Source: Siccirubricoccus deserti (GTDB taxonomy: Bacteria > Pseudomonadota > Alphaproteobacteria > Acetobacterales > Acetobacteraceae). From it: a stretch of DNA of 64,000 bases. The position numbers were made by a program, and so were the translations under genes. The stretch is taken from the NCBI RefSeq assembly GCF_014283215.1, contig NZ_JACOMF010000025.1:1-64000 (forward strand), given 5' to 3'. The notes beneath the pieces are model-generated. The model saw only the letters and a program-made list of their open reading frames with translations, searched no databases and was not told the DNA's origin. Shown here in pieces: positions 1 through 64,000 of this stretch; the first letter of the stretch is position 1, and each line of letters opens with the position of its first letter.

Positions 1-1191
<1,191 letters not shown>

Positions 1192-1212
1192 GTCGTCCCC
1201 GATCGGGTGTCG

Positions 1213-1689
1213 TTACCAGCGGTAGTGACTGAAAGCCTTGTTGGCTTCAGCCATCCGGTGCGTGTCTTCGCGTTTCTTCACAGCGGTGCCGCGATTGTTC
1301 GCTGCGTCCTGCAACTCGCCGGAGAGCCGCTCCTCCATGGTATTCTCGCCGCGCTTGCGCGCAGACTCGATCAACCACCGGATCGCCAGCGCCTGACGCC
1401 GCTCCGGCCGAACCTCGACCGGCACCTGGTAGGTAGCACCACCGACGCGGCGGCTACGCACCTCGACAGCGGGCTTCACGTTATCCATCGCCTCATGGAA
1501 CATGCGCAGTGGATCCCCATTGGGACCGACGCGGCGCTTCAGCGCGTCCATGGCAGCGTAGACGATCCGCTCCGCGGTGCTTTTCTTGCCGTCGTACATC
1601 AACACGTTCATGAAACGGCTGAGCACGAGATCACCGAACTTCGGATCCGGCAGGACTTCGCGCTTGGCGGCGCTGTGGCGGCGAGACAT
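1213..1689 (-). CDS. rpsG: 30S ribosomal protein S7
   Basis: S7 nucleates assembly of the 30S head by binding the 3' domain of 16S rRNA. The 158-residue product begins [12 protein letters not shown] and includes [15 protein letters not shown] and [16 protein letters not shown], typical of the family, at about the usual length. It lies 12 bp downstream of rpsL and 25 bp upstream of tuf, so the three genes are probably one transcript. In E. coli S7 represses its own operon by binding the rpsL-rpsG spacer; the spacer here is too short for that structure, so the same control is unlikely. Confidence 0.98.
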
Positions 1690-1701
1690 CTGGGCCTCTC
1701 C

Positions 1702-2073
1702 CTACTTCGGCCGCTTCGCGCCGTACAGCGAACGACGCTGGCGACGCTTGGCAATGCCCTGAGTGTCGAGCACACCGCGAAGGATGTGATAGCGCACGCC
1801 CGGAAGGTCCTTCACGCGGCCACCACGGATGAGCACCACGGAGTGCTCCTGTAGATTGTGCCCCTCACCCGGGATGTAGCTGACGACCTCATAGCCGTTC
1901 GTCAGCCGCACCTTCGCCACCTTACGGAGCGCGGAGTTCGGCTTCTTCGGCGTCGTCGTATAGACGCGCGTGCACACCCCGCGCTTCTGCGGGCAGCCCT
2001 GCAACGCAGGAACCTTGTTCCGCTTCGCGTTCGGCTCGCGCCCTTGGGCGATGAGCTGGTTGATCGTCGGCAT
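1702..2073 (-). CDS. rpsL: 30S ribosomal protein S12
   Basis: S12 sits at the decoding centre and helps monitor codon-anticodon pairing. I chose the ATG giving [13 protein letters not shown] and 123 residues, the family's standard length; the open frame continues five codons further upstream without support. The [10 protein letters not shown] segment and the DLPGVRYH loop are intact, so the well-known streptomycin-resistance positions look wild type. It is the first gene of the rpsL-rpsG-tuf unit, preceded by a good promoter about 200 bp upstream. Confidence 0.98.
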
Positions 2074-2280
2074 GACGCCCCTTCGCAATTTCGCCGGCCA
2101 CGGGACGCGAAAAGCCGCAATGCCCGCAAGGCGAGCTACTCGCTCCCCTGCAGGCGCCCCGACCCGCCCCCGGCCTCAGCGAACCCCCGTAGATGGGGCC
2201 GCGGCGCCGGTTGCGCAGCGTTGTGGACCTAACTCCTGACGACGCCCGCGCACCAGCGCCCGGCATCGCCAAGGGCGGGC

Positions 2281-2309
2281 TTACTACGCGCCACCCCGGG
2301 GGGAGTCAA
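2281..2309 (-). promoter_or_regulatory. Sigma-70-type promoter for rpsL-rpsG-tuf
   Basis: On the minus strand a -35 box TTGACT (2309-2304) and a -10 box TAGTAA (2286-2281) are separated by exactly 17 bp. It lies just downstream of the rpoC terminator and about 200 bp before the rpsL start, leaving a long 5' leader (2074-2280) in which I see no other gene. Confidence 0.7.
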
Positions 2310-2360
2310 GCAGGTGAACGAATACTGGTGTAGTTTCCGCCAATCTTCCGCACGCCCGAA

Positions 2361-2400
2361 ACAAACAGGGCCGGGTCCCTTGCGGAACCCGGCCCCTGTT
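2361..2400 (-). terminator. Rho-independent terminator after rpoC
   Basis: On the minus strand, two GC-rich arms of about 16 bases (one bulged G) enclose a GCAA tetraloop and are followed by TGTTT. It starts 17 bp past the rpoC stop and separates rpoBC from the rpsL promoter. Confidence 0.85.
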
Positions 2401-2416
2401 CCTCGGCGCAGGCGCC

Positions 2417-6661
<4,245 letters not shown>

Positions 6662-6734
6662 GCGGCCTTCCTGCGGGTCGGGCCGCCGCGCCCCGGCAGG
6701 GGCGCGGCTGCGCATTGCAATAGGGGCGGCAGCC

Positions 6735-10916
<4,182 letters not shown>

Positions 10917-11123
10917 GCCTGTCCCGTGTCCCTCTCGCCTGGCCCAACCGGCCCGGCGTCATCCCGTTTGGTGTCCGCCGACCGCCCCCTCCCCCCGGCC
11001 GGACCAGCCCGATCGGGGAGAAGAAACGGCGGCGCGGGCGGCAACCCGAGTGGTTCCCGCCCGCACCTGACCTGAAGCGATATCCCGACCCCGGCGACGG
11101 ACGCCCGGGGCCGGTGGAGCGGC

Positions 11124-11507
11124 CTACTTGACTTCGACGGTCGCCCCGTTCTCCTCGAGCACCTTCTTGATCTTGGCGGCCTCGTCCTTCGACGCGCCTT
11201 CCTTGACCGTCTTCGGCGCACCCTCGACCAGATCCTTGGCTTCCTTCAGGCCAAGGCCGGTGATGGTGCGGATCTCCTTGATGATGTTGATCTTCTTGTC
11301 GCCGGCCTTGGCCAGGACGACGGTGAACTCCGTCTGCTCCTCGGCCGGGGCGGCGGCCGCGCCGGCGCCAGCAGCAGGAGCCGCTGCCACCGCAACCGGA
11401 GCCGCGGCGGAAACGCCCCACTTGTCTTCCAGCAGCTTGGAGAGCTCAGCGGCCTCCAGAACGGTCAGGCTGGAGAGCTCCTCGACCAGCTTTGCGAGAT
11501 CGGCCAT
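11124..11507 (-). CDS. rplL: 50S ribosomal protein L7/L12
   Basis: L7/L12 forms the mobile stalk that recruits translation factors. The 127-residue protein has the N-terminal dimerisation helix ([19 protein letters not shown]), an alanine-rich hinge at about residues 35-55 and the C-terminal globular domain ending in ATVEVK. It follows rplJ by 106 bp. Confidence 0.98.
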
Positions 11508-11613
11508 GTCTGTGTACCCTTTGATCTAATGGCTTGGCTTGCCGTTTGCAATACCCGGGCCAGTTGGCGGCTTCTTTCCGCAACCAGCCCGGTTCCATAC
11601 TCGGTCCGGTCAG

Positions 11614-12138
11614 CTACGCCGCCTCGGCCTCGTCCTTCTTGGCGAAGGCACTGAACACCCGTGCCAGCTGCGAGCCAGGGGCCTGCAGCACGCCGGCGAT
11701 GCGCGTTGCCGGGGTCTGGATCAGACCCAGCAGCTGCGCCCGCAGCGTTTCGAGCGAGGGCAGTTCGGCCAGGGCCTTGATCCCGTCGAGGTTCAAGGTC
11801 TGGACGCCGAGCGCCCCGCCCAGGATCACGAACTTGTCGTTACCCCTGGCGAACTCCACGGCGGTCTTCGCCACGGCCACCGGATCCGTCGACCACGCGA
11901 GCGCGGTCGGACCCTTCAGCAGCGGCTTGACGCCCTGGAAGCGGGTGCCGTCGAGGGCGAGCGTGGCCAGCCGGTTCTTCGCGACCTTGTACGTCGCCCC
12001 TGCGCCCCGCATGCGGCGCCGCAGATCGCTCACATCCGCGACCGTCAGACCCTTGTTCTGGGCGACGAGCACGAAGGAGGTATCTGCGAACACTGCCGCG
12101 AGGTGGGCGATGAACTCGCGCTTTTCCGTGCGGTCCAA
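11614..12138 (-). CDS. rplJ: 50S ribosomal protein L10
   Basis: L10 anchors the L7/L12 dimers to 23S rRNA. The 174-residue product starts at a TTG codon ([13 protein letters not shown]) with GGAG about 8 bases upstream. The alpha-helical C-terminus that binds L7/L12 is present ([15 protein letters not shown]). It is preceded by about 340 bp of structured non-coding sequence, the expected site of L10 autoregulation. Confidence 0.97.
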
Positions 12139-12478
12139 ATCCCGTCTCCGTCGGTAGCCGGCGCCTGGTGGAGGGGCGACGGCCGGTTCACTCGGGGGCC
12201 CGCGGCATCATGCCGCGAACCCCGGTTCGCCTGTCTGAGCCGGACCACCAAGCCATGCACACCGCCGGGAGGGCTCTCCCGAGCGGTGAGGATCTCTCGG
12301 CATCCCGTCTATCGCTGGCGGGGGCAGACCCCCTTCAAACCCCTGGGCCGGAACCCTGGAGTACCTGCGGTCTCGGACAGGTTTCGGGGAGGGCATCGCC
12401 CTCCCCTGCCCGCCCACCTGTTCGGGTGGGCGTATCTCGTTTCGGCAGGCCCGATGCGGACCCGCAGGTTGCCTGGCC
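12139..12478 (-). promoter_or_regulatory. rplA-rplJ spacer, likely L10 leader
   Basis: I see no gene here. On the minus strand two perfect hairpins follow rplA: GCCCACC/GGTGGGC (12431-12412) and GGGGAGGGC/GCCCTCCCC with a 3-base loop (12406-12386). Neither is followed by a T-run. Nearer rplJ there is another perfect stem, CGCGGCA/TGCCGCG. In many bacteria L10 or L10-L12 binds such a leader to repress rplJL translation; assigning that role here is inference from position. Confidence 0.5.
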
Positions 12479-13177
12479 TTAGGCCGCGGTCAGCGAGCCC
12501 AGATCGACCTTCACCCCAGGCCCCATGGAAGAGCTGACGGCCACCTTCTTCACGTAGGTGCCCTTCGCGCCGGTCGGCTTGGCCTTCTGGATGGCATCGA
12601 CGAAGGCCCGCGCATTCTCCAGCAGTTTCTCCTCCTCGAAGGAGGCCTTGCCGATGCCAGCATGGACGATGCCGGCCTTCTCGGCGCGGAACTCGACTTG
12701 GCCGGCCTTGGCGGCGGTGACCGCACCTTTCACGTCCATGGTGACGGTGCCGAGCCGCGGGTTCGGCATCAGCCCGCGCGGGCCAAGGATCTTACCCAGC
12801 CGGCCGACCAGGCCCATCATGTCCGGAGTGGCGATGCACCGGTCGAACTCGATCTTGCCTTCCTGCACCGCGGCGGCGAGGTCATCCGCGCCGACCACGT
12901 CGGCGCCGGCGGCCAGCGCCTCCTCGGCCTTGGGGCCGCGGGCAAAGACGCCGATCCGCACCGTCTTGCCGGTGCCGTTCGGCAGGCCGACCACGCCGCG
13001 AACCATCTGGTCGGCATGGCGTGGGTCGATGCCAAGGTTCATCGAGATCTCGATGGTTTCGTCGAATTTGGCCTTGGCATTCGCCTTCACCAGGCCGATC
13101 GCCTGCTGCAGCGGCACCACCGCGTCGCGGTCGAGCGTGGCGTAGATGGCCTTCAGCCGCTTGCCCTGCTTCGCCAT
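12479..13177 (-). CDS. rplA: 50S ribosomal protein L1
   Basis: L1 forms the stalk that helps release deacylated tRNA from the E site. The 232-residue protein ([16 protein letters not shown]) carries the L1 signature around [15 protein letters not shown]. It starts 3 bp after the rplK stop, so the two are translated from one message. L1 commonly represses this operon by binding its own mRNA. Confidence 0.98.
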
Positions 13178-13180
13178 GGC

Positions 13181-13615
13181 TCAGCCCTCCACCACGGTAA
13201 GGCCCATGGCCCGGGCAGAGCCCGCCAGCATGCGCACGGCCGCGTCCTCGTCGTTGGCGTTCATGTCCTTCATCTTGACCGCCGCAATCTCGCGCAGCTG
13301 GGTCTTGGTCACCCGGCCGATGGAGCCGCCCTTGCCCGGGGTCTGGCTGCCCTTGTCGAGCTTGGCCGCCTTCAGCAGGAAGTAGGTGTTGGGCGGGGTC
13401 TTGGTGATGAAGGAGAAGGTGCGGTCCGAATAGGCGGTGATAACCACCGGAGTCGGCGTGCCCGGCTCCATCTGCTGGGTGGCCGCGTTGAATTCCTTGA
13501 CGAACTGCATGATGTTCAGGCCGCGCTGGCCCAGCGCCGGGCCAACCGGCGGCGATGGGTTGGCCTTGCCGGCGGGAATCTGCAGCTTGATGTAACCGGT
13601 GATCTTCTTCGCCAT
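13181..13615 (-). CDS. rplK: 50S ribosomal protein L11
   Basis: L11 forms the GTPase-associated centre with 23S rRNA. The 144-residue product ([18 protein letters not shown]) has the conserved [14 protein letters not shown] segment. It normally follows nusG directly; here nusG lies more than 1.5 kb upstream, behind two inserted genes, and rplK has its own promoter. Confidence 0.98.
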
Positions 13616-13717
13616 ATCGGCTCCTGGTCCCTGCTGTCAGGGAGGCGCGGTGCCTACGGCGCGAACCCAAGAGACGGGGTTCGACGCCTCCCGCGTCCCG
13701 GATGAAGTGAGCCGGGG

Positions 13718-13746
13718 CATATCGGCGGGCGCGCCATGCCTGTCAA
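13718..13746 (-). promoter_or_regulatory. Sigma-70-type promoter for rplKA
   Basis: On the minus strand, TTGACA (13746-13741) and GATATG (13723-13718) are separated by exactly 17 bp, about 100 bp upstream of rplK. A separate promoter fits the physical uncoupling of rplK from nusG. Confidence 0.7.
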
Positions 13747-13877
13747 GCGCTAAATTGCCCCAGCGCCCCGCCCGGCGCGCCCTCACAGCCGGGCGGCCAC
13801 AGGATGGAGCAGTCCGATATCCTGGAGATCAGCGCGGTATGGCGCCCCACCGCCGGGCCGCTGTCCGGTGGGGCGCC

Positions 13878-14144
13878 TCAGCGCGCCACATCGCCGCCGG
13901 AGCGCCGGGTCACAAGGTTGTAGATCACCAGGACGATCACCGCGCCGACCACCGCGCCGATGAACCCCGCCCCTTCCCCCGCCCGGTACCAGCCGACCGC
14001 TTGGCCGAGGTAGGTCGCCACCAAGGCGCCGACGATGCCAAGCAGGGTGGTGATGATGAAGCCCGCCGGGTCGCGCCCGGGATGCAGGAATTTGGCGACC
14101 AGCCCCGCCAGGAAGCCGATCACGATCGTACCGATGATGCCCAC
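13878..14144 (-). CDS. GlsB/YeaQ/YmgE-family small membrane protein
   Basis: An 88-residue, very hydrophobic protein starting at GTG (MGIIGTIVIGFLAGLVAKFL), with GAGGAGG 6 bases upstream. The open frame extends further but without membrane or family signal. It has three predicted membrane segments, at about residues 3-18, 28-45 and 57-78, and the HPGRDPAGF loop typical of this family (once called transglycosylase-associated). Members are stress-induced inner-membrane proteins of unclear mechanism. It sits between nusG and rplK on the same strand. Confidence 0.85.
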   Translation of the reverse strand: MGIIGTIVIGFLAGLVAKFLHPGRDPAGFIITTLLGIVGALVATYLGQAVGWYRAGEGAGFIGAVVGAVIVLVIYNLVTRRSGGDVAR

Positions 14145-14262
14145 GCCCAACCTCCTCGTCACTGCGGGCGAGACGCGCCGTGCACCGCTCCGGTTCCGGC
14201 CGGGCGGCACGATTGCGCCGCCGCGGCGTTGCACCTGTTGAAATGGGTGGGGAGACAGGCAG

Positions 14263-14838
14263 ATGGGTGAGCATTTCTCCGGCCGCTCCGGCGGTCTGGC
14301 GGGCGGGCTTCCGAGCGGCATGAAGATGGCCGCCGTGGCACTGCTGGTGCATCAGCTGATGAAGCACGCCCGGGCCGGCCAGGAACAGGAAGCGCCGCCG
14401 CAACAAGGCGGGGCGGCCAGCGGCAGTACCGGCGGCTTCGGTGATCTGCTCGGCGGGCTGCTGGGCGGCGGTGGTGGGGCGGGCGGTGGCCTGCTGGGCG
14501 GCATGCTCGGCGGGCTCGGCGGCCTGCTGGGCAGCTTGCGCGGCCAGGGCTTGGCGCAGCAGGTCGATTCCTGGGTCGCCCCCGGGCCGAACCAGCCGAT
14601 CTCGCCAGCCGAGCTGGAGCGGGCCATTGACCCGGCCGCGATCGACGACGCCGCCCGCCAGGCCGGGACCGATCGCAGCACGCTGCTGCAGGAAACCAGC
14701 CGGATGCTGCCCGATCTGGTGGACAAGATGACCCCGGGCGGCCGGGTGCCGGAACGGGAGGAAGACCTCGGCACCGGCGGGATCGGCGATGTGCTGCGGC
14801 GCCTGGCCGGCGGCGAGGGGCCAGAGCCGCGGCGCTGA
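14263..14838 (+). CDS. YidB-like (DUF937) protein
   Basis: A 191-residue protein with a glycine-rich low-complexity stretch at about residues 55-100 (repeated GLLGG/GGLGG) followed by a helical domain (ISPAELERAIDPAAIDDAAR, then SRMLPDLVDKMTPGGRVP). This layout matches the YidB/DUF937 family, whose function is unknown. It is the only plus-strand gene inside the otherwise minus-strand ribosomal block and diverges from the GlsB-like gene with 118 bp between them. Confidence 0.8.
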   Translation: MGEHFSGRSGGLAGGLPSGMKMAAVALLVHQLMKHARAGQEQEAPPQQGGAASGSTGGFGDLLGGLLGGGGGAGGGLLGGMLGGLGGLLGSLRGQGLAQQVDSWVAPGPNQPISPAELERAIDPAAIDDAARQAGTDRSTLLQETSRMLPDLVDKMTPGGRVPEREEDLGTGGIGDVLRRLAGGEGPEPRR

Positions 14839-14898
14839 GGGATACGAGGCCGCTATGGGGCCCTGACGGCCCCTGGCGGCCGACAGGATGCCGGTCAG

Positions 14899-15102
14899 GT
14901 GACGGCGCCGCACCAAGCCCACGCTGAGCAGCGCCATCAAGGCCGGCTTCGGCACTGGGACACTCTGGTTGTGGGCGGCGTTGTCGAACTCGAACGCGTA
15001 TTTGGAGCTGGCGGCGACCACACGGTCGAGAGCGTCGAGCCCGGTGCAGCTGGTGTTCACATCGGCCGCGCCTAGTTTGCCGTTCGGCAGAGTGCGGACC
15101 GC
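14899..15102 (-). pseudogene. Possible remnant of a PEP-CTERM-anchored protein
   Basis: In the otherwise empty stretch between the YidB-like gene and nusG, one minus-strand frame encodes ...[10 protein letters not shown], then [17 protein letters not shown], then VRRRH. A proline-containing motif, a hydrophobic run and a terminal arginine cluster in that order resemble the C-terminal PEP-CTERM sorting signal, although the usual VPEP is altered. No start with a ribosome site and no body of a protein are visible, and the frame runs on past the arginines. I read it as a decayed tail; it may also be coincidence. Confidence 0.3.
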
Positions 15103-15177
15103 GACAGGAACGGAGCGCAGCGGGGGCTCACCGTCCCGATGCGCAACGCCGTTCGAGACAAAAGAGGTCGCCGGGTA

Positions 15178-15714
15178 TCAGACCTTCTCGACCTGGCTGT
15201 ATTCCAGCTCCACCGGGGTGGAGCGGCCGAAGATGGAGACGCTGACCTTGACCCGGCCGCGCTCCTCGTCGACCTCCTCGACCGTGCCCATGAAGCTGGT
15301 GAAGGGGCCATCGGCCACCCGCACCTGCTCGCCGACCTCGAACACCACGGCGGGCTTGCGCGGCTTGTCCACGCCTTCCCGTACTTGGTTGACGATGCGG
15401 ATGGCCTCGGCCTCGGTGATCGGGCTCGGCTTGTTGCGGGCGCCGAGGAAGCCGGTGACCTTCGGTGTGTCCTTCACCAGATGCCAGGCGTCGTCCGACA
15501 TCTCCATCTTCACCAGCACGTAGCCGGGGAAGAATTTGCGTTCAGAATTGACCTTCTGGCCACGACGGACCTCGGTCACCTCCTCGGAAGGCACCAGGAT
15601 CTCGTCGAAGGCGTCGGCCAGACCCTTCTGCGCAGCCTGTTCCTTGATCTGCTGCGCAATCTTCTTCTCGAAGCCCGAGTAGACGTGCACCACGTACCAG
15701 CGCTTTTCGGCCAT
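15178..15714 (-). CDS. nusG: Transcription termination/antitermination factor NusG
   Basis: NusG binds RNA polymerase and links it to Rho or the ribosome. The protein has the NGN domain ([31 protein letters not shown]) and a C-terminal KOW domain ([20 protein letters not shown]). GTG and ATG are adjacent at the start; I used the ATG, giving 178 residues. It is 14 bp downstream of secE. It normally leads directly into rplK, but here it is separated by the GlsB/YidB insertion. Confidence 0.98.
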
Positions 15715-15728
15715 CACTGCGATACCCT

Positions 15729-15923
15729 CTACCCGAGCCCGAAGACGCCGCGCATGCCGAGCGCGATCAGCTGGTCGACGACCAGGAAGAAGACTGCCGC
15801 CAGCGCCGACATGGCGAGCACCAGCCCGGTCGTGATGAGCGTCTCCTTGCGGGTCGGCCAGGTGACCTTCGCCACCTCCGTCCGCACGTCCCGGACATAC
15901 TGCGCGGGATCCAGCTTGGCCAA
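15729..15923 (-). CDS. secE: Preprotein translocase subunit SecE
   Basis: SecE stabilises SecY in the inner-membrane translocon. I place the start at a TTG (MAKLDPAQYVRDVRTEVAKV) with GAGGATCG about 8 bases upstream, giving 64 residues, the normal size for the single-membrane-span form. The conserved EVAKVTWPTRKET amphipathic segment precedes the membrane helix at about residues 31-52. No ATG lies at a family-consistent position. It is flanked by tRNA-Trp and nusG, the standard order in this class. Confidence 0.93.
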   Translation of the reverse strand: MAKLDPAQYVRDVRTEVAKVTWPTRKETLITTGLVLAMSALAAVFFLVVDQLIALGMRGVFGLG

Positions 15924-16064
15924 CTCGGTCGATCCTCGGGCTGCGGTGAAATGCTGCGCGGGCGGCAGGCCGGACTGGCCGCCACCCACATGGCCACTAC
16001 ACGCCCCGGGCCACCCATGGAAGCCCACCACGGAAGATGATCCGGGGAGATGGCACGGTGCAGG

Positions 16065-16141
16065 TGGCAGGGGCGGAGGGTCTCGAACCCCCAACCTCCG
16101 GTTTTGGAGACCGGCGCTCTAGCCAATTGAGCTACGCCCCT
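16065..16141 (-). tRNA. tRNA-Trp (CCA anticodon)
   Basis: A cloverleaf is seen on the minus strand with acceptor AGGGGCG/CGCCCCT, anticodon loop CTCCAAA (anticodon CCA) and T-arm GGGGGTTCGAGACCCTC. The 3' CCA is encoded. It lies directly upstream of secE. Confidence 0.97.
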
Positions 16142-16174
16142 GCACGCGCTCACGTGCGAGGCGAGGCGTATAGG

Positions 16175-16660
16175 TCAGCCGAAGGGCGGTGTCGAGGGCG
16201 GGGGTGGCATTCCCGGTGGCAGGTCCCGCACCACCAGGGTCCGGGCCAGCTTGTCATGCCAAGTCTGTCGCCGGGTATCCCACAGCGCCCAAAGGAAGCC
16301 GAGGCCGAAGGGGATGGAGGAGAGGATATAGCCCAGGTAGCGCGCCACCAGCCGGCCGATCGGCACCTGGCCGCCATCCTCCGCCGCGACGATGCGCAGG
16401 CCGAGCACCCATTTGCCCGGAGTCGCCTGCCGCTCGACCCAGAAGATCAGCACCACCAGGGCGACGATCAGGCTCTGCAGCAACTCCGACAGCGCCGAGC
16501 CGTCGGGATCGCCGCCGCGCAGCAACAGGCCAAGGAAGCCCAGCGCCAGGGACAGCGGCAGCATCCAGACGATGTCGATGACCTGCGCCAGCACGCGCCG
16601 CCAGAATCCCGCCAGCACCATACCCGGCGAATCCGCCGGGCGCCCTCCGAAGCCCTGCAT
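16175..16660 (-). CDS. RDD-family membrane protein
   Basis: A 161-residue integral membrane protein with the RDD layout: FWRRVLAQVIDIVWMLPLSL near the N-terminus, a second hydrophobic segment at about residues 60-78, and the TPGKWVLGLRIV motif followed by a third segment. RDD proteins are mostly uncharacterised, though some are linked to Na+/H+ transport. It sits between tuf and tRNA-Trp on the same strand, after a terminator-like hairpin. No specific role can be given. Confidence 0.85.
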   Translation of the reverse strand: MQGFGGRPADSPGMVLAGFWRRVLAQVIDIVWMLPLSLALGFLGLLLRGGDPDGSALSELLQSLIVALVVLIFWVERQATPGKWVLGLRIVAAEDGGQVPIGRLVARYLGYILSSIPFGLGFLWALWDTRRQTWHDKLARTLVVRDLPPGMPPPPSTPPFG

Positions 16661-16678
16661 TCCTGTCCCCGAACGAGA

Positions 16679-16710
16679 AAGGGCGGGCCACCGCCCGGTG
16701 GCCCGCCCTT
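16679..16710 (-). terminator. Hairpin terminator after tuf copy 2
   Basis: A perfect 14-bp inverted repeat (AAGGGCGGGCCACC and its complement) with a GGGC loop starts 22 bp past the tuf stop. It is followed by TCTCGTT, a weak T-tract. Confidence 0.75.
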
Positions 16711-16732
16711 GAACCCAGCCCTATGGCCGACT

Positions 16733-17924
<1,192 letters not shown>

Positions 17925-17986
17925 TGCTATCCCGTTCCACCGAGCCCGTGAATGCCCCTGCCGTGCGCGCGTGGCCCGCGCCCGCG

Positions 17987-18060
17987 TGGAGCGGGTGACG
18001 GGAATCGAACCCGCATAACCAGCTTGGAAGGCTGGGGCTCTACCATTGAGCTACACCCGC
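17987..18060 (-). tRNA. tRNA-Gly (TCC anticodon)
   Basis: A minus-strand cloverleaf with acceptor GCGGGTG/CACCCGC, anticodon loop CTTCCAA (anticodon TCC) and T-arm GCGGGTTCGATTCCCGT. The 3' CCA is encoded. It lies between tRNA-Tyr and tuf. Confidence 0.97.
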
Positions 18061-18092
18061 CAGTGCATCGTCTTGCCCGCCGGCCGGAGAAA

Positions 18093-18175
18093 TGGAGGGG
18101 GTTGGATTCGAACCAACGTAGGCGCAAGCCAACGGATTTACAGTCCGTCCCCTTTAGCCACTCGGGCACCCCTCC
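18093..18175 (-). tRNA. tRNA-Tyr (GTA anticodon)
   Basis: An 83-base minus-strand tRNA with acceptor GGAGGGG/CCCCTCC, anticodon loop CTGTAAA (anticodon GTA) and the long variable arm typical of bacterial tRNA-Tyr. The 3' CCA is not encoded. It is the first gene after the promoter at 18207-18235. Confidence 0.97.
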
Positions 18176-18206
18176 ACAGGCCGAAGCCGGGCCGGCGAGA
18201 GGCCGC

Positions 18207-18235
18207 GCACTATCCGGTTTCCCGTCCCTCGTCAA
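18207..18235 (-). promoter_or_regulatory. Promoter for tRNA-Tyr/tRNA-Gly/tuf
   Basis: On the minus strand, TTGACG (18235-18230) and TAGTGC (18212-18207) are separated by 17 bp. The predicted start lies about 25 bp before tRNA-Tyr. Confidence 0.6.
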
Positions 18236-18354
18236 CGCACCGGCGCCACTTCGGGACGCATCCGCGCCAATTCCTGCCCATCCGGGCCGGCGGCGGGGTC
18301 CCCGGCACCACTGCCCCCTGGCGCGTCCCTGCCCCGGGCGGCATCCTGCGGCGC

Positions 18355-19161
18355 ATGCGCCACCCCCCGCCGCGCCGCGCCGCGCGCCCCAACCCACGTC
18401 ATTCCGCCGCCCCGTCGGACGGCGGCCGCCCCGAGCCCGCGCCGCGCGACGGCGCCCTGTGGCTGCATGGCCTTCACCCCGTCGCCGCGGCGCTGGCCAA
18501 CCCGGCCCGCCGGCTGAAGCGCCTGCTGGTGACCGAGGAGGCCGGGGCGGCGCTCGCCGCCCGCCTGCCGCAGCCCTGGCGCATTGCCCCGGAACGGGTC
18601 GAGCGCGCCCGCTTCGCCAGCTTCCTGCCCGAGGATTCGGTCCACCAGGGCGCCGCCCTGCTGGCCGAGCCCTTGCCCAACCTGCCGCTCGACCGCGCCC
18701 TGGCGCATGGCGCGGGGCCGGTGCTGGTGCTCGACCAGGTGACCGATCCGCGCAACGTCGGCGCCATCCTGCGCTCCGCCGCCGCCTTCGGCGCCGCCGC
18801 GCTGGTCATGCAGGACCGCCATGCGCCGCCGGAAACCGGCGCGCTGGCCCGCGCCGCCTCCGGCGCGCTGGAGATCGTGCCGGTGGTGCGGGAGGTGAAC
18901 CTGTCCCGCGCGCTGGACGCGCTGAAGAAGGCCGGGCTCTGGGTGGTGGGCCTTGATGGCGCGGCGCCGACCACCCTGGCCCAGGCCGGCCTTGCCGGGC
19001 GGCGGGTGGCGCTGGTGCTGGGCGCCGAGGGCGAGGGCATGCGCCGGCTGACCCGGGAGAATTGCGACGAGCTCGCCCGGCTGCCGATCTCGCCCGAAAT
19101 GGAAAGCCTGAACGTCTCGGCCGCCGCCGCCGTCGCGCTGTACGAGCTGGGCCGCCGGTAG
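18355..19161 (+). CDS. rlmB: RlmB-like 23S rRNA (guanosine-2'-O-)methyltransferase
   Basis: A SPOUT-class (TrmH/SpoU) methyltransferase that modifies ribose in rRNA using SAM. From the ATG at 18355 it has 268 residues. It has an N-terminal L30e-like substrate-binding part (LHGLHPVAAALANPARRLKR) and the three SPOUT motifs: DQVTDPRNVGAILRSA, LVLGAEGEGMRR and PMESLNVSAAAAVALYEL-like (here EMESLNVSAAAA). The first roughly 30 residues are basic and proline-rich, so an internal start is possible. It diverges from the tRNA-Tyr promoter, a common alphaproteobacterial arrangement. Confidence 0.9.
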   Translation: MRHPPPRRAARPNPRHSAAPSDGGRPEPAPRDGALWLHGLHPVAAALANPARRLKRLLVTEEAGAALAARLPQPWRIAPERVERARFASFLPEDSVHQGAALLAEPLPNLPLDRALAHGAGPVLVLDQVTDPRNVGAILRSAAAFGAAALVMQDRHAPPETGALARAASGALEIVPVVREVNLSRALDALKKAGLWVVGLDGAAPTTLAQAGLAGRRVALVLGAEGEGMRRLTRENCDELARLPISPEMESLNVSAAAAVALYELGRR

Positions 19162-19246
19162 AGCGCGAATCGCACGACCGACCAACGCGGCTGGAGCCAG
19201 ATTGCTTCAGCCCTCGGCAAATCAGGCCCCAGCCGGAGGAAACGCC

Positions 19247-20011
19247 ATGTCCGCAGCCGCCGATGCCATCCTCGCCGCCTGGCGGGAAAAGCGCGACCTC
19301 GCCCCGCTCTGCGATGCCGCGCCGCGGACGCCAGAGGAAGGCTACGCCGTGCAGCACGAGGTCGCCGCCGCCCGGGGCGCCATCCCGCCCGCCGGCTTCA
19401 AGATCGGCGCGACGACGCAGCAGATGCAGCGTATCCTGGGACTTTCGGGCCCGGCCGCCGGCTTCGTGCCGCAGGCCAGCATCAACCCCAGCGGCACCGA
19501 ATTCCGCTTCGCCGAGTTCCGCAACCCCGGCGTTGAATGCGAGATCGGCCTCCGCCTCGGTTGCGACCTGCCGGCCGGTCCGACGACGCGGGAGCAGGCG
19601 GCGGCCGCGGTTGCCGAGGTCTTTCCCGCCATCGAGATCGTCGAGCGCCGCTACGGCGACATGAGCCGGCTGCACACGCCGACCCTGATCGCCGATCAGG
19701 TGTTCCACGCTTCCGGCGTCATCGGCGCGCCGGTGGCGGATTGGCGCGCGCTCGACCTCGGCGCGGCGCGGGGCGAGTTCCACATTGGCGGCAAGCTGGT
19801 GGCCTCGGGCCATGGCCGCGACCTGCTCGGCCATCCGATGGAGGCGCTGGCCTGGCTGGCGGGGTCCGGCGCGGCGGCGGTGTTCGGCGGGCTGCGGGCC
19901 GGACAGGTGGTCTGGCTCGGCTCGGTCACCCCGCCGATCTGGCTGGAGGGGCCAGGGCTGGTGGAGGCGGTGTTCGACAGGCTCGGCACGGCCCGCCTAC
20001 GCTTCGTCTGA
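19247..20011 (+). CDS. 2-keto-4-pentenoate hydratase / fumarylacetoacetate hydrolase-fold protein
   Basis: A 254-residue protein starting MSAAADAILAAWREKRD, with GGAGGA 7 bases upstream. The segments PPAGFKIGATT, the acidic PGVECEIGLRL (metal-binding glutamates of the family) and FPAIEIVERRY place it in the MhpD/HpcG hydratase group, which adds water to 2-hydroxypentadienoate-type intermediates of aromatic meta-cleavage. No other meta-cleavage gene is adjacent, so the natural substrate cannot be assigned. Confidence 0.8.
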   Translation: MSAAADAILAAWREKRDLAPLCDAAPRTPEEGYAVQHEVAAARGAIPPAGFKIGATTQQMQRILGLSGPAAGFVPQASINPSGTEFRFAEFRNPGVECEIGLRLGCDLPAGPTTREQAAAAVAEVFPAIEIVERRYGDMSRLHTPTLIADQVFHASGVIGAPVADWRALDLGAARGEFHIGGKLVASGHGRDLLGHPMEALAWLAGSGAAAVFGGLRAGQVVWLGSVTPPIWLEGPGLVEAVFDRLGTARLRFV

Positions 20012-20032
20012 CGGCACCGAACCGGCCTTGGC

Positions 20033-20287
20033 TCAGCGACCCGGCCGCCGCTGCGGCGGGTCGGCCGGCGCGGCATCCAGCGGCTCGGAGATGATGCGAT
20101 GGCTGAAGCATTGCAGCGCGAGCAGCGCCACCTCCACCTCGGCCTCATCGGGGTCGAGCCAGCGGGCGCGGTAGCGGTCCCTGGTCCAGCGCGGAGGGGA
20201 CCGTAGCGGGTCGTTCCGGTAGCCGAGAAAAAAGAAGCTCTCGCGCCTGGCATCCGGGTGTCTCGCCGCGATCACGCGCTTGCCCAC
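20033..20287 (-). CDS. Small hypothetical protein
   Basis: An 84-residue basic protein (MGKRVIAARHPDARRESFFF) starting at GTG, with a strong AGGAGGG 7 bases upstream; that start is why I call it. It ends in a proline/arginine-rich tail. It lies on the minus strand between two plus-strand genes. I do not recognise a family. Confidence 0.5.
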   Translation of the reverse strand: MGKRVIAARHPDARRESFFFLGYRNDPLRSPPRWTRDRYRARWLDPDEAEVEVALLALQCFSHRIISEPLDAAPADPPQRRPGR

Positions 20288-20545
20288 GCCGCAACCCTCC
20301 TGACGCCCGGCGCGGCCGAATTGCCGCATGCCACCGGAGCCGGCCTCTCGCAGCCGCCGGCAACGTCATTGTTGCGAGAGCATGGTGGATAAAACCTCAC
20401 CGTGCAGTGCACAACACTGCGACATTGCACAAGGATTGATCGGTCGCTTGACCAGCCGGGCGGCGGGGCTTTCAATCGACGCCTGGCGCGATGCTGCTTC
20501 CCCGATGAACGGCCCTTGAAGCAAGCAACAGGAGGAAATTTCCCG
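20288..20545. other. Upstream region of the amidohydrolase with small inverted repeat
   Basis: No gene is seen. GCAGTG-CACAA-CACTGC at 20404-20420 is a perfect 6-bp inverted repeat about 125 bp before the downstream start and could be an operator. This is weak, position-based inference. Confidence 0.25.
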
Positions 20546-22261
20546 ATGCATACGACGGTGATCCGAGGCGGCACGATCGTTGACGGAACAGGCAAACCGA
20601 GCTTCACCGGCGATGTGGCGCTGGATGGCGACCGCATCGCCCAGGTCGGCGGCAAGGCCGGACCGGGCAAGCGCGAGATCGACGCCGCCGGGCTGCTGGT
20701 CACCCCGGGCTGGGTCGATGCCCACACCCATTACGATGGGCAGGCCACCTGGGACCCGATGCTCGCGCCCTCCTCCTGGCATGGCGTCACCACCATCCTG
20801 TTCGGCAATTGCGGCGTCGGCTTCGCCCCGGTGCGGCGGAAGGACCATAGCCAGCTTATCGGCCTGATGGAGTCGATCGAGGAGATCCCGGGCATCGCCC
20901 TGGCCGAGGGCCTCAAGTGGAATTGGGAGAGCTTCCCCGATTATCTTGACGCGCTCGACGGCATGCAGCGCACCATCGACATCGGCGCGCAGATCCCGCA
21001 CCACCCGCTGCGGGTCTATGTGATGGGCGAGCGCGCCCTGAACCTCGAGGCCGCGACCGCCGACGACATCGCCGAGATGCACCGCCTGACGCTGGAGGGC
21101 ATGAAGGCCGGCGCTTTCGGCTTCACCACCAGCCGCACCAACAGCCACAAGACCCCGACCGGCGGCATGGTGCCCAGCCGCTATTCCGAGATCGAGGAGC
21201 TGATGGGCATCGGCCGGGCGCTGGGCAAGGTCGGCTACGGCGCCTTTGGCATGAACAGCGACTTCGACATCGAGGAGAGCGAGCTCGCCTGGATGACGCA
21301 GCTCGGCAAGGAGACGGGCCGTCCCGTCTGGTTCCTGCTGACCGACCGGCCGACCGATGACCAGCGCTGGAAGCGGCTGATGGATGGCGTGCGCGCCGCC
21401 CGTGCCGCCGGCGCCATGGTGACGGCCCAGGTCCCGGGCCGGCCGGTGGGCGTGATGCTGGGCGCCGATACCGCGCTGAATCCCTTCAGCATCCGGCCCA
21501 GCTACCAGCGGCTGCTGGCCCTGCCGATCGCCGAACGGATGCAGCGGCTGCGCGACCCGGCGGTGCGGGCGGAAGTGCTGGCGGATACGCCCTCCGAGGA
21601 GTTGCTGAACCGCCTCAGCCAGTTCCGCCAGCACATCGTCCGCCGCTGGCACCGCATGTTCAAGCTGGGCAACCCGCCGAATTACGAGCCGGCGGAAAGC
21701 GAGAGCATCGCGGCGGTCGCGCAGCGGGAAGGCCGGACGCCGGATGAGGTGGCCTATGACTACATCGCCGAGGATCCGGCCAACCTGATCTTCTTCCCCG
21801 TCACCGGCTACAACGTCGCCGACCTTGAGGTGACGCGCAGCATGCTGACGGATGACGCGACGGTGCTGGGCCTCTCCGATGGCGGGGCGCATTGCTCCTC
21901 CATCCTCGATGCCGGCATGCCGACCTGGATGCTGATCCACTGGGTGCGAGACCGCAGCCGCGGCCCGCGCCTGCCGCTGGAATTCGTGGTGAAGCGGCAG
22001 ACCAGCGAGACGGCACGCTTCTTCGGCCTGAACGACCGCGGCGTGCTGGAGGTCGGCAAAAAGGCCGATGTGAACGTCCTCGACTTCAACCATCTGCGGG
22101 TGCAGAAGCCCGAGGTGGTGTACGATCTGCCGGCCGGCGGCCGCCGCCTCGTGCAGCAGGCGGAGGGCTACAAGGCGACCTTCGTCTCCGGCGTGCCCGT
22201 CTTCGAGAATGGCGAGCACACGGGAGCCTTGCCGGGCAGGCTCGTCCGCGCCGGCAAATAA
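20546..22261 (+). CDS. Amidohydrolase, N-acyl-D-amino-acid deacylase family
   Basis: A 571-residue metal-dependent hydrolase with GGAGGA upstream of MHTTVIRGGTIVDGTG. The N-terminal beta-sandwich leads to the metal-binding DAHTHYDGQ motif at about residue 60, followed by FGNCGVGFAPVR, which is characteristic of D-aminoacylases. GVLEVGKKADVNVLDF near the C-terminus closes the typical composite domain. The family cleaves N-acyl groups from D-amino acids or related cyclic amides; the actual substrate is unknown. It is convergent with the molybdenum hydroxylase gene and ends at a double hairpin. Confidence 0.85.
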   Translation: MHTTVIRGGTIVDGTGKPSFTGDVALDGDRIAQVGGKAGPGKREIDAAGLLVTPGWVDAHTHYDGQATWDPMLAPSSWHGVTTILFGNCGVGFAPVRRKDHSQLIGLMESIEEIPGIALAEGLKWNWESFPDYLDALDGMQRTIDIGAQIPHHPLRVYVMGERALNLEAATADDIAEMHRLTLEGMKAGAFGFTTSRTNSHKTPTGGMVPSRYSEIEELMGIGRALGKVGYGAFGMNSDFDIEESELAWMTQLGKETGRPVWFLLTDRPTDDQRWKRLMDGVRAARAAGAMVTAQVPGRPVGVMLGADTALNPFSIRPSYQRLLALPIAERMQRLRDPAVRAEVLADTPSEELLNRLSQFRQHIVRRWHRMFKLGNPPNYEPAESESIAAVAQREGRTPDEVAYDYIAEDPANLIFFPVTGYNVADLEVTRSMLTDDATVLGLSDGGAHCSSILDAGMPTWMLIHWVRDRSRGPRLPLEFVVKRQTSETARFFGLNDRGVLEVGKKADVNVLDFNHLRVQKPEVVYDLPAGGRRLVQQAEGYKATFVSGVPVFENGEHTGALPGRLVRAGK

Positions 22262-22272
22262 GCTACCGGGTT

Positions 22273-22326
22273 CCAAGGGCCCTGTGGGGCCCTTGGTGAG
22301 GGCGAGAGGGGCGGAGCCCCTCTCGC
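22273..22326. terminator. Double hairpin terminator between convergent genes
   Basis: Two perfect hairpins lie back to back: CCAAGGGCCC/GGGCCCTTGG at 22273-22296 and GCGAGAGGGGC/GCCCCTCTCGC at 22302-22326. They fill the whole gap between the two converging genes and probably serve both. Confidence 0.8.
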
Positions 22327-24638
22327 TATTGCAGCGCCGCCCAGACCCGCGGCGGCGTCAGCGGCATCTGCAGCCGGTCGGCCGCCGCGGTCTTGCCGCC
22401 ACGCGCCAGCGCATCCGCCACCGCATTCACCAGTGCGGGCGTCGCGCCGATGGTGCCCAGCTCGCCCACCCCCTTCACCCCCAGCGGGTTGGTCTGGCAG
22501 GGGATGCTCTGGTCCAGCGCCGTGGTGTAGGCGGCCACCATGTCGGCGCGCGGCATGGCATAGTCCATGAAGCTGGCGCTCAGCGGCTGGCCGCTCTCCA
22601 GGTCGTAGACCACCGCCTCGAACAGCGCCTGGCCCAGCCCTTGGGCCGCGCCGCCGGCGATCTGGCCCTCGACGATCAGCGGATTCACCACCCGCCCTGC
22701 GTCGTTGACCGAGACGTAGGAAGCGATCCCGATCTCCCCGGTGTCGGGGTCGATCTCCACCTCGCAGATATGGCAGCCATTCGGCCAGGTAGGGCCGGAG
22801 ACGCTGCTGGTGCTGTCGATGAAGATGCGCCCCTCGGGCTGCCGCGCCGCCAGCTCGAACAAGCCGACCGCCCGGTCGGTGCCGGCGATGCGGAAGGCGC
22901 CCTCGGTATATTCCAGGTCCACGGCTGCTGCCTCCAGCGCCTCGGCCGCCAGCTCCTTGGCGGTGGCAACCGTCTTGTCCGATGCCACCTTCACCGCCGA
23001 GCCGGCGGTGAACAGCGACCGGGAGCCGGCGCTGCCGAAGCCGCTGCCGCGGTCGCTGTCGCCGAGCACGATGCGGATGCGCTCCAGCGGCACGCCGAAG
23101 ACATCGACCGCGAGCTGGGCGTAGGAGGTGGCGATCCCCTGCCCCATCGCCTGGGTGGTGGCGTAGATCTCGATCTCGCCATCGCCCTTCACCGCAACGG
23201 TGACCCGCTCCTCGAAGACATTGCCGCCGGTCCATTCGAGGAAGGTGGCGATCCCCCGCCCGCGCAGCTTCCCGGACTTCGCGGTCTCGGCGGCACGCGC
23301 GGCGAAGCCGTCCCAATCCGCCAGCTTCAGCCCCTGGTCCATCACCTGCTCGAACCGGCCGCTGTCGTAGGTCTGGCCCATGGCATTGGTGTAGGGCATG
23401 CGCGCCGGGTCGATCAGGTTGCGCCGCCGCAGCTCGGCCGGATCAAGGCCGAGCTTGCGTGCGGCGGCATCCATCAGCCGCTCGATGATGTAGATCGCCT
23501 CCGGCCGGCCGGCGCCCCGATAGGGGCCGGTCGGCGCGGTGTTGGTCAGCAGGGCGGTGAACTGGAAGTCGATGCAGCCGATGTCGTAGACACTGGTCGA
23601 GACCCAGGGGCCGATCAGCAGCTGGATGGCGACGCCGGCGGCGCGGGTATAGGCGCCCATATTGGCCAGCGTCCGTACCCGCAGCGCCAGCACCCGGCCA
23701 TCGGCATCGAGCGCCATCTCGACCTTGCTTTCGGTGTCGCGGCCATGCAGCGCGGAGAGGAAATCCTCCACCCGTGTCGCCGCCCATTTCACCGGCCGGC
23801 CAAGCTTCCGCGCGGCGAAGGCCACCACCGCATCCTCCGGGTAGAGCCCGGTCTTCATCCCGAAGCCGCCGCCGACATCGCCGACCAGCACCCGCACCTT
23901 CTCTGTCGGGAGTCCCAGCACCTCGTTGCAGAGCTGGTCGCGCGCGCCGGAGGGCATCTGCGTGCTCATCCGCAGGGTGATGCGGTCGCTGGCGGCATCG
24001 TAAGCGGCGAGCACCACGCGCGGCTCCATCGAGACCGGCGCCAGCCGCTGGTTGGTGAGGTCGAGGCCGACGACATGCGCCGCCTCGGCGAAAGCGGCCT
24101 CGGCCGCGGCGCGGTCGCCATAGCGGGTCTCGGCCACCACATTGCCCTGCGGCCAGACCTGCGGCGCGTCCGGCGCGGCGGCCGCAGCCAGGCCGATCAC
24201 CGCCGGCAGCTCCTCGTACTCCACCTCGACCAGATCGGCGGCGTCGCGGGCGATGCCGACGCTTTCGGCGATGATCGCCGCGACCGCCTCGCCGGCGAAG
24301 CCGACCGTGCCGACCGCCAGCACCGGCCGCGCCGGCGCCGCAAGCGGCGAGCCGTCCGGCTTTTTGAAGGGCAGCGCGACCCCAAGCCGCCGCAACCCGG
24401 CGGCTTCGAGATCCTCGCCGGTCAGCACCGCGACCACGCCGGGCAGCGCCAGCGCCGCCGCGGTGTCGATGGAGACGATCCGGGCATGCGCATGCGGCGA
24501 GCGCAGGAATACGAGATGGATCTCGCCGTGGAGGGATTCATCGTCGGTGAACCGGCCGGCGCCGCTGACCAGCGGCCGGTCCTCGATCCGCCGCACCGCC
24601 TGACCGCTGCCGAACCGGCCGAAATTGGTGCCTGTCAC
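22326..24638 (-). CDS. Xanthine dehydrogenase/CO dehydrogenase-family molybdopterin-binding subunit
   Basis: A 770-residue large subunit of a molybdenum hydroxylase, starting at GTG. The N-terminal RRIEDRPLVSGAGRFTDD is the family hallmark. GDVGGGFGMK, YRGAGRPEAIYIIERLMD and the C-terminal GVKGVGELGTIGATPA (with the glutamate placed like the catalytic one) are present. I do not see the AYRCSFR loop of true CO dehydrogenase, so a hydroxylase of another substrate is more likely. The FAD and 2Fe-2S subunits are not adjacent, so it is an orphan here and needs partners elsewhere. Confidence 0.85.
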   Translation of the reverse strand: MTGTNFGRFGSGQAVRRIEDRPLVSGAGRFTDDESLHGEIHLVFLRSPHAHARIVSIDTAAALALPGVVAVLTGEDLEAAGLRRLGVALPFKKPDGSPLAAPARPVLAVGTVGFAGEAVAAIIAESVGIARDAADLVEVEYEELPAVIGLAAAAAPDAPQVWPQGNVVAETRYGDRAAAEAAFAEAAHVVGLDLTNQRLAPVSMEPRVVLAAYDAASDRITLRMSTQMPSGARDQLCNEVLGLPTEKVRVLVGDVGGGFGMKTGLYPEDAVVAFAARKLGRPVKWAATRVEDFLSALHGRDTESKVEMALDADGRVLALRVRTLANMGAYTRAAGVAIQLLIGPWVSTSVYDIGCIDFQFTALLTNTAPTGPYRGAGRPEAIYIIERLMDAAARKLGLDPAELRRRNLIDPARMPYTNAMGQTYDSGRFEQVMDQGLKLADWDGFAARAAETAKSGKLRGRGIATFLEWTGGNVFEERVTVAVKGDGEIEIYATTQAMGQGIATSYAQLAVDVFGVPLERIRIVLGDSDRGSGFGSAGSRSLFTAGSAVKVASDKTVATAKELAAEALEAAAVDLEYTEGAFRIAGTDRAVGLFELAARQPEGRIFIDSTSSVSGPTWPNGCHICEVEIDPDTGEIGIASYVSVNDAGRVVNPLIVEGQIAGGAAQGLGQALFEAVVYDLESGQPLSASFMDYAMPRADMVAAYTTALDQSIPCQTNPLGVKGVGELGTIGATPALVNAVADALARGGKTAAADRLQMPLTPPRVWAALQ

Positions 24639-24774
24639 GATATGCCCTGCTCCTCAAACGCCTGCCGACCGGGACAGCCGAGACGGCGCCGGTCCGGTGG
24701 GGATCTGAACCGCCGGCGGAGCTGGTGGCAAGGGCACGGGTGTGCCGCCGGTGGCACACCCGCCGTGGCAAGCG

Positions 24775-25587
24775 TCAGCGCGGCCCCGGCGCCCCCAGTT
24801 GGCGCGGCGGGCCGGCGAGCTGGTTCTGCCGCAGGGCAGCCAGCCGATCGGCCAGGCTGGTCGGCGCCGGACGCGCGCCGGAGGCAGCCGCCATCGCCGC
24901 CGCGATATTGGGATCATCCTGTTCTGGCTTCGTCTGGTGCAGCAGCCGCGCCTTGGCATTGGCGGCCTCCGCCGCGGCCAGGTTACGCGCGGCATTGTCC
25001 TGCATGGCCTTCAGGGCAACCGACAGTCCGCTGGTGGCGCCGGAGAGGCCAGCCGCCTGGCGCGCCGCCTCGGCCCGGCGCTCCGCCATGTCCCGCTGCT
25101 GCTCGGCCCTGCCCATGTCCCGCTGCGCCCGGTTCAGCGCGTCGCGGGCCGATTTCAGCTTCTGGCCGGCCTGGGCATAGGTGTCCTCCAGCATCTGCAG
25201 GAAGCTGCCGGCATCCTCGGCATCCTGCTTCTCCCGCTCCACCTCCGGCGCCATCTGCTCCAGCATGCCGACCAAGGTCGTGAGGCTGCGCTCGAGCCCG
25301 GCCTTGGTCGCCGCATCGGCCTCCGCCTGGATGCGGGCGTGCAATTGCTCCGCCGCCGCCATGCGCTGCTGCGACAGCTGGACGATGGCGTCGGCCTCCC
25401 TGCGCTCCCGGTCGAAGGCCTGGCGGGCCTCGGCGACCCGGCGGCCGAGCTGGTCCAGATGCTGCTCCATGGTGCGCAGCTCGGCCTCGGTCGCCGCCTT
25501 GGGGTCCCAGCGGACCAGCGCCTCCACCGCGCCCTGGACCGCCTGGTCCGTCTTCACGCCGACGAGGTTGCGGATGAACGAAATCAT
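24775..25587 (-). CDS. PspA/IM30-family membrane stress protein (YjfJ-like)
   Basis: A 270-residue, largely coiled-coil protein from the ATG giving MISFIRNLVGVKTDQAVQG, with GGGAGA upstream. Heptad-like helices span about residues 30-210 and a proline-rich C-terminal tail follows. PspA-family proteins polymerise on and protect the inner membrane. It is the last gene of an operon with DUF350 and DUF2491 proteins, matching E. coli yjfJ rather than pspA, since no pspBC or pspF is nearby. Confidence 0.75.
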   Translation of the reverse strand: MISFIRNLVGVKTDQAVQGAVEALVRWDPKAATEAELRTMEQHLDQLGRRVAEARQAFDRERREADAIVQLSQQRMAAAEQLHARIQAEADAATKAGLERSLTTLVGMLEQMAPEVEREKQDAEDAGSFLQMLEDTYAQAGQKLKSARDALNRAQRDMGRAEQQRDMAERRAEAARQAAGLSGATSGLSVALKAMQDNAARNLAAAEAANAKARLLHQTKPEQDDPNIAAAMAAASGARPAPTSLADRLAALRQNQLAGPPRQLGAPGPR

Positions 25588-25654
25588 GATCGCGTCTCCC
25601 TGTTTCTGATCCGGCCTCGCCGGCCGGAGCGATGTCCTCGATGCCGGTGCACGC

Positions 25655-26068
25655 TCAGCCCGCCATGGCGCCGGCATTGATCAGCGCCACGGCGATCTGA
25701 ATGCCGGCGACCACGCTGGCGGCGGCGGCATTGCCCTCCTCGATCATCCGTCGCAGTGGCCGGAACAGCGCCGCGGTGACGCCGAAGGCCAGCAGTTGCA
25801 GCACCACCGCCACCACGCCCCAGAGCAGGATGTCGAGCGTCAGCAAGCTGGTCGCCAGGGTTGCGGCCAGCGGAATGGCGAGCGCCACGATCGAGCCGGT
25901 CAGCACGATGCCGCCGGCGACATTGCCCTGCCGCACCAGCCGCATCTCGTGGAAGGGCGTCAGCGCCATGTAGCAGCCGACCCCGATCGCCAGCAGCGCC
26001 AGGGTGACGCCGGCTTGCAGCACCAGGACGGGAAGGCCGATCGAGAGGGTTTCTAGGATGCTGTCCAA
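25655..26068 (-). CDS. DUF350 membrane protein (YjfL-like)
   Basis: A 137-residue protein with four predicted membrane helices. The start is a TTG with GGAAGGA 6 bases upstream (MDSILETLSIGLPVL). The sequence GCYMALTPFHEMRLVRQGNVAGGIVLTG, given here as GCYMALTPFHE then RQGNVAGGIVLTG, is typical of DUF350. Function is unknown; the family co-occurs with PspA-like and DUF2491 proteins, as here. Confidence 0.8.
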   Translation of the reverse strand: MDSILETLSIGLPVLVLQAGVTLALLAIGVGCYMALTPFHEMRLVRQGNVAGGIVLTGSIVALAIPLAATLATSLLTLDILLWGVVAVVLQLLAFGVTAALFRPLRRMIEEGNAAAASVVAGIQIAVALINAGAMAG

Positions 26069-26084
26069 GGCAAATCCTTCCGGG

Positions 26085-27656
26085 TCAGGCCAGGGAGAGC
26101 GAGGCCGGGTTGATGTCGATGCCGGCGCGGATCTCGACCCAGGCGCGGGCGCCGGCCTCCAGCGCGGAGGCCAGGATGTATTCGGTCTCCGGCGCTGGCG
26201 CGGCGGCACCGGTTGGAGCGGCGTAGAGCATCGCCTGGATTCGCACCTCCTGGGTGCCGGCCAGGCCCTCGATGGTCTCGACCATGCTGCGCGGCGGCAC
26301 CGGGTTGGGTCCAGGCGCCCAGAGCCGGGTGTAGAGCTTGCCATCCTTGGTCTGGAATTCCGGCCAGCCGATCATCCCCTGCTGCGGATCCAGCCAGGCG
26401 CCCCATTCCGCCGTATCGGCCGGCGTCACTTCATCGATGGTGGCGAAGTAGCGGCATTCGCCGAACTGGCCCTCCGCATCCAGATGAATCTGGAACAGGC
26501 CGCGCCCATCCGGCAGGTAGAGCCGGGTCAGCTCGTCGGCGCCCTCGCGGATCCGGCCGACGGCCTGCACGCTGACCCGCGGGTCGGCCTCGGCGAAGGC
26601 TGGCGGCGGCACCTTCAGCGCATTGCCGGCGAGCAGGAAGGGCGTGGGGTCGCAGGTCAGGGTCATGCCCACCCGGAAGCGGGGTGCCGCGCTGAAGTCG
26701 GATCGCGCGCCGATATCCGGCATGCGGCGGCCCGGCGCCGCGGGTTGCGCCGATGATGCAGCCCGACGGCGGCGCAGGGCCAGGAGGACGAAGGCGCCAC
26801 CGCCGCCGAGGATCAGCAGCCAGAGCAGCGGCGATGGGCCGCTGTCCTCCAGGGACGGGGTGCGGGCATCGGCGCGCGGCGCCAGCGCGACCTCGGCCGG
26901 CACGCCAGGCGGCAGGTAGTTCGGGTCGCGCGGCTGGTCCTGCCGCTCGGCGAGGCGTCGGTCGAGCTCATCCAGGCGCTGGCGAAGCTCGGCATTCTCC
27001 TGCGCCTGCCGCTCCGCCTCGGCCCGCCATTGGCGGTAGCCCGGATCGTCCTGGTGATTGTGGAAGAAATCCACCGCGCCGGCACGGCCGAGGTTGCTCA
27101 GCAGGTAACCGAGAAAGACGCCGCTCCAGAGACCGAAGCTGCGGTTGCCGAGCCCCGGCAGGCCGCCGGGTGACCAGCCCCGGTCGCCGTACCAGCCGCC
27201 GTTCCGGCCGACCGGCGCTGTGCCGCCGCGCCGCCACCAGCCGGGATCCGGGTTGGGCGACAGCGGCGGTTGGCGCGCCTGCTCCTGCTGTCGGCGCATC
27301 CGGTTCAGCGCCTCCGCCGAGCGTTCCTGCGAATAGCTCCGGTCCCAGGCCGATCCGCGCGGGACGGACGGGTTCACCGACGGGCGCCGCGAGTAGCTTG
27401 GCGCTGGTGAGCCAGGGCGGCCATAGCCGCCGCTCGTGGAGGGTGTCCGCGGCGCCACGCGCGGACCGCCGAAGGACGGCGTGCGGCCGTAGCCGGCGCG
27501 CGGGCGGGAATAGCCGCCACTCGAACGCGCCTGGGCCAGGGCCTCGGTCGCCGTGCCGGCGGCCAGCATCGCACCAAGCGGCCAGGCGGCACCGGCGTGC
27601 AGCAGCAGCAGGCTGAACAGGCAGGCGCGGAGACGCCTCGGCATGCGGGGTTCCAT
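26085..27656 (-). CDS. DUF2491 protein (YjfK-like) with signal peptide and low-complexity N-terminal half
   Basis: About 523 residues. The start is uncertain among three nearby ATGs (27665, 27656, 27644); I used 27656. A signal peptide (LRACLFSLLLLHAGAAWPLG) is followed by about 130 residues rich in Gly, Pro, Arg and Ser, a hydrophobic patch (FGLWSGVFLGYLLSNL), a short charged helical segment, and a membrane span (PLLWLLILGGGGAFVLLAL) with RRRR after it. The C-terminal ~215 residues (FRVGMTLTCDPTPFLL, FGECRYFATIDEV, ARAWVEIRAGIDINP) are the DUF2491 domain. The domain would face the cytoplasm. It begins the operon with DUF350 and PspA. Confidence 0.7.
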   Translation of the reverse strand: MEPRMPRRLRACLFSLLLLHAGAAWPLGAMLAAGTATEALAQARSSGGYSRPRAGYGRTPSFGGPRVAPRTPSTSGGYGRPGSPAPSYSRRPSVNPSVPRGSAWDRSYSQERSAEALNRMRRQQEQARQPPLSPNPDPGWWRRGGTAPVGRNGGWYGDRGWSPGGLPGLGNRSFGLWSGVFLGYLLSNLGRAGAVDFFHNHQDDPGYRQWRAEAERQAQENAELRQRLDELDRRLAERQDQPRDPNYLPPGVPAEVALAPRADARTPSLEDSGPSPLLWLLILGGGGAFVLLALRRRRAASSAQPAAPGRRMPDIGARSDFSAAPRFRVGMTLTCDPTPFLLAGNALKVPPPAFAEADPRVSVQAVGRIREGADELTRLYLPDGRGLFQIHLDAEGQFGECRYFATIDEVTPADTAEWGAWLDPQQGMIGWPEFQTKDGKLYTRLWAPGPNPVPPRSMVETIEGLAGTQEVRIQAMLYAAPTGAAAPAPETEYILASALEAGARAWVEIRAGIDINPASLSLA

Positions 27657-27994
27657 CCTAGGCATAAGCCGGCGCCCTGCGAGGCCGCGGCACAGTCGCC
27701 GTTCAACGGCGCGTCGCTGGCTCCGTTCCGTTGGCCGGGTGGTGCCGTCCGATGCGGGACTGCCCGGCCGGCGCGCATCAGCCGATCTAGCCGCAGCCGC
27801 GCTCCGTTGCGAGGACGGCATCGCTCACGAACTCGTGCGTCCGCCTTATGAACCCATGCGTCGGGTCAGCACGACAGGCAGCGCGCGATGTGCCGCAGGG
27901 CACATCACCACCGGCTTGGCAATACGAAGCTGACCATGCCCGCCGATCAACCCCCGCGGGCATTCCAGCAATCCCAACCTGGGAGACCGACCCA
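27657..27994. other. Upstream region of the repeat-motif small protein
   Basis: Divergent intergenic DNA between the DUF2491 gene and the small protein gene. The only clear structure is a perfect 8-bp hairpin, GATGTGCC/GGCACATC, at 27887-27906, about 90 bp before the start codon. I could not find a convincing promoter. Confidence 0.3.
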
Positions 27995-28270
27995 ATGCCC
28001 ACCTTCCGCTTCGCCGAAGCCGCACTGTCATCCGCCAGCCTCGTCAGCGCCACCGCCACCCAGGCGGAGGTCGCCGAGCTGTCCACCACAGGCATCTTCC
28101 TCGGCGACCCCATCGACAACGGCATGCCGTGGCCCGAGTTGGTGACCGGCCTCATCCCGAAACATGCCGCGGTGGTCGAGCTGATGAAGGTGGACATCTT
28201 CCACCCTGGCCCGATCATTGATGGGATTCCTGCCCCGGATCTCGCCCACGACATCAGCCTGTTCGGCTGA
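27995..28270 (+). CDS. Small protein with duplicated PIxxGxPxPxL motif; candidate peptide precursor
   Basis: A 91-residue protein (MPTFRFAEAALSSASLV) with GGGAGA 8 bases upstream. Residues 34-49 (IFLGDPIDNGMPWPEL) and 68-83 (IFHPGPIIDGIPAPDL) are an internal repeat, identical at 8 of 16 positions. The first 30 residues are helical, Ala/Ser-rich and leader-like. It has no cysteine, no signal peptide and no known domain. The radical SAM gene starts 79 bp downstream on the same strand. Precursor plus radical SAM is the classical layout of radical-SAM RiPP loci, so I infer a modified peptide with two core-like repeats. It could instead be a small protein that merely partners with the enzyme. Confidence 0.6.
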   Translation: MPTFRFAEAALSSASLVSATATQAEVAELSTTGIFLGDPIDNGMPWPELVTGLIPKHAAVVELMKVDIFHPGPIIDGIPAPDLAHDISLFG

Positions 28271-28289
28271 AGTTGCAGCCGCCCGGCGC

Positions 28290-28316
28290 GGGCCCTCCCA
28301 CTTGGGCGGAGGGCCC
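28290..28316 (+). terminator. Intercistronic hairpin between small protein and radical SAM genes
   Basis: GGGCCCTCC and its exact complement GGAGGGCCC are separated by 9 bases. No T-run follows, so it may be a leaky terminator or an mRNA-stabilising stem that makes the small protein more abundant than the enzyme. Confidence 0.45.
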
Positions 28317-28349
28317 CCGCCCCCGTGCCTGACTGGTGGTGGAAGGAAG

Positions 28350-29402
28350 ATGATGATGAGCAAGCCGCCCCGCAGCATTGCCGCGCCACGCGTGCTGCAG
28401 ATCCATGTCACCCGTCGCTGCAACCTCAGATGCCTGCACTGCTATTCATCGTCAGGCCCCGAATTCCGGGACGCGTTGCCGGAAGGGCTGGTCTGCGATG
28501 CGATCACCGATGCGGCGGCGCTCGGCTACGGCATGCTGGCGGTATCGGGGGGCGAGCCGATGCTGTACCGGCCGCTGGCGCAGATCCTCGGCCATGCCCG
28601 GCGGCAGGGCCTGGCGACGGCCATCACGACGAATGGCATGCTGCTGGACCACCGCCGCCTTGAGCCGCTGCGCGGAATCCTCTCCTTCATCGCGGTGAGC
28701 CTCGACGGCCCGCAGGAGGCTCATGACCGGATGCGTGCGCGCCCGGGCGCCTTCGCGGCCATGGCCGAACGGCTCGCCGCGCTACGTGACTCCGGCATTC
28801 CGTTCGGCTTCCTCTTCACCCTGACCCAGGCCAGCGCCCGGCATCTCGACTGGGTTGTCGACTTTGCCGCAGCCCAGGGGGCTGCGGCGCTGCAGATCCA
28901 TCCGCTGAGCGAGGTGGGGCGCGCCGCCGGCCATGGCGACGCCGCGGCGCCGCCCGAGCTGGCCACGCCCGACATCGGCCTGGCGGTGCAGGCCGCGCGC
29001 TGCGCGGTTGCGGCGCGCGACCGCCACGCTGGACGGCTGCGCGTGATCGTCGATTACATGCCCTGGCTGCAGGTGCCGAGTGGCGCGGCTGCGGCGCCAG
29101 GCGCGTCACTCGCCGATCTGGTCTCGCCGCTGGTCATCGAAACGGATGGCACGGTGGTGCCGCTGGCGCATGGCTTCGCGCGCGGCCATGCCATCGGCAC
29201 CCTCGGCAACATGGCGCTGTCGGCCATGGCCGATCACTGGATCAGCTCGGGTGGTGCCGGGCGGTTCCAGGCGCTGCTTCGTCGCGTGGCCGGGCAGGCC
29301 TTCGCACCCGGGGCGCCGCCGTTGCTGAGCTGGGCCGACGAGGTGCGGCGGACCGCGGCGGCGGTTCACAATGCCCCGAGCCTTGCCTGGAACGCCGCCT
29401 GA
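28350..29402 (+). CDS. Radical SAM protein with cysteine-less SPASM-like C-terminus
   Basis: About 350 residues; three ATGs follow each other at 28350-28358 behind GGAAGGA, and the third is best spaced. The N-terminal VTRRCNLRCLHCYSS carries the CxxxCxxC that binds the SAM-cleaving 4Fe-4S cluster, and VSGGEPMLY is the SAM-binding GGE motif. Near residue 265, VIETDGTVVPLAHGF followed by GTLGNMAL aligns in position with the SPASM/Twitch segment (DGxVxPC...GN) of peptide-modifying enzymes such as PqqE. The expected cluster cysteine is replaced by leucine and no CxxC follows. It most likely modifies the neighbouring 91-residue protein; the chemistry cannot be deduced. Confidence 0.8.
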   Translation: MMMSKPPRSIAAPRVLQIHVTRRCNLRCLHCYSSSGPEFRDALPEGLVCDAITDAAALGYGMLAVSGGEPMLYRPLAQILGHARRQGLATAITTNGMLLDHRRLEPLRGILSFIAVSLDGPQEAHDRMRARPGAFAAMAERLAALRDSGIPFGFLFTLTQASARHLDWVVDFAAAQGAAALQIHPLSEVGRAAGHGDAAAPPELATPDIGLAVQAARCAVAARDRHAGRLRVIVDYMPWLQVPSGAAAAPGASLADLVSPLVIETDGTVVPLAHGFARGHAIGTLGNMALSAMADHWISSGGAGRFQALLRRVAGQAFAPGAPPLLSWADEVRRTAAAVHNAPSLAWNAA

Positions 29403-29935
29403 CCCGCTATGGGGCGGTGTCACGGCTCGGCATCGTCAGCCAGAGGGAGCGATCAAACTTCCCCTGCGCCGGAGCTTGGCTTGGTTGTAATCAGCGCCAA
29501 GTTCAACAACTTGGTGCCACCTCGTGTCAATCCTATGCTGCGCTGAGGTCGTCATTAGGCTGCTGCCGGAACCTTGTACGGGAGACTGCTTGGCTGCCAT
29601 TCACGATAATATTTAACAAATCGCAATAATCAGATTGCCAATCCACGCATCCTGAAGCTTCTCGCGAGAAAGTCAGAAAGCTCCGCTAGCATTCAACAGA
29701 GTGCTGCGGTCGCGCCCTGATGCGGTATAAGCATGCGCAACGAGCATTCGACCCTCCCGGCAGGGGATTGGCAGCACCCAGGGAAATCGAAACGCAGCCC
29801 AGGACGGGCTTACTCTACCGTAGAGATAGGGGCGCCGGCAGCATGTTTCAGGACAGAGTGGCCCCCGGGCTGGGCCATCGCCCACCGGACGGCCAGCGGG
29901 CGGAGACACGCCGCAGGCGCGGATCCGCGTCCAGC
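29403..29935. other. Intergenic region with an AT-rich patch
   Basis: No gene is supported. From about 29590 to 29640 the DNA is strikingly AT-rich for this genome (ataatatttaacaaatcgc). CCAAGTT/AACTTGG forms an imperfectly extended stem at 29497-29514. An in-frame upstream extension of the next gene reaches 29720 but lacks a ribosome site and a plausible protein sequence. Confidence 0.35.
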
Positions 29936-32293
29936 ATGCGGGTCTCCACCCGGATTCTGCTGATCATCGCGACCTGCCTGCTGCCAATCATCGGACTCCA
30001 GGTCGCCGTCAGCTGGAGCCAGTGGGCGGAGCGCAAGGCGCAGCTCGATGAGCTTGCCATCCATCAGGCGCAGCTGCTCGCCGGCAATGTGGACGGCATC
30101 GCCCAGGCGGCCCGCATCCTGCTCGGCGCGGCGACCGAGTTCCGCCAGATCCGCACCTTCGGCAGCGATTGCGGGGCCCGCCTCGCCAGCCTTCAGCACC
30201 ATGCCCCGGGCTTCGTCTTCGTCGCCGCGGTCGATGCCGCTGGCCGGATCCGCTGCGCCTCGGACGAGGCCCTGCTCGACGGCGCCGACCATTCGGCCTG
30301 GAGCGCCAGCGCCCGCGAGGCGCAGGGCTTCACCGCCGGCCGCTTCGCCCGCTCGGCGCGTTACCCGAATGGCTTCGTGCCCTTCTACATGCCGCTCGCG
30401 GCCGGCGAGGCGATGGAGCAGGGCACGCTGGTTGCCGCACTCGACCTCTCCTGGCTAGAGGGGCAGTTGCGGCGGCTGAAGCGACCCGGCTCGCCAATCC
30501 TCACCAATGGCGTGCTGACCGTGGCCGATGCCGGAGGCGTCATCCTGGGTCGCGACATCCGGCATGAGGAGTTCGTCGGCCGGCAGTTTCCGCCGGCGGC
30601 AATGTCCCTGGTGCAGGCCACCACGCCTGGCATCATCCGCATCCGCAGCATCGACGGGACCGACCGGCTGGTCGGCTATACCCCGCCAACCGCGGCGAAC
30701 CACCACCTTGCCGCGGTGGTCGGCTTCCACGAGCCGGAGCTGATGGGCGACATGGAGCGGACCCTGTGGTGGAGCGCCCTGCTGCTTGCACTGGTCACCC
30801 TGGCGACTTGCGGCATCACCCTGCTCGTGGGACGTCGCTTCATCGCCCGGCCGACCGCGGCGCTGCTGGCCGTCGCCCGGCGGTGGCGCCAGGGCGATCT
30901 GGCAGCGCGGGCGCCTGAATCCGACCGGCGCTCGGAATTCGGCCTGCTCGCCGCCGCCTTCAACGAGATGGCCGAGGCGTTGCAGCGGCGCGACGACGAG
31001 ATGCGGGGCTATGCCGAAACCCAGGAAGCCCGGGTGGCCGAGCGCACCCGGGAGCTGATGCTGGCCAATACCCGGCTGCAGGCGGAGATCTCCGAGCGCC
31101 GGAACACCGAGGCGGCGCTGCTGCAGGCGCAGAAGGTGCAGGCGGTGGGGCAGCTTGCCGGCGGCATAGCGCATGATTTCAACAACGTCCTCCAGGCCGT
31201 CCTTGGCGGAGCGGCGGTGATCCGTCGGCGCGCCGGGGATGCCATGGCGGTGCAGCGGCTTGCCGACATGGTCGAGGAGGCCGCCCGGCGCGGCGAGTCG
31301 GTCACCCGGCGGTTGCTTGCCTTCTCGCGGCGTGAGGAGCTGCGTGCCGACATCCTTGATGCCGGCACGCTGCTCGGCGGGCTGCACGAGGTCCTGGCCG
31401 CCACGCTCGGCGGCAGGATCAAGGTCGAGGTCGAGACCGCACCAGAGCTGCCCCCCGTCATCGCCGACCGCGGGCAGCTGGAGACCGTGCTGGTCAACCT
31501 CGCGACCAACGCCCGCGACGCCATGCCCCGCGGCGGCACGCTTACCCTCTCAGCCGGCGTCGAGCAGGTCGCCGAGGGCACCGATCCGGCTGGCCTGGCG
31601 CCCGGCACCTATGTGCACCTCGCCGTCGCCGACACCGGCGAGGGGATGAGCGAGGCGACACTGGCGCGGGCCACCGAGCCGTTCTTCACCACCAAGCCGC
31701 TCGGCCAGGGCACCGGCCTCGGCTTGGCCATGGCCCGTAGCTTCGCCCAGGGGTCCGGCGGCAAGCTGGCGATCGCCACCGAACTGGGCCGCGGCACCAA
31801 GGTGTCGTTGTGGCTGCCGGTGGCAGGCAGCAGGGCGGGCGACGGCGCGGTCCCGGCATCCGAAGAGCCGGTCGAGCGCCTCCCCTGCCGGAACCGGCGG
31901 CTCCGCGTGCTGCTGGCGGATGACGAGCGGATCGTGCGCGAGGTCCTGGCGGCGGATCTGCTGGACGAGGGGTATGAGGTGGCCGAGGCCGCGGACGGCT
32001 CGGCGGCGCTGGAGATGCTCGACCGCGCTGGCCCCTTCGACCTGCTGGTCACCGACCTGGCCATGCCAGGGCTCGATGGTGTCGGGCTGATCGCCGAGGC
32101 GCAGCGCCGCCAGCCCGGCCTGCCGGCGATCCTGGTGACCGGCTATGCCGGCGATGCGGCGACGCTGGCCATGGGCTCCGCCGTCGGCGGCAGCTTCACC
32201 CTGTTGCGGAAGCCGCTGACCAGCGCCAATCTGCTGGACCATGTCGCCGCGCTGATCGGTACCGCGCAGGACATGCAGGAGGCCGGCGGGTGA
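29936..32293 (+). CDS. Hybrid sensor histidine kinase/response regulator
   Basis: About 785 residues from MRVSTRILLIIATCLLP. An alternative ATG at 29843 adds only an arginine-rich extension; no strong ribosome site decides between them. The order is: membrane helix 1 (about 6-24), a periplasmic sensor region of about 240 residues of Cache type (inference), helix 2 (about 275-298), HAMP, and the dimerisation/phosphorylation box with IAHDFNN (histidine near residue 410). The ATPase domain (NLATNARDAMPRGG; GTGLGLAMA) and a C-terminal receiver domain (LLADDE; phosphorylatable Asp in LLVTDLAMPG) follow. No separate output regulator is adjacent. Confidence 0.88.
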   Translation: MRVSTRILLIIATCLLPIIGLQVAVSWSQWAERKAQLDELAIHQAQLLAGNVDGIAQAARILLGAATEFRQIRTFGSDCGARLASLQHHAPGFVFVAAVDAAGRIRCASDEALLDGADHSAWSASAREAQGFTAGRFARSARYPNGFVPFYMPLAAGEAMEQGTLVAALDLSWLEGQLRRLKRPGSPILTNGVLTVADAGGVILGRDIRHEEFVGRQFPPAAMSLVQATTPGIIRIRSIDGTDRLVGYTPPTAANHHLAAVVGFHEPELMGDMERTLWWSALLLALVTLATCGITLLVGRRFIARPTAALLAVARRWRQGDLAARAPESDRRSEFGLLAAAFNEMAEALQRRDDEMRGYAETQEARVAERTRELMLANTRLQAEISERRNTEAALLQAQKVQAVGQLAGGIAHDFNNVLQAVLGGAAVIRRRAGDAMAVQRLADMVEEAARRGESVTRRLLAFSRREELRADILDAGTLLGGLHEVLAATLGGRIKVEVETAPELPPVIADRGQLETVLVNLATNARDAMPRGGTLTLSAGVEQVAEGTDPAGLAPGTYVHLAVADTGEGMSEATLARATEPFFTTKPLGQGTGLGLAMARSFAQGSGGKLAIATELGRGTKVSLWLPVAGSRAGDGAVPASEEPVERLPCRNRRLRVLLADDERIVREVLAADLLDEGYEVAEAADGSAALEMLDRAGPFDLLVTDLAMPGLDGVGLIAEAQRRQPGLPAILVTGYAGDAATLAMGSAVGGSFTLLRKPLTSANLLDHVAALIGTAQDMQEAGG

Positions 32294-32329
32294 GGCGGTG
32301 GCTGCATTCGGGTCTGAATGCAGCCCGCC

Positions 32330-33571
32330 TCAGAAGCGCGCCGGCTGGTAGGGTTCCGGGCTGACGAAGGGGGTCTCGCCCGTCATCAACTCCGCCAGCA
32401 GGCGCCCGGTGGTGGGGCCGAGGGTCAGGCCCTGATGGGCGTGGCCGAAGGCGCACCAGGCGCCGTTCCGGCCCGGCATCCGGCCGATGATGGGCAGCAT
32501 GTCCGGGGTGCAGGGCCGCACGCCCATCCAGGGGGCGTTGTCCAGCCGATCCATCAGGGGCAGCAGGCCGCGCGCCACCGGCTCCGCACGCTCCAGCTGG
32601 ATCGGGCTTGGCGGCGCCTCGGCATGGGCGAATTCCGCGCCGGTGGTCAGGCGGACGCCGGCACGCATCGGTGCCAGCAGGAAGCCGCTGTCGGTATCGA
32701 GCACCGGACGGTGCAGCACCGCATTGCCGCGCAGCCCGTAATGCATGTGGTAACCGCGCTTGCCGAACAGCGGCGGCGCATAGCCGAGCGGCACGGTCAC
32801 CCGGGCGGATGCGGCGCCGAGCGCGATGACCACCTCCGCCGCCCCGACCGGGCCGGCCGAGGTCTGCACGCGCCAGCCGGCACCGGCAGGCTGCAGGCTG
32901 GTGGCATCGCCGATGGCGAGGCTGCCGCCTGCCTCGGTGAACAGCCGCGCGTAGCTGAGGGTCAGCGCATGCGGATCGCTGACCGAAAGCGGATCGGTCC
33001 AGTGGATGGCGCCGGCCCGTGACACCAGCAGATGCGGCTCCGCCGCCGCCAGGCCCGCTCCGTCCAGCGCGGCGAAATTGACCCCATGTTCCCGGCGCGC
33101 CACTTCGGCCCGCGCCAGCGTCTCTTCCAGCATCCGCGGATCGCTGAACAGCCGCATCCAGCCGATCGGCCGCAGCAGATCCATCGCGTCCGTGCCGCGG
33201 GCGATCGCCAGGTGCTCATCGATGCAGGTGACGATGAGCCGCGCATAGGCCTCCGCGGTGCGGAGGTAGCGGGCCGGTTCCGAATGCCACCAGTAGCGCA
33301 GCAGCGGTGAGGCGAAACCCGGCAGGGCCAGCGGGTGGTAGTAGACGTCGATCGCCCGATTGCGCGCGATGCGCAGAAGCTCCGCGACCGCCCGGGGAAA
33401 CGGGTGGGGGTGCACCGCCTCGCGCTGGATCAGCCCGCCGTTGCCGAAGGAGGCACCCTCCCCCGGCCCTTGGCGGTCCACCAGCACGACGTCATAGCCG
33501 CGCCGCCGCAGGTGCAGCGCCACCGAAACCCCCACCATCCCGGCGCCGAGCACGATCGCCGACCGCGGCAT
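32330..33571 (-). CDS. FAD-dependent amino-acid dehydrogenase/oxidase (DadA-like)
   Basis: A 413-residue DAO-fold flavoprotein. The start MPRSAIVLGAGMVGVSVALH has AAGGGA upstream and places the GAGMVG dinucleotide-binding motif at residue 9. ASFGNGGLI and the C-terminal GVRPCTPDMLPIIGRMP (substrate/FAD region) match D-amino-acid dehydrogenases of the DadA group, which oxidise D-amino acids at the membrane. It is convergent with the histidine kinase and diverges from the amidohydrolase, with 158 bp between. Confidence 0.85.
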   Translation of the reverse strand: MPRSAIVLGAGMVGVSVALHLRRRGYDVVLVDRQGPGEGASFGNGGLIQREAVHPHPFPRAVAELLRIARNRAIDVYYHPLALPGFASPLLRYWWHSEPARYLRTAEAYARLIVTCIDEHLAIARGTDAMDLLRPIGWMRLFSDPRMLEETLARAEVARREHGVNFAALDGAGLAAAEPHLLVSRAGAIHWTDPLSVSDPHALTLSYARLFTEAGGSLAIGDATSLQPAGAGWRVQTSAGPVGAAEVVIALGAASARVTVPLGYAPPLFGKRGYHMHYGLRGNAVLHRPVLDTDSGFLLAPMRAGVRLTTGAEFAHAEAPPSPIQLERAEPVARGLLPLMDRLDNAPWMGVRPCTPDMLPIIGRMPGRNGAWCAFGHAHQGLTLGPTTGRLLAELMTGETPFVSPEPYQPARF

Positions 33572-33729
33572 CCACGCATTCCCTTGCTGATCTGGCCGCC
33601 CATTCTGCGGCGCCGGCCCCCGATCAGCAATGCGCTGCCGCCATCGAATGGCCGGCAGCTTGTGGAGCGAATTCGGATGCGGGAGATTGACCCGGATCGC
33701 CGCCTGTGGCGGCAAAGGAGGAAGCCGGC

Positions 33730-34551
33730 GTGAAGATCGTCGATGCGCAGATCCATATCTGGTCCAGCGGCAAGCCCTCGGGCCTGCATCGCAAGGTTGC
33801 GTCCTTTACCGCGGAGGAGGCGTTGGCGGAGATGGATGTGGCCGGCGTCGATGCCGCCCTGATTCACCCGCCATCCAGCTGGGATCCCAATTCGAATGCC
33901 CTGGCGCTGGCGGCGGCGCAGACATACCCCGACCGCTTCGCGGTGATGGGGCAGTTCCCGGTCAACAGGCCGGAGAACCGCGGGCTGATCCACGGCTGGC
34001 GGAACCAGCCCGGCATGATGGGCCTGCGCTGGGCATTGCTCTCGCCCGAGGAGCAGGTCTGGCTGCGCGACGGCACGCTCGACTGGCTATGGCCGGCGGC
34101 GGAGCGCGAGGGGCTGGTCGTCTCCACCATGGGCGGGCTGTTCCTGCCGGAGTTCCGCCGGATCGCCGAGGCGCATCCCCGGCTTAAGCTCGTCCTCGAC
34201 CATTGCGGACTGGTACGCACCGCGCAGGATGCCGGGGCCTTCGCCCATCTGGATGAATTGGTGGCGCTGGCGAAGTTGCCGAATGTCGCGGTGAAGGCAA
34301 CCGGCGCGCCGCATTACTCGACGCAGCCCTACCCGTACCGGAACCTGCATGACGGGTTGCAGCGCATCTTCGACGCCTTCGGCCCGCACCGCATGTTCTG
34401 GGGCACCGACATCACCCGCATGCCGTGCAGCTACCGCCAGTGCGTCACATTCTTCACCGAGGAATTGCCCTGGCTGAAGGGTCGGGACCTGGAACTCGTC
34501 ATGGGCCGCGCGCTTTGCGCGTGGATCGACTGGCCGCTCCGCTTCGACTGA
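33730..34551 (+). CDS. Amidohydrolase (amidohydrolase_2 / dicarboxylate lactonase type)
   Basis: A 273-residue TIM-barrel hydrolase. I chose the GTG at 33730, behind AAAGGAGG, over an ATG 24 bases upstream. The N-terminal DAQIHIW replaces the usual HxH by QxH, as in the 2-pyrone-4,6-dicarboxylate lactonase-like members. LVLDHCGL and the C-terminal FWGTDITRM supply the other conserved His/Asp. Substrate unknown. A perfect 12-bp hairpin follows the stop. Confidence 0.8.
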   Translation: MKIVDAQIHIWSSGKPSGLHRKVASFTAEEALAEMDVAGVDAALIHPPSSWDPNSNALALAAAQTYPDRFAVMGQFPVNRPENRGLIHGWRNQPGMMGLRWALLSPEEQVWLRDGTLDWLWPAAEREGLVVSTMGGLFLPEFRRIAEAHPRLKLVLDHCGLVRTAQDAGAFAHLDELVALAKLPNVAVKATGAPHYSTQPYPYRNLHDGLQRIFDAFGPHRMFWGTDITRMPCSYRQCVTFFTEELPWLKGRDLELVMGRALCAWIDWPLRFD

Positions 34552-34557
34552 AGCGCA

Positions 34558-34586
34558 GGGCGGTTGATCGTGATGATCAACCGCCC
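34558..34586 (+). terminator. Perfect 12-bp hairpin after the amidohydrolase
   Basis: GGGCGGTTGATC and its complement GATCAACCGCCC are separated by GTGAT, beginning 6 bp after the stop codon. No T-run follows. Confidence 0.6.
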
Positions 34587-34657
34587 CGACCACCGGGCGG
34601 CTTGCTCCGCAAACCCTGGCTGCGCGTCACGCGGCAAGACGCCCCCTTCGGGCGTTC

Positions 34658-34680
34658 GGCATGAATGGAGGATTCATGCC
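34658..34680. repeat. Perfect 9-bp inverted repeat
   Basis: GGCATGAAT, loop GGAGG, ATTCATGCC. A second short stem (ACGCCC/GGGCGT) lies just upstream. They stand at the 5' boundary of the broken TctC gene and might mark a rearrangement. Confidence 0.4.
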
Positions 34681-34737
34681 GCTGTTATGACGCCCGCCGG
34701 GCGCCATGCGCGCCCGGTATCACTCCGCGCGGATGTC

Positions 34738-35433
34738 GTTGACCTCGATGACCGCCTTCCACTTGCAGGGGCTGCGGTGAACCAGGCGCTGATCCCGAAC
34801 CTCGGCTATGGCACGCAGCTCGACTTCCAGCCGGTGATGCTGATCGGCACGGCGCCCATGCTCGTCAATGTGCACAGGTCGCGCTCCTGGCGCAGCCTGC
34901 CGGCGGTGATCGAATCAGCGCGGGCACGGCCGGATGCCATCACCTTCGGGACCACCGGCAGCGGCACCCTGGCGCATCTCGCCTTCTCCCTGGTGCAGCA
35001 GGTCGGTGGCTTCAGCCTGACCCATGTGCCGTATCGTGGCGGTGGCCGGGGAAATCGACCTTTCCGTCGCCATCCAGACCATCTTCAATGCGCATTATGC
35101 CAGCGGCACACTGATCCCGATCGTGCAGACCGGGCCCACGCGGTCGCCGCGCTGCACCGAGGTGCCGACCCTGGCGGAAAGCGGCATCCCTGGTGTCGAC
35201 GCACGTGCCTTCGGGGGCCTGGTCGGCCCCGCCGGGCTCGCGCCAGCGGTGCTGGCGCGGATGGAAGCAGCGCTGCGGCAGACGCTGCAGATTCCCGTGG
35301 TGCGCGAACGGCTTACTTTCATCGGCGTGGATCTCGACCCGCTTGGGCCAGCGGAGTTCACGGCATTCCTCTCCCAGCAGATGGCGGTCTGGGGGCGGTG
35401 CGAGAGAAGGCGAACCGTCCGGATCAGCGCGCT
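34738..35433 (+). pseudogene. Broken TctC/Bug-family solute receptor gene
   Basis: The plus strand encodes the middle and end of a Bug receptor in two frames. Frame 1 runs from about 34780 (ALIPNLGYGTQLDFQPVML) to THVPYRGGG at about 35050. The match then continues in frame 2 (GEIDLSVAIQTIFNAHY; TEVPTLAESGIPGVDA) to about 35395, and the last residues (GAVREKAN) return to frame 1. The N-terminal third, including the signal peptide, is missing. Two opposite frameshifts plus truncation make it non-functional unless the sequence has errors. Intact relatives lie at 36965-40167. Confidence 0.8.
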
Positions 35434-36324
35434 TCAGCCGCGGAGCCCGGCCCGGACCGCCGTGAGCTTCTCCGGGTTGCGGACGATATAGATCGCCACC
35501 ACGCGGCCATCCTGGATGTCCAGCGCGGTGGTCTGCGGCAGGCCATCCGGCTCCAGCGTGACATAGCCGGGCAGGCTGTTGATCCGGCCGAGGTGGAGCA
35601 GCGGGGCCGGCGGCGTCGTGCGCTTGCGGGCGAGGCCGGCGAAGAACCGTCCGACCTTCGCCGCGCCGCTGATCGGGTTGAGCGCGGCGGAGCGGATGCC
35701 GCCGCCGTCGGTGTGCAGCACGACATCCTGCGCCAGCAATGCGCGCAGCGCCGCCTCGTCGCCGTTGCGGGAGGCGGCCAGGAAGGCGCGGGCGATGCGG
35801 CGCGCCTCGCCATCCGGCACCGCCTGGCGCGGCGTGGCATCGCCCAGCCGGGCGCGGGCGCGGCTGGCGAGCTTGCGGCAGGCGACCTCGTTGCGGCCGA
35901 GCAGGCTGGCGATCTCGGCGAATGGCGTCTCGAACAGGTCATGCAGGATGAAGACGGCGCGCTCGACCGGCGACAGCCGCTGCAAGGTGAGCAGGAAGGC
36001 GACGGACAGGTCCTGCGCCTGTTCATGCCGCACCTGCTGCGGTGGCTCCGCCTCGTCCAGCACCGGCTCGGGCAGCCAGGGGCCGACATATTGCTCGCGG
36101 CGGTGCCGGGCGGATTTCAGATGATCCAGGCTGAGTCGGGCAGCGACCTTCAGCAGCCAGGCGCGCGGCACCTCGATGCGGCTGCGGTCGGTGGCGTTCC
36201 AGCGCAGGAAGGCGTCCTGGGCGATGTCCTCGGCGGTCGCGAAGGACCCCGTCATGCGGTAGGCGAGCCCGATCAGCTCGGCACGGAGCGGTATGAAGTC
36301 CGCCAGGGTATCGGGCTCGCCCAC
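35434..36324 (-). CDS. ECF41-type RNA polymerase sigma factor (SigJ-like)
   Basis: A 296-residue sigma factor starting at GTG, much longer than a normal ECF sigma. Region 2 (LIGLAYRMTGSFATAEDIAQ) and region 4 (LSPVERAVFILHDLFETPFA) occupy the first 165 residues. The C-terminal ~125 residues form a SnoaL-like domain containing HTDGGG, a hallmark of ECF41. In that group the extension regulates sigma activity in place of a separate anti-sigma factor. It follows the carboxymuconolactone-decarboxylase-like gene by 5 bp, so both share the promoter at 36826-36852 and the sigma factor probably activates itself. Confidence 0.92.
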   Translation of the reverse strand: MGEPDTLADFIPLRAELIGLAYRMTGSFATAEDIAQDAFLRWNATDRSRIEVPRAWLLKVAARLSLDHLKSARHRREQYVGPWLPEPVLDEAEPPQQVRHEQAQDLSVAFLLTLQRLSPVERAVFILHDLFETPFAEIASLLGRNEVACRKLASRARARLGDATPRQAVPDGEARRIARAFLAASRNGDEAALRALLAQDVVLHTDGGGIRSAALNPISGAAKVGRFFAGLARKRTTPPAPLLHLGRINSLPGYVTLEPDGLPQTTALDIQDGRVVAIYIVRNPEKLTAVRAGLRG

Positions 36325-36329
36325 CCGGG

Positions 36330-36791
36330 TCAGGCCGCCGCCGGCGTCGCGGCCACGGCGGGCACTGCGCGGAAGCCGATGGCCAGCCGGTTCCAGGCGT
36401 TGATGGTGACGATCAGCATGGTGAGCTGCACGATTTCCGCCTCATCGAAATGCGGCTGCAAGGCAGCGTAGTCGGCGTCCGGCGCATGGGTGGCGGCGAC
36501 AAGCGTGAGGGCCTCCGTCCAAGCCAGGGCGGCGCGCTCCCGCGGGGTGTAGTGCGGCGCCTCGCGCCAGGCGTTGAGCAGGTAGAGCCGGGCTTCGGTC
36601 TCGCCGGCCTTGCGGGCATCGCGGGTGTGCATGTCGATGCAGAAGGCGCAGCCGTTGATCTGGGAGGCGCGGGTCTTCACCAGCTCGATCAGGCTGTGCT
36701 CCAGGCCGCTGGAGACGACGGCCTTCTCCAACTGGACCATGGCCTGCAGGAGCTTGGGCGCGGCGGCGAAATAGTCGAGGCGGGGTGTCAT
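36330..36791 (-). CDS. Carboxymuconolactone decarboxylase/AhpD-family protein
   Basis: A 153-residue protein (MTPRLDYFAAAPKLLQAMV) with GGAAGG upstream. INGCAFCIDMHTRDARKAGE carries the CxxC and following histidine of AhpD-like peroxidases. Genes of this kind are the standard neighbour and target of ECF41 sigma factors. Its biological substrate is not known; redox detoxification is likely from the CxxC. First gene of a two-gene operon with the sigma factor. Confidence 0.9.
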   Translation of the reverse strand: MTPRLDYFAAAPKLLQAMVQLEKAVVSSGLEHSLIELVKTRASQINGCAFCIDMHTRDARKAGETEARLYLLNAWREAPHYTPRERAALAWTEALTLVAATHAPDADYAALQPHFDEAEIVQLTMLIVTINAWNRLAIGFRAVPAVAATPAAA

Positions 36792-36825
36792 GGCGACTGT
36801 CCTTCCACAGGGATGTCGGCCATAG

Positions 36826-36852
36826 GACGAGGCAGGGCCACCGGGTGTGACC
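36826..36852 (-). promoter_or_regulatory. ECF41-type promoter
   Basis: On the minus strand GGTCACA (36852-36846) and CGTC (36829-36826) are separated by 16 bp. This is close to the known ECF41 consensus TGTCACA-(16-18)-CGTC. It lies 35 bp upstream of the AhpD-like gene. Confidence 0.75.
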
Positions 36853-36964
36853 GGGCGAACGAATTTTTTCCGAACACCCTGGCCTGCCATGGTGACCACG
36901 AGAATATGAGGCCGGAGCGGCACCAGCGCCACGCGCCAGTGCCGCGGCCCCAGCCCGCGCCAGC

Positions 36965-37966
36965 TCAGTCGCTGCGCAGCTTCATTTCGCGGATCACCCT
37001 GCCCCAGCCCTCGAAATCCGCCTCGAAGCGGCGCGCCAGCACCTCGGGCGGGCCGCCGGCGGGGGCGGTGCCCAGTTCGCGGATCCGCGCGATGACATCC
37101 GGCTGCCGCAGCGCCTCCTGACATGCGGCATTCAGCTGCCTGACGATCTCCACGGAGGTCCCTGCGGGGGCAAAGACACCGTTCCAGAACACCGCCTCGA
37201 ACCCGGGCAGTCCGCTCTCGGCGATGGTCGGGACCTCCGGCATTGCCGAGGCACGGTGGGTGGTGGTGACCGCCATCGGCCGCAGCTTGCCTTCCCGCGT
37301 GAACACCCCGCCGGTGTTGATCGCGTCGAATGCCACCGCGGCTTCATTGCGCAGCAAGGCGGTCAGCGCACCGGCCGTGCCGGAATAGGGCACGAGCACG
37401 GCATCGATCCCTGCGGTGGCGATGAACTTCGCCGCCACCAGATGGCTGGTCGAACCATTGCCGGCATGCGCCACATTGATCTTGCCCGGCGCCGCTTTGG
37501 CGGCGGCGATCAGCTCGGCAATGGAGACCGAAGCAAGTTCGCGTGCCGCGACGACCAGTTGCGGCGCTTCGTAGATCAGGACAACAGGGACCAGATCCTT
37601 GCAGACATCGAAGCCAGGCGTCGGCGTCAGGTTCGGCAGGATGGCCAGTGAGCTGGTGGTGTACATGATGGTATGGCCATCGGGTTCGGCGCGGATCACC
37701 GCCGCAGCCGCGATCGCCCCGCCTCCGCCGGGGCGGTTGTCGACCACCACGTTCTGCCCGAGGCGTTCCGACAGCTTGGTCGCCAGGATGCGGGCGTAGA
37801 TGTCGGTCGACCCGCCAGGCGGAAACGACACCACCAGGCGGATCGGCCGCGTGGGATAGCTCTGCGCGGCCCCGTAGCCCGGCCGGGCGAGGGCCGATGC
37901 GGCCATGCCGAGGCCGAGGGTCATGCTCCGCCGGCTCATCCCCTGTGAGCCATTCCATTCAGTCAT
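36965..37966 (-). CDS. TctC/Bug-family periplasmic solute receptor 1
   Basis: A 333-residue extracytoplasmic binding protein with AGGAAGGA upstream of MTEWNGSQGMSRRS. A twin-arginine-like signal (SRRSMTLGLGMAASALA) precedes the mature part. YPTRPIRLVVSFPPGGSTD and VVVDNRPGGGGAIAA are family hallmarks. Bug receptors bind small carboxylates such as tricarboxylates or aromatic acids for TctAB transport or sensing. First of three tandem paralogues; no tctA or tctB in the window. Confidence 0.9.
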   Translation of the reverse strand: MTEWNGSQGMSRRSMTLGLGMAASALARPGYGAAQSYPTRPIRLVVSFPPGGSTDIYARILATKLSERLGQNVVVDNRPGGGGAIAAAAVIRAEPDGHTIMYTTSSLAILPNLTPTPGFDVCKDLVPVVLIYEAPQLVVAARELASVSIAELIAAAKAAPGKINVAHAGNGSTSHLVAAKFIATAGIDAVLVPYSGTAGALTALLRNEAAVAFDAINTGGVFTREGKLRPMAVTTTHRASAMPEVPTIAESGLPGFEAVFWNGVFAPAGTSVEIVRQLNAACQEALRQPDVIARIRELGTAPAGGPPEVLARRFEADFEGWGRVIREMKLRSD

Positions 37967-38116
37967 CGGAGTTCCTTCCTGAGTTCTTATTTGCATCCGG
38001 GAGCGCGGGCCGTGGCTACGGGGTGGCGCCGGACAGCGCCCGGCAGACGGCGGGCACGCCAACGCCCAGGCCATGCAGCCGCGCCGACGACACCCGGCAT
38101 GGCGCCGTCCGTCGCG

Positions 38117-39085
38117 CTATTTCATCTCGCTAGCGCGGAGCAGCACTTCCCAGCGCGCCACCTCGCCGGCCACATAGGCTTCGCTCTCGGCGACGCCGAG
38201 ACCGAGCACCCGATCGGCGCCGAGTTCCGCGAAGCGGTTGCGCAACGCTGGCTCGGCAAGGACCTGCGCGATCGCCGCCTGCACCGCATCGCGCACCGGC
38301 CGCGGCGTCGCGGCGGGTGCCATCACCGCCTGCCATACCGTCATCTCCGCATCGATGCCGACTTCCTTCAGCGTCGGCACCTCCGGCGCCGCCGGGCTGC
38401 GTGCGCCGGAGGTGACGGCGAAGGCCCGCGCAAGCCCGCTGCGCGCGGTCTGGAAGGAGGTGACGCCGACGTCGAACAGCATCGCGATGCGCCCGGCGGC
38501 GAGGTCGAGCTGGGCTGGCCCACCGCCGCGATAAGGCACTTCGGTCATGTCCAGGCTTGTGGCACGCAGGAACAGCACCGCCCCCATGCGCAGGGTGCCG
38601 CCGCCGCCGGTGCTGCCATAGGCGAAGCGGCCCGGCGCGGCTCGCACGGCCTCGACGAAGCTGCGCACATCGGTGGCGGGAAAGCTGTTGGCGACGAGCA
38701 TCACCATCGGCGATTCGGCAATCACCGATATGGCGGTGACGCCGGCATGCGGGTCGACGCTCGCATTGGGTACGAAGACCCGCAGCCCCGCATGCGCGGT
38801 GTTGACCAGCAGCAGCGTGTGGCCATCGGGTGCGGCACGGGCGACGGTCTCGACGCCAATCATGCCGGCGGCGCCGGAGCGGTTCTCGACCACCACCGGA
38901 TGCGGCGGCCGCGCCGTCAGCGCTTCCGCCACCAGCCGTGCGACCAGATCGTTCGACCCGCCCGCCGCAGCGCCGACGATCATGCGGACCGGCCGTTCAG
39001 GATAGGCGAAGGCGCCGCCCGGCCATGCGGCCAGAGACAAGACCAGCGTCGCAAGCACGAATGTGCGACCGAAGCGCTTCTTCAT
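38117..39085 (-). CDS. TctC/Bug-family periplasmic solute receptor 2
   Basis: A 322-residue receptor starting MKKRFGRTFVLATLVLSL, with a normal Sec signal cleaved near AFAYPERP. YPERPVRMIVGAAAGGSND, VVVENRSGAAGMIG and TEVPYRGGGPAQLDL identify the family. The GAAAGGSND loop replaces the usual PPGGxxD, so the ligand may differ from that of its neighbours. It is separated by about 150 and 95 bp from receptors 1 and 3. Confidence 0.9.
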   Translation of the reverse strand: MKKRFGRTFVLATLVLSLAAWPGGAFAYPERPVRMIVGAAAGGSNDLVARLVAEALTARPPHPVVVENRSGAAGMIGVETVARAAPDGHTLLLVNTAHAGLRVFVPNASVDPHAGVTAISVIAESPMVMLVANSFPATDVRSFVEAVRAAPGRFAYGSTGGGGTLRMGAVLFLRATSLDMTEVPYRGGGPAQLDLAAGRIAMLFDVGVTSFQTARSGLARAFAVTSGARSPAAPEVPTLKEVGIDAEMTVWQAVMAPAATPRPVRDAVQAAIAQVLAEPALRNRFAELGADRVLGLGVAESEAYVAGEVARWEVLLRASEMK

Positions 39086-39180
39086 TGTGATGGCGTCTCC
39101 TCTGCCGGCAGCGTCCTTGCGTGCGGCGCCCGCTGTCAACCCGGGCGCCCGGCTGCGCCAAGGCTGGAGAGGCGCCCGGG

Positions 39181-40167
39181 CTACTCCGCCTTCACGCCGG
39201 CAGCGTGCAGCACCGGCGTCCAGCGTTCCCTCTCGGTGATGAGGTGCCGGGCGAATTGCTCCGCGGTGCCGCCGAGGATCTTGGCGCCCTGCTGGCGCTG
39301 CAGCGCATCGCGCACCTCTGGCAGCGCCAATATGGCATTGCAGGCCGCGTTGGCCCGCGTGACCACCGGCGCCGGCATGCCCGCCGGCCCCACCAGCCCA
39401 TACCACAGCGAGGCCACCACGCCCGGGAAGCTCGCCGCCATCGGCGGCACCTCGGGCATCGACGCCAGCGGTTGCGGCGTGCTGACGGCCATGGCGCGGA
39501 TGCTGCCGGCCTGAAGGAACCCGGCGGCGGAGGAAAGCGAGGTGATGGTGAAGTCGATCTCGCCCCGGGCGACCGCCGCGACCATCTCGGCGCCGCTGCG
39601 GTAGATGACCGATAGCAGCCGCGTGCCCTCGCCGGCACGGCTCGCCAGCAGCTCCGCGGTAAGGTGGCTGATATGGCCTACGCCTACGGTGCTGTAGCTC
39701 AGCCTGCCGGGCGTCTCGCGGGCCTGGGCCAGCAGCTCGGCCAGGCTGCTCGCCGGCTGGTTGGCGCGCACGACCAGCACCATCGGCAGCTCGGCAAGGA
39801 AGATGATGGGCGTGAAGGCGGTGCGCGGGTCATACGCCAGGTTGCGGTAGAGCTCATGCGCCAGCACGGCGGAGGCCTGCTCGGCCATCAGCAGGGTATA
39901 GCCATCGGGCCGCGCCTGCGCCGCCAGCGCGGCGCCGATGGTGCCGCCGGCGCCGCCACGATTCTCCACCACCAGCGGCTGGCCATTGCCGCGGGCGGGG
40001 AAATGCGGCGCCATGATGCGGATCAGGATGTCGATTGCCCCGCCGGGGCCGAAGGGCACCACAACCCGGACCGGCCGGTCGGGCCAGGTCTCGGCCTGCG
40101 CGGCGACGCGGCGCGGCGTGGCCAGCACGGCGGGCGCAAGCAGCCCGAGGGCGCGGCGCGTGGGCAT
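39181..40167 (-). CDS. TctC/Bug-family periplasmic solute receptor 3
   Basis: A 328-residue receptor with GGGAGGAAA upstream of MPTRRALGLLAPAVLATP. WPDRPVRVVVPFGPGGAID and LVVENRGGAGGTIGAAL are the family signatures. It lies 122 bp downstream of the HpaB-like gene on the same strand, so receptor and hydroxylase may serve the same aromatic or carboxylate substrate; this is inference from position. Confidence 0.9.
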   Translation of the reverse strand: MPTRRALGLLAPAVLATPRRVAAQAETWPDRPVRVVVPFGPGGAIDILIRIMAPHFPARGNGQPLVVENRGGAGGTIGAALAAQARPDGYTLLMAEQASAVLAHELYRNLAYDPRTAFTPIIFLAELPMVLVVRANQPASSLAELLAQARETPGRLSYSTVGVGHISHLTAELLASRAGEGTRLLSVIYRSGAEMVAAVARGEIDFTITSLSSAAGFLQAGSIRAMAVSTPQPLASMPEVPPMAASFPGVVASLWYGLVGPAGMPAPVVTRANAACNAILALPEVRDALQRQQGAKILGGTAEQFARHLITERERWTPVLHAAGVKAE

Positions 40168-40289
40168 GGTGGTTTCCTCCCGGTTTATTGCGGCCGACGA
40201 TAGCGGAAGTCCGGTGCATTGTGCCATCCGCCCCGTGCGCCACTTCCCGGCTGGGAGGCCTTGGGGCATGCCCCTGCTTGGCGCTGACC

Positions 40290-41816
40290 TCAGCCGCCGT
40301 CCTGCCAGCTCGGACCGGTCCAGCCGGACTCGTCGTAGTCGGAGAGGCATTGGTCCACCAGCGCCTCCATCGCCGCCAGATCGCCGCCGCGTTGCGCGCC
40401 GGTCAGCGCCTGCGCCCGGATATCCTCCCAGCCGCCGGAGTAGTTGCGCTCGTAAAGCTCGTGCCGGCCGGCGAATTCGGTCCCGACGGCATCCCACAAC
40501 AGCTTCATGATCTTGATGCGCTCCTGATGGCCGATGCCGTGGGAGCCACGCACATACTGCCGCAGATACGGTTCGGTCTCAGGGCTTGCGAGATCCTTCA
40601 CCGAGGACGGCAGGTAGATCAGCGCCGAGGTCACGGTGCGCTGTACGATGTCCTTGATGCGCGGGTAGCTGTCCGGCGCGAACACGCGGTAGGACACCGC
40701 CGCGCGGAGTTCCGGCAGCACAGCGTCACCCCGCCAGGGTGTCGGGTTGTTGGCCATGGCGTTCGAGAGTGACCAGAACAGGTGGCGCCAGGCGATCACC
40801 TCGCCCAGCAGCACCTGGTTGGAGCGCGCTTCGTCCCCGCCGGTGCAGCGCAGTGCCTTGGCCAGCAGCCCGGCAATGAAATCCAGCTTCACGGCATAGC
40901 GCGTGCAGCCCTGGAACATCGCGCCGTGCAGGAAGCCGGTGCCAGGGAAGAAGCTCATGATCCGTGCCGGATCGCGATAGATGAAGACGTCCTCCCAGGG
41001 GATGAAGACATTGTCCAGGACGAAGATCGCGTCATTCTCGTCGAAGCGCGAAGACAGCGGGTAATCGAACGGGGAGGCATGCCGCGCGGCGGCTTCGTAG
41101 GAGGTGCGGCAGATCAGCCGCAGCCCGGGCGCGTTCATCGGCACCATGAACATCAGCGACATGTCCAGGTCCTCGATCGCCGATTTGGACGACTGGCCCA
41201 TGAAATTGTAATGCGTCATCGCGGCCGAGGTCGCCACCACCTTGGCGCCGGAGACGTAGATGCCGGCATCGGTCTCCCTGATTACCGAGACAAACACATC
41301 CTTCACGCTGTCGGGCGGCTTGTGGCGATCGACAGGCGGGTTGACGATCGCATGGTTCATGAACAGGGCCGCTTCCTGCGCCCGCCGGTACCAGCGCCGC
41401 GCGTTGTCAGCATAGGCACCATAGTATTCAGGGAAGCCACCCAGCGTGTTGCTGAACGCCGCCTTGTAATCCGGTGTGCGGCCCATCCAGCCATAGGAGA
41501 GGCGCGCCCAGCCGGCGATTGCCGCCTGCGCACCGCGCAGATCCTCCCGCGACCGGGACACCCGGAAATAGCGGTGCGTATAGCCACCCGAGCCGGTGTC
41601 CGTCGGGCAGGTCAGGATATCCTTGTGCCTGGGATCATGCAGCGCGTCATACAGCCGCGCGATTGATCGGATGGAGGTACGAAAGGCGGGATGGGTGGTG
41701 ACATCGGCGACGCGCTCGCCATCGATAAAGACAGCCCGGCCGTCGCGCAGGCTCTGGATGTATTCGGCGCCGGTAAACGGACGCTGAGGGCTGGCGATCA
41801 CGGCTTCCGGCAGCAT
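40290..41816 (-). CDS. HpaB-family FADH2-dependent hydroxylase (4-hydroxyphenylacetate 3-monooxygenase type)
   Basis: About 508 residues from the ATG behind GAGGGAGAA (MLPEAVIASPQRPFTGAEYI); another ATG nine codons upstream is possible. FTGAEYIQSLRDGRAVFIDGERV opens the HpaB N-terminal domain (quoted here as FTGAEYIQSLRDGR). YIYVSG-like IYVSGAKVVATSA and FIPWEDVFIY are typical of the flavin site. Family members ortho-hydroxylate phenols using FADH2 from a separate reductase (HpaC), which is not seen here. Some relatives are 4-hydroxybutyryl-CoA dehydratases, but those need cysteine/histidine cluster ligands not evident here. Confidence 0.85.
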   Translation of the reverse strand: MLPEAVIASPQRPFTGAEYIQSLRDGRAVFIDGERVADVTTHPAFRTSIRSIARLYDALHDPRHKDILTCPTDTGSGGYTHRYFRVSRSREDLRGAQAAIAGWARLSYGWMGRTPDYKAAFSNTLGGFPEYYGAYADNARRWYRRAQEAALFMNHAIVNPPVDRHKPPDSVKDVFVSVIRETDAGIYVSGAKVVATSAAMTHYNFMGQSSKSAIEDLDMSLMFMVPMNAPGLRLICRTSYEAAARHASPFDYPLSSRFDENDAIFVLDNVFIPWEDVFIYRDPARIMSFFPGTGFLHGAMFQGCTRYAVKLDFIAGLLAKALRCTGGDEARSNQVLLGEVIAWRHLFWSLSNAMANNPTPWRGDAVLPELRAAVSYRVFAPDSYPRIKDIVQRTVTSALIYLPSSVKDLASPETEPYLRQYVRGSHGIGHQERIKIMKLLWDAVGTEFAGRHELYERNYSGGWEDIRAQALTGAQRGGDLAAMEALVDQCLSDYDESGWTGPSWQDGG

Positions 41817-42255
41817 CGCCCGTTCTCCCTCAGCGAATGGCATTCCTAGACTGGGGCCATACTGCTGCCCGCTTCAAGTCGGCATTCCTCGGTCGGCAGG
41901 CCCCGACCAAGCGGGCGCCGATCGGTGCCTCCGCGGGAGAGATGGCAGCGGCAACATCGCCTTGCGGCCAGCACTCCGTACCGTCGGTCCTGCCGAGCGC
42001 CGCGACGACCTCCACCGCCTCCGGCCGCTCCGGCGCAGCCGCTTGAGAAGCCGCCTGCCGGCCACGCCCGTGGCAGGACGGCAGGGAGCCTCGGGCAGGC
42101 AGCCCGGCCCGACGCGCATCATCGAACCCAGTGCGGAGCGCTTCGAACATCAGGGCGCCGGAGGCGTTAGCGAGCCGTGCTCGGACCTCCGTTCGGACTG
42201 GACCAGCCGGTCGAATGCGGCACGAGCCATGAGCACCTGAGGGAGCGAGGCAGCA
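41817..42255. other. Divergent intergenic region
   Basis: Separates the HpaB-like gene from the LLM oxidoreductase gene. Open frames cross it on both strands, but none has a ribosome site or recognisable protein sequence. I see no clear promoter. Confidence 0.4.
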
Positions 42256-43227
42256 ATGATCAAGCTCGGCTACAAGTTGATGTCCGAGGAACACGGCCCG
42301 TCCGATCTGGTGCGCAATGCCAGAAAGGCGGAAGAGGCCGGCTTCGACCTGGTCGCCATTTCGGATCACGCCTCACCCTGGCTCGAGGAGCAAGGCCATG
42401 CGCCGCTTGCCTGGCCGGTTTTGGGCGCACTGGCCCATGCAACGCACCGCATCGGCCTGATGACGGCGGTGACCTGCCCGACCATGCGCTACCATCCGGC
42501 GATCATTGCTCAGGGTGCGGCAACGCTGGGCTTGCTCAGCGGCAACCGCTTCACGCTTGGTCTTGGGGCTGGAGAGCGGCTCAACGAACACATCGCCGGC
42601 GCGGGCTGGCCCGGTGTGCGGGAGCGCCATGAGCGGCTGTCGGAAGCGCTGGATATTATCGGAGGATTGCTGACAGGGACGCTGGCGAACTACCGCGGAG
42701 AGTATTTCCGGCTGGATCATGCGCGGCTGTTCGATCGCCCCAGCGAGAAACCGACCGTGGTGGTGGCCGCTGGCGGGCCGGAAGCGGCACGCCTGGCCGC
42801 CCGGAAGGGGGAGGGCCTGATCGCCACCGAATCGCGGCCCGATCTCATCGAGGCGTTCCGTTCCGCGGGAGGCTCCGGGCCGCGCTACGCCGAGGTAGCG
42901 CTGTGCTATGCGGCGACGGAGGAGGATGCCCGGAAGACGGCCCATCACTATTTCCGCTGGTCGGTCACCGGTTGGCCGGTCATGGCGGAACTGCCCAATA
43001 CCGAGAGCTTCGCAGCCGCAACCCGGCATGTGCCGCCGGAGGCCGTCGCCGAACTCGTCAGTTGCGGTCCGTCGCCGGAGCGTCATCTGGCGGCAGTCGA
43101 TCGCTACATCGAAGCCGGCTTTGATCATATCATCCTGACCCAGGTCGGGCCGGATCAGGACGGCTTCATCGAATTCTTCGAGCGCACCTTGGCGCCTGCT
43201 ATTCCGGGACGGCAGGCAACCGGCTAG
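42256..43227 (+). CDS. F420-type LLM-class oxidoreductase
   Basis: A 323-residue luciferase-like TIM-barrel enzyme starting MIKLGYKLMSEEHGPSDLV. AEEAGFDLVAISDH near residue 30, GLMTAVTCPTMRYHPAI and the FTLGLGAGERLNEH segment match the F420-dependent group around glucose-6-phosphate dehydrogenase and TIGR03557, which are mostly actinobacterial. Cofactor F420 versus FMN cannot be settled from sequence alone. It stands alone between two gene-poor spacers, which with the actinobacterial affinity suggests acquisition by transfer. Confidence 0.82.
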   Translation: MIKLGYKLMSEEHGPSDLVRNARKAEEAGFDLVAISDHASPWLEEQGHAPLAWPVLGALAHATHRIGLMTAVTCPTMRYHPAIIAQGAATLGLLSGNRFTLGLGAGERLNEHIAGAGWPGVRERHERLSEALDIIGGLLTGTLANYRGEYFRLDHARLFDRPSEKPTVVVAAGGPEAARLAARKGEGLIATESRPDLIEAFRSAGGSGPRYAEVALCYAATEEDARKTAHHYFRWSVTGWPVMAELPNTESFAAATRHVPPEAVAELVSCGPSPERHLAAVDRYIEAGFDHIILTQVGPDQDGFIEFFERTLAPAIPGRQATG

Positions 43228-43608
43228 GCGCGGTGGGCTCATGCGTGCGACACCCAGGCTTTCCAGAAGGGAACCGACCGCCGGCACCGGTTCCGCGGGG
43301 CATGAGGCGTCGCCGATCCCGGCATCCAGCCCGCCCTGGCAATCGCGCTCGTGCGATGCGCCAGGGTGCCTGTGACGAGACCTGACAGCTAAATTGGCGG
43401 TGAGTTCGGCACCTCAACGGTCTCCTGCTTGCGGCGGCCTGATATCCGAATAGCCAAGTGTCATGCAGCCCAACCGAATCGGTGGCGGCAACCAATGTGC
43501 AGGGTGCCTCCTCTCCCATCGGCGAAGATCATGGCCGGTGCAGCCGATGCGCCTCGACATGCGTTTCCTGCTCATCCTGGGGGGTGTCAGGCATCGAGAG
43601 GGCATTCC
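43228..43608. other. Intergenic region
   Basis: No gene, tRNA or clear repeat recognised. Open frames on both strands here are composition-driven. Confidence 0.4.
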
Positions 43609-44361
43609 ATGGAACCGGCTCTGGATGTGCGATTGCAGCGAGTCTTTGACCGCGTCAAACTGGTGAGTGGCATCGGCGACCCGGATGCGGGCACGATGTG
43701 CGTGATGTCCCTCGTGGCCTGCCTGGCGGGCGAAGGATACACTGACCGGCCGACCTGCGCCTCGCCGCTGATCCGGATCTTCGCGATCAAGATCAACGAC
43801 CACATGCCGGCTGAAGCACGCCAGCGCCTTAAGCCCTTCGCGCCGCGCATCCTCGGCACGAACGACGGACGGGATGGCGAGCGCGCCGAGGTCCTGCGCC
43901 GTGCCCTGGCCGAGGAGCTCCTTGCGGAGCTCTCTGGCCAGCGAAGGGCACCGGCCGGAACGTCCAATGGGAGCCTGGCCAGGCACTTCTGGACCCGGCT
44001 TCGCAAGTACCAATTGCAACGGCGCATTAAGGCGCTTCTCGGCCGAGCCAGGATGAATGACGGCCCCGGCGCGGGAATCGCGCTGGCGTCCGGGGCGGCA
44101 CAACTGCTGGTCGTCTGTGCGCGCGACACCCGGGATGCCGGCGAGGCGGAGCAGTATTGGAACTCGGCGATCGGGCTCCTGGACCGGCTGTGCGACGTCG
44201 GCGCATCGGAGCGGCGCGCGCCCGGGCTGGCGCCAGACCGTCTGGGCCGGCTTAACGCACACGGCACGTCAGCCGGCCGGCGCAGCGTCGTCCCCGATGA
44301 GCTCCATCCATTCTGGACCGCCGGGCTCCCCGGCGGAACTGGCGCACCGCATCGGCGCTGA
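43609..44361 (+). CDS. Conserved-looking hypothetical protein
   Basis: About 250 residues from MEPALDVRLQRVFDRVKLV, with GAGAGG upstream. The N-terminal half (GTMCVMSLVACLAGEGYTD; FAIKINDHMPAEARQRLKPF; ILGTNDGRD) looks like a structured, conserved domain. The last ~45 residues are low in secondary-structure signal and rich in Gly, Arg and His. No signal peptide or membrane span. I do not recognise the family; the opposite strand is also open but has no protein-like features. Confidence 0.6.
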   Translation: MEPALDVRLQRVFDRVKLVSGIGDPDAGTMCVMSLVACLAGEGYTDRPTCASPLIRIFAIKINDHMPAEARQRLKPFAPRILGTNDGRDGERAEVLRRALAEELLAELSGQRRAPAGTSNGSLARHFWTRLRKYQLQRRIKALLGRARMNDGPGAGIALASGAAQLLVVCARDTRDAGEAEQYWNSAIGLLDRLCDVGASERRAPGLAPDRLGRLNAHGTSAGRRSVVPDELHPFWTAGLPGGTGAPHRR

Positions 44362-44545
44362 ACGGAACGTTCAGCTCAGCCTGCCAGGGGGTGCGGAGAT
44401 GAGAGCGATGATCCGGATGCTGCACCGCATCAGCACCCGGTCTGGCCGAATCCTGCCGTGATGAGGGCCGAACGAGCTCAGCCTGGTGGGCCAATGGCCG
44501 CAGACGGCCAAGCACGGCGGCGACGCAAGGCGCTGCATCCGAACC

Positions 44546-45481
44546 ATGGGTGATCTGGGTGCGCTGTGGGATCGTCACATGCGCAGCGGCGATTGGGATG
44601 CAGCCTGGGCCATCAGCGACACGGTGCTGCAGGCACGTGCCGGCACGACCGACTGGCACCGGCCGCGCCATCTGCAAGCAGTATGGGACGGCACGGCGCC
44701 AGCGGGACGACGCGTACTGGTCCGCTGCTACCATGGGCTGGGCGATACCATCCAGTTCATCCGCTTCGTACCACAGCTGCAGGCCATCGCCGCCGAGGTA
44801 ACGGTATGGGCGCAGCCTGCGCTGCTGCCATTGATCGGCACTCTACCTGGCATCGGGCGCCTGCTGCCGCTGCATGACGGAACACCGGAAGCCGCCTTCG
44901 ACGTGGATATCGAGGTGATGGAATTGGCGCACCTCTTTCGCCCGACGCCATCGACGCTGCCGGCGCAGGTGCCCTACCTGCATCCCGGCCGCGCGGCACG
45001 CAGGAGCCGGGATTGCCTTGCGGTCGGGCTGGTCTGGCAGGCGGGCGCCTGGGACGACAGCCGCTCCGTCCCGATTGCGCTGCTGCGTCCGCTGTCGGAG
45101 ATCCCCGGCGTGACGCTGCACATCCTGCAGCGCGGTGCAGCGGCGCCCGGCTTTGGCCTGGCCTCCGGCGCGGACGACATCCTGCAGGCGGCGCGGATGA
45201 TGACGACGCTTGATCTGATCGTTTCGGTCGACTCGATGCCGGCGCATCTCGCCGGCGCACTCGGCCTGCCGGTCTGGACGCTGCTGACGCACCGCGCCGA
45301 CTGGCGCTGGATGGAGGGGCGCGAGGACAGTCCTTGGTATCCGACCATGCGGCTGCTGCGGCAGCCAGGCCCGGGCGACTGGGGCGCGGTGGTGGCGCGC
45401 CTGTGCCGGGATCTCCGCGCCCTTGCCGCAGCGCACAGCCTCCACAGCGCGCCTGACAATCAGGATCACGCCGGCAGCTGA
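44546..45481 (+). CDS. Glycosyltransferase family 9-like protein
   Basis: About 311 residues from MGDLGALWDRHMRSGDWDA. The N-terminal ~40 residues resemble the TPR-type lead-in of such proteins. VLVRCYHGLGDTIQFIRFVP is the glycine-rich nucleotide-sugar loop of ADP-heptose-type transferases, and ILQAARMMTTLDLIVSVDSM followed by HLAGALGLPVWTLL is the classical C-terminal donor site. It is convergent with the sugar cluster, 19 bp from the UDP-glucuronate decarboxylase stop, and probably belongs to the same pathway. Confidence 0.8.
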   Translation: MGDLGALWDRHMRSGDWDAAWAISDTVLQARAGTTDWHRPRHLQAVWDGTAPAGRRVLVRCYHGLGDTIQFIRFVPQLQAIAAEVTVWAQPALLPLIGTLPGIGRLLPLHDGTPEAAFDVDIEVMELAHLFRPTPSTLPAQVPYLHPGRAARRSRDCLAVGLVWQAGAWDDSRSVPIALLRPLSEIPGVTLHILQRGAAAPGFGLASGADDILQAARMMTTLDLIVSVDSMPAHLAGALGLPVWTLLTHRADWRWMEGREDSPWYPTMRLLRQPGPGDWGAVVARLCRDLRALAAAHSLHSAPDNQDHAGS

Positions 45482-45500
45482 ACCCCAGCGCGTCCAGGCG

Positions 45501-46613
45501 TCATGCTTCACGCAGGGTCGCCGCGCGTCCCGGGTCGCGGTCCCGCATGCCCGGCCGCTTCCGTATGGAGTCCTGCCCTGTCCGGCACAACCCATCCACC
45601 GGCTGCTCATCGTCATGTGGCCGCACGCGGATGGCCGTGGAGCGGCGCAGATCCTCCTCGAACCAGGCGACCGTGCTTCGCAGCCCGGCCTCCAGCGGCA
45701 CGCGCGGCGACCAGCCCAGCAGCCGCCGGGCAAGCGCGATGTCCGGCCGGCGTCGGCGCGGGTCATCCACCGGCAAGGGCCGCCGCACCACGGCGGAGCG
45801 CGAGCCGGTGATCATCCGCACCCGCTCCACCAGCTCCGCCACCTGAAGCTCGGCGGGGTTGCCGAGGTTGATGGCACCCGGTACCGGCGTGTCGAGCGCG
45901 GCCAGCCGCGCCAGCCCATCGACCAGGTCATCCACGTAGCAGAAGGACCGGGTCTGGCCGCCATCGCCATAGACCGTGATGTCCTTCCCCGCCAACGCCT
46001 GGGTGATGACATTCGAGACCACGCGACCATCATCGGCGCGCATGCGCGGGCCATAGGTATTGAAGATGCGCGCGACGCGCACGTCGACCCGACCGGCACG
46101 CAGGTAGTCGAAGCTCAGCGTCTCCGCCGCACGCTTGCCTTCGTCGTAGCATGCCCGCGGGCCGGTCGGATTGACATTGCCCCAATAGCTCTCGGTCTGC
46201 GGGTGCACCTCCGGATCGCCGTAGATCTCGCTGGTCGAGGCCAGCAGGAAGCGGGCCCCCGAAGCCTCGGCCAGCCGCAGCAGGTTGCGGGTGCCGAGCA
46301 CGCAGGTGAGCAGCGTGTGCTCCGGGTCCGCCTGGTAATGCGGCGGCGAGGCGGCGCAGGCGAGGTTGATGACCGCATCGGGGCGCAGCGAGCCACCGGC
46401 CAGGCCTGCCGGCAAAGGCTCGGTGACGTCTGCCTCGATGAGCGCGAACCGGGGATCGCGTTCAAGGTGCCGCAGATTTTCCCGTCGGCCCGTGAGGAAG
46501 CTGTCGAGGCAGACGACCTGGCTGCCGTCACTCATGAGGACGTCGCACAAATGCGAGCCAAGGAATCCGGCCCCGCCGGCGACGACGATGGTCCTGCGCT
46601 TGCCGTTCCTCAC
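45501..46613 (-). CDS. UDP-glucuronate decarboxylase-like SDR (UDP-xylose synthase type)
   Basis: About 370 residues starting at GTG (MRNGKRRTIVVAGGAGFLGS), with GGAGAGGG upstream. GGAGFLG is the NAD loop. STSEIYGDPEVHPQTESYWG and ACYDEGKRAAE (the YxxxK catalytic pair) are diagnostic for enzymes making UDP-xylose from UDP-glucuronate. The C-terminal ~40 residues are charged and not conserved-looking. The GTG overlaps the upstream stop as GTGA. A UDP-xylose supply fits the xylosidase-like gene and the glycosyltransferases nearby. Confidence 0.9.
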   Translation of the reverse strand: MRNGKRRTIVVAGGAGFLGSHLCDVLMSDGSQVVCLDSFLTGRRENLRHLERDPRFALIEADVTEPLPAGLAGGSLRPDAVINLACAASPPHYQADPEHTLLTCVLGTRNLLRLAEASGARFLLASTSEIYGDPEVHPQTESYWGNVNPTGPRACYDEGKRAAETLSFDYLRAGRVDVRVARIFNTYGPRMRADDGRVVSNVITQALAGKDITVYGDGGQTRSFCYVDDLVDGLARLAALDTPVPGAINLGNPAELQVAELVERVRMITGSRSAVVRRPLPVDDPRRRRPDIALARRLLGWSPRVPLEAGLRSTVAWFEEDLRRSTAIRVRPHDDEQPVDGLCRTGQDSIRKRPGMRDRDPGRAATLREA

Positions 46614-47719
46614 GAGGATACCCTCTCCCTGGTAGGCACCGCGGCACGCCGCCGTGTCATGGCCTCGCGCAGATACGCTTCCAATTCGGCGGCCCGGTGC
46701 CCGGCGGTGTGCTCCGCCAGCACTCGATGCCGCGCCGCCGCCGCCAAGCGCCGCCACACCTCTTCCGGCATTCCACGCAGCGCGCCGAGCACCGCCTCCG
46801 GTCCATCCGCCAGCAGGATCTCCTCGCCGGGGACAAGCAGCGTCTCCAGCCCCTCCCAGGTATCGGAGATCACCGGCGTGCCACAGGCCGCGGCCTCGAA
46901 CAGCCTCACACTCGGGCTCCAGCCGGTGCGGATCATATCGGCGCGGGTGACGTTCAGGGTAAAACGGCTGCTGGCATAGAAAGCGGCATGGTCGCCGGGT
47001 GGCACATGCTCCAGCCGATCCACATTGGACGGCCATGCGATGGCATCCGGGTATTGCGGGCCGGCCACCACGAAACGCAGATCGGGCGCTCGCCGCGCAG
47101 GTTCCAGCAGCAGGCGTTCCAACGTCGGCTGGCGGTCCGAGCTGTAAGTGCCGAGGTAACTGAGATCCCAACGATGCGGCAGGTCGAGCGGCCGGTACGC
47201 GGCCTCGTCCACAGAGCAGTACAGCACGCGCGCGTCGGGCGACCCGTAATGCCGCATCAGCTGGTCGAGCGCCGGCCCGCCAGCGAAGGACAGGTAGAGG
47301 TCGAAACCGCGAATCAACTCGGGCGAGAGGTATTCATGGTCGCCGCGTGCCAGCTTCGCCAGGGTTACCGGGGTATCGATGTCATAGAAGGCGGTCGTGC
47401 CCTGCGCGGTCTGCTGCAGCAGGCGGCCGACGGCCACACCCTCCGGCACGAAGGAGCCTAGGATCACCGCATCGGCACAGGCGATCTCCTCCCGCCAAAG
47501 CTGCAGCCCGTCCAGGTCACGGTAGAGTTCCAGCTGGCAGAAGCTGGGCTCCGGCAGGTCGCGATTCGCGGCATACCAGGGCATGTCGCGTTCCAGGAAC
47601 AGCACGTCGTGTCCGCGCGCCGCGAAGGCCCGGAGCAACGCACGCCAGGTTGTCGCATGGCCGTTGCCCCAGGACGAGCTCAGGCTGAGACCCAGGACGG
47701 CAAGGCGGATCGGGGTCAC
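46610..47719 (-). CDS. CgeB-like glycosyltransferase 1
   Basis: About 369 residues starting at GTG (MTPIRLAVLGLSLSSSWGNG), with GAGAGGAA upstream. The N-terminal SSSWGNGHATTWRALLRAFA and FLERDMPWYAANRD are shared with the next two genes. The C-terminal SPSVRLFEAAACGTPVISDTWEGLE is the donor-binding EX7E-like region of the CgeB/GT-B family. It overlaps both neighbours by 4 bases (GTGA). It transfers an unknown sugar. Confidence 0.85.
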   Translation of the reverse strand: MTPIRLAVLGLSLSSSWGNGHATTWRALLRAFAARGHDVLFLERDMPWYAANRDLPEPSFCQLELYRDLDGLQLWREEIACADAVILGSFVPEGVAVGRLLQQTAQGTTAFYDIDTPVTLAKLARGDHEYLSPELIRGFDLYLSFAGGPALDQLMRHYGSPDARVLYCSVDEAAYRPLDLPHRWDLSYLGTYSSDRQPTLERLLLEPARRAPDLRFVVAGPQYPDAIAWPSNVDRLEHVPPGDHAAFYASSRFTLNVTRADMIRTGWSPSVRLFEAAACGTPVISDTWEGLETLLVPGEEILLADGPEAVLGALRGMPEEVWRRLAAAARHRVLAEHTAGHRAAELEAYLREAMTRRRAAVPTRERVSS

Positions 47720-48813
47720 GCGGCATTCCTCTCGCGTTTCCGGGTGGCTTCGGTGCGCAGCAACGCATCGACCTCGGCACCACGGCGGGAATAGGTGTGT
47801 TCCGACAGGATGCGCTGCCGCGCTGCCTCGCCGATTGCGCGCGCACGTTCCGGCGTCAGCGCGGCGACATGCGCCGCCACATCGGCGCCATCCCGCGCCA
47901 CCAGCACCTCCCTGTCCTCCGTCAGGAAGAGTTCCAGGCCGACCCAGGCATCGGTGATCAGGCAAGCTCCGGCGCCCGCCGCCTCGAAGACCCGGGTGGC
48001 CGGGGAGTAGCCAACCGTCGCCATGCTGTCGCGCGCGACATTCAGCACCGCGAGCGGGGAGGCGTTGAAGGCGTTGTGCTCACGCGTGTAGACATGGCCG
48101 ATGTGCTGGAGATTCGCCGGCATGGCCTTGGTCTCCCAACCGTTCCCGCCGATCAGGAAGCGTCGGTCCGACAACTGCGCAGCGGGGCGCAGGAAGAATT
48201 CCTCCACCCGGGCCTCGCGGTCCGGCAGCCGGTTTCCGAGGAAGGAGAGATCCGCCTCGAAGCGTGGATCCGGCGGCACCGGATGGTGCGTCCGGGGATC
48301 GAGCGCGTTGTAGATCGGCACGCAGCGCCGTGCGCCAAATCCCTCATAGGCCTCGACGACCGGCGGTCCGCCGCCATAGGTCAGCACCAGGTCGAGCCGC
48401 GGCAGGCAGCGCCGCAAGGGGTGGTCCGGGCCTGCCGCACGCATCTCCGCCAAGGTGGCCGGCGCGTCCACGTCCCAGAAAATCCGGATCGCGCCGGGCC
48501 GCGCCGCCGCCATCACCCCCTCCAGCAGCACGTCGTCGTAGACGCCGACGCCACTCGCCTTCACCACCACATCGGCCGCCGAAGCTTCACTGATCACCTG
48601 GCGCAGCGAGTCTGCGTCCGCCGGCCAGACGCGCACCTCGGCCCAATCCGGCGGCTCCATGTCGCGATGCTGCTGCCGGTCGAAGGCGTCCGGCTCGTAG
48701 AAGGTGATCTGATGGCCGCGCTGGGCAAGATCCGCAAGCAGGCCGCGGTAATAGGTCGCCGCCCCATTCCAGTAGGAGGAGAGTAGGCTCGAGCCATAGA
48801 AGGCAATCCTCAT
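47716..48813 (-). CDS. CgeB-like glycosyltransferase 2
   Basis: 365 residues from ATG (MRIAFYGSSLLSSYWNGAAT). Paralogue of the genes on both sides: same N-terminal SSYWNGAATYYRGLL and the same C-terminal SPATRVFEAAGAGACLITDAW. The closing SEHTYSRRGAEVDALL is typical for this family. The stop overlaps the next start by 4 bases. Confidence 0.85.
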   Translation of the reverse strand: MRIAFYGSSLLSSYWNGAATYYRGLLADLAQRGHQITFYEPDAFDRQQHRDMEPPDWAEVRVWPADADSLRQVISEASAADVVVKASGVGVYDDVLLEGVMAAARPGAIRIFWDVDAPATLAEMRAAGPDHPLRRCLPRLDLVLTYGGGPPVVEAYEGFGARRCVPIYNALDPRTHHPVPPDPRFEADLSFLGNRLPDREARVEEFFLRPAAQLSDRRFLIGGNGWETKAMPANLQHIGHVYTREHNAFNASPLAVLNVARDSMATVGYSPATRVFEAAGAGACLITDAWVGLELFLTEDREVLVARDGADVAAHVAALTPERARAIGEAARQRILSEHTYSRRGAEVDALLRTEATRKRERNAA

Positions 48814-49925
48814 GCGGCGGTCTCCGATGCGAAGTGAATACCGCCGGGCGCGCCGATGATGCCAAGCAACGCTTCGGCGCGATGGGCGCAGCTATGGCGC
48901 GCGGCGATGGTGGCAAGGCCCTGCGCGGCGAGGCTCGCACGAAGCGCGGGATCATGACGCAGTGCCCGCAGATGGCGCGTCATCGCGGCTTCATCCGCCG
49001 CCACCAGATAGTCCTTCCCGGGTTGGAACAGTCCCTCCGCGTCGTTCCAGGGCGCGGAGACGAGAGGGATGCCGCAGGCCAGCGCCTCGAAGACCCGGAT
49101 GGTCGGAATGCCGGGCAGCTGCTCCACGTAGAACCGGCGTGGCACATGCACCGTGGCGACATGACGCGCGAAGACCTCCGGTGCACACGCATTCGCCAGC
49201 CAGCCGTGATACCGCGCTCCATGCGCGGCGAGGCTGTGCAGCGCATCCTCCGGGTAGCGCACGCCATGGATATCGAGCGGCAGGCCGGCGGCCCGGGCAG
49301 GCCGCAGCAGGAAGCTCTCCAGTTCGGCGCTGCGTTCGCCGTCGCCCCAATTGCCGATCCAGACCAGCCCATCGCGCGGGACTGCATGTCGCGGCGGGTG
49401 GAACAGGCGGGTATCGGCCGCCTCATGCCAGACATGGACACGCCGGCCCCACCCCCAGCGCCGGTAGACCGCGGCCAGCGCCTCGCCGAAGGCGAGCACG
49501 CCGTCATAGCCATCAAGGTCGAAGGTCCGGATCGCGTCGGGATCGCTGACCGCGCGGTGATGCGTGTCGTGGAACAGCAGCGTGAAACGCGCGCCCTGAC
49601 GCCGGGCCCGGCCCAGCGCCGCGACCAGCCAAGGTTCGTTCCACTCATGCACGACCACCGCCTCGGCGCCATCGAGGGCCGGGGCGATGTCCTCCTCCGT
49701 CGCATAGCGGGCGACACGCAGATCCGGGTAGGCGGCGCGATAGGCTTCCAGCCCGGCCTGTCCATGGTCTCGCAGCAAGTTCTCGAGGCTCCAGGACGAT
49801 GCCGGCTCCAACGCCAGCACGTCATGGCCACGCAGCGACAATTCGCGCAGCACGCCGCGCAGGAAATGCGCATTGCCGTGGTTCCAGCAGGAGAGCAGCG
49901 AATGGGTGAAATAGATCAACCTCAC
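48810..49925 (-). CDS. CgeB-like glycosyltransferase 3
   Basis: 371 residues from GTG (MRLIYFTHSLLSCWNHGNAH), with GAGGGGAAG upstream. It aligns with the other two in the N-terminal SLLSCWNHGNAHFLRGVLRE and in PTIRVFEALACGIPLVSAPW, but is more divergent between. It overlaps its neighbours by 4 bases on both sides (GTGA, ATGA). Confidence 0.85.
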   Translation of the reverse strand: MRLIYFTHSLLSCWNHGNAHFLRGVLRELSLRGHDVLALEPASSWSLENLLRDHGQAGLEAYRAAYPDLRVARYATEEDIAPALDGAEAVVVHEWNEPWLVAALGRARRQGARFTLLFHDTHHRAVSDPDAIRTFDLDGYDGVLAFGEALAAVYRRWGWGRRVHVWHEAADTRLFHPPRHAVPRDGLVWIGNWGDGERSAELESFLLRPARAAGLPLDIHGVRYPEDALHSLAAHGARYHGWLANACAPEVFARHVATVHVPRRFYVEQLPGIPTIRVFEALACGIPLVSAPWNDAEGLFQPGKDYLVAADEAAMTRHLRALRHDPALRASLAAQGLATIAARHSCAHRAEALLGIIGAPGGIHFASETAA

Positions 49926-51049
49926 GCCGCTTCCCCTCGCCGCATCGCTCCGTTCCGCCGCAGGAGCTCGCGGTGAATGTCCAGCATGCCCCTTGTCATG
50001 CTCTCCACCGCGTAGCGGCACGCCCGTTCCCTGGCAGCAGCGCAGAATTCGGCCCGACGTTCCCGGTCCTCCAGCAAGCCGCGAATTGCCTGGGTGAGAG
50101 CCGCCGTATCGTCGGGCGGGAAGAACAGCGCCGCGCCGCCCCAGAGCTCGCGGAAGCTGGGTATGTCGCTCAGCACCAGGGCGCAGCCGGCCTGTGCCGC
50201 TTCCAGCACCGCAAGGCCGAAGGGCTCGTAGTACGCAGCCGAGGCGAAGATCGGTCCGCGCGCGAGCACGCCTGCCATACCCTTTGCATCCAGCCGGCCG
50301 GCCAGCCGCAGGTGGCGGGCGTGCAGCCGCGCCCCGTTCGGTCCTTCAATCGGTCCCGCCGCCACCACGGGCACCGGCAGCCGAGCCGCCGCCTCGTCGA
50401 GCGCGGCCAGATTCTTGCCCTCGTCCCACAACCGTCCGGCTGTGAAGACGAAGCCTCCCAGCCACCCGGCGGGTGTGGCCGGCCGCTGCCGGCCGTTGTG
50501 GACGACGCGCGGCGGCACGGTCAGGCCATAGGCCTCTGCCGTCGCCGCGGCGAAGGCAGCGGTCGGCGCGACCAGCGCATCGCAGGCGGCGTAGCCATCC
50601 GCCACCAATGCGCTACGCCAGGCGAAATCCTGTGGCATGGGCGTACCGCGCAGGTGGCGCCACCAGGTGGCGACGCAGGAATGGCAGGCGCCGACGACCG
50701 GCACCGGAAAGCGGACACCGGCCGCCAGAGCCGGGCTGTTCAGCTGCACGAGCTCCACCGCCTCGCGCGCAGCGATCGCGGCGATCGCCCGACCGGCTGC
50801 GACAACCTCGCCAGGCCGCTCCGCCAGCCAGTCAAGCGGCAGGCCGAGAGACCGCAGCACCAGGCTGGGCACGGCAGATGCCTCGGCCAACTGCGCCGCA
50901 TCGGGCGACGGGCCAAGTACAACAAGCAAGGTCTCCACGCCCTCGGCACCAAGCCCGCGGGCGAGGTCCAGCGCATGGGTCCAGACGCCACCGACGGCAT
51001 CCGCCGTCATCAGGATCCGTCGCGGCCCGAGGTTGCTCACCGGCAGCAC
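49922..51049 (-). CDS. GT4-type glycosyltransferase
   Basis: About 375 residues of GT-B fold. The start is GTG, either at 51049 (behind GGAAG) or at 51040, where it would overlap the upstream stop as GTGA. ILMTADAVGGVWTHALDLA is the acceptor-side glycine loop; FVFTAGRLWDEGKNL and SAAYYEPFGLAVLEAAQAGC (the EPFGLxxLEA donor signature) are GT4 hallmarks. Length and motifs are complete. Confidence 0.9.
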   Translation of the reverse strand: MLPVSNLGPRRILMTADAVGGVWTHALDLARGLGAEGVETLLVVLGPSPDAAQLAEASAVPSLVLRSLGLPLDWLAERPGEVVAAGRAIAAIAAREAVELVQLNSPALAAGVRFPVPVVGACHSCVATWWRHLRGTPMPQDFAWRSALVADGYAACDALVAPTAAFAAATAEAYGLTVPPRVVHNGRQRPATPAGWLGGFVFTAGRLWDEGKNLAALDEAAARLPVPVVAAGPIEGPNGARLHARHLRLAGRLDAKGMAGVLARGPIFASAAYYEPFGLAVLEAAQAGCALVLSDIPSFRELWGGAALFFPPDDTAALTQAIRGLLEDRERRAEFCAAARERACRYAVESMTRGMLDIHRELLRRNGAMRRGEAA

Positions 51050-52326
51050 GCCGCTTCCAGCGCTGCGAGAGGCTGCGGGCGCTCCTCCTGAATGTCGCTG
51101 AAGGCGGTGAACTGCGCCAGGTAATGCGCATGCGCGCGTTCCCAGGCCTGGTCGTCCGGCGGACCGAACAGCCGCAGGTAGTCTGGCGAACTGGGATAGG
51201 GGTAGAGCGGCACCGGGTCGTTCGCCCAGACGCCGCCGCGCTGCAGCCTCTCGCGCCAGGCCGCGACCATCGCCGTGTCGTCACCCTCGGTCCGGATCAG
51301 ATTGGCCTGCACAAAAGGCACGGACCGGCGGGCGTACAACAGGCGCTCTGCCAGATCGTCCGTCGACATGCGGCAGTTCTTGTCAAGGGCGGCGCGGCCT
51401 TCCTCCGTCAGGCTTTCGACACCGGCCTCGATCGAGACGCAACCGGCGGCGCCGAGCAGGTCCAGCATCTCCGGCTTCCACAGGTCGATGCGCGTCTGGA
51501 CGCCGAATTGCAGGCCGCGCCCGACCAGCGCTTCCAGCAGCGGGCGCTGCGGCAGGAAGATCTCGTCGATGAAGTAGAGGTAGACGACGCCCTGGGCACG
51601 CAGCCCGTCGATCTCCTCAAGCAGAATGGCAAGGTCGCGGCGGCGGTACTTGTCGCGGAAGTCGAGCTTGGCGCAGAAGCTGCAAGTGTAGGGACAGCCA
51701 CGCGAGGCCTCGACCTCGGCGCCCGGCACATCGGGCCGGGCCTCGAACCGGTGGTGATGGTGGCGATGGCGTGCTACCCAGGCTTCCGGCCAGTGCAATG
51801 CCGGCAGATGGGTAAAGGCGCTGGCATGCGGCGCACCGGTGACGCGCAGCGTCTCGCCGTCCCGATAGGCAATGGAGGGCACACGGGAAAGGTCCTCGCA
51901 ATCCGCCAGAAGCGCGACGATCTCCTCGCATTCGCCACGCACCACGGCATCCGCACCCAGCTTTCGGAGCGCGGTCAGCGGTGTCGCGGAGCCATGCGGT
52001 CCGACAGCGACGGTGCGGCCACCGCGGCGGCCGAGCGCCGCTAGGAACTCCTGCGGCACCCGCAACTCCGGCTGGGCACAGCGCCAGAACAGATAGCTCG
52101 GCGCCGTGGCGACGACGGTCATTGCAGGCGCGAAATCCACAACCGCTGCGGCGACATCCGCCATGGGCTGGCCGCAGAGATGCCCATCGAGCATCAGCAC
52201 GTCATGCCCCGCCGCTTCCAGCAGCGCGCGGCTGTAGCCGAGTTCCAGCGGCAGATGTGGCTCGCGGCAGCCGAAGTAGATGCTGCCGGTGAAGCTCCAA
52301 GGTGGGTTGACGAGCGCGACCCTCAC
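51037..52326 (-). CDS. B12-binding-domain radical SAM enzyme
   Basis: About 429 residues from GTG (MRVALVNPPWSFTGSIYFGC), with GGAGG upstream. Residues 1-140 form a cobalamin-binding Rossmann-like domain (LELGYSRALLEAAGHDVLML). The radical SAM core has ASRGCPYTCSFCAKLDF, giving CxxxCxxC near residue 205. B12-radical SAM proteins often methylate unactivated carbons, but others rearrange or cyclise. Placement among sugar-nucleotide and glycosyltransferase genes suggests it acts on a sugar or lipid; no direct evidence. 4-base overlap with the upstream epimerase. Confidence 0.9.
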   Translation of the reverse strand: MRVALVNPPWSFTGSIYFGCREPHLPLELGYSRALLEAAGHDVLMLDGHLCGQPMADVAAAVVDFAPAMTVVATAPSYLFWRCAQPELRVPQEFLAALGRRGGRTVAVGPHGSATPLTALRKLGADAVVRGECEEIVALLADCEDLSRVPSIAYRDGETLRVTGAPHASAFTHLPALHWPEAWVARHRHHHHRFEARPDVPGAEVEASRGCPYTCSFCAKLDFRDKYRRRDLAILLEEIDGLRAQGVVYLYFIDEIFLPQRPLLEALVGRGLQFGVQTRIDLWKPEMLDLLGAAGCVSIEAGVESLTEEGRAALDKNCRMSTDDLAERLLYARRSVPFVQANLIRTEGDDTAMVAAWRERLQRGGVWANDPVPLYPYPSSPDYLRLFGPPDDQAWERAHAHYLAQFTAFSDIQEERPQPLAALEAACCR

Positions 52327-53393
52327 CGCATCGCCTCCGCCGGCACGCCCGCCCCGTGCACCTCGCGCAGCCAGTCGGCCAGGACCGCGATCCCGCGACG
52401 CCATGGCAGCGCAGGCCGAAGGCCGAGCTCGCGTGCCGCGCGGCGCGTGTCAGAGACATACCAACGCTGGTCGCCGGCGCGCCAATCGGCATGGTCGCGA
52501 TGGATCTGGCGGCCGGTGATCTCCTCGATGCAGCCGAGCACCTGGCGCAGGCTCACGGCGTTGGCCGGTCCGCCGCCGAGGTTGAATGCCTGGCCGGAAA
52601 TGGCGCCGATCCGTTGCCAGGCCGCACAATAGGCCTCGACTGCGTCGTCCACGAACAGCACGTCCCGCACCTGCCTGCCGTCACCGTAGATGCTGATCGG
52701 CTCGCCACGCAGTGCGCGGATCAGGAAATGCGCGACCCAACCCTGGTCCTCCGTGCCCATCTGGCGTGGACCGTAGATGCAGGACATGCGGAAGACGGCG
52801 GTGGGCACCCCGTAGCTGCGTGCCCAGTCCAGCACATACTGGTCCGCCGCCCCCTTCGAACAGCCATAAGGCGTGTGGAAGTCGAGCGGCCGGTCCTCCG
52901 CGATCCCATGCGCGCGGATGGCAGGATCGCGTGGCGCATAGGCACCATCGCTCAGACCCAAGCCGATATCGCCGAGGTCGCCATACACCTTGTTGGTGCT
53001 GGCGAAGATCACCGGCATCCGCGTGTCGGCGCGCCGCACCGCATCCAGCACCAGAAAGGTGCCCAGCAGGTTGGTCTCGAAATCCTCGCGCGGGTCCGTC
53101 AGGCTGGTGGTGACGGCGACCTGCGCCGCGAGGTGGAAGACCGCCTGCGCCTCGCCCACCGCGGCGGCCAGCGCCGAACCGTCGCGGATATCCGCAACGG
53201 CGGCCGAGATGCGCCGCGGGTGACGCTGCCGGAGCCAGGCGAGGTTGCTCTCCACCCCCGGCCGCAGCAGCGCATCATAGACCAGCACGTCATGCCCTTC
53301 GCGGGCCAGCCGGTCGGCCAGGTTCGCACCGATGAAGCCGGCGCCACCGGTCACCAAAACCGGGCGCCGGCCGAGCACCGCAGGCGCGTTCAT
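52323..53393 (-). CDS. NAD-dependent sugar epimerase (CDP-paratose 2-epimerase-like)
   Basis: 356 residues from ATG ([20 protein letters not shown]). GGAGFIGANL is the NAD loop and ASTNKVYGD with HTPYGCSKGAADQYVLDWA supplies the catalytic Ser/Thr-Tyr-Lys set. The PYGCSKGAADQYV and FRMSCIYGPRQMG stretches are close to CDP-paratose/tyvelose 2-epimerases. The true nucleotide sugar is uncertain because no CDP-sugar synthesis genes are in view. ATGA overlap with the upstream epimerase. Confidence 0.85.
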   Translation of the reverse strand: MNAPAVLGRRPVLVTGGAGFIGANLADRLAREGHDVLVYDALLRPGVESNLAWLRQRHPRRISAAVADIRDGSALAAAVGEAQAVFHLAAQVAVTTSLTDPREDFETNLLGTFLVLDAVRRADTRMPVIFASTNKVYGDLGDIGLGLSDGAYAPRDPAIRAHGIAEDRPLDFHTPYGCSKGAADQYVLDWARSYGVPTAVFRMSCIYGPRQMGTEDQGWVAHFLIRALRGEPISIYGDGRQVRDVLFVDDAVEAYCAAWQRIGAISGQAFNLGGGPANAVSLRQVLGCIEEITGRQIHRDHADWRAGDQRWYVSDTRRAARELGLRPALPWRRGIAVLADWLREVHGAGVPAEAMR

Positions 53394-54505
53394 GCCACCA
53401 GCCCTCGCGCCTCGAGTTCGCGGCGGGCCTCCTGCACCCGATCCTCGGCCTGCTGCCGCGCCACCCATTCGGCAAGTTCGGCCAACCCTTCGGTGAAGTC
53501 GCGGCGCGCCGTATAACCAAGCACCTGCTGCGCCAGGCTGATGTCCGGGATGCAGTGGCGGATATCGCCGGCGCGGGCCTTGCCGGTGATCTCGGGCGCG
53601 ATGCCCGGCCGGCCCATCGCCTGGGCCAGCATCGCGGCGACCGCCTGAACCGTCCGGTCTTCCCCGCTGGCAATGTTGAACACGCCGCCCGCCGCGCGCG
53701 GGTGGTCGAGCGCCAGCACGAAGGCTTGCGCGACATCCTCCACATGGACGAAGTCACGGCGCTGCAGCCCATCCTCGAAGATCATCGGGGCTTGGCCGTT
53801 GTGCAGGCGGGAGGCGAAGATCGCCAGCACGCCGGTATAGGGGTTGGACAGCGCCTGGCCCGGGCCATAGGCATTCCACAGACGCAACGCCACGCCTTCC
53901 ATGCCATAGGCCGGGGCGAGGGTCAGCGTCAGCCGCTCCTGCGTGTATTTGGTGATGGCATAGACCGAAGCGAGTGCGGGCTGCTTCCATTCCGGGGTCG
54001 GCGCGGGCCGAAGCGGCCGACCCTGGCGGTCCACCGGATCCCAGCCGGTGGCGGCACCGATCCGTGGCAGCCGGACCGCATCCTGCACCAGCACGCCATC
54101 GGCGTCCCGGTAGAGGCCTTCGCCATAGATGCTCATCGAAGAGGCGATAACGACCCGCTGCACGGGCCGGTCGATCAGTTGTTGGAACAGCACCGCAGTG
54201 CCCAGGTCATTCACCGAGACGTAGCGGTCCACCGCATACATGCTCTGGCCAACGCCGACCTCAGCCGCCAGGTGCACCACCTTGTCGACGCCATCGAGCG
54301 CGCTGCGCACCACCGCTTCGTCGCGGACATCGCCGATGCACAGCTCGGCCTCGGCATCCAGACCGGCCGGCGGCCTGCCACCGGCGTGGACCTGTTCGAT
54401 CAGACTGTCGAGGATGCGGACACTGTGCCCGCGCCGCAGCAGCGCATGGGCGAGATGGCGACCGATGAAGCCGGCACCGCCGGTGATAAGTATCCTTTCC
54501 CCCAC
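53390..54505 (-). CDS. NAD-dependent sugar epimerase (dTDP-rhamnose 4-epimerase-like)
   Basis: About 371 residues from GTG ([20 protein letters not shown]), with GGAGG 8 bases upstream. [11 protein letters not shown]-like [13 protein letters not shown] and [13 protein letters not shown] hold the catalytic Ser-Tyr-Lys residues. The insert between them (about 35 residues, [12 protein letters not shown]) is seen in dTDP-L-rhamnose 4-epimerase relatives. First gene of the eight-gene minus-strand operon. Confidence 0.83.
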
Positions 54506-54773
54506 TCTGCCAGCCTCCGATGCTGCACTACCCCAATGGGGCGAAAGACGGCGCCGCCTGCACCGGCGGACCCCTGACGGCGAGACCAGTGCAACGCGAG
54601 CGACCGTGGAACGCTGCGTAGCGGGTTGTGGACGACCTTCGGCCTCGTCACGTTCCGGTGTCCCGTCGATGAGCGTGCGCATCGAGCGGAACGCAGGCGG
54701 GGCCGGTGCGATTCTAGGAGGCACCGCCCGGCGCGAGACAATCCGCATGCGCCTGCGGCAGCCGGATGGAGGC
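54506..54773. promoter_or_regulatory. Divergent promoter region of the glycoconjugate locus
   Basis: 268 bp between the outward-reading epimerase and inositol-phosphate synthase genes. It must hold promoters for both operons, but I could not assign -35/-10 boxes with confidence. Confidence 0.4.
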
Positions 54774-55859
54774 ATGCCCTTGAGTTCCAGATCGCTGCGC
54801 GTGGGATTGATCGGCATCGGTAATTGCGCGTCGTCCTTCGTGCAGGGCCTCACCTTCTACCGGGATGCCCATGCCGGCGAGCCGGTACCGGGATTGATGC
54901 ATGCCGAGATCGGCGGCTACCACGTCGCCGACATCGAGGTCAGCGCAGCCTTCGACGTCGCCGCCACGAAGGTAGGCAGGGACGTTTCGGAGGCGATCCT
55001 GGCACCGCCGAACAACACGCAGCGCTTCGCCGCCGTGGCCCCTACCGGGGTTGTCGTCGAGCGCGGTGCGACACTCGACGGGATCGGTCAGTATCTGAGC
55101 GGCGAGATCGAGGAATCCGACCGGCCCTTGGCCGATGTCGCCGGAACGCTGCGCCGGAGCCGTACGGATGTGCTGGTGTCCTACCTCCCGGTCGGGTCCC
55201 AGCGTGCAACCGAATGGTACGCCGAGCAGGCGCTGGCGGCCGGTTGCGCCTTCGTCAATTGCATTCCGGTGTTCATCGCCTCCGACCCTGGCTGGCAGAG
55301 GCGCTTCACAGAGCGAGGCCTGCCGCTGGTCGGTGACGACATCAAAAGTCAGGTCGGCGCCACCATCGTGCACCGCATGCTGGCAAACCTGTTCCGCGAG
55401 CGTGGCGTGAGGCTCGACCGCACCTACCAGCTCAATTTCGGCGGCAACACGGATTTCCTCAATATGCTGGAGCGTGAACGGCTGGAGAGCAAGAAGCTGT
55501 CGAAGACGAGGGCCGTGACCAGCCAGCTTGATGTCGCGCCGACGGCGCGTGACGTGCATGTCGGGCCCAGCGACTTCGTGCCGTGGCTGGATGACCGGAA
55601 ATTCGCCTACATCCGCCTGGAAGGCACCGCCTTCGGCGGCGTGCCACTGAATGTCGAGCTGAAGATGGAGGTCTGGGATTCGCCAAACTCGGCAGGAATC
55701 GTGATCGACGCCGTGCGATGTGCCAAGCTGGCATTGGATCGCCGGATCAGCGGCACGCTGGAGGGACCTTCCAGCTATTTCATGAAATCGCCGCCACGGC
55801 AGTTCACCGATGCCGAGGCGCGGGAGCGAACCCTTCGCTTCATTGCCGGCGAGGCATGA
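54774..55859 (+). CDS. myo-Inositol-1-phosphate synthase-like protein
   Basis: 361 residues from ATG ([20 protein letters not shown]); a TTG two codons later is better spaced from the GGAGG. The [16 protein letters not shown] loop binds [30 protein letters not shown] and [14 protein letters not shown] are conserved in bacterial and archaeal Ino1 enzymes, which convert glucose-6-phosphate to inositol-1-phosphate. It opens a four-gene plus-strand operon and gives the pathway its inositol. Confidence 0.92.
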
Positions 55860-55869
55860 GGCGCGGCGC

Positions 55870-56466
55870 GTGGCGACGACGCTCTTCCTGGTACGGCATG
55901 CCGTGCACGGCCTGGTGGACCAGGTGCTGTGCGGCCGGACGGCCGGGGTGCATCTGGGTGAGGCGGGCCGGCACCAGGCGGCACAGCTCGCATGGCGGCT
56001 GGGGCAGGCCAGGCTTGCCGCGATCTACAGCAGCCCGCTGGAGCGTGCGCAGGAGACGGCGGCCATTGTGGCCGCCAACGCCAGGCTCGATCCGGTGATC
56101 GAGGATGCGCTGACCGAAATCGACTTCGGCGCCTGGAACGGCCGCCGCTTCGACTCGCTTCGGGATGACCCGGATTGGCGGCGCTGGAATACCGAGCGCG
56201 GCACGGCGCGACCGCCAGGCGGCGAATCAATGGGTGAAGTGCAGGCGCGCACCATGCGCTGGGCCGAGAGCGCAAGCGACCGCCACCCGGACGGCGCCAT
56301 CGCCGCCGTGAGCCATGGCGATGTCATCAAGGCCATGGTCGCCGCGGTCCTCGGTCTTCCGCTCGACCATTACGGACGGTTCGAGATCGGCCCCGCTTCC
56401 CTGACCACCATCATGCTTTGGCGCGGCGGCGCCAGCCTGTTGCGGATGAACGAGGCCGTTGCATGA
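55870..56466 (+). CDS. Histidine phosphatase-family protein
   Basis: 198 residues from GTG (MATTLFLVRHAVHG), 10 bp after the inositol-phosphate synthase stop. LVRHA at residue 7 holds the phosphorylated histidine, SSPLERAQETA and AVSHGDVIKAMV the second arginine and histidine. In this context it could dephosphorylate inositol phosphate or a sugar phosphate; that is inference from operon position. Confidence 0.85.
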   Translation: MATTLFLVRHAVHGLVDQVLCGRTAGVHLGEAGRHQAAQLAWRLGQARLAAIYSSPLERAQETAAIVAANARLDPVIEDALTEIDFGAWNGRRFDSLRDDPDWRRWNTERGTARPPGGESMGEVQARTMRWAESASDRHPDGAIAAVSHGDVIKAMVAAVLGLPLDHYGRFEIGPASLTTIMLWRGGASLLRMNEAVA

Positions 56467-57245
56467 CACTGTGTTCCGAATCAGCATCCCGGTTGTCATC
56501 GGAGGAGATCCGGCGCCGCGCAGCCGCACTCGGCCCCTGGTTCCACAACCTCGATCTGAACGGGGTCTGGACCGCGCCGGAGCATTTTCTCGGTGACTAT
56601 CCGGCGGTCAAATGGCGTCGCTTCGCCCAGGCGATTCCGGCGGATCTGAGCGGGCGCAGCGTGCTCGACATCGGCTGCAATGGAGGCTTTTACTCGATCG
56701 AGATGAAGCGCCGCGGCGCCGCCCGGGTGCTCGGCATCGATTCCGACGAGGCCTACCTGGCGCAGGCGCGGTTCGCGGCGGATGTGACCGGCCAGGCAAT
56801 CGAGTTTCGCCGCCTTTCCGTCTATGATATTGCCGCACTGGGAGAACGGTTCGATATCGTTCTGTTCATGGGGGTGCTCTATCATTTGCGGCACCCAATG
56901 CTGGCACTTGACCTCATCCACGAACATGCCGCGCGGGATCTGCTGATCTTCCAGTCCATGCAGCGCGGCGCCGCCGAACTCGAGCCGGTGCGAGAGGATT
57001 ACGATTTCGAGGAAACCAAGCCCTTCGACCGTCCCGGCTGGCCCAAGCTGCATTTCATCGAACAACGCTATGCCCATGACCAGACCAACTGGTGGGTGCC
57101 GAACCGGGCCTGCGCTGAGGCCATGCTGCGTAGTGCCGGCTTCGAGATCAGCGCCCATCCTGAGGAGGAAGTGTATATCTGCCGGCGCGTCGCAGCCCCC
57201 GAAGGGGCCGGCGCCGTCTATCCGATGCGGGGGCCGAGCGCATGA
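56463..57245 (+). CDS. SAM-dependent methyltransferase (TIGR04290-like)
   Basis: 260 residues. The ATG overlaps the phosphatase stop (ATGA). WFHNLDLNGVWTAPEHFLGD leads to LDIGCNGGFYS, the SAM-binding motif I, and VLFMGVLYHLRHPMLAL follows. This resembles the TIGR04290 methyltransferase family, recalled as a partner of inositol-synthase and xylosidase-like genes in similar clusters; that should be checked. The probable target is a sugar or inositol hydroxyl. Confidence 0.85.
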   Translation: MTLCSESASRLSSEEIRRRAAALGPWFHNLDLNGVWTAPEHFLGDYPAVKWRRFAQAIPADLSGRSVLDIGCNGGFYSIEMKRRGAARVLGIDSDEAYLAQARFAADVTGQAIEFRRLSVYDIAALGERFDIVLFMGVLYHLRHPMLALDLIHEHAARDLLIFQSMQRGAAELEPVREDYDFEETKPFDRPGWPKLHFIEQRYAHDQTNWWVPNRACAEAMLRSAGFEISAHPEEEVYICRRVAAPEGAGAVYPMRGPSA

Positions 57246-58132
57246 TCGAAGCGGTGATGCTCTGGAACGAACCGAACAACAAGTCGCACTGGGACCCTGA
57301 GCTCGATCCGGATTGGCAGCTGTTCGGAGACATGGCGATCTGCGCCGGCCAGGCGATCCGTGCGGTGCATCCTACGCTGCCGCGCGTGCTCGGCGGCATC
57401 TCCCCGATCGATCCGGCCTTCATCCGCAAGATGGGTGAGCGCGGCGTGCTGGACCATGTGGATGTCATCGCCGTCCATGGCTTTCCGCTCGATTGGAATC
57501 TTTGGCAGATTCATGAGTGGCCGGCCAAGATTGCGGAGATCCGGGCCGTGACCGGGCTGCCAGTCTGGGTCTCGGAGGTTGGCGTTTCCTCCTTCGGGGC
57601 AGAGGAAGTGCAGCATTGGGGACTGCAGCGCACCGCCGAGTTGCTGGTAGGCCAGGTGCCGCGCATCCAATGGTACAGCCTCTATGACCTGCCCCGTGCC
57701 TGGGAGGCAACGACCCGGCACCGGGAAGCCGAGGGCTCTTCCTACTACCGCCATTTCTACATGGGGCTGCTGCGGGAGGACGGGACGCCGAAGCCGTCGC
57801 TTGAGGAATTCGCCCGGCACACGCCGGCGATCGGGCTCTGCCAATGGTTCCATTACGAGGACCACAGGCTTGACGAGGCGGTAGCCTGGATGAAGCGGCT
57901 GGGCGTGCGCTACCTCCGCACCGGCCTGTCATGGGCTGACAGCTTCCGCCCCAATGCCCTGGCTTGGTTCGATCGGCAGATGGAGGCGTTGTGTGACTTC
58001 GACGTGACTGTGACCTTCTGCTTCACCCCGGAGCATCGTGGCATCGCGCCCCACCACACCAGCCCGCCGCTGGTGAAGGAAGAATTCGCCGAATTCTGTG
58101 CTGCCATGGTGCGCCGCTACGCGCTCGGCTGA
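57242..58132 (+). CDS. Beta-xylosidase-like glycoside hydrolase-fold protein
   Basis: 296 residues from ATG, overlapping the methyltransferase stop (ATGA). LWNEPNNKSHWD near residue 8 matches the acid/base NEP motif of GH39/clan A enzymes, and LPVWVSEVGVSSFG supplies a candidate nucleophile glutamate. The barrel begins abruptly at the NEP strand, so it is shorter than a classical xylosidase. No signal peptide is visible, so a cytoplasmic role in making or trimming the glycan is more likely than polymer breakdown. The end is close to a decayed region, so a slight truncation is possible. Confidence 0.75.
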   Translation: MIEAVMLWNEPNNKSHWDPELDPDWQLFGDMAICAGQAIRAVHPTLPRVLGGISPIDPAFIRKMGERGVLDHVDVIAVHGFPLDWNLWQIHEWPAKIAEIRAVTGLPVWVSEVGVSSFGAEEVQHWGLQRTAELLVGQVPRIQWYSLYDLPRAWEATTRHREAEGSSYYRHFYMGLLREDGTPKPSLEEFARHTPAIGLCQWFHYEDHRLDEAVAWMKRLGVRYLRTGLSWADSFRPNALAWFDRQMEALCDFDVTVTFCFTPEHRGIAPHHTSPPLVKEEFAEFCAAMVRRYALG

Positions 58133-58189
58133 AGGTGAGGCGAGGCAAAGGCTGCGGCGCCGCTACCCGGTAGGCCTGCACCGGCGGAG

Positions 58190-58408
58190 GCCCTCCGCGT
58201 CGAGGATGACGCGTTGCTGAGCGGTACCTTTACCGCCACGCTGGTCGGCGGGAATGGCTCGGTCGGCTGGTTCTGCGCACCGCGCTTCGACGGTGGCGCG
58301 TGCTTCGCCGCACTCCCAAGTGGACCCGAGAACGGCTACTGGCGAATCGCCCCTGCTGCCGAGATCCGGGCGGTGCCGCGTCGTTACCGGGACGACACGC
58401 CAATCGTG
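58190..58408 (+). pseudogene. N-terminal fragment of a glucoamylase/trehalase-like (GH15) gene
   Basis: In one frame VEDDALLSGTFTATLVGGNG, then SVGWFCAPRFDGGACFAAL, then PENGYWRIAPAAE and RYRDDTPIV follow the start of bacterial GH15 proteins (YALIGD...AALVGRDGSIDWLCWPRFDS...CFAALLG). The match breaks off at about residue 65 of a roughly 600-residue family. Confidence 0.65.
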
Positions 58409-58443
58409 ACCATGATGGCCCGATCCTTCCCAAGCTGGCGCAG

Positions 58444-58533
58444 GATGTCGCGCCGGATCGGCCGGACCAGTTGTGGGTGGCCGGCCTGACCTCCTTTGTC
58501 ACCCCGGACGGCTTCGCCGGCGTGGCGGTGAGG
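58444..58533 (+). pseudogene. Fragment of an IS3-type transposase
   Basis: RPDQLWVAGLTSFVTPDGFA, in another frame directly after the GH15 fragment, resembles the start of the rve catalytic core of IS3-family transposases (RPNxxWVADITY...). The first catalytic aspartate is lost (WVAG instead of WVAD). Only about 30 residues remain and no terminal repeats are seen. Confidence 0.5.
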
Positions 58534-58699
58534 CGCCCCGTGCAGATCGAGGATCACCACGCCTGGCGCCTGTCAAAGCGCCTGAACCTGGCCTGGACCC
58601 AGGGCTCCGATCCAGGCTGCAACTTACTGCACCGCAACATCGCCTCGCAGACTGAACGCCGCCGCTGACGAAAGCTGTCACCCGCTTCCTCGGCCGGCT

Positions 58700-59092
58700 T
58701 CAGTCCTTCCGACCCGGCGGGCTGGCCAGCGGCGCGAAGGCCTCGGTCGCCACGTCGCGGCCGAACTGGCCGTGGTCCTCCGGCAGTTGGGGCGGTGCCG
58801 CCTCCCGGCCCGTTGCCGGGCGGTGGCGTTCCTCGCCGGTCGGTTTGCGGGTTTCCGGTAGGGCGCCGGGGATGAAGCTGCCGTCATCGACCGGCGCCGG
58901 GGCGGTGGTCGGCATCCCGTCCCAGGGCGTGCCGCGCAGCAGGTCGAGCGGCAGCGCCCGCTCTGCCGGGCAGGAACACACTGCGCTGCGGTCGGCCAGC
59001 AGGTTCGGCATCGTTACCTGGTCGCAATGCGGGCACTGGACGGCGTCCAGCCGAAGCTGCTGAGGTTCGGCACTTTCCTCTGGCTGGGCCAT
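58700..59092 (-). CDS. Hypothetical protein with possible zinc site
   Basis: 130 residues (MAQPEESAEPQQLRLDAVQC). VQCPHCDQVTMPNLL and VCSCPAE contain two cysteine pairs that could bind zinc; the rest is proline-rich and probably disordered. It starts within the stop of the next gene upstream (TGATG), so the two are translationally coupled. Family unknown to me. Confidence 0.6.
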   Translation of the reverse strand: MAQPEESAEPQQLRLDAVQCPHCDQVTMPNLLADRSAVCSCPAERALPLDLLRGTPWDGMPTTAPAPVDDGSFIPGALPETRKPTGEERHRPATGREAAPPQLPEDHGQFGRDVATEAFAPLASPPGRKD

Positions 59093-59310
59093 CAGCCAGG
59101 ACGGTCCTTGACCGCATCAGGGTTGGACCCTGCGTCCTCCTCAAGATCCTCAACGATCTCCTTTAGCGCACCGGGGTCAAGACGCTTTGCCTGGCGGATA
59201 TGGCGGTCGGCTGCCCTTTCCCGCCCGTGGGCAAGGTCGTCCAAGGCCTGCTCGCCAAGGTCGCGGGCAGCCTCATGCGCATCGTCAGGGCGTTTCGGGT
59301 CGTTCGGCAT
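59092..59310 (-). CDS. Small acidic/basic hypothetical protein
   Basis: 72 highly charged residues (MPNDPKRPDDAHEAARDLGE), predicted mostly helical. Coupled by a one-base stop/start overlap to the following gene. No family recognised. Confidence 0.6.
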   Translation of the reverse strand: MPNDPKRPDDAHEAARDLGEQALDDLAHGRERAADRHIRQAKRLDPGALKEIVEDLEEDAGSNPDAVKDRPG

Positions 59311-59393
59311 GGCGACGGTCTTCCCTGCTGGATGGCAGGTTCAACCGCCACGGCGCCCCCGGGTTGCGGTGCGGAGGCGCAGTCGGCGGGCGC

Positions 59394-59612
59394 TCAGTTG
59401 AGCTGCGACAGATCCTCGCCGAGCACCACGATCTGGATGGCGTAGGAGACCTCGCCATCCTCCACGTCGCGATGGACGGTGCCCACGAACTCGCTGCCGA
59501 CGAACATCTCAACCGAGGCATTCCGGCGCTGCGGGGTGGAAAGCTTGATCCGTTCATTGCCCAGCAGGCGGCGGAGATGTGCCTGGACCGCGGCGAGTTC
59601 GGCAGGGGTCAT
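59394..59612 (-). CDS. DUF3126-family protein
   Basis: 72 residues (MTPAELAAVQAHLRRLLGNE). SVEMFVGSEFVGTVHRDVED, then GEVSYAIQIVVL, matches the small alphaproteobacterial DUF3126 family. Function unknown. Confidence 0.8.
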   Translation of the reverse strand: MTPAELAAVQAHLRRLLGNERIKLSTPQRRNASVEMFVGSEFVGTVHRDVEDGEVSYAIQIVVLGEDLSQLN

Positions 59613-59669
59613 GGTCGGGGGTCCCGGTCTTGGAAACGCCGGTCCCTTACAGCCGGGGCGAGGCCGCCG

Positions 59670-59951
59670 CTACCCCTCCCCCGCCTCCTCGGGCGTAAGC
59701 AGGCGCAGCGAGAGCGCGTGCAGCCCACCGCCGAACTCCGCCGCCAGCACCGCATGCACGGCGCGGGAGCGGGTCAGGCGGGACTGACCGGCAAAAGCCG
59801 GGCTGACCACCTGCACGCTGTAGTGGGTCTCCCCTTCCGGCCGGGCGCCGGCATGGCCAGCATGGCGGTAGCTGTCGTCCTGCACGATGATGCGGGCAGG
59901 CGGGAAGGCGGCTTCGAGAGCGGTCCGGATGCGTTCGGCGCGGGTTGGCAT
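59670..59951 (-). CDS. BolA-family protein
   Basis: 93 residues (MPTRAERIRTALEAAFPPAR). The fold is recognisable in ETHYSVQVVSPAFAGQSRL and the conserved histidine in SRAVHAVLAAEF. BolA proteins work with monothiol glutaredoxins in iron-sulphur handling. It diverges from the DnaJ-domain gene, 116 bp apart. Confidence 0.88.
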   Translation of the reverse strand: MPTRAERIRTALEAAFPPARIIVQDDSYRHAGHAGARPEGETHYSVQVVSPAFAGQSRLTRSRAVHAVLAAEFGGGLHALSLRLLTPEEAGEG

Positions 59952-60067
59952 GCCACGTTTTCAGGGCTTTCGGCATGCCGCGCAAGGGCGCCGCCCAGGG
60001 TACCGAAGACGTTCCGAGACCTCGTCCTTGGCTTGCGTGCCCGCGGTGGCACGCCCATAACTGGAGG

Positions 60068-60679
60068 ATGCCCCCCCGACGCGGCAAACGCCCCGAGCCG
60101 GCCGACCCGGACCACCCGCTGCGACCCTGCGATGCGCCAGGCTGCACCGCCGCTGGCGAGTTCCGCGCCCCGAAGTCGCGCAGCACCCTGAACGACTACC
60201 TCTGGTTCTGCCTGCCCCACGTCCGGGAATATAATTCCGCCTGGGACTACTACAAAGGCATGGGCCCGAACGAGATCGAGGCCAATCTCCGCCACGACAC
60301 CGCCTGGCAGCGGCCGACCTGGCCGCTCGGTCGGCTCGGCGGCAATCGGCGATTCGACCCGGAGTATCTGCGCGACCCGCTCGGGCTGCTCTACGGCACG
60401 CCACTGCACGCCAACCGGCGGGCTGAGCCGAAGCAGCCGGAGGTGCCGGCCGAACTGCGCGCCGCGCTTGACGTTCTCGGCCTCGAATGGCCGGTGGAGC
60501 AGCCGGCGCTGCGGGCCCGCTATAAGGAGTTGGCCAAGCGCTATCACCCCGACGCCAATGGCGGCGACCGCAGCGCCGAGGACCGGTTGAAGGACGTCAA
60601 CCGGGCCTACAGCCTGCTCCGCCAACGGCTCGGCACCGGCCGCGGCGTGACGCAACCCGCCGAGGCGGCAGCGCCCTGA
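60068..60679 (+). CDS. DnaJ-domain protein
   Basis: 203 residues from MPPRRGKRPEPADPDHPLRP; the start is not certain because GGAGG lies too close. The N-terminal part has CDAPGC and a following FCLPHVREYN, a possible zinc site. The C-terminal ~60 residues form a J domain with the HPD motif (KELAKRYHPDANGGD). J proteins stimulate DnaK. The bolA-dnaJ-cobS-cobT order is common in alphaproteobacteria. Confidence 0.88.
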   Translation: MPPRRGKRPEPADPDHPLRPCDAPGCTAAGEFRAPKSRSTLNDYLWFCLPHVREYNSAWDYYKGMGPNEIEANLRHDTAWQRPTWPLGRLGGNRRFDPEYLRDPLGLLYGTPLHANRRAEPKQPEVPAELRAALDVLGLEWPVEQPALRARYKELAKRYHPDANGGDRSAEDRLKDVNRAYSLLRQRLGTGRGVTQPAEAAAP

Positions 60680-60783
60680 GCGGCGCCCCTGCTTTGGTTT
60701 TCCGGCCGATTTGGGAAATCTCCCATGGCCGGGTAGCCTCCTGCCGAAGCCTGCCGTAGAGTCCCCCAAGAGAAATTGAGCGG

Positions 60784-61797
60784 ATGCCGATGACCAAGGT
60801 CGCCACACTCGCCGAAATCCGTCCCACCTCGGCGATCGATACCCCCGACATCACGGTGAATGCGCGGGAGGTCTTCGGGATCGACATCGATCTCGAGATC
60901 CCGGCCTTCTCCACCCGCACGGAGCACGTGCCGGAGGTGGACACCGCCTATCGCTTCGACCGCGAGACCACGCTGGCGATCCTTGCCGGCTTCGCCCGCA
61001 ACCGCCGGGTGATGGTCCAGGGCTATCACGGGACCGGCAAGTCGACCCATATCGAGCAGGTGGCGGCGCGGCTCAACTGGCCCTGCATCCGGGTCAACCT
61101 CGACAGCCACATCAGCCGCATTGACCTGATCGGCAAGGATGCGATCGTCCTGAAGGACGGCAAGCAGGTGACCGAGTTCCGCGAAGGCATCCTGCCCTGG
61201 GCGCTGCAGCACCCCTGCGCGCTGGTGTTCGACGAGTACGACGCCGGCCGCCCGGACGTGATGTTCGTGATCCAGCGGGTGCTGGAGGTCGAGGGCAAGC
61301 TGACCCTGCTCGACCAGAACCGGGTGATCCGGCCGCACCCCTATTTCCGCCTGTTCTCCACCGCCAACACGGTGGGCCTGGGCGACACCACCGGCCTCTA
61401 TCACGGCACCCAGCAGATCAACCAAGGTCAGATGGACCGCTGGAACATCGTCGCCACGCTGAACTACCTGCCGCATGCGCAGGAGACCGGCATCGTGCTG
61501 GCCAAGCTTGGGGTCGAGGGCGATGCCAAGATGAAGAAGCAGGTTGAGGCGATGGTGGCGCTGGCCGACCTGACCCGCGCCGGCTTCATCGCCGGCGACA
61601 TCAGCACCGTCATGTCGCCGCGCACCGTCATCACCTGGGCCGAGAACGCCAAGATCTTCGGCGATGTCGGCTTCGCCTTCCGCCTCACCTTCCTCAACAA
61701 ATGCGACGAGGCGGAGCGCAGCACGGTGGCGGAATACTACCAGCGCTGCTTCAACGAGGACCTGCCCGGCGGCAGTTCCCTGAAGAAGGCCGGCTGA
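60784..61797 (+). CDS. cobS: Cobaltochelatase subunit CobS
   Basis: The 337-residue AAA+ ATPase that with CobT drives CobN to insert cobalt in aerobic cobalamin synthesis. Walker [10 protein letters not shown] is near residue 80 and Walker B LVFDEYDA near residue 148. [19 protein letters not shown] is the sensor-1 region typical of CobS. cobT follows after 101 bp. I saw no cobalamin riboswitch in the 104 bp upstream. Confidence 0.95.
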
Positions 61798-61898
61798 CGC
61801 CCCCTCCGCCTCGTGCCTGCGGCCGTCCCGATGACGCAGGCGCGAAGCGCCGAGGAGCGTAGTCTGAAGCCGGCCGGAGCGGAGCGGAGGCCACACCA

Positions 61899-63770
61899 AT
61901 GAGCGGCAAGCAGGACCTGACCCGTCAGGAAGAGTTCAAGCGCGCCACCGCCGGCACGCTGCGCGCCATCGCGCATGCGAATTCGGAGGTGCAGGTGGCC
62001 TTCCAGCCCGGCCCCGGCGGCGTCGCCGGCAAGCGGGTGCGGCTGCCGCTGCCGACCCGGGCATTGCCGCCGGCCGAGATGGCCCGGCTGCGTGGCGCCG
62101 CCGATGCCGCGGCGCTCCGCCTTCGCCACCATTCGGAAGCCGTCCACGCCGCCCGCCTGCCGTCCCGGCGCGAGGCCAAGGACGTCTATGACGCGCTGGA
62201 GGATGTGCGAGTCGAGGCGGTCGGCAGCAAGCACATGGCCGGCGTCGCCGCCAATCTCCGCGCCCGGCTCGCCGACCAGTGCGAGACCGAGGGCTATGAC
62301 CGGATGACCCGGAAGGACCAGCTGCCGCTGCCCGCGGCGCTGTCCCTGCTGGCCCGCGAACGCATCTCCGGCGAGCCTGCGCCGGAAGTCGCCCGGCGAG
62401 TGCTCGACCTGTGGCGCGACACGCTGGGCGATGGGGCCGAGCAGGCGCTGGCCGAGATGGCCAATGCGACCGACGATCAGGACGCCTTCGCCCGCGCCTC
62501 CCGCAAGCTGCTCGCCGCCCTCGATCTGGCCGAGGCCGAGGTTGAAAGCGAGTCGGAGGAGCAGGAGGACGGCGAGGACAACGGCGAGCAATCCTCCCAG
62601 CAGGACCAGTCCGGCGAGGGCGAGGCCCAGTCGCAGGACCAGGAGAGCATGCTCGGCGCCCAGCCGGAGACGATGCAGGGCGAGGCCGCCGAGGAGGAAG
62701 CCCAGGAATCGGAGGAGGAAGGCGCCGCCGCCGAGGGCGACGACAAGCCCGGCGGCCCGCAGCAGCGGCGCGAGGTGGTGCAGACCGACGACGCCAGCCG
62801 CTACCACCCTTTCACGACCCAATTCGACGAGATCGTCGAGGCCGACGACCTCTGCGATGCGGATGAGCTCGGCCGGCTGCGCCAGCAGCTCGACCAGCAG
62901 CTCTCCCATTTGCAGGGCGTGGTCTCGAAGCTGGCCAACCGGTTGCAGCGCCGGCTGCTGGCGCAGCAGCAGCGGGCCTGGGAATTCGACTTGGAGGAAG
63001 GCCAGCTGGATGCGGCGCGGCTCGCCCGCATCGTCGCCAACCCAATGCTCTCGCTGTCCTACAAGCGGGAGCGGGAGGCGGATTTCCGCGATACCGTCGT
63101 CTCCCTGCTGATCGACAATTCCGGCTCGATGCGCGGCCGGCCGATCACCGTGGCCGCCATGTGCAGCGACATCCTGGCCCGCACCCTGGAGCGCTGCGCG
63201 GTGAAGACCGAGATCCTCGGCTTCACCACCCGCGCCTGGAAGGGCGGGCAGGCGCGCGAGAAGTGGGTGCACGACGGCAAGCCGCGCAACCCTGGCCGGC
63301 TGAACGACCTGCGGCACGTGGTCTACAAGGCGGCCGACGCCCCCTGGCGCCGCGCCCGCAAGAACCTCGGCCTGATGCTCCGCGAGGGGCTGCTGAAGGA
63401 GAACATCGATGGCGAGGCGCTGGAGTGGGCCTATAAGCGCCTGCGCAGCCGGCCGGAGCACCGCCGCATCCTGATGGTGATCTCGGATGGCGCGCCGGTC
63501 GACGACAGCACGCTCTCGGTCAATCCCGGCAATTATCTGGAACGTCACCTGCGCAAGGTGATCGCCGAAATCGAGGGTCGCGGTGACGTGGAACTGATTG
63601 CCATCGGCATCGGTCATGATGTTACGCGCTACTATCGGCGCGCCGTGACCATCGTGGACGCCGAGGAGCTTGGCGGCACCATGATGAAGAAGCTGGCGGA
63701 GCTGTTCGACGAGGATGCGGCGGAGGCCTGGCAGCGGGCCGCGACCGAGCGTTCCGCCCTGGTCGCGTAG
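61899..63770 (+). CDS. cobT: Cobaltochelatase subunit CobT
   Basis: 623 residues. The N-terminal domain is followed by a long acidic low-complexity linker at about residues 210-285 (rich in Glu, Gln, Asp) and a C-terminal von Willebrand A domain whose MIDAS motif is [11 protein letters not shown] near residue 405. CobT and CobS form the chaperone rings of cobalt chelatase. Length is normal for alphaproteobacterial CobT. Confidence 0.95.
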
Positions 63771-63841
63771 CGCGGCGTCCACGCGCCGTGGCGCCTGCAA
63801 CCGGCCCTGCCGAGCCGTCTTCGCGAGCAGATTGCGCCGCC

Positions 63842-63857
63842 GGGGTGTTTCCACCCC
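63842..63857 (+). terminator. Possible terminator after cobT
   Basis: GGGGTG, loop TTTC, CACCCC, followed by AGTGTTGTTTGCT. Short stem with a loosely T-rich tail. Confidence 0.4.
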
Positions 63858-63886
63858 AGTGTTGTTTGCTCTAGGCCCGGTTCGTC

Positions 63887-64000
63887 ATGTCGCTCCATCG
63901 GACCGGCCGCGCCCTGCGCCGCCGGTCTTTTCTATGCGCCGGCGCTGGGCTGCTCGGCACGGCCGCCTGCGCCGGTGCGAGTGGCGCCCCACCCGTTGCG
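63887..64000 (+). CDS. Start of an exported protein (truncated by window edge)
   Basis: The first 38 residues, MSLHRTGRALRRRSFLCAGA onward, show a twin-arginine-like signal (RRRSFLCAG) and a lipobox-like LLGTAAC, so a Tat-exported lipoprotein is plausible. Too short to identify. In related genomes cobT is often followed by a phytase-like esterase gene, which is a guess here. Confidence 0.6.
   Translation, partial: MSLHRTGRALRRRSFLCAGAGLLGTAACAGASGAPPVA

Follow-up and report, generated by a model that had tools for sequence, protein, structure and literature searches.

The window, a stretch of 64,000 nucleotides of Siccirubricoccus deserti DNA, carries on its forward strand a gene for a small protein followed by a gene for a radical SAM enzyme. 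The features of the locus are as follows.

27995 to 28270, + strand: 91-aa small protein, the proposed substrate (precursor), identified from a relative at the equivalent place in the L011, L018 and L033 loci and from codon composition
28094 to 28141, + strand: motif copy 1, IFLGDPIDNGMPWPEL, residues 34-49, motif glycine Gly43, read in the sequence
28196 to 28243, + strand: motif copy 2, IFHPGPIIDGIPAPDL, residues 68-83, motif glycine Gly77, read in the sequence
28271 to 28349, + strand: intergenic stretch with a G+C-rich hairpin soon after the small gene in predicted folds
28350 to 29402, + strand: radical SAM enzyme of 350 aa with a single CxxxCxxC motif and without a SPASM match; the start is the ATG at 28350 or at 28356

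The small ORF begins with the ATG at 27995 and its stop codon ends at 28270; the radical SAM gene starts 79 nt past it. The GC content by codon position is 0.63/0.47/0.86 in the small ORF, compared with 0.74/0.56/0.85 in the enzyme gene and 0.74/0.52/0.88 in a neighbouring kinase gene. The small ORF looks coding because its third-position GC resembles that of the neighbouring genes. An earlier note on this DNA had described two copies of IFxxxPIxxGxPxP[DE]L in the 91-aa ORF with a radical SAM gene next to it, and both were re-read in the sequence. The small protein contains no cysteine, and it has neither an RGS tag nor a leader ending in GG. Scans of Pfam, NCBIfam and PHROGs with it gave no match, and the earlier note's view that the precursor family is recognisable finds no support in Pfam or NCBIfam. 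No exporter or protease gene was seen by eye across 22-36 kb of the window, and an Rfam scan at gathering scores returned no match.

A hairpin soon after the small gene is present in the predicted folds at all four loci of the branch to which the window belongs (see below), with differing sequences. Compared with shuffled sequences, the window hairpin is no better (z -0.39), while z is -2.96 at L011, -1.78 at L033 and -1.99 at L018. We suggest, as a suggestion only, that the hairpin could favour expression of the substrate over the enzyme. Farther out, a D-aminoacylase-like gene (20402-22261, ~6 kb before the pair) and a D-amino-acid dehydrogenase-like gene (32330-33715, ~3 kb after the pair) were recognised by eye; their presence is probably a coincidence.

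The CxxxCxxC motif of the window enzyme occupies residues 24-31. The enzyme passes the Pfam cut-offs of Radical_SAM and Fer4_12, both general models, and it matches general radical SAM families in PHROGs. The Pfam SPASM model gave no match at E values up to 1, and no RRE-type domain in Pfam was matched, which is a weak test. NCBIfam gave 84 matches, of which the best 25 fall well short of their cut-offs, the top one reaching 102 of 650 bits. Thus no specific curated family for the enzyme or the small protein was found in Pfam, NCBIfam or PHROGs. The closest solved relative is SkfB, by sequence profile (E 8.3e-25) as well as by fold (6efn, E 1.7e-15, TM 0.64); the predicted model has a pLDDT of 88.6, and its nearest folds after SkfB are DesII and SuiB.

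As the sole query, the small protein has no credible relative in the 298 other genomes of the family, in genome contigs or in plasmids; its search of plasmids and genome contigs gave no match. Three hits among the 298 genomes (L003-L005, E 0.003-0.006) are weak, and L003 and L005 look like chance frames by eye. Relatives of the locus were instead collected with an enzyme profile built from four enzymes, and the 80 loci discussed here are the best 80 of 102. They come from Actinomycetota, Pseudomonadota, Acidobacteriota, Cyanobacteriota, Planctomycetota, Nitrospirota, one Bacteroidota and others, with Nostoc, Bradyrhizobium and Streptomyces among the host genera. The enzyme-substrate pair recurs in six phyla, or seven if the long-branched L090 is counted. 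L008-L010 lie outside the 80; the L009 and L010 substrates are identical to those of L054 and L055, and L008 is probably the same as L041.

The window enzyme falls within a core clade of 63 rows (support 97) and there in a branch of four (support 99), both values being SH-aLRT only from a quick tree. The branch consists of the window, L011 from Dankookia rubra, and L018 and L033 from two Rhodobacteraceae. In the sister locus L011 the enzyme is 62% identical and the small protein, at the equivalent place, is 44% identical in the alignment. The short substrate type is present at all four loci. The enzyme is rare. In the window's family 4 of 299 genomes have it, the window genome counted, and in its genus 1 of 3. 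At class level the enzyme profile, with a stricter limit, found a single genome among 385, that of the window. The best reading is that the window pair belongs to a small, rare branch of a wider family. Among 295 genomes searched in the L033 family, four were positive; two of these, L104 and L105, carry more distant enzymes, 36-38% identical to that of L033, with no motif ORF. The enzymes of a Saccharothrix/Actinosynnema outgroup (L069, L072, L074, L075, L077-L079 and L082-L089) are 38-41% identical to the window's and have neighbour genes in common; they may form a distinct, uncharacterised family that has a different partner.

The pairing of the small protein with the enzyme, proposed in the earlier note, recurs at other loci. 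An ORF with the strict motif lies upstream in 55 of 65 core loci (ORFs of 60-200 aa just upstream, the window being outside the 65), compared with 67 of 2830 control ORFs; the Fisher p value of 2.6e-71 ignores kinship. The strict pattern was devised after the motif was already known. The stops of the substrates were chosen by eye before the substrate alignment and the motif tally, and the count of 55 of 65 is independent of that choice. An earlier count with another pattern, in which both clades were mixed, gave 45 of 81 loci compared with 31 of 2648 ORFs. In the outgroup the strict motif was found at 1 of 15 loci; the motif ORF is absent from the other 14, and from L006, L104 and L105. The misses in the core clade are of several sorts. 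The motif is there in L029 and L076, in a frame of more than 200 aa, and L018, L033 and L043 have a relaxed motif instead. L041 is cut by a contig end with the motif visible. No motif-bearing partner was seen at L021, L053, L059 and L071; an RGS tag is present at L053. The L059 enzyme (match start 3213), besides having no motif partner, is missing the third cysteine of the cluster motif; it is possibly decayed or affected by a sequence error.

A profile of 26 substrates of the commonest type (A6) has exactly one match in 32 of 35 host genomes, adjacent to the enzyme by coordinates. Most of the matched substrates built the profile, and the result is therefore informative only on the absence of extra copies. 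The other three genomes, those of the window, L018 and L033, are negative; the window genome has no A6 match at E <= 0.01, and its protein is thus not of the commonest type. Therefore, the window is placed in the family by its motif, its gene order and the enzyme tree. In one related genus, that of G236, 3 of 35 genomes have the enzyme, with the substrate adjacent in those three; all three are within the profile, and the new information is that the 32 others have neither gene. In the window's family (299 genomes), strong substrate matches number three and fall in the three other genomes that carry the enzyme. Two weak A6 matches (G150 and G043), inside frames of 1182 and 670 aa, were taken as chance. 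At phylum level the substrate profile matched 0 of 309 genomes, in a search that had no positive control. The earlier note had held that homologues of the small protein occurring widely without the enzyme would speak against the pairing; for the commonest type no such spread was found, and the window type is one that the profile misses.

When 26 substrates are aligned, no column is invariant apart from the two motif glycines; one proline comes close. The two repeats noted earlier in the window protein correspond to these two conserved motifs of the wider family. A tally of 138 loosely picked copies, chance ones included, has F/L/I at -3, P/I at -2, then G, I/T/L/Q, P, any residue, P/I and D/E, which gives the rough consensus [F/L/I]-[P/I]-x-G-[I/T/L/Q]-P-x-[P/I]-[D/E]; the upstream ORFs typically carry a form such as FPxGIPxPD. 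In the window, IFLGDPIDNGMPWPEL falls outside the strict pattern with an Asp at -2. In the four-member alignment of the window branch, Gly43 is invariant in the first copy and Ile75, Asp76, Gly77, Ile78 and Asp82 are invariant in the second. None of Phe35, Phe69 and Trp46 is conserved throughout the branch. Trp46, which had been put forward as a candidate target, is absent from L018 and L033 and was rejected as such.

Four kinds of substrates can be told apart. The first comprises 14 peptides from cyanobacteria and gammaproteobacteria whose leader ends in GG by eye (the leader pattern matched 17, three of which were judged spurious). The second comprises proteins of ~100 aa with two motifs ~40 residues apart, mostly RGS-tagged; depending on the pattern used, 35 to 40 of the 62 substrates have RGS-like tags. 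The third comprises betaproteobacterial substrates with a single motif, and the fourth the window type. L014 has four copies of the motif; past its pair, ~1700-2970 downstream from where the match begins, another radical SAM-like gene coding for 421 aa was recognised by eye. An ABC exporter with a C39 peptidase is found at five loci of the GG type. L048 and L056 have it after the enzyme, separated by an HlyD gene. Its distance past the enzyme is ~1.1-1.2 kb in L015 and L022, and in L014 it lies more than 4 kb upstream on the opposite strand. A grouping of nine loci by ABC neighbours also includes other ABC proteins, as judged by sequence (L038, L047, L071 and L090). Neither a GG leader nor a C39 exporter, the features of those five relatives, was seen at the window locus. 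The substrate ORFs of L013 and L023 have a Tat-like signal at the start by eye, which suggests export of a folded protein.

Of ten small proteins scanned, two had matches in NCBIfam and three in Pfam, none of them reaching a cut-off. The best were to the models of ComC (E 0.019), lactobin/cerein (E 0.02) and lantibiotic (E 0.025), all from L022; L048, of the GG type, weakly matches XyeA, a triceptide model, at E 0.13 and 12.4 of 33 bits. One of the 26 substrates matches NuoB models (best E 0.0016), probably through a common Gly-Pro-Pro stretch. A single model of a substrate of the commonest type, L027, has moderate confidence (pLDDT 75, pTM 0.62) and a predicted helix-ββ-helix-ββ fold, in which both motifs sit at β-hairpin tips. 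A fold search of the PDB with this model found none at E <= 0.001; the best matches are weak and Amuc_1100/PilO/GspM-like (best E 0.013).

The fold of L027 bears on whether the small protein is the target at all. It could instead assist the enzyme, as a partner or as a chaperone for peptides, while the enzyme acts on another target. In favour of this, L027, which represents the commonest type, has a predicted fold, and the Pfam scan showed no recognition domain in the enzyme. Relatives, however, include short peptides with a GG leader, of which some lie close to C39 exporters, the motif is repeated, and the predicted L027 fold differs from the winged helix of RRE proteins; we consider this role improbable. 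Even more remote is an activase that would leave a stable radical on the invariant glycine of a glycyl-radical-like protein. An apparent single-cluster enzyme and an invariant glycine at a loop tip would suit it. The hosts, however, include Nostoc, Bradyrhizobium and Streptomyces, which are aerobes, some substrates look exported, and the family motif is unlike the glycyl radical motif. We regard the pair, with good confidence, as a maturase and substrate of the RiPP kind in which the radical SAM enzyme would modify the motif copies. As gene layout, a ribosomal precursor gene beside a modifying enzyme, it falls within RiPPs in the broad sense.

The chemistry can be narrowed by the cysteines of the enzymes and by the residues around the motif. 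In an alignment of 63 core enzymes, which includes the window and leaves out L035, L067, L080 and L006, the cysteines of CxxxCxxC are present in 63, 63 and 62 of 63 rows and are the only near-universal cysteine columns. Judged from cysteine conservation only, these enzymes would have the radical SAM cluster alone, and no universally conserved cysteines for a C-terminal auxiliary cluster of the SPASM/twitch type were found in them. An oxidative crosslink of the backbone or side chains at the motif (C-C or C-O bond formation, or dehydrogenation) is suggested by the best solved relative, the crosslinking maturase SkfB, and by the presence of SuiB and a sactipeptide/thioether maturase among the matches. 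However, DesII and BlsE, which do not act on peptides, rank straight after SkfB, and crosslinking maturases carry auxiliary clusters in a C-terminal domain according to a passage in PMC5682303. Nor was a common partner side chain seen. The last 70 residues are free of cysteine in 46 of 62 substrates, and a cysteine lies within 8 residues of the motif in 4 of 91 strict copies; this and the cysteine-free window protein led us to reject a Cys thioether as the general chemistry, and bear out the earlier placement of the pair outside sactipeptides and ranthipeptides. As for aromatic partners, 47 of the 91 strict copies have F/W/Y/H at position -3, where both window copies have Ile. A crosslink to an aromatic residue at -3 was rejected as the general chemistry on that count, and the placement outside triceptides also stands. 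A crosslink of some kind is a possibility that we rate as rather unlikely.

Less likely again is a peptide epimerase that would convert a motif residue from L to D, such as the mostly-Ile residue after the glycine. Ile occupies +1 in 55 of 91 strict copies, and T, L, K, V, Q and M also occur there, so that the motif tolerates many side chains, as an epimerase might. This variation, which includes Q, K and T, is also the ground on which a cyclopropane on Val was set aside as the general chemistry. The best-filled cysteine column after the cluster motif has Cys in 43 of 63 core enzymes, which could point to an epimerase. Known epimerases, however, use a critical cysteine (PMC8326336). Of the 63 core enzymes, 20 have no Cys in this fourth column, including all those of the window branch (Leu in the window), and the L011 enzyme has the three cysteines of the cluster motif and none to spare. 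No critical conserved cysteine is thus present across the core enzymes, and Cys-dependent epimerisation was rejected as the general chemistry; the lack of an RRE-type Pfam match argues weakly in the same direction.

We propose instead that the enzyme, with one predicted [4Fe-4S] cluster, would generate a 5'-deoxyadenosyl radical and modify the small protein at its two x-G-[I/M]-P-x-P-[D/E] copies. Hydrogen would most likely be taken from the backbone around the invariant glycine, and the reaction that we infer is redox-neutral. Between such backbone (Cα) chemistry and a side-chain crosslink the odds appear about even. Redox-neutral backbone chemistry is attractive because the enzyme apparently has a single cluster, and auxiliary clusters have been proposed as electron conduits in thioether enzymes (in a passage of PMC5682303). 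More tentatively, and with some doubt, a class of single-cluster enzymes in at least six phyla may modify an invariant-glycine motif at hairpin tips, in folded proteins of ~100 aa, some of them with Tat-like signals, as well as in short secreted peptides. If so, the enzyme would recognise the shape of a loop, not a floppy core peptide, and if folded substrates are modified in place, the range of targets of radical SAM enzymes would widen.

The pair is most likely a member of an undescribed family of enzyme-modified peptides scattered over several phyla, and it is a real, rare and apparently undescribed maturase and substrate of the RiPP kind. No description of the enzyme/substrate family was found in the literature searched, outside which most subscription papers fall, and an earlier description elsewhere is possible. 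At least one survey of radical SAM peptides began from a SPASM-containing enzyme subfamily, as part of PMC9062424 describes; a family that lacks SPASM and has a motif of its own could escape such a survey. Since only two genes are involved, testing the chemistry should be easy.

The family shares features with several known systems. Its 14 relatives with a GG leader by eye and its five loci with an exporter resemble double-glycine-leader/C39 systems, whereas the window small protein has no such leader and no exporter was seen nearby. SkfB is the nearest solved relative of the window enzyme by profile and by fold, but it has an extra [2Fe-2S] cluster (in the account given in a section of PMC8326336), compared with no further universal cysteines here, and it makes Cys thioethers, while the window substrate has no Cys. 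The proteusin epimerases PoyD, OspD and AvpD resemble the enzyme, which apparently has the radical SAM cluster alone; a portion of PMC8326336 describes them as single-cluster enzymes with Val and Ile as targets. They differ in their RRE and critical cysteine, neither of which was found in this family, and no substrate tested here reached a Pfam or NCBIfam cut-off. The cyclopropylglycine maturase TvgB, as presented in part of PMC9062424, is a SPASM enzyme that uses Val side chains, whereas +1 in this family may be Q, K or T; the likeness lies in a radical SAM enzyme that acts, or in our case would act, on a repeated short Gly-containing motif.
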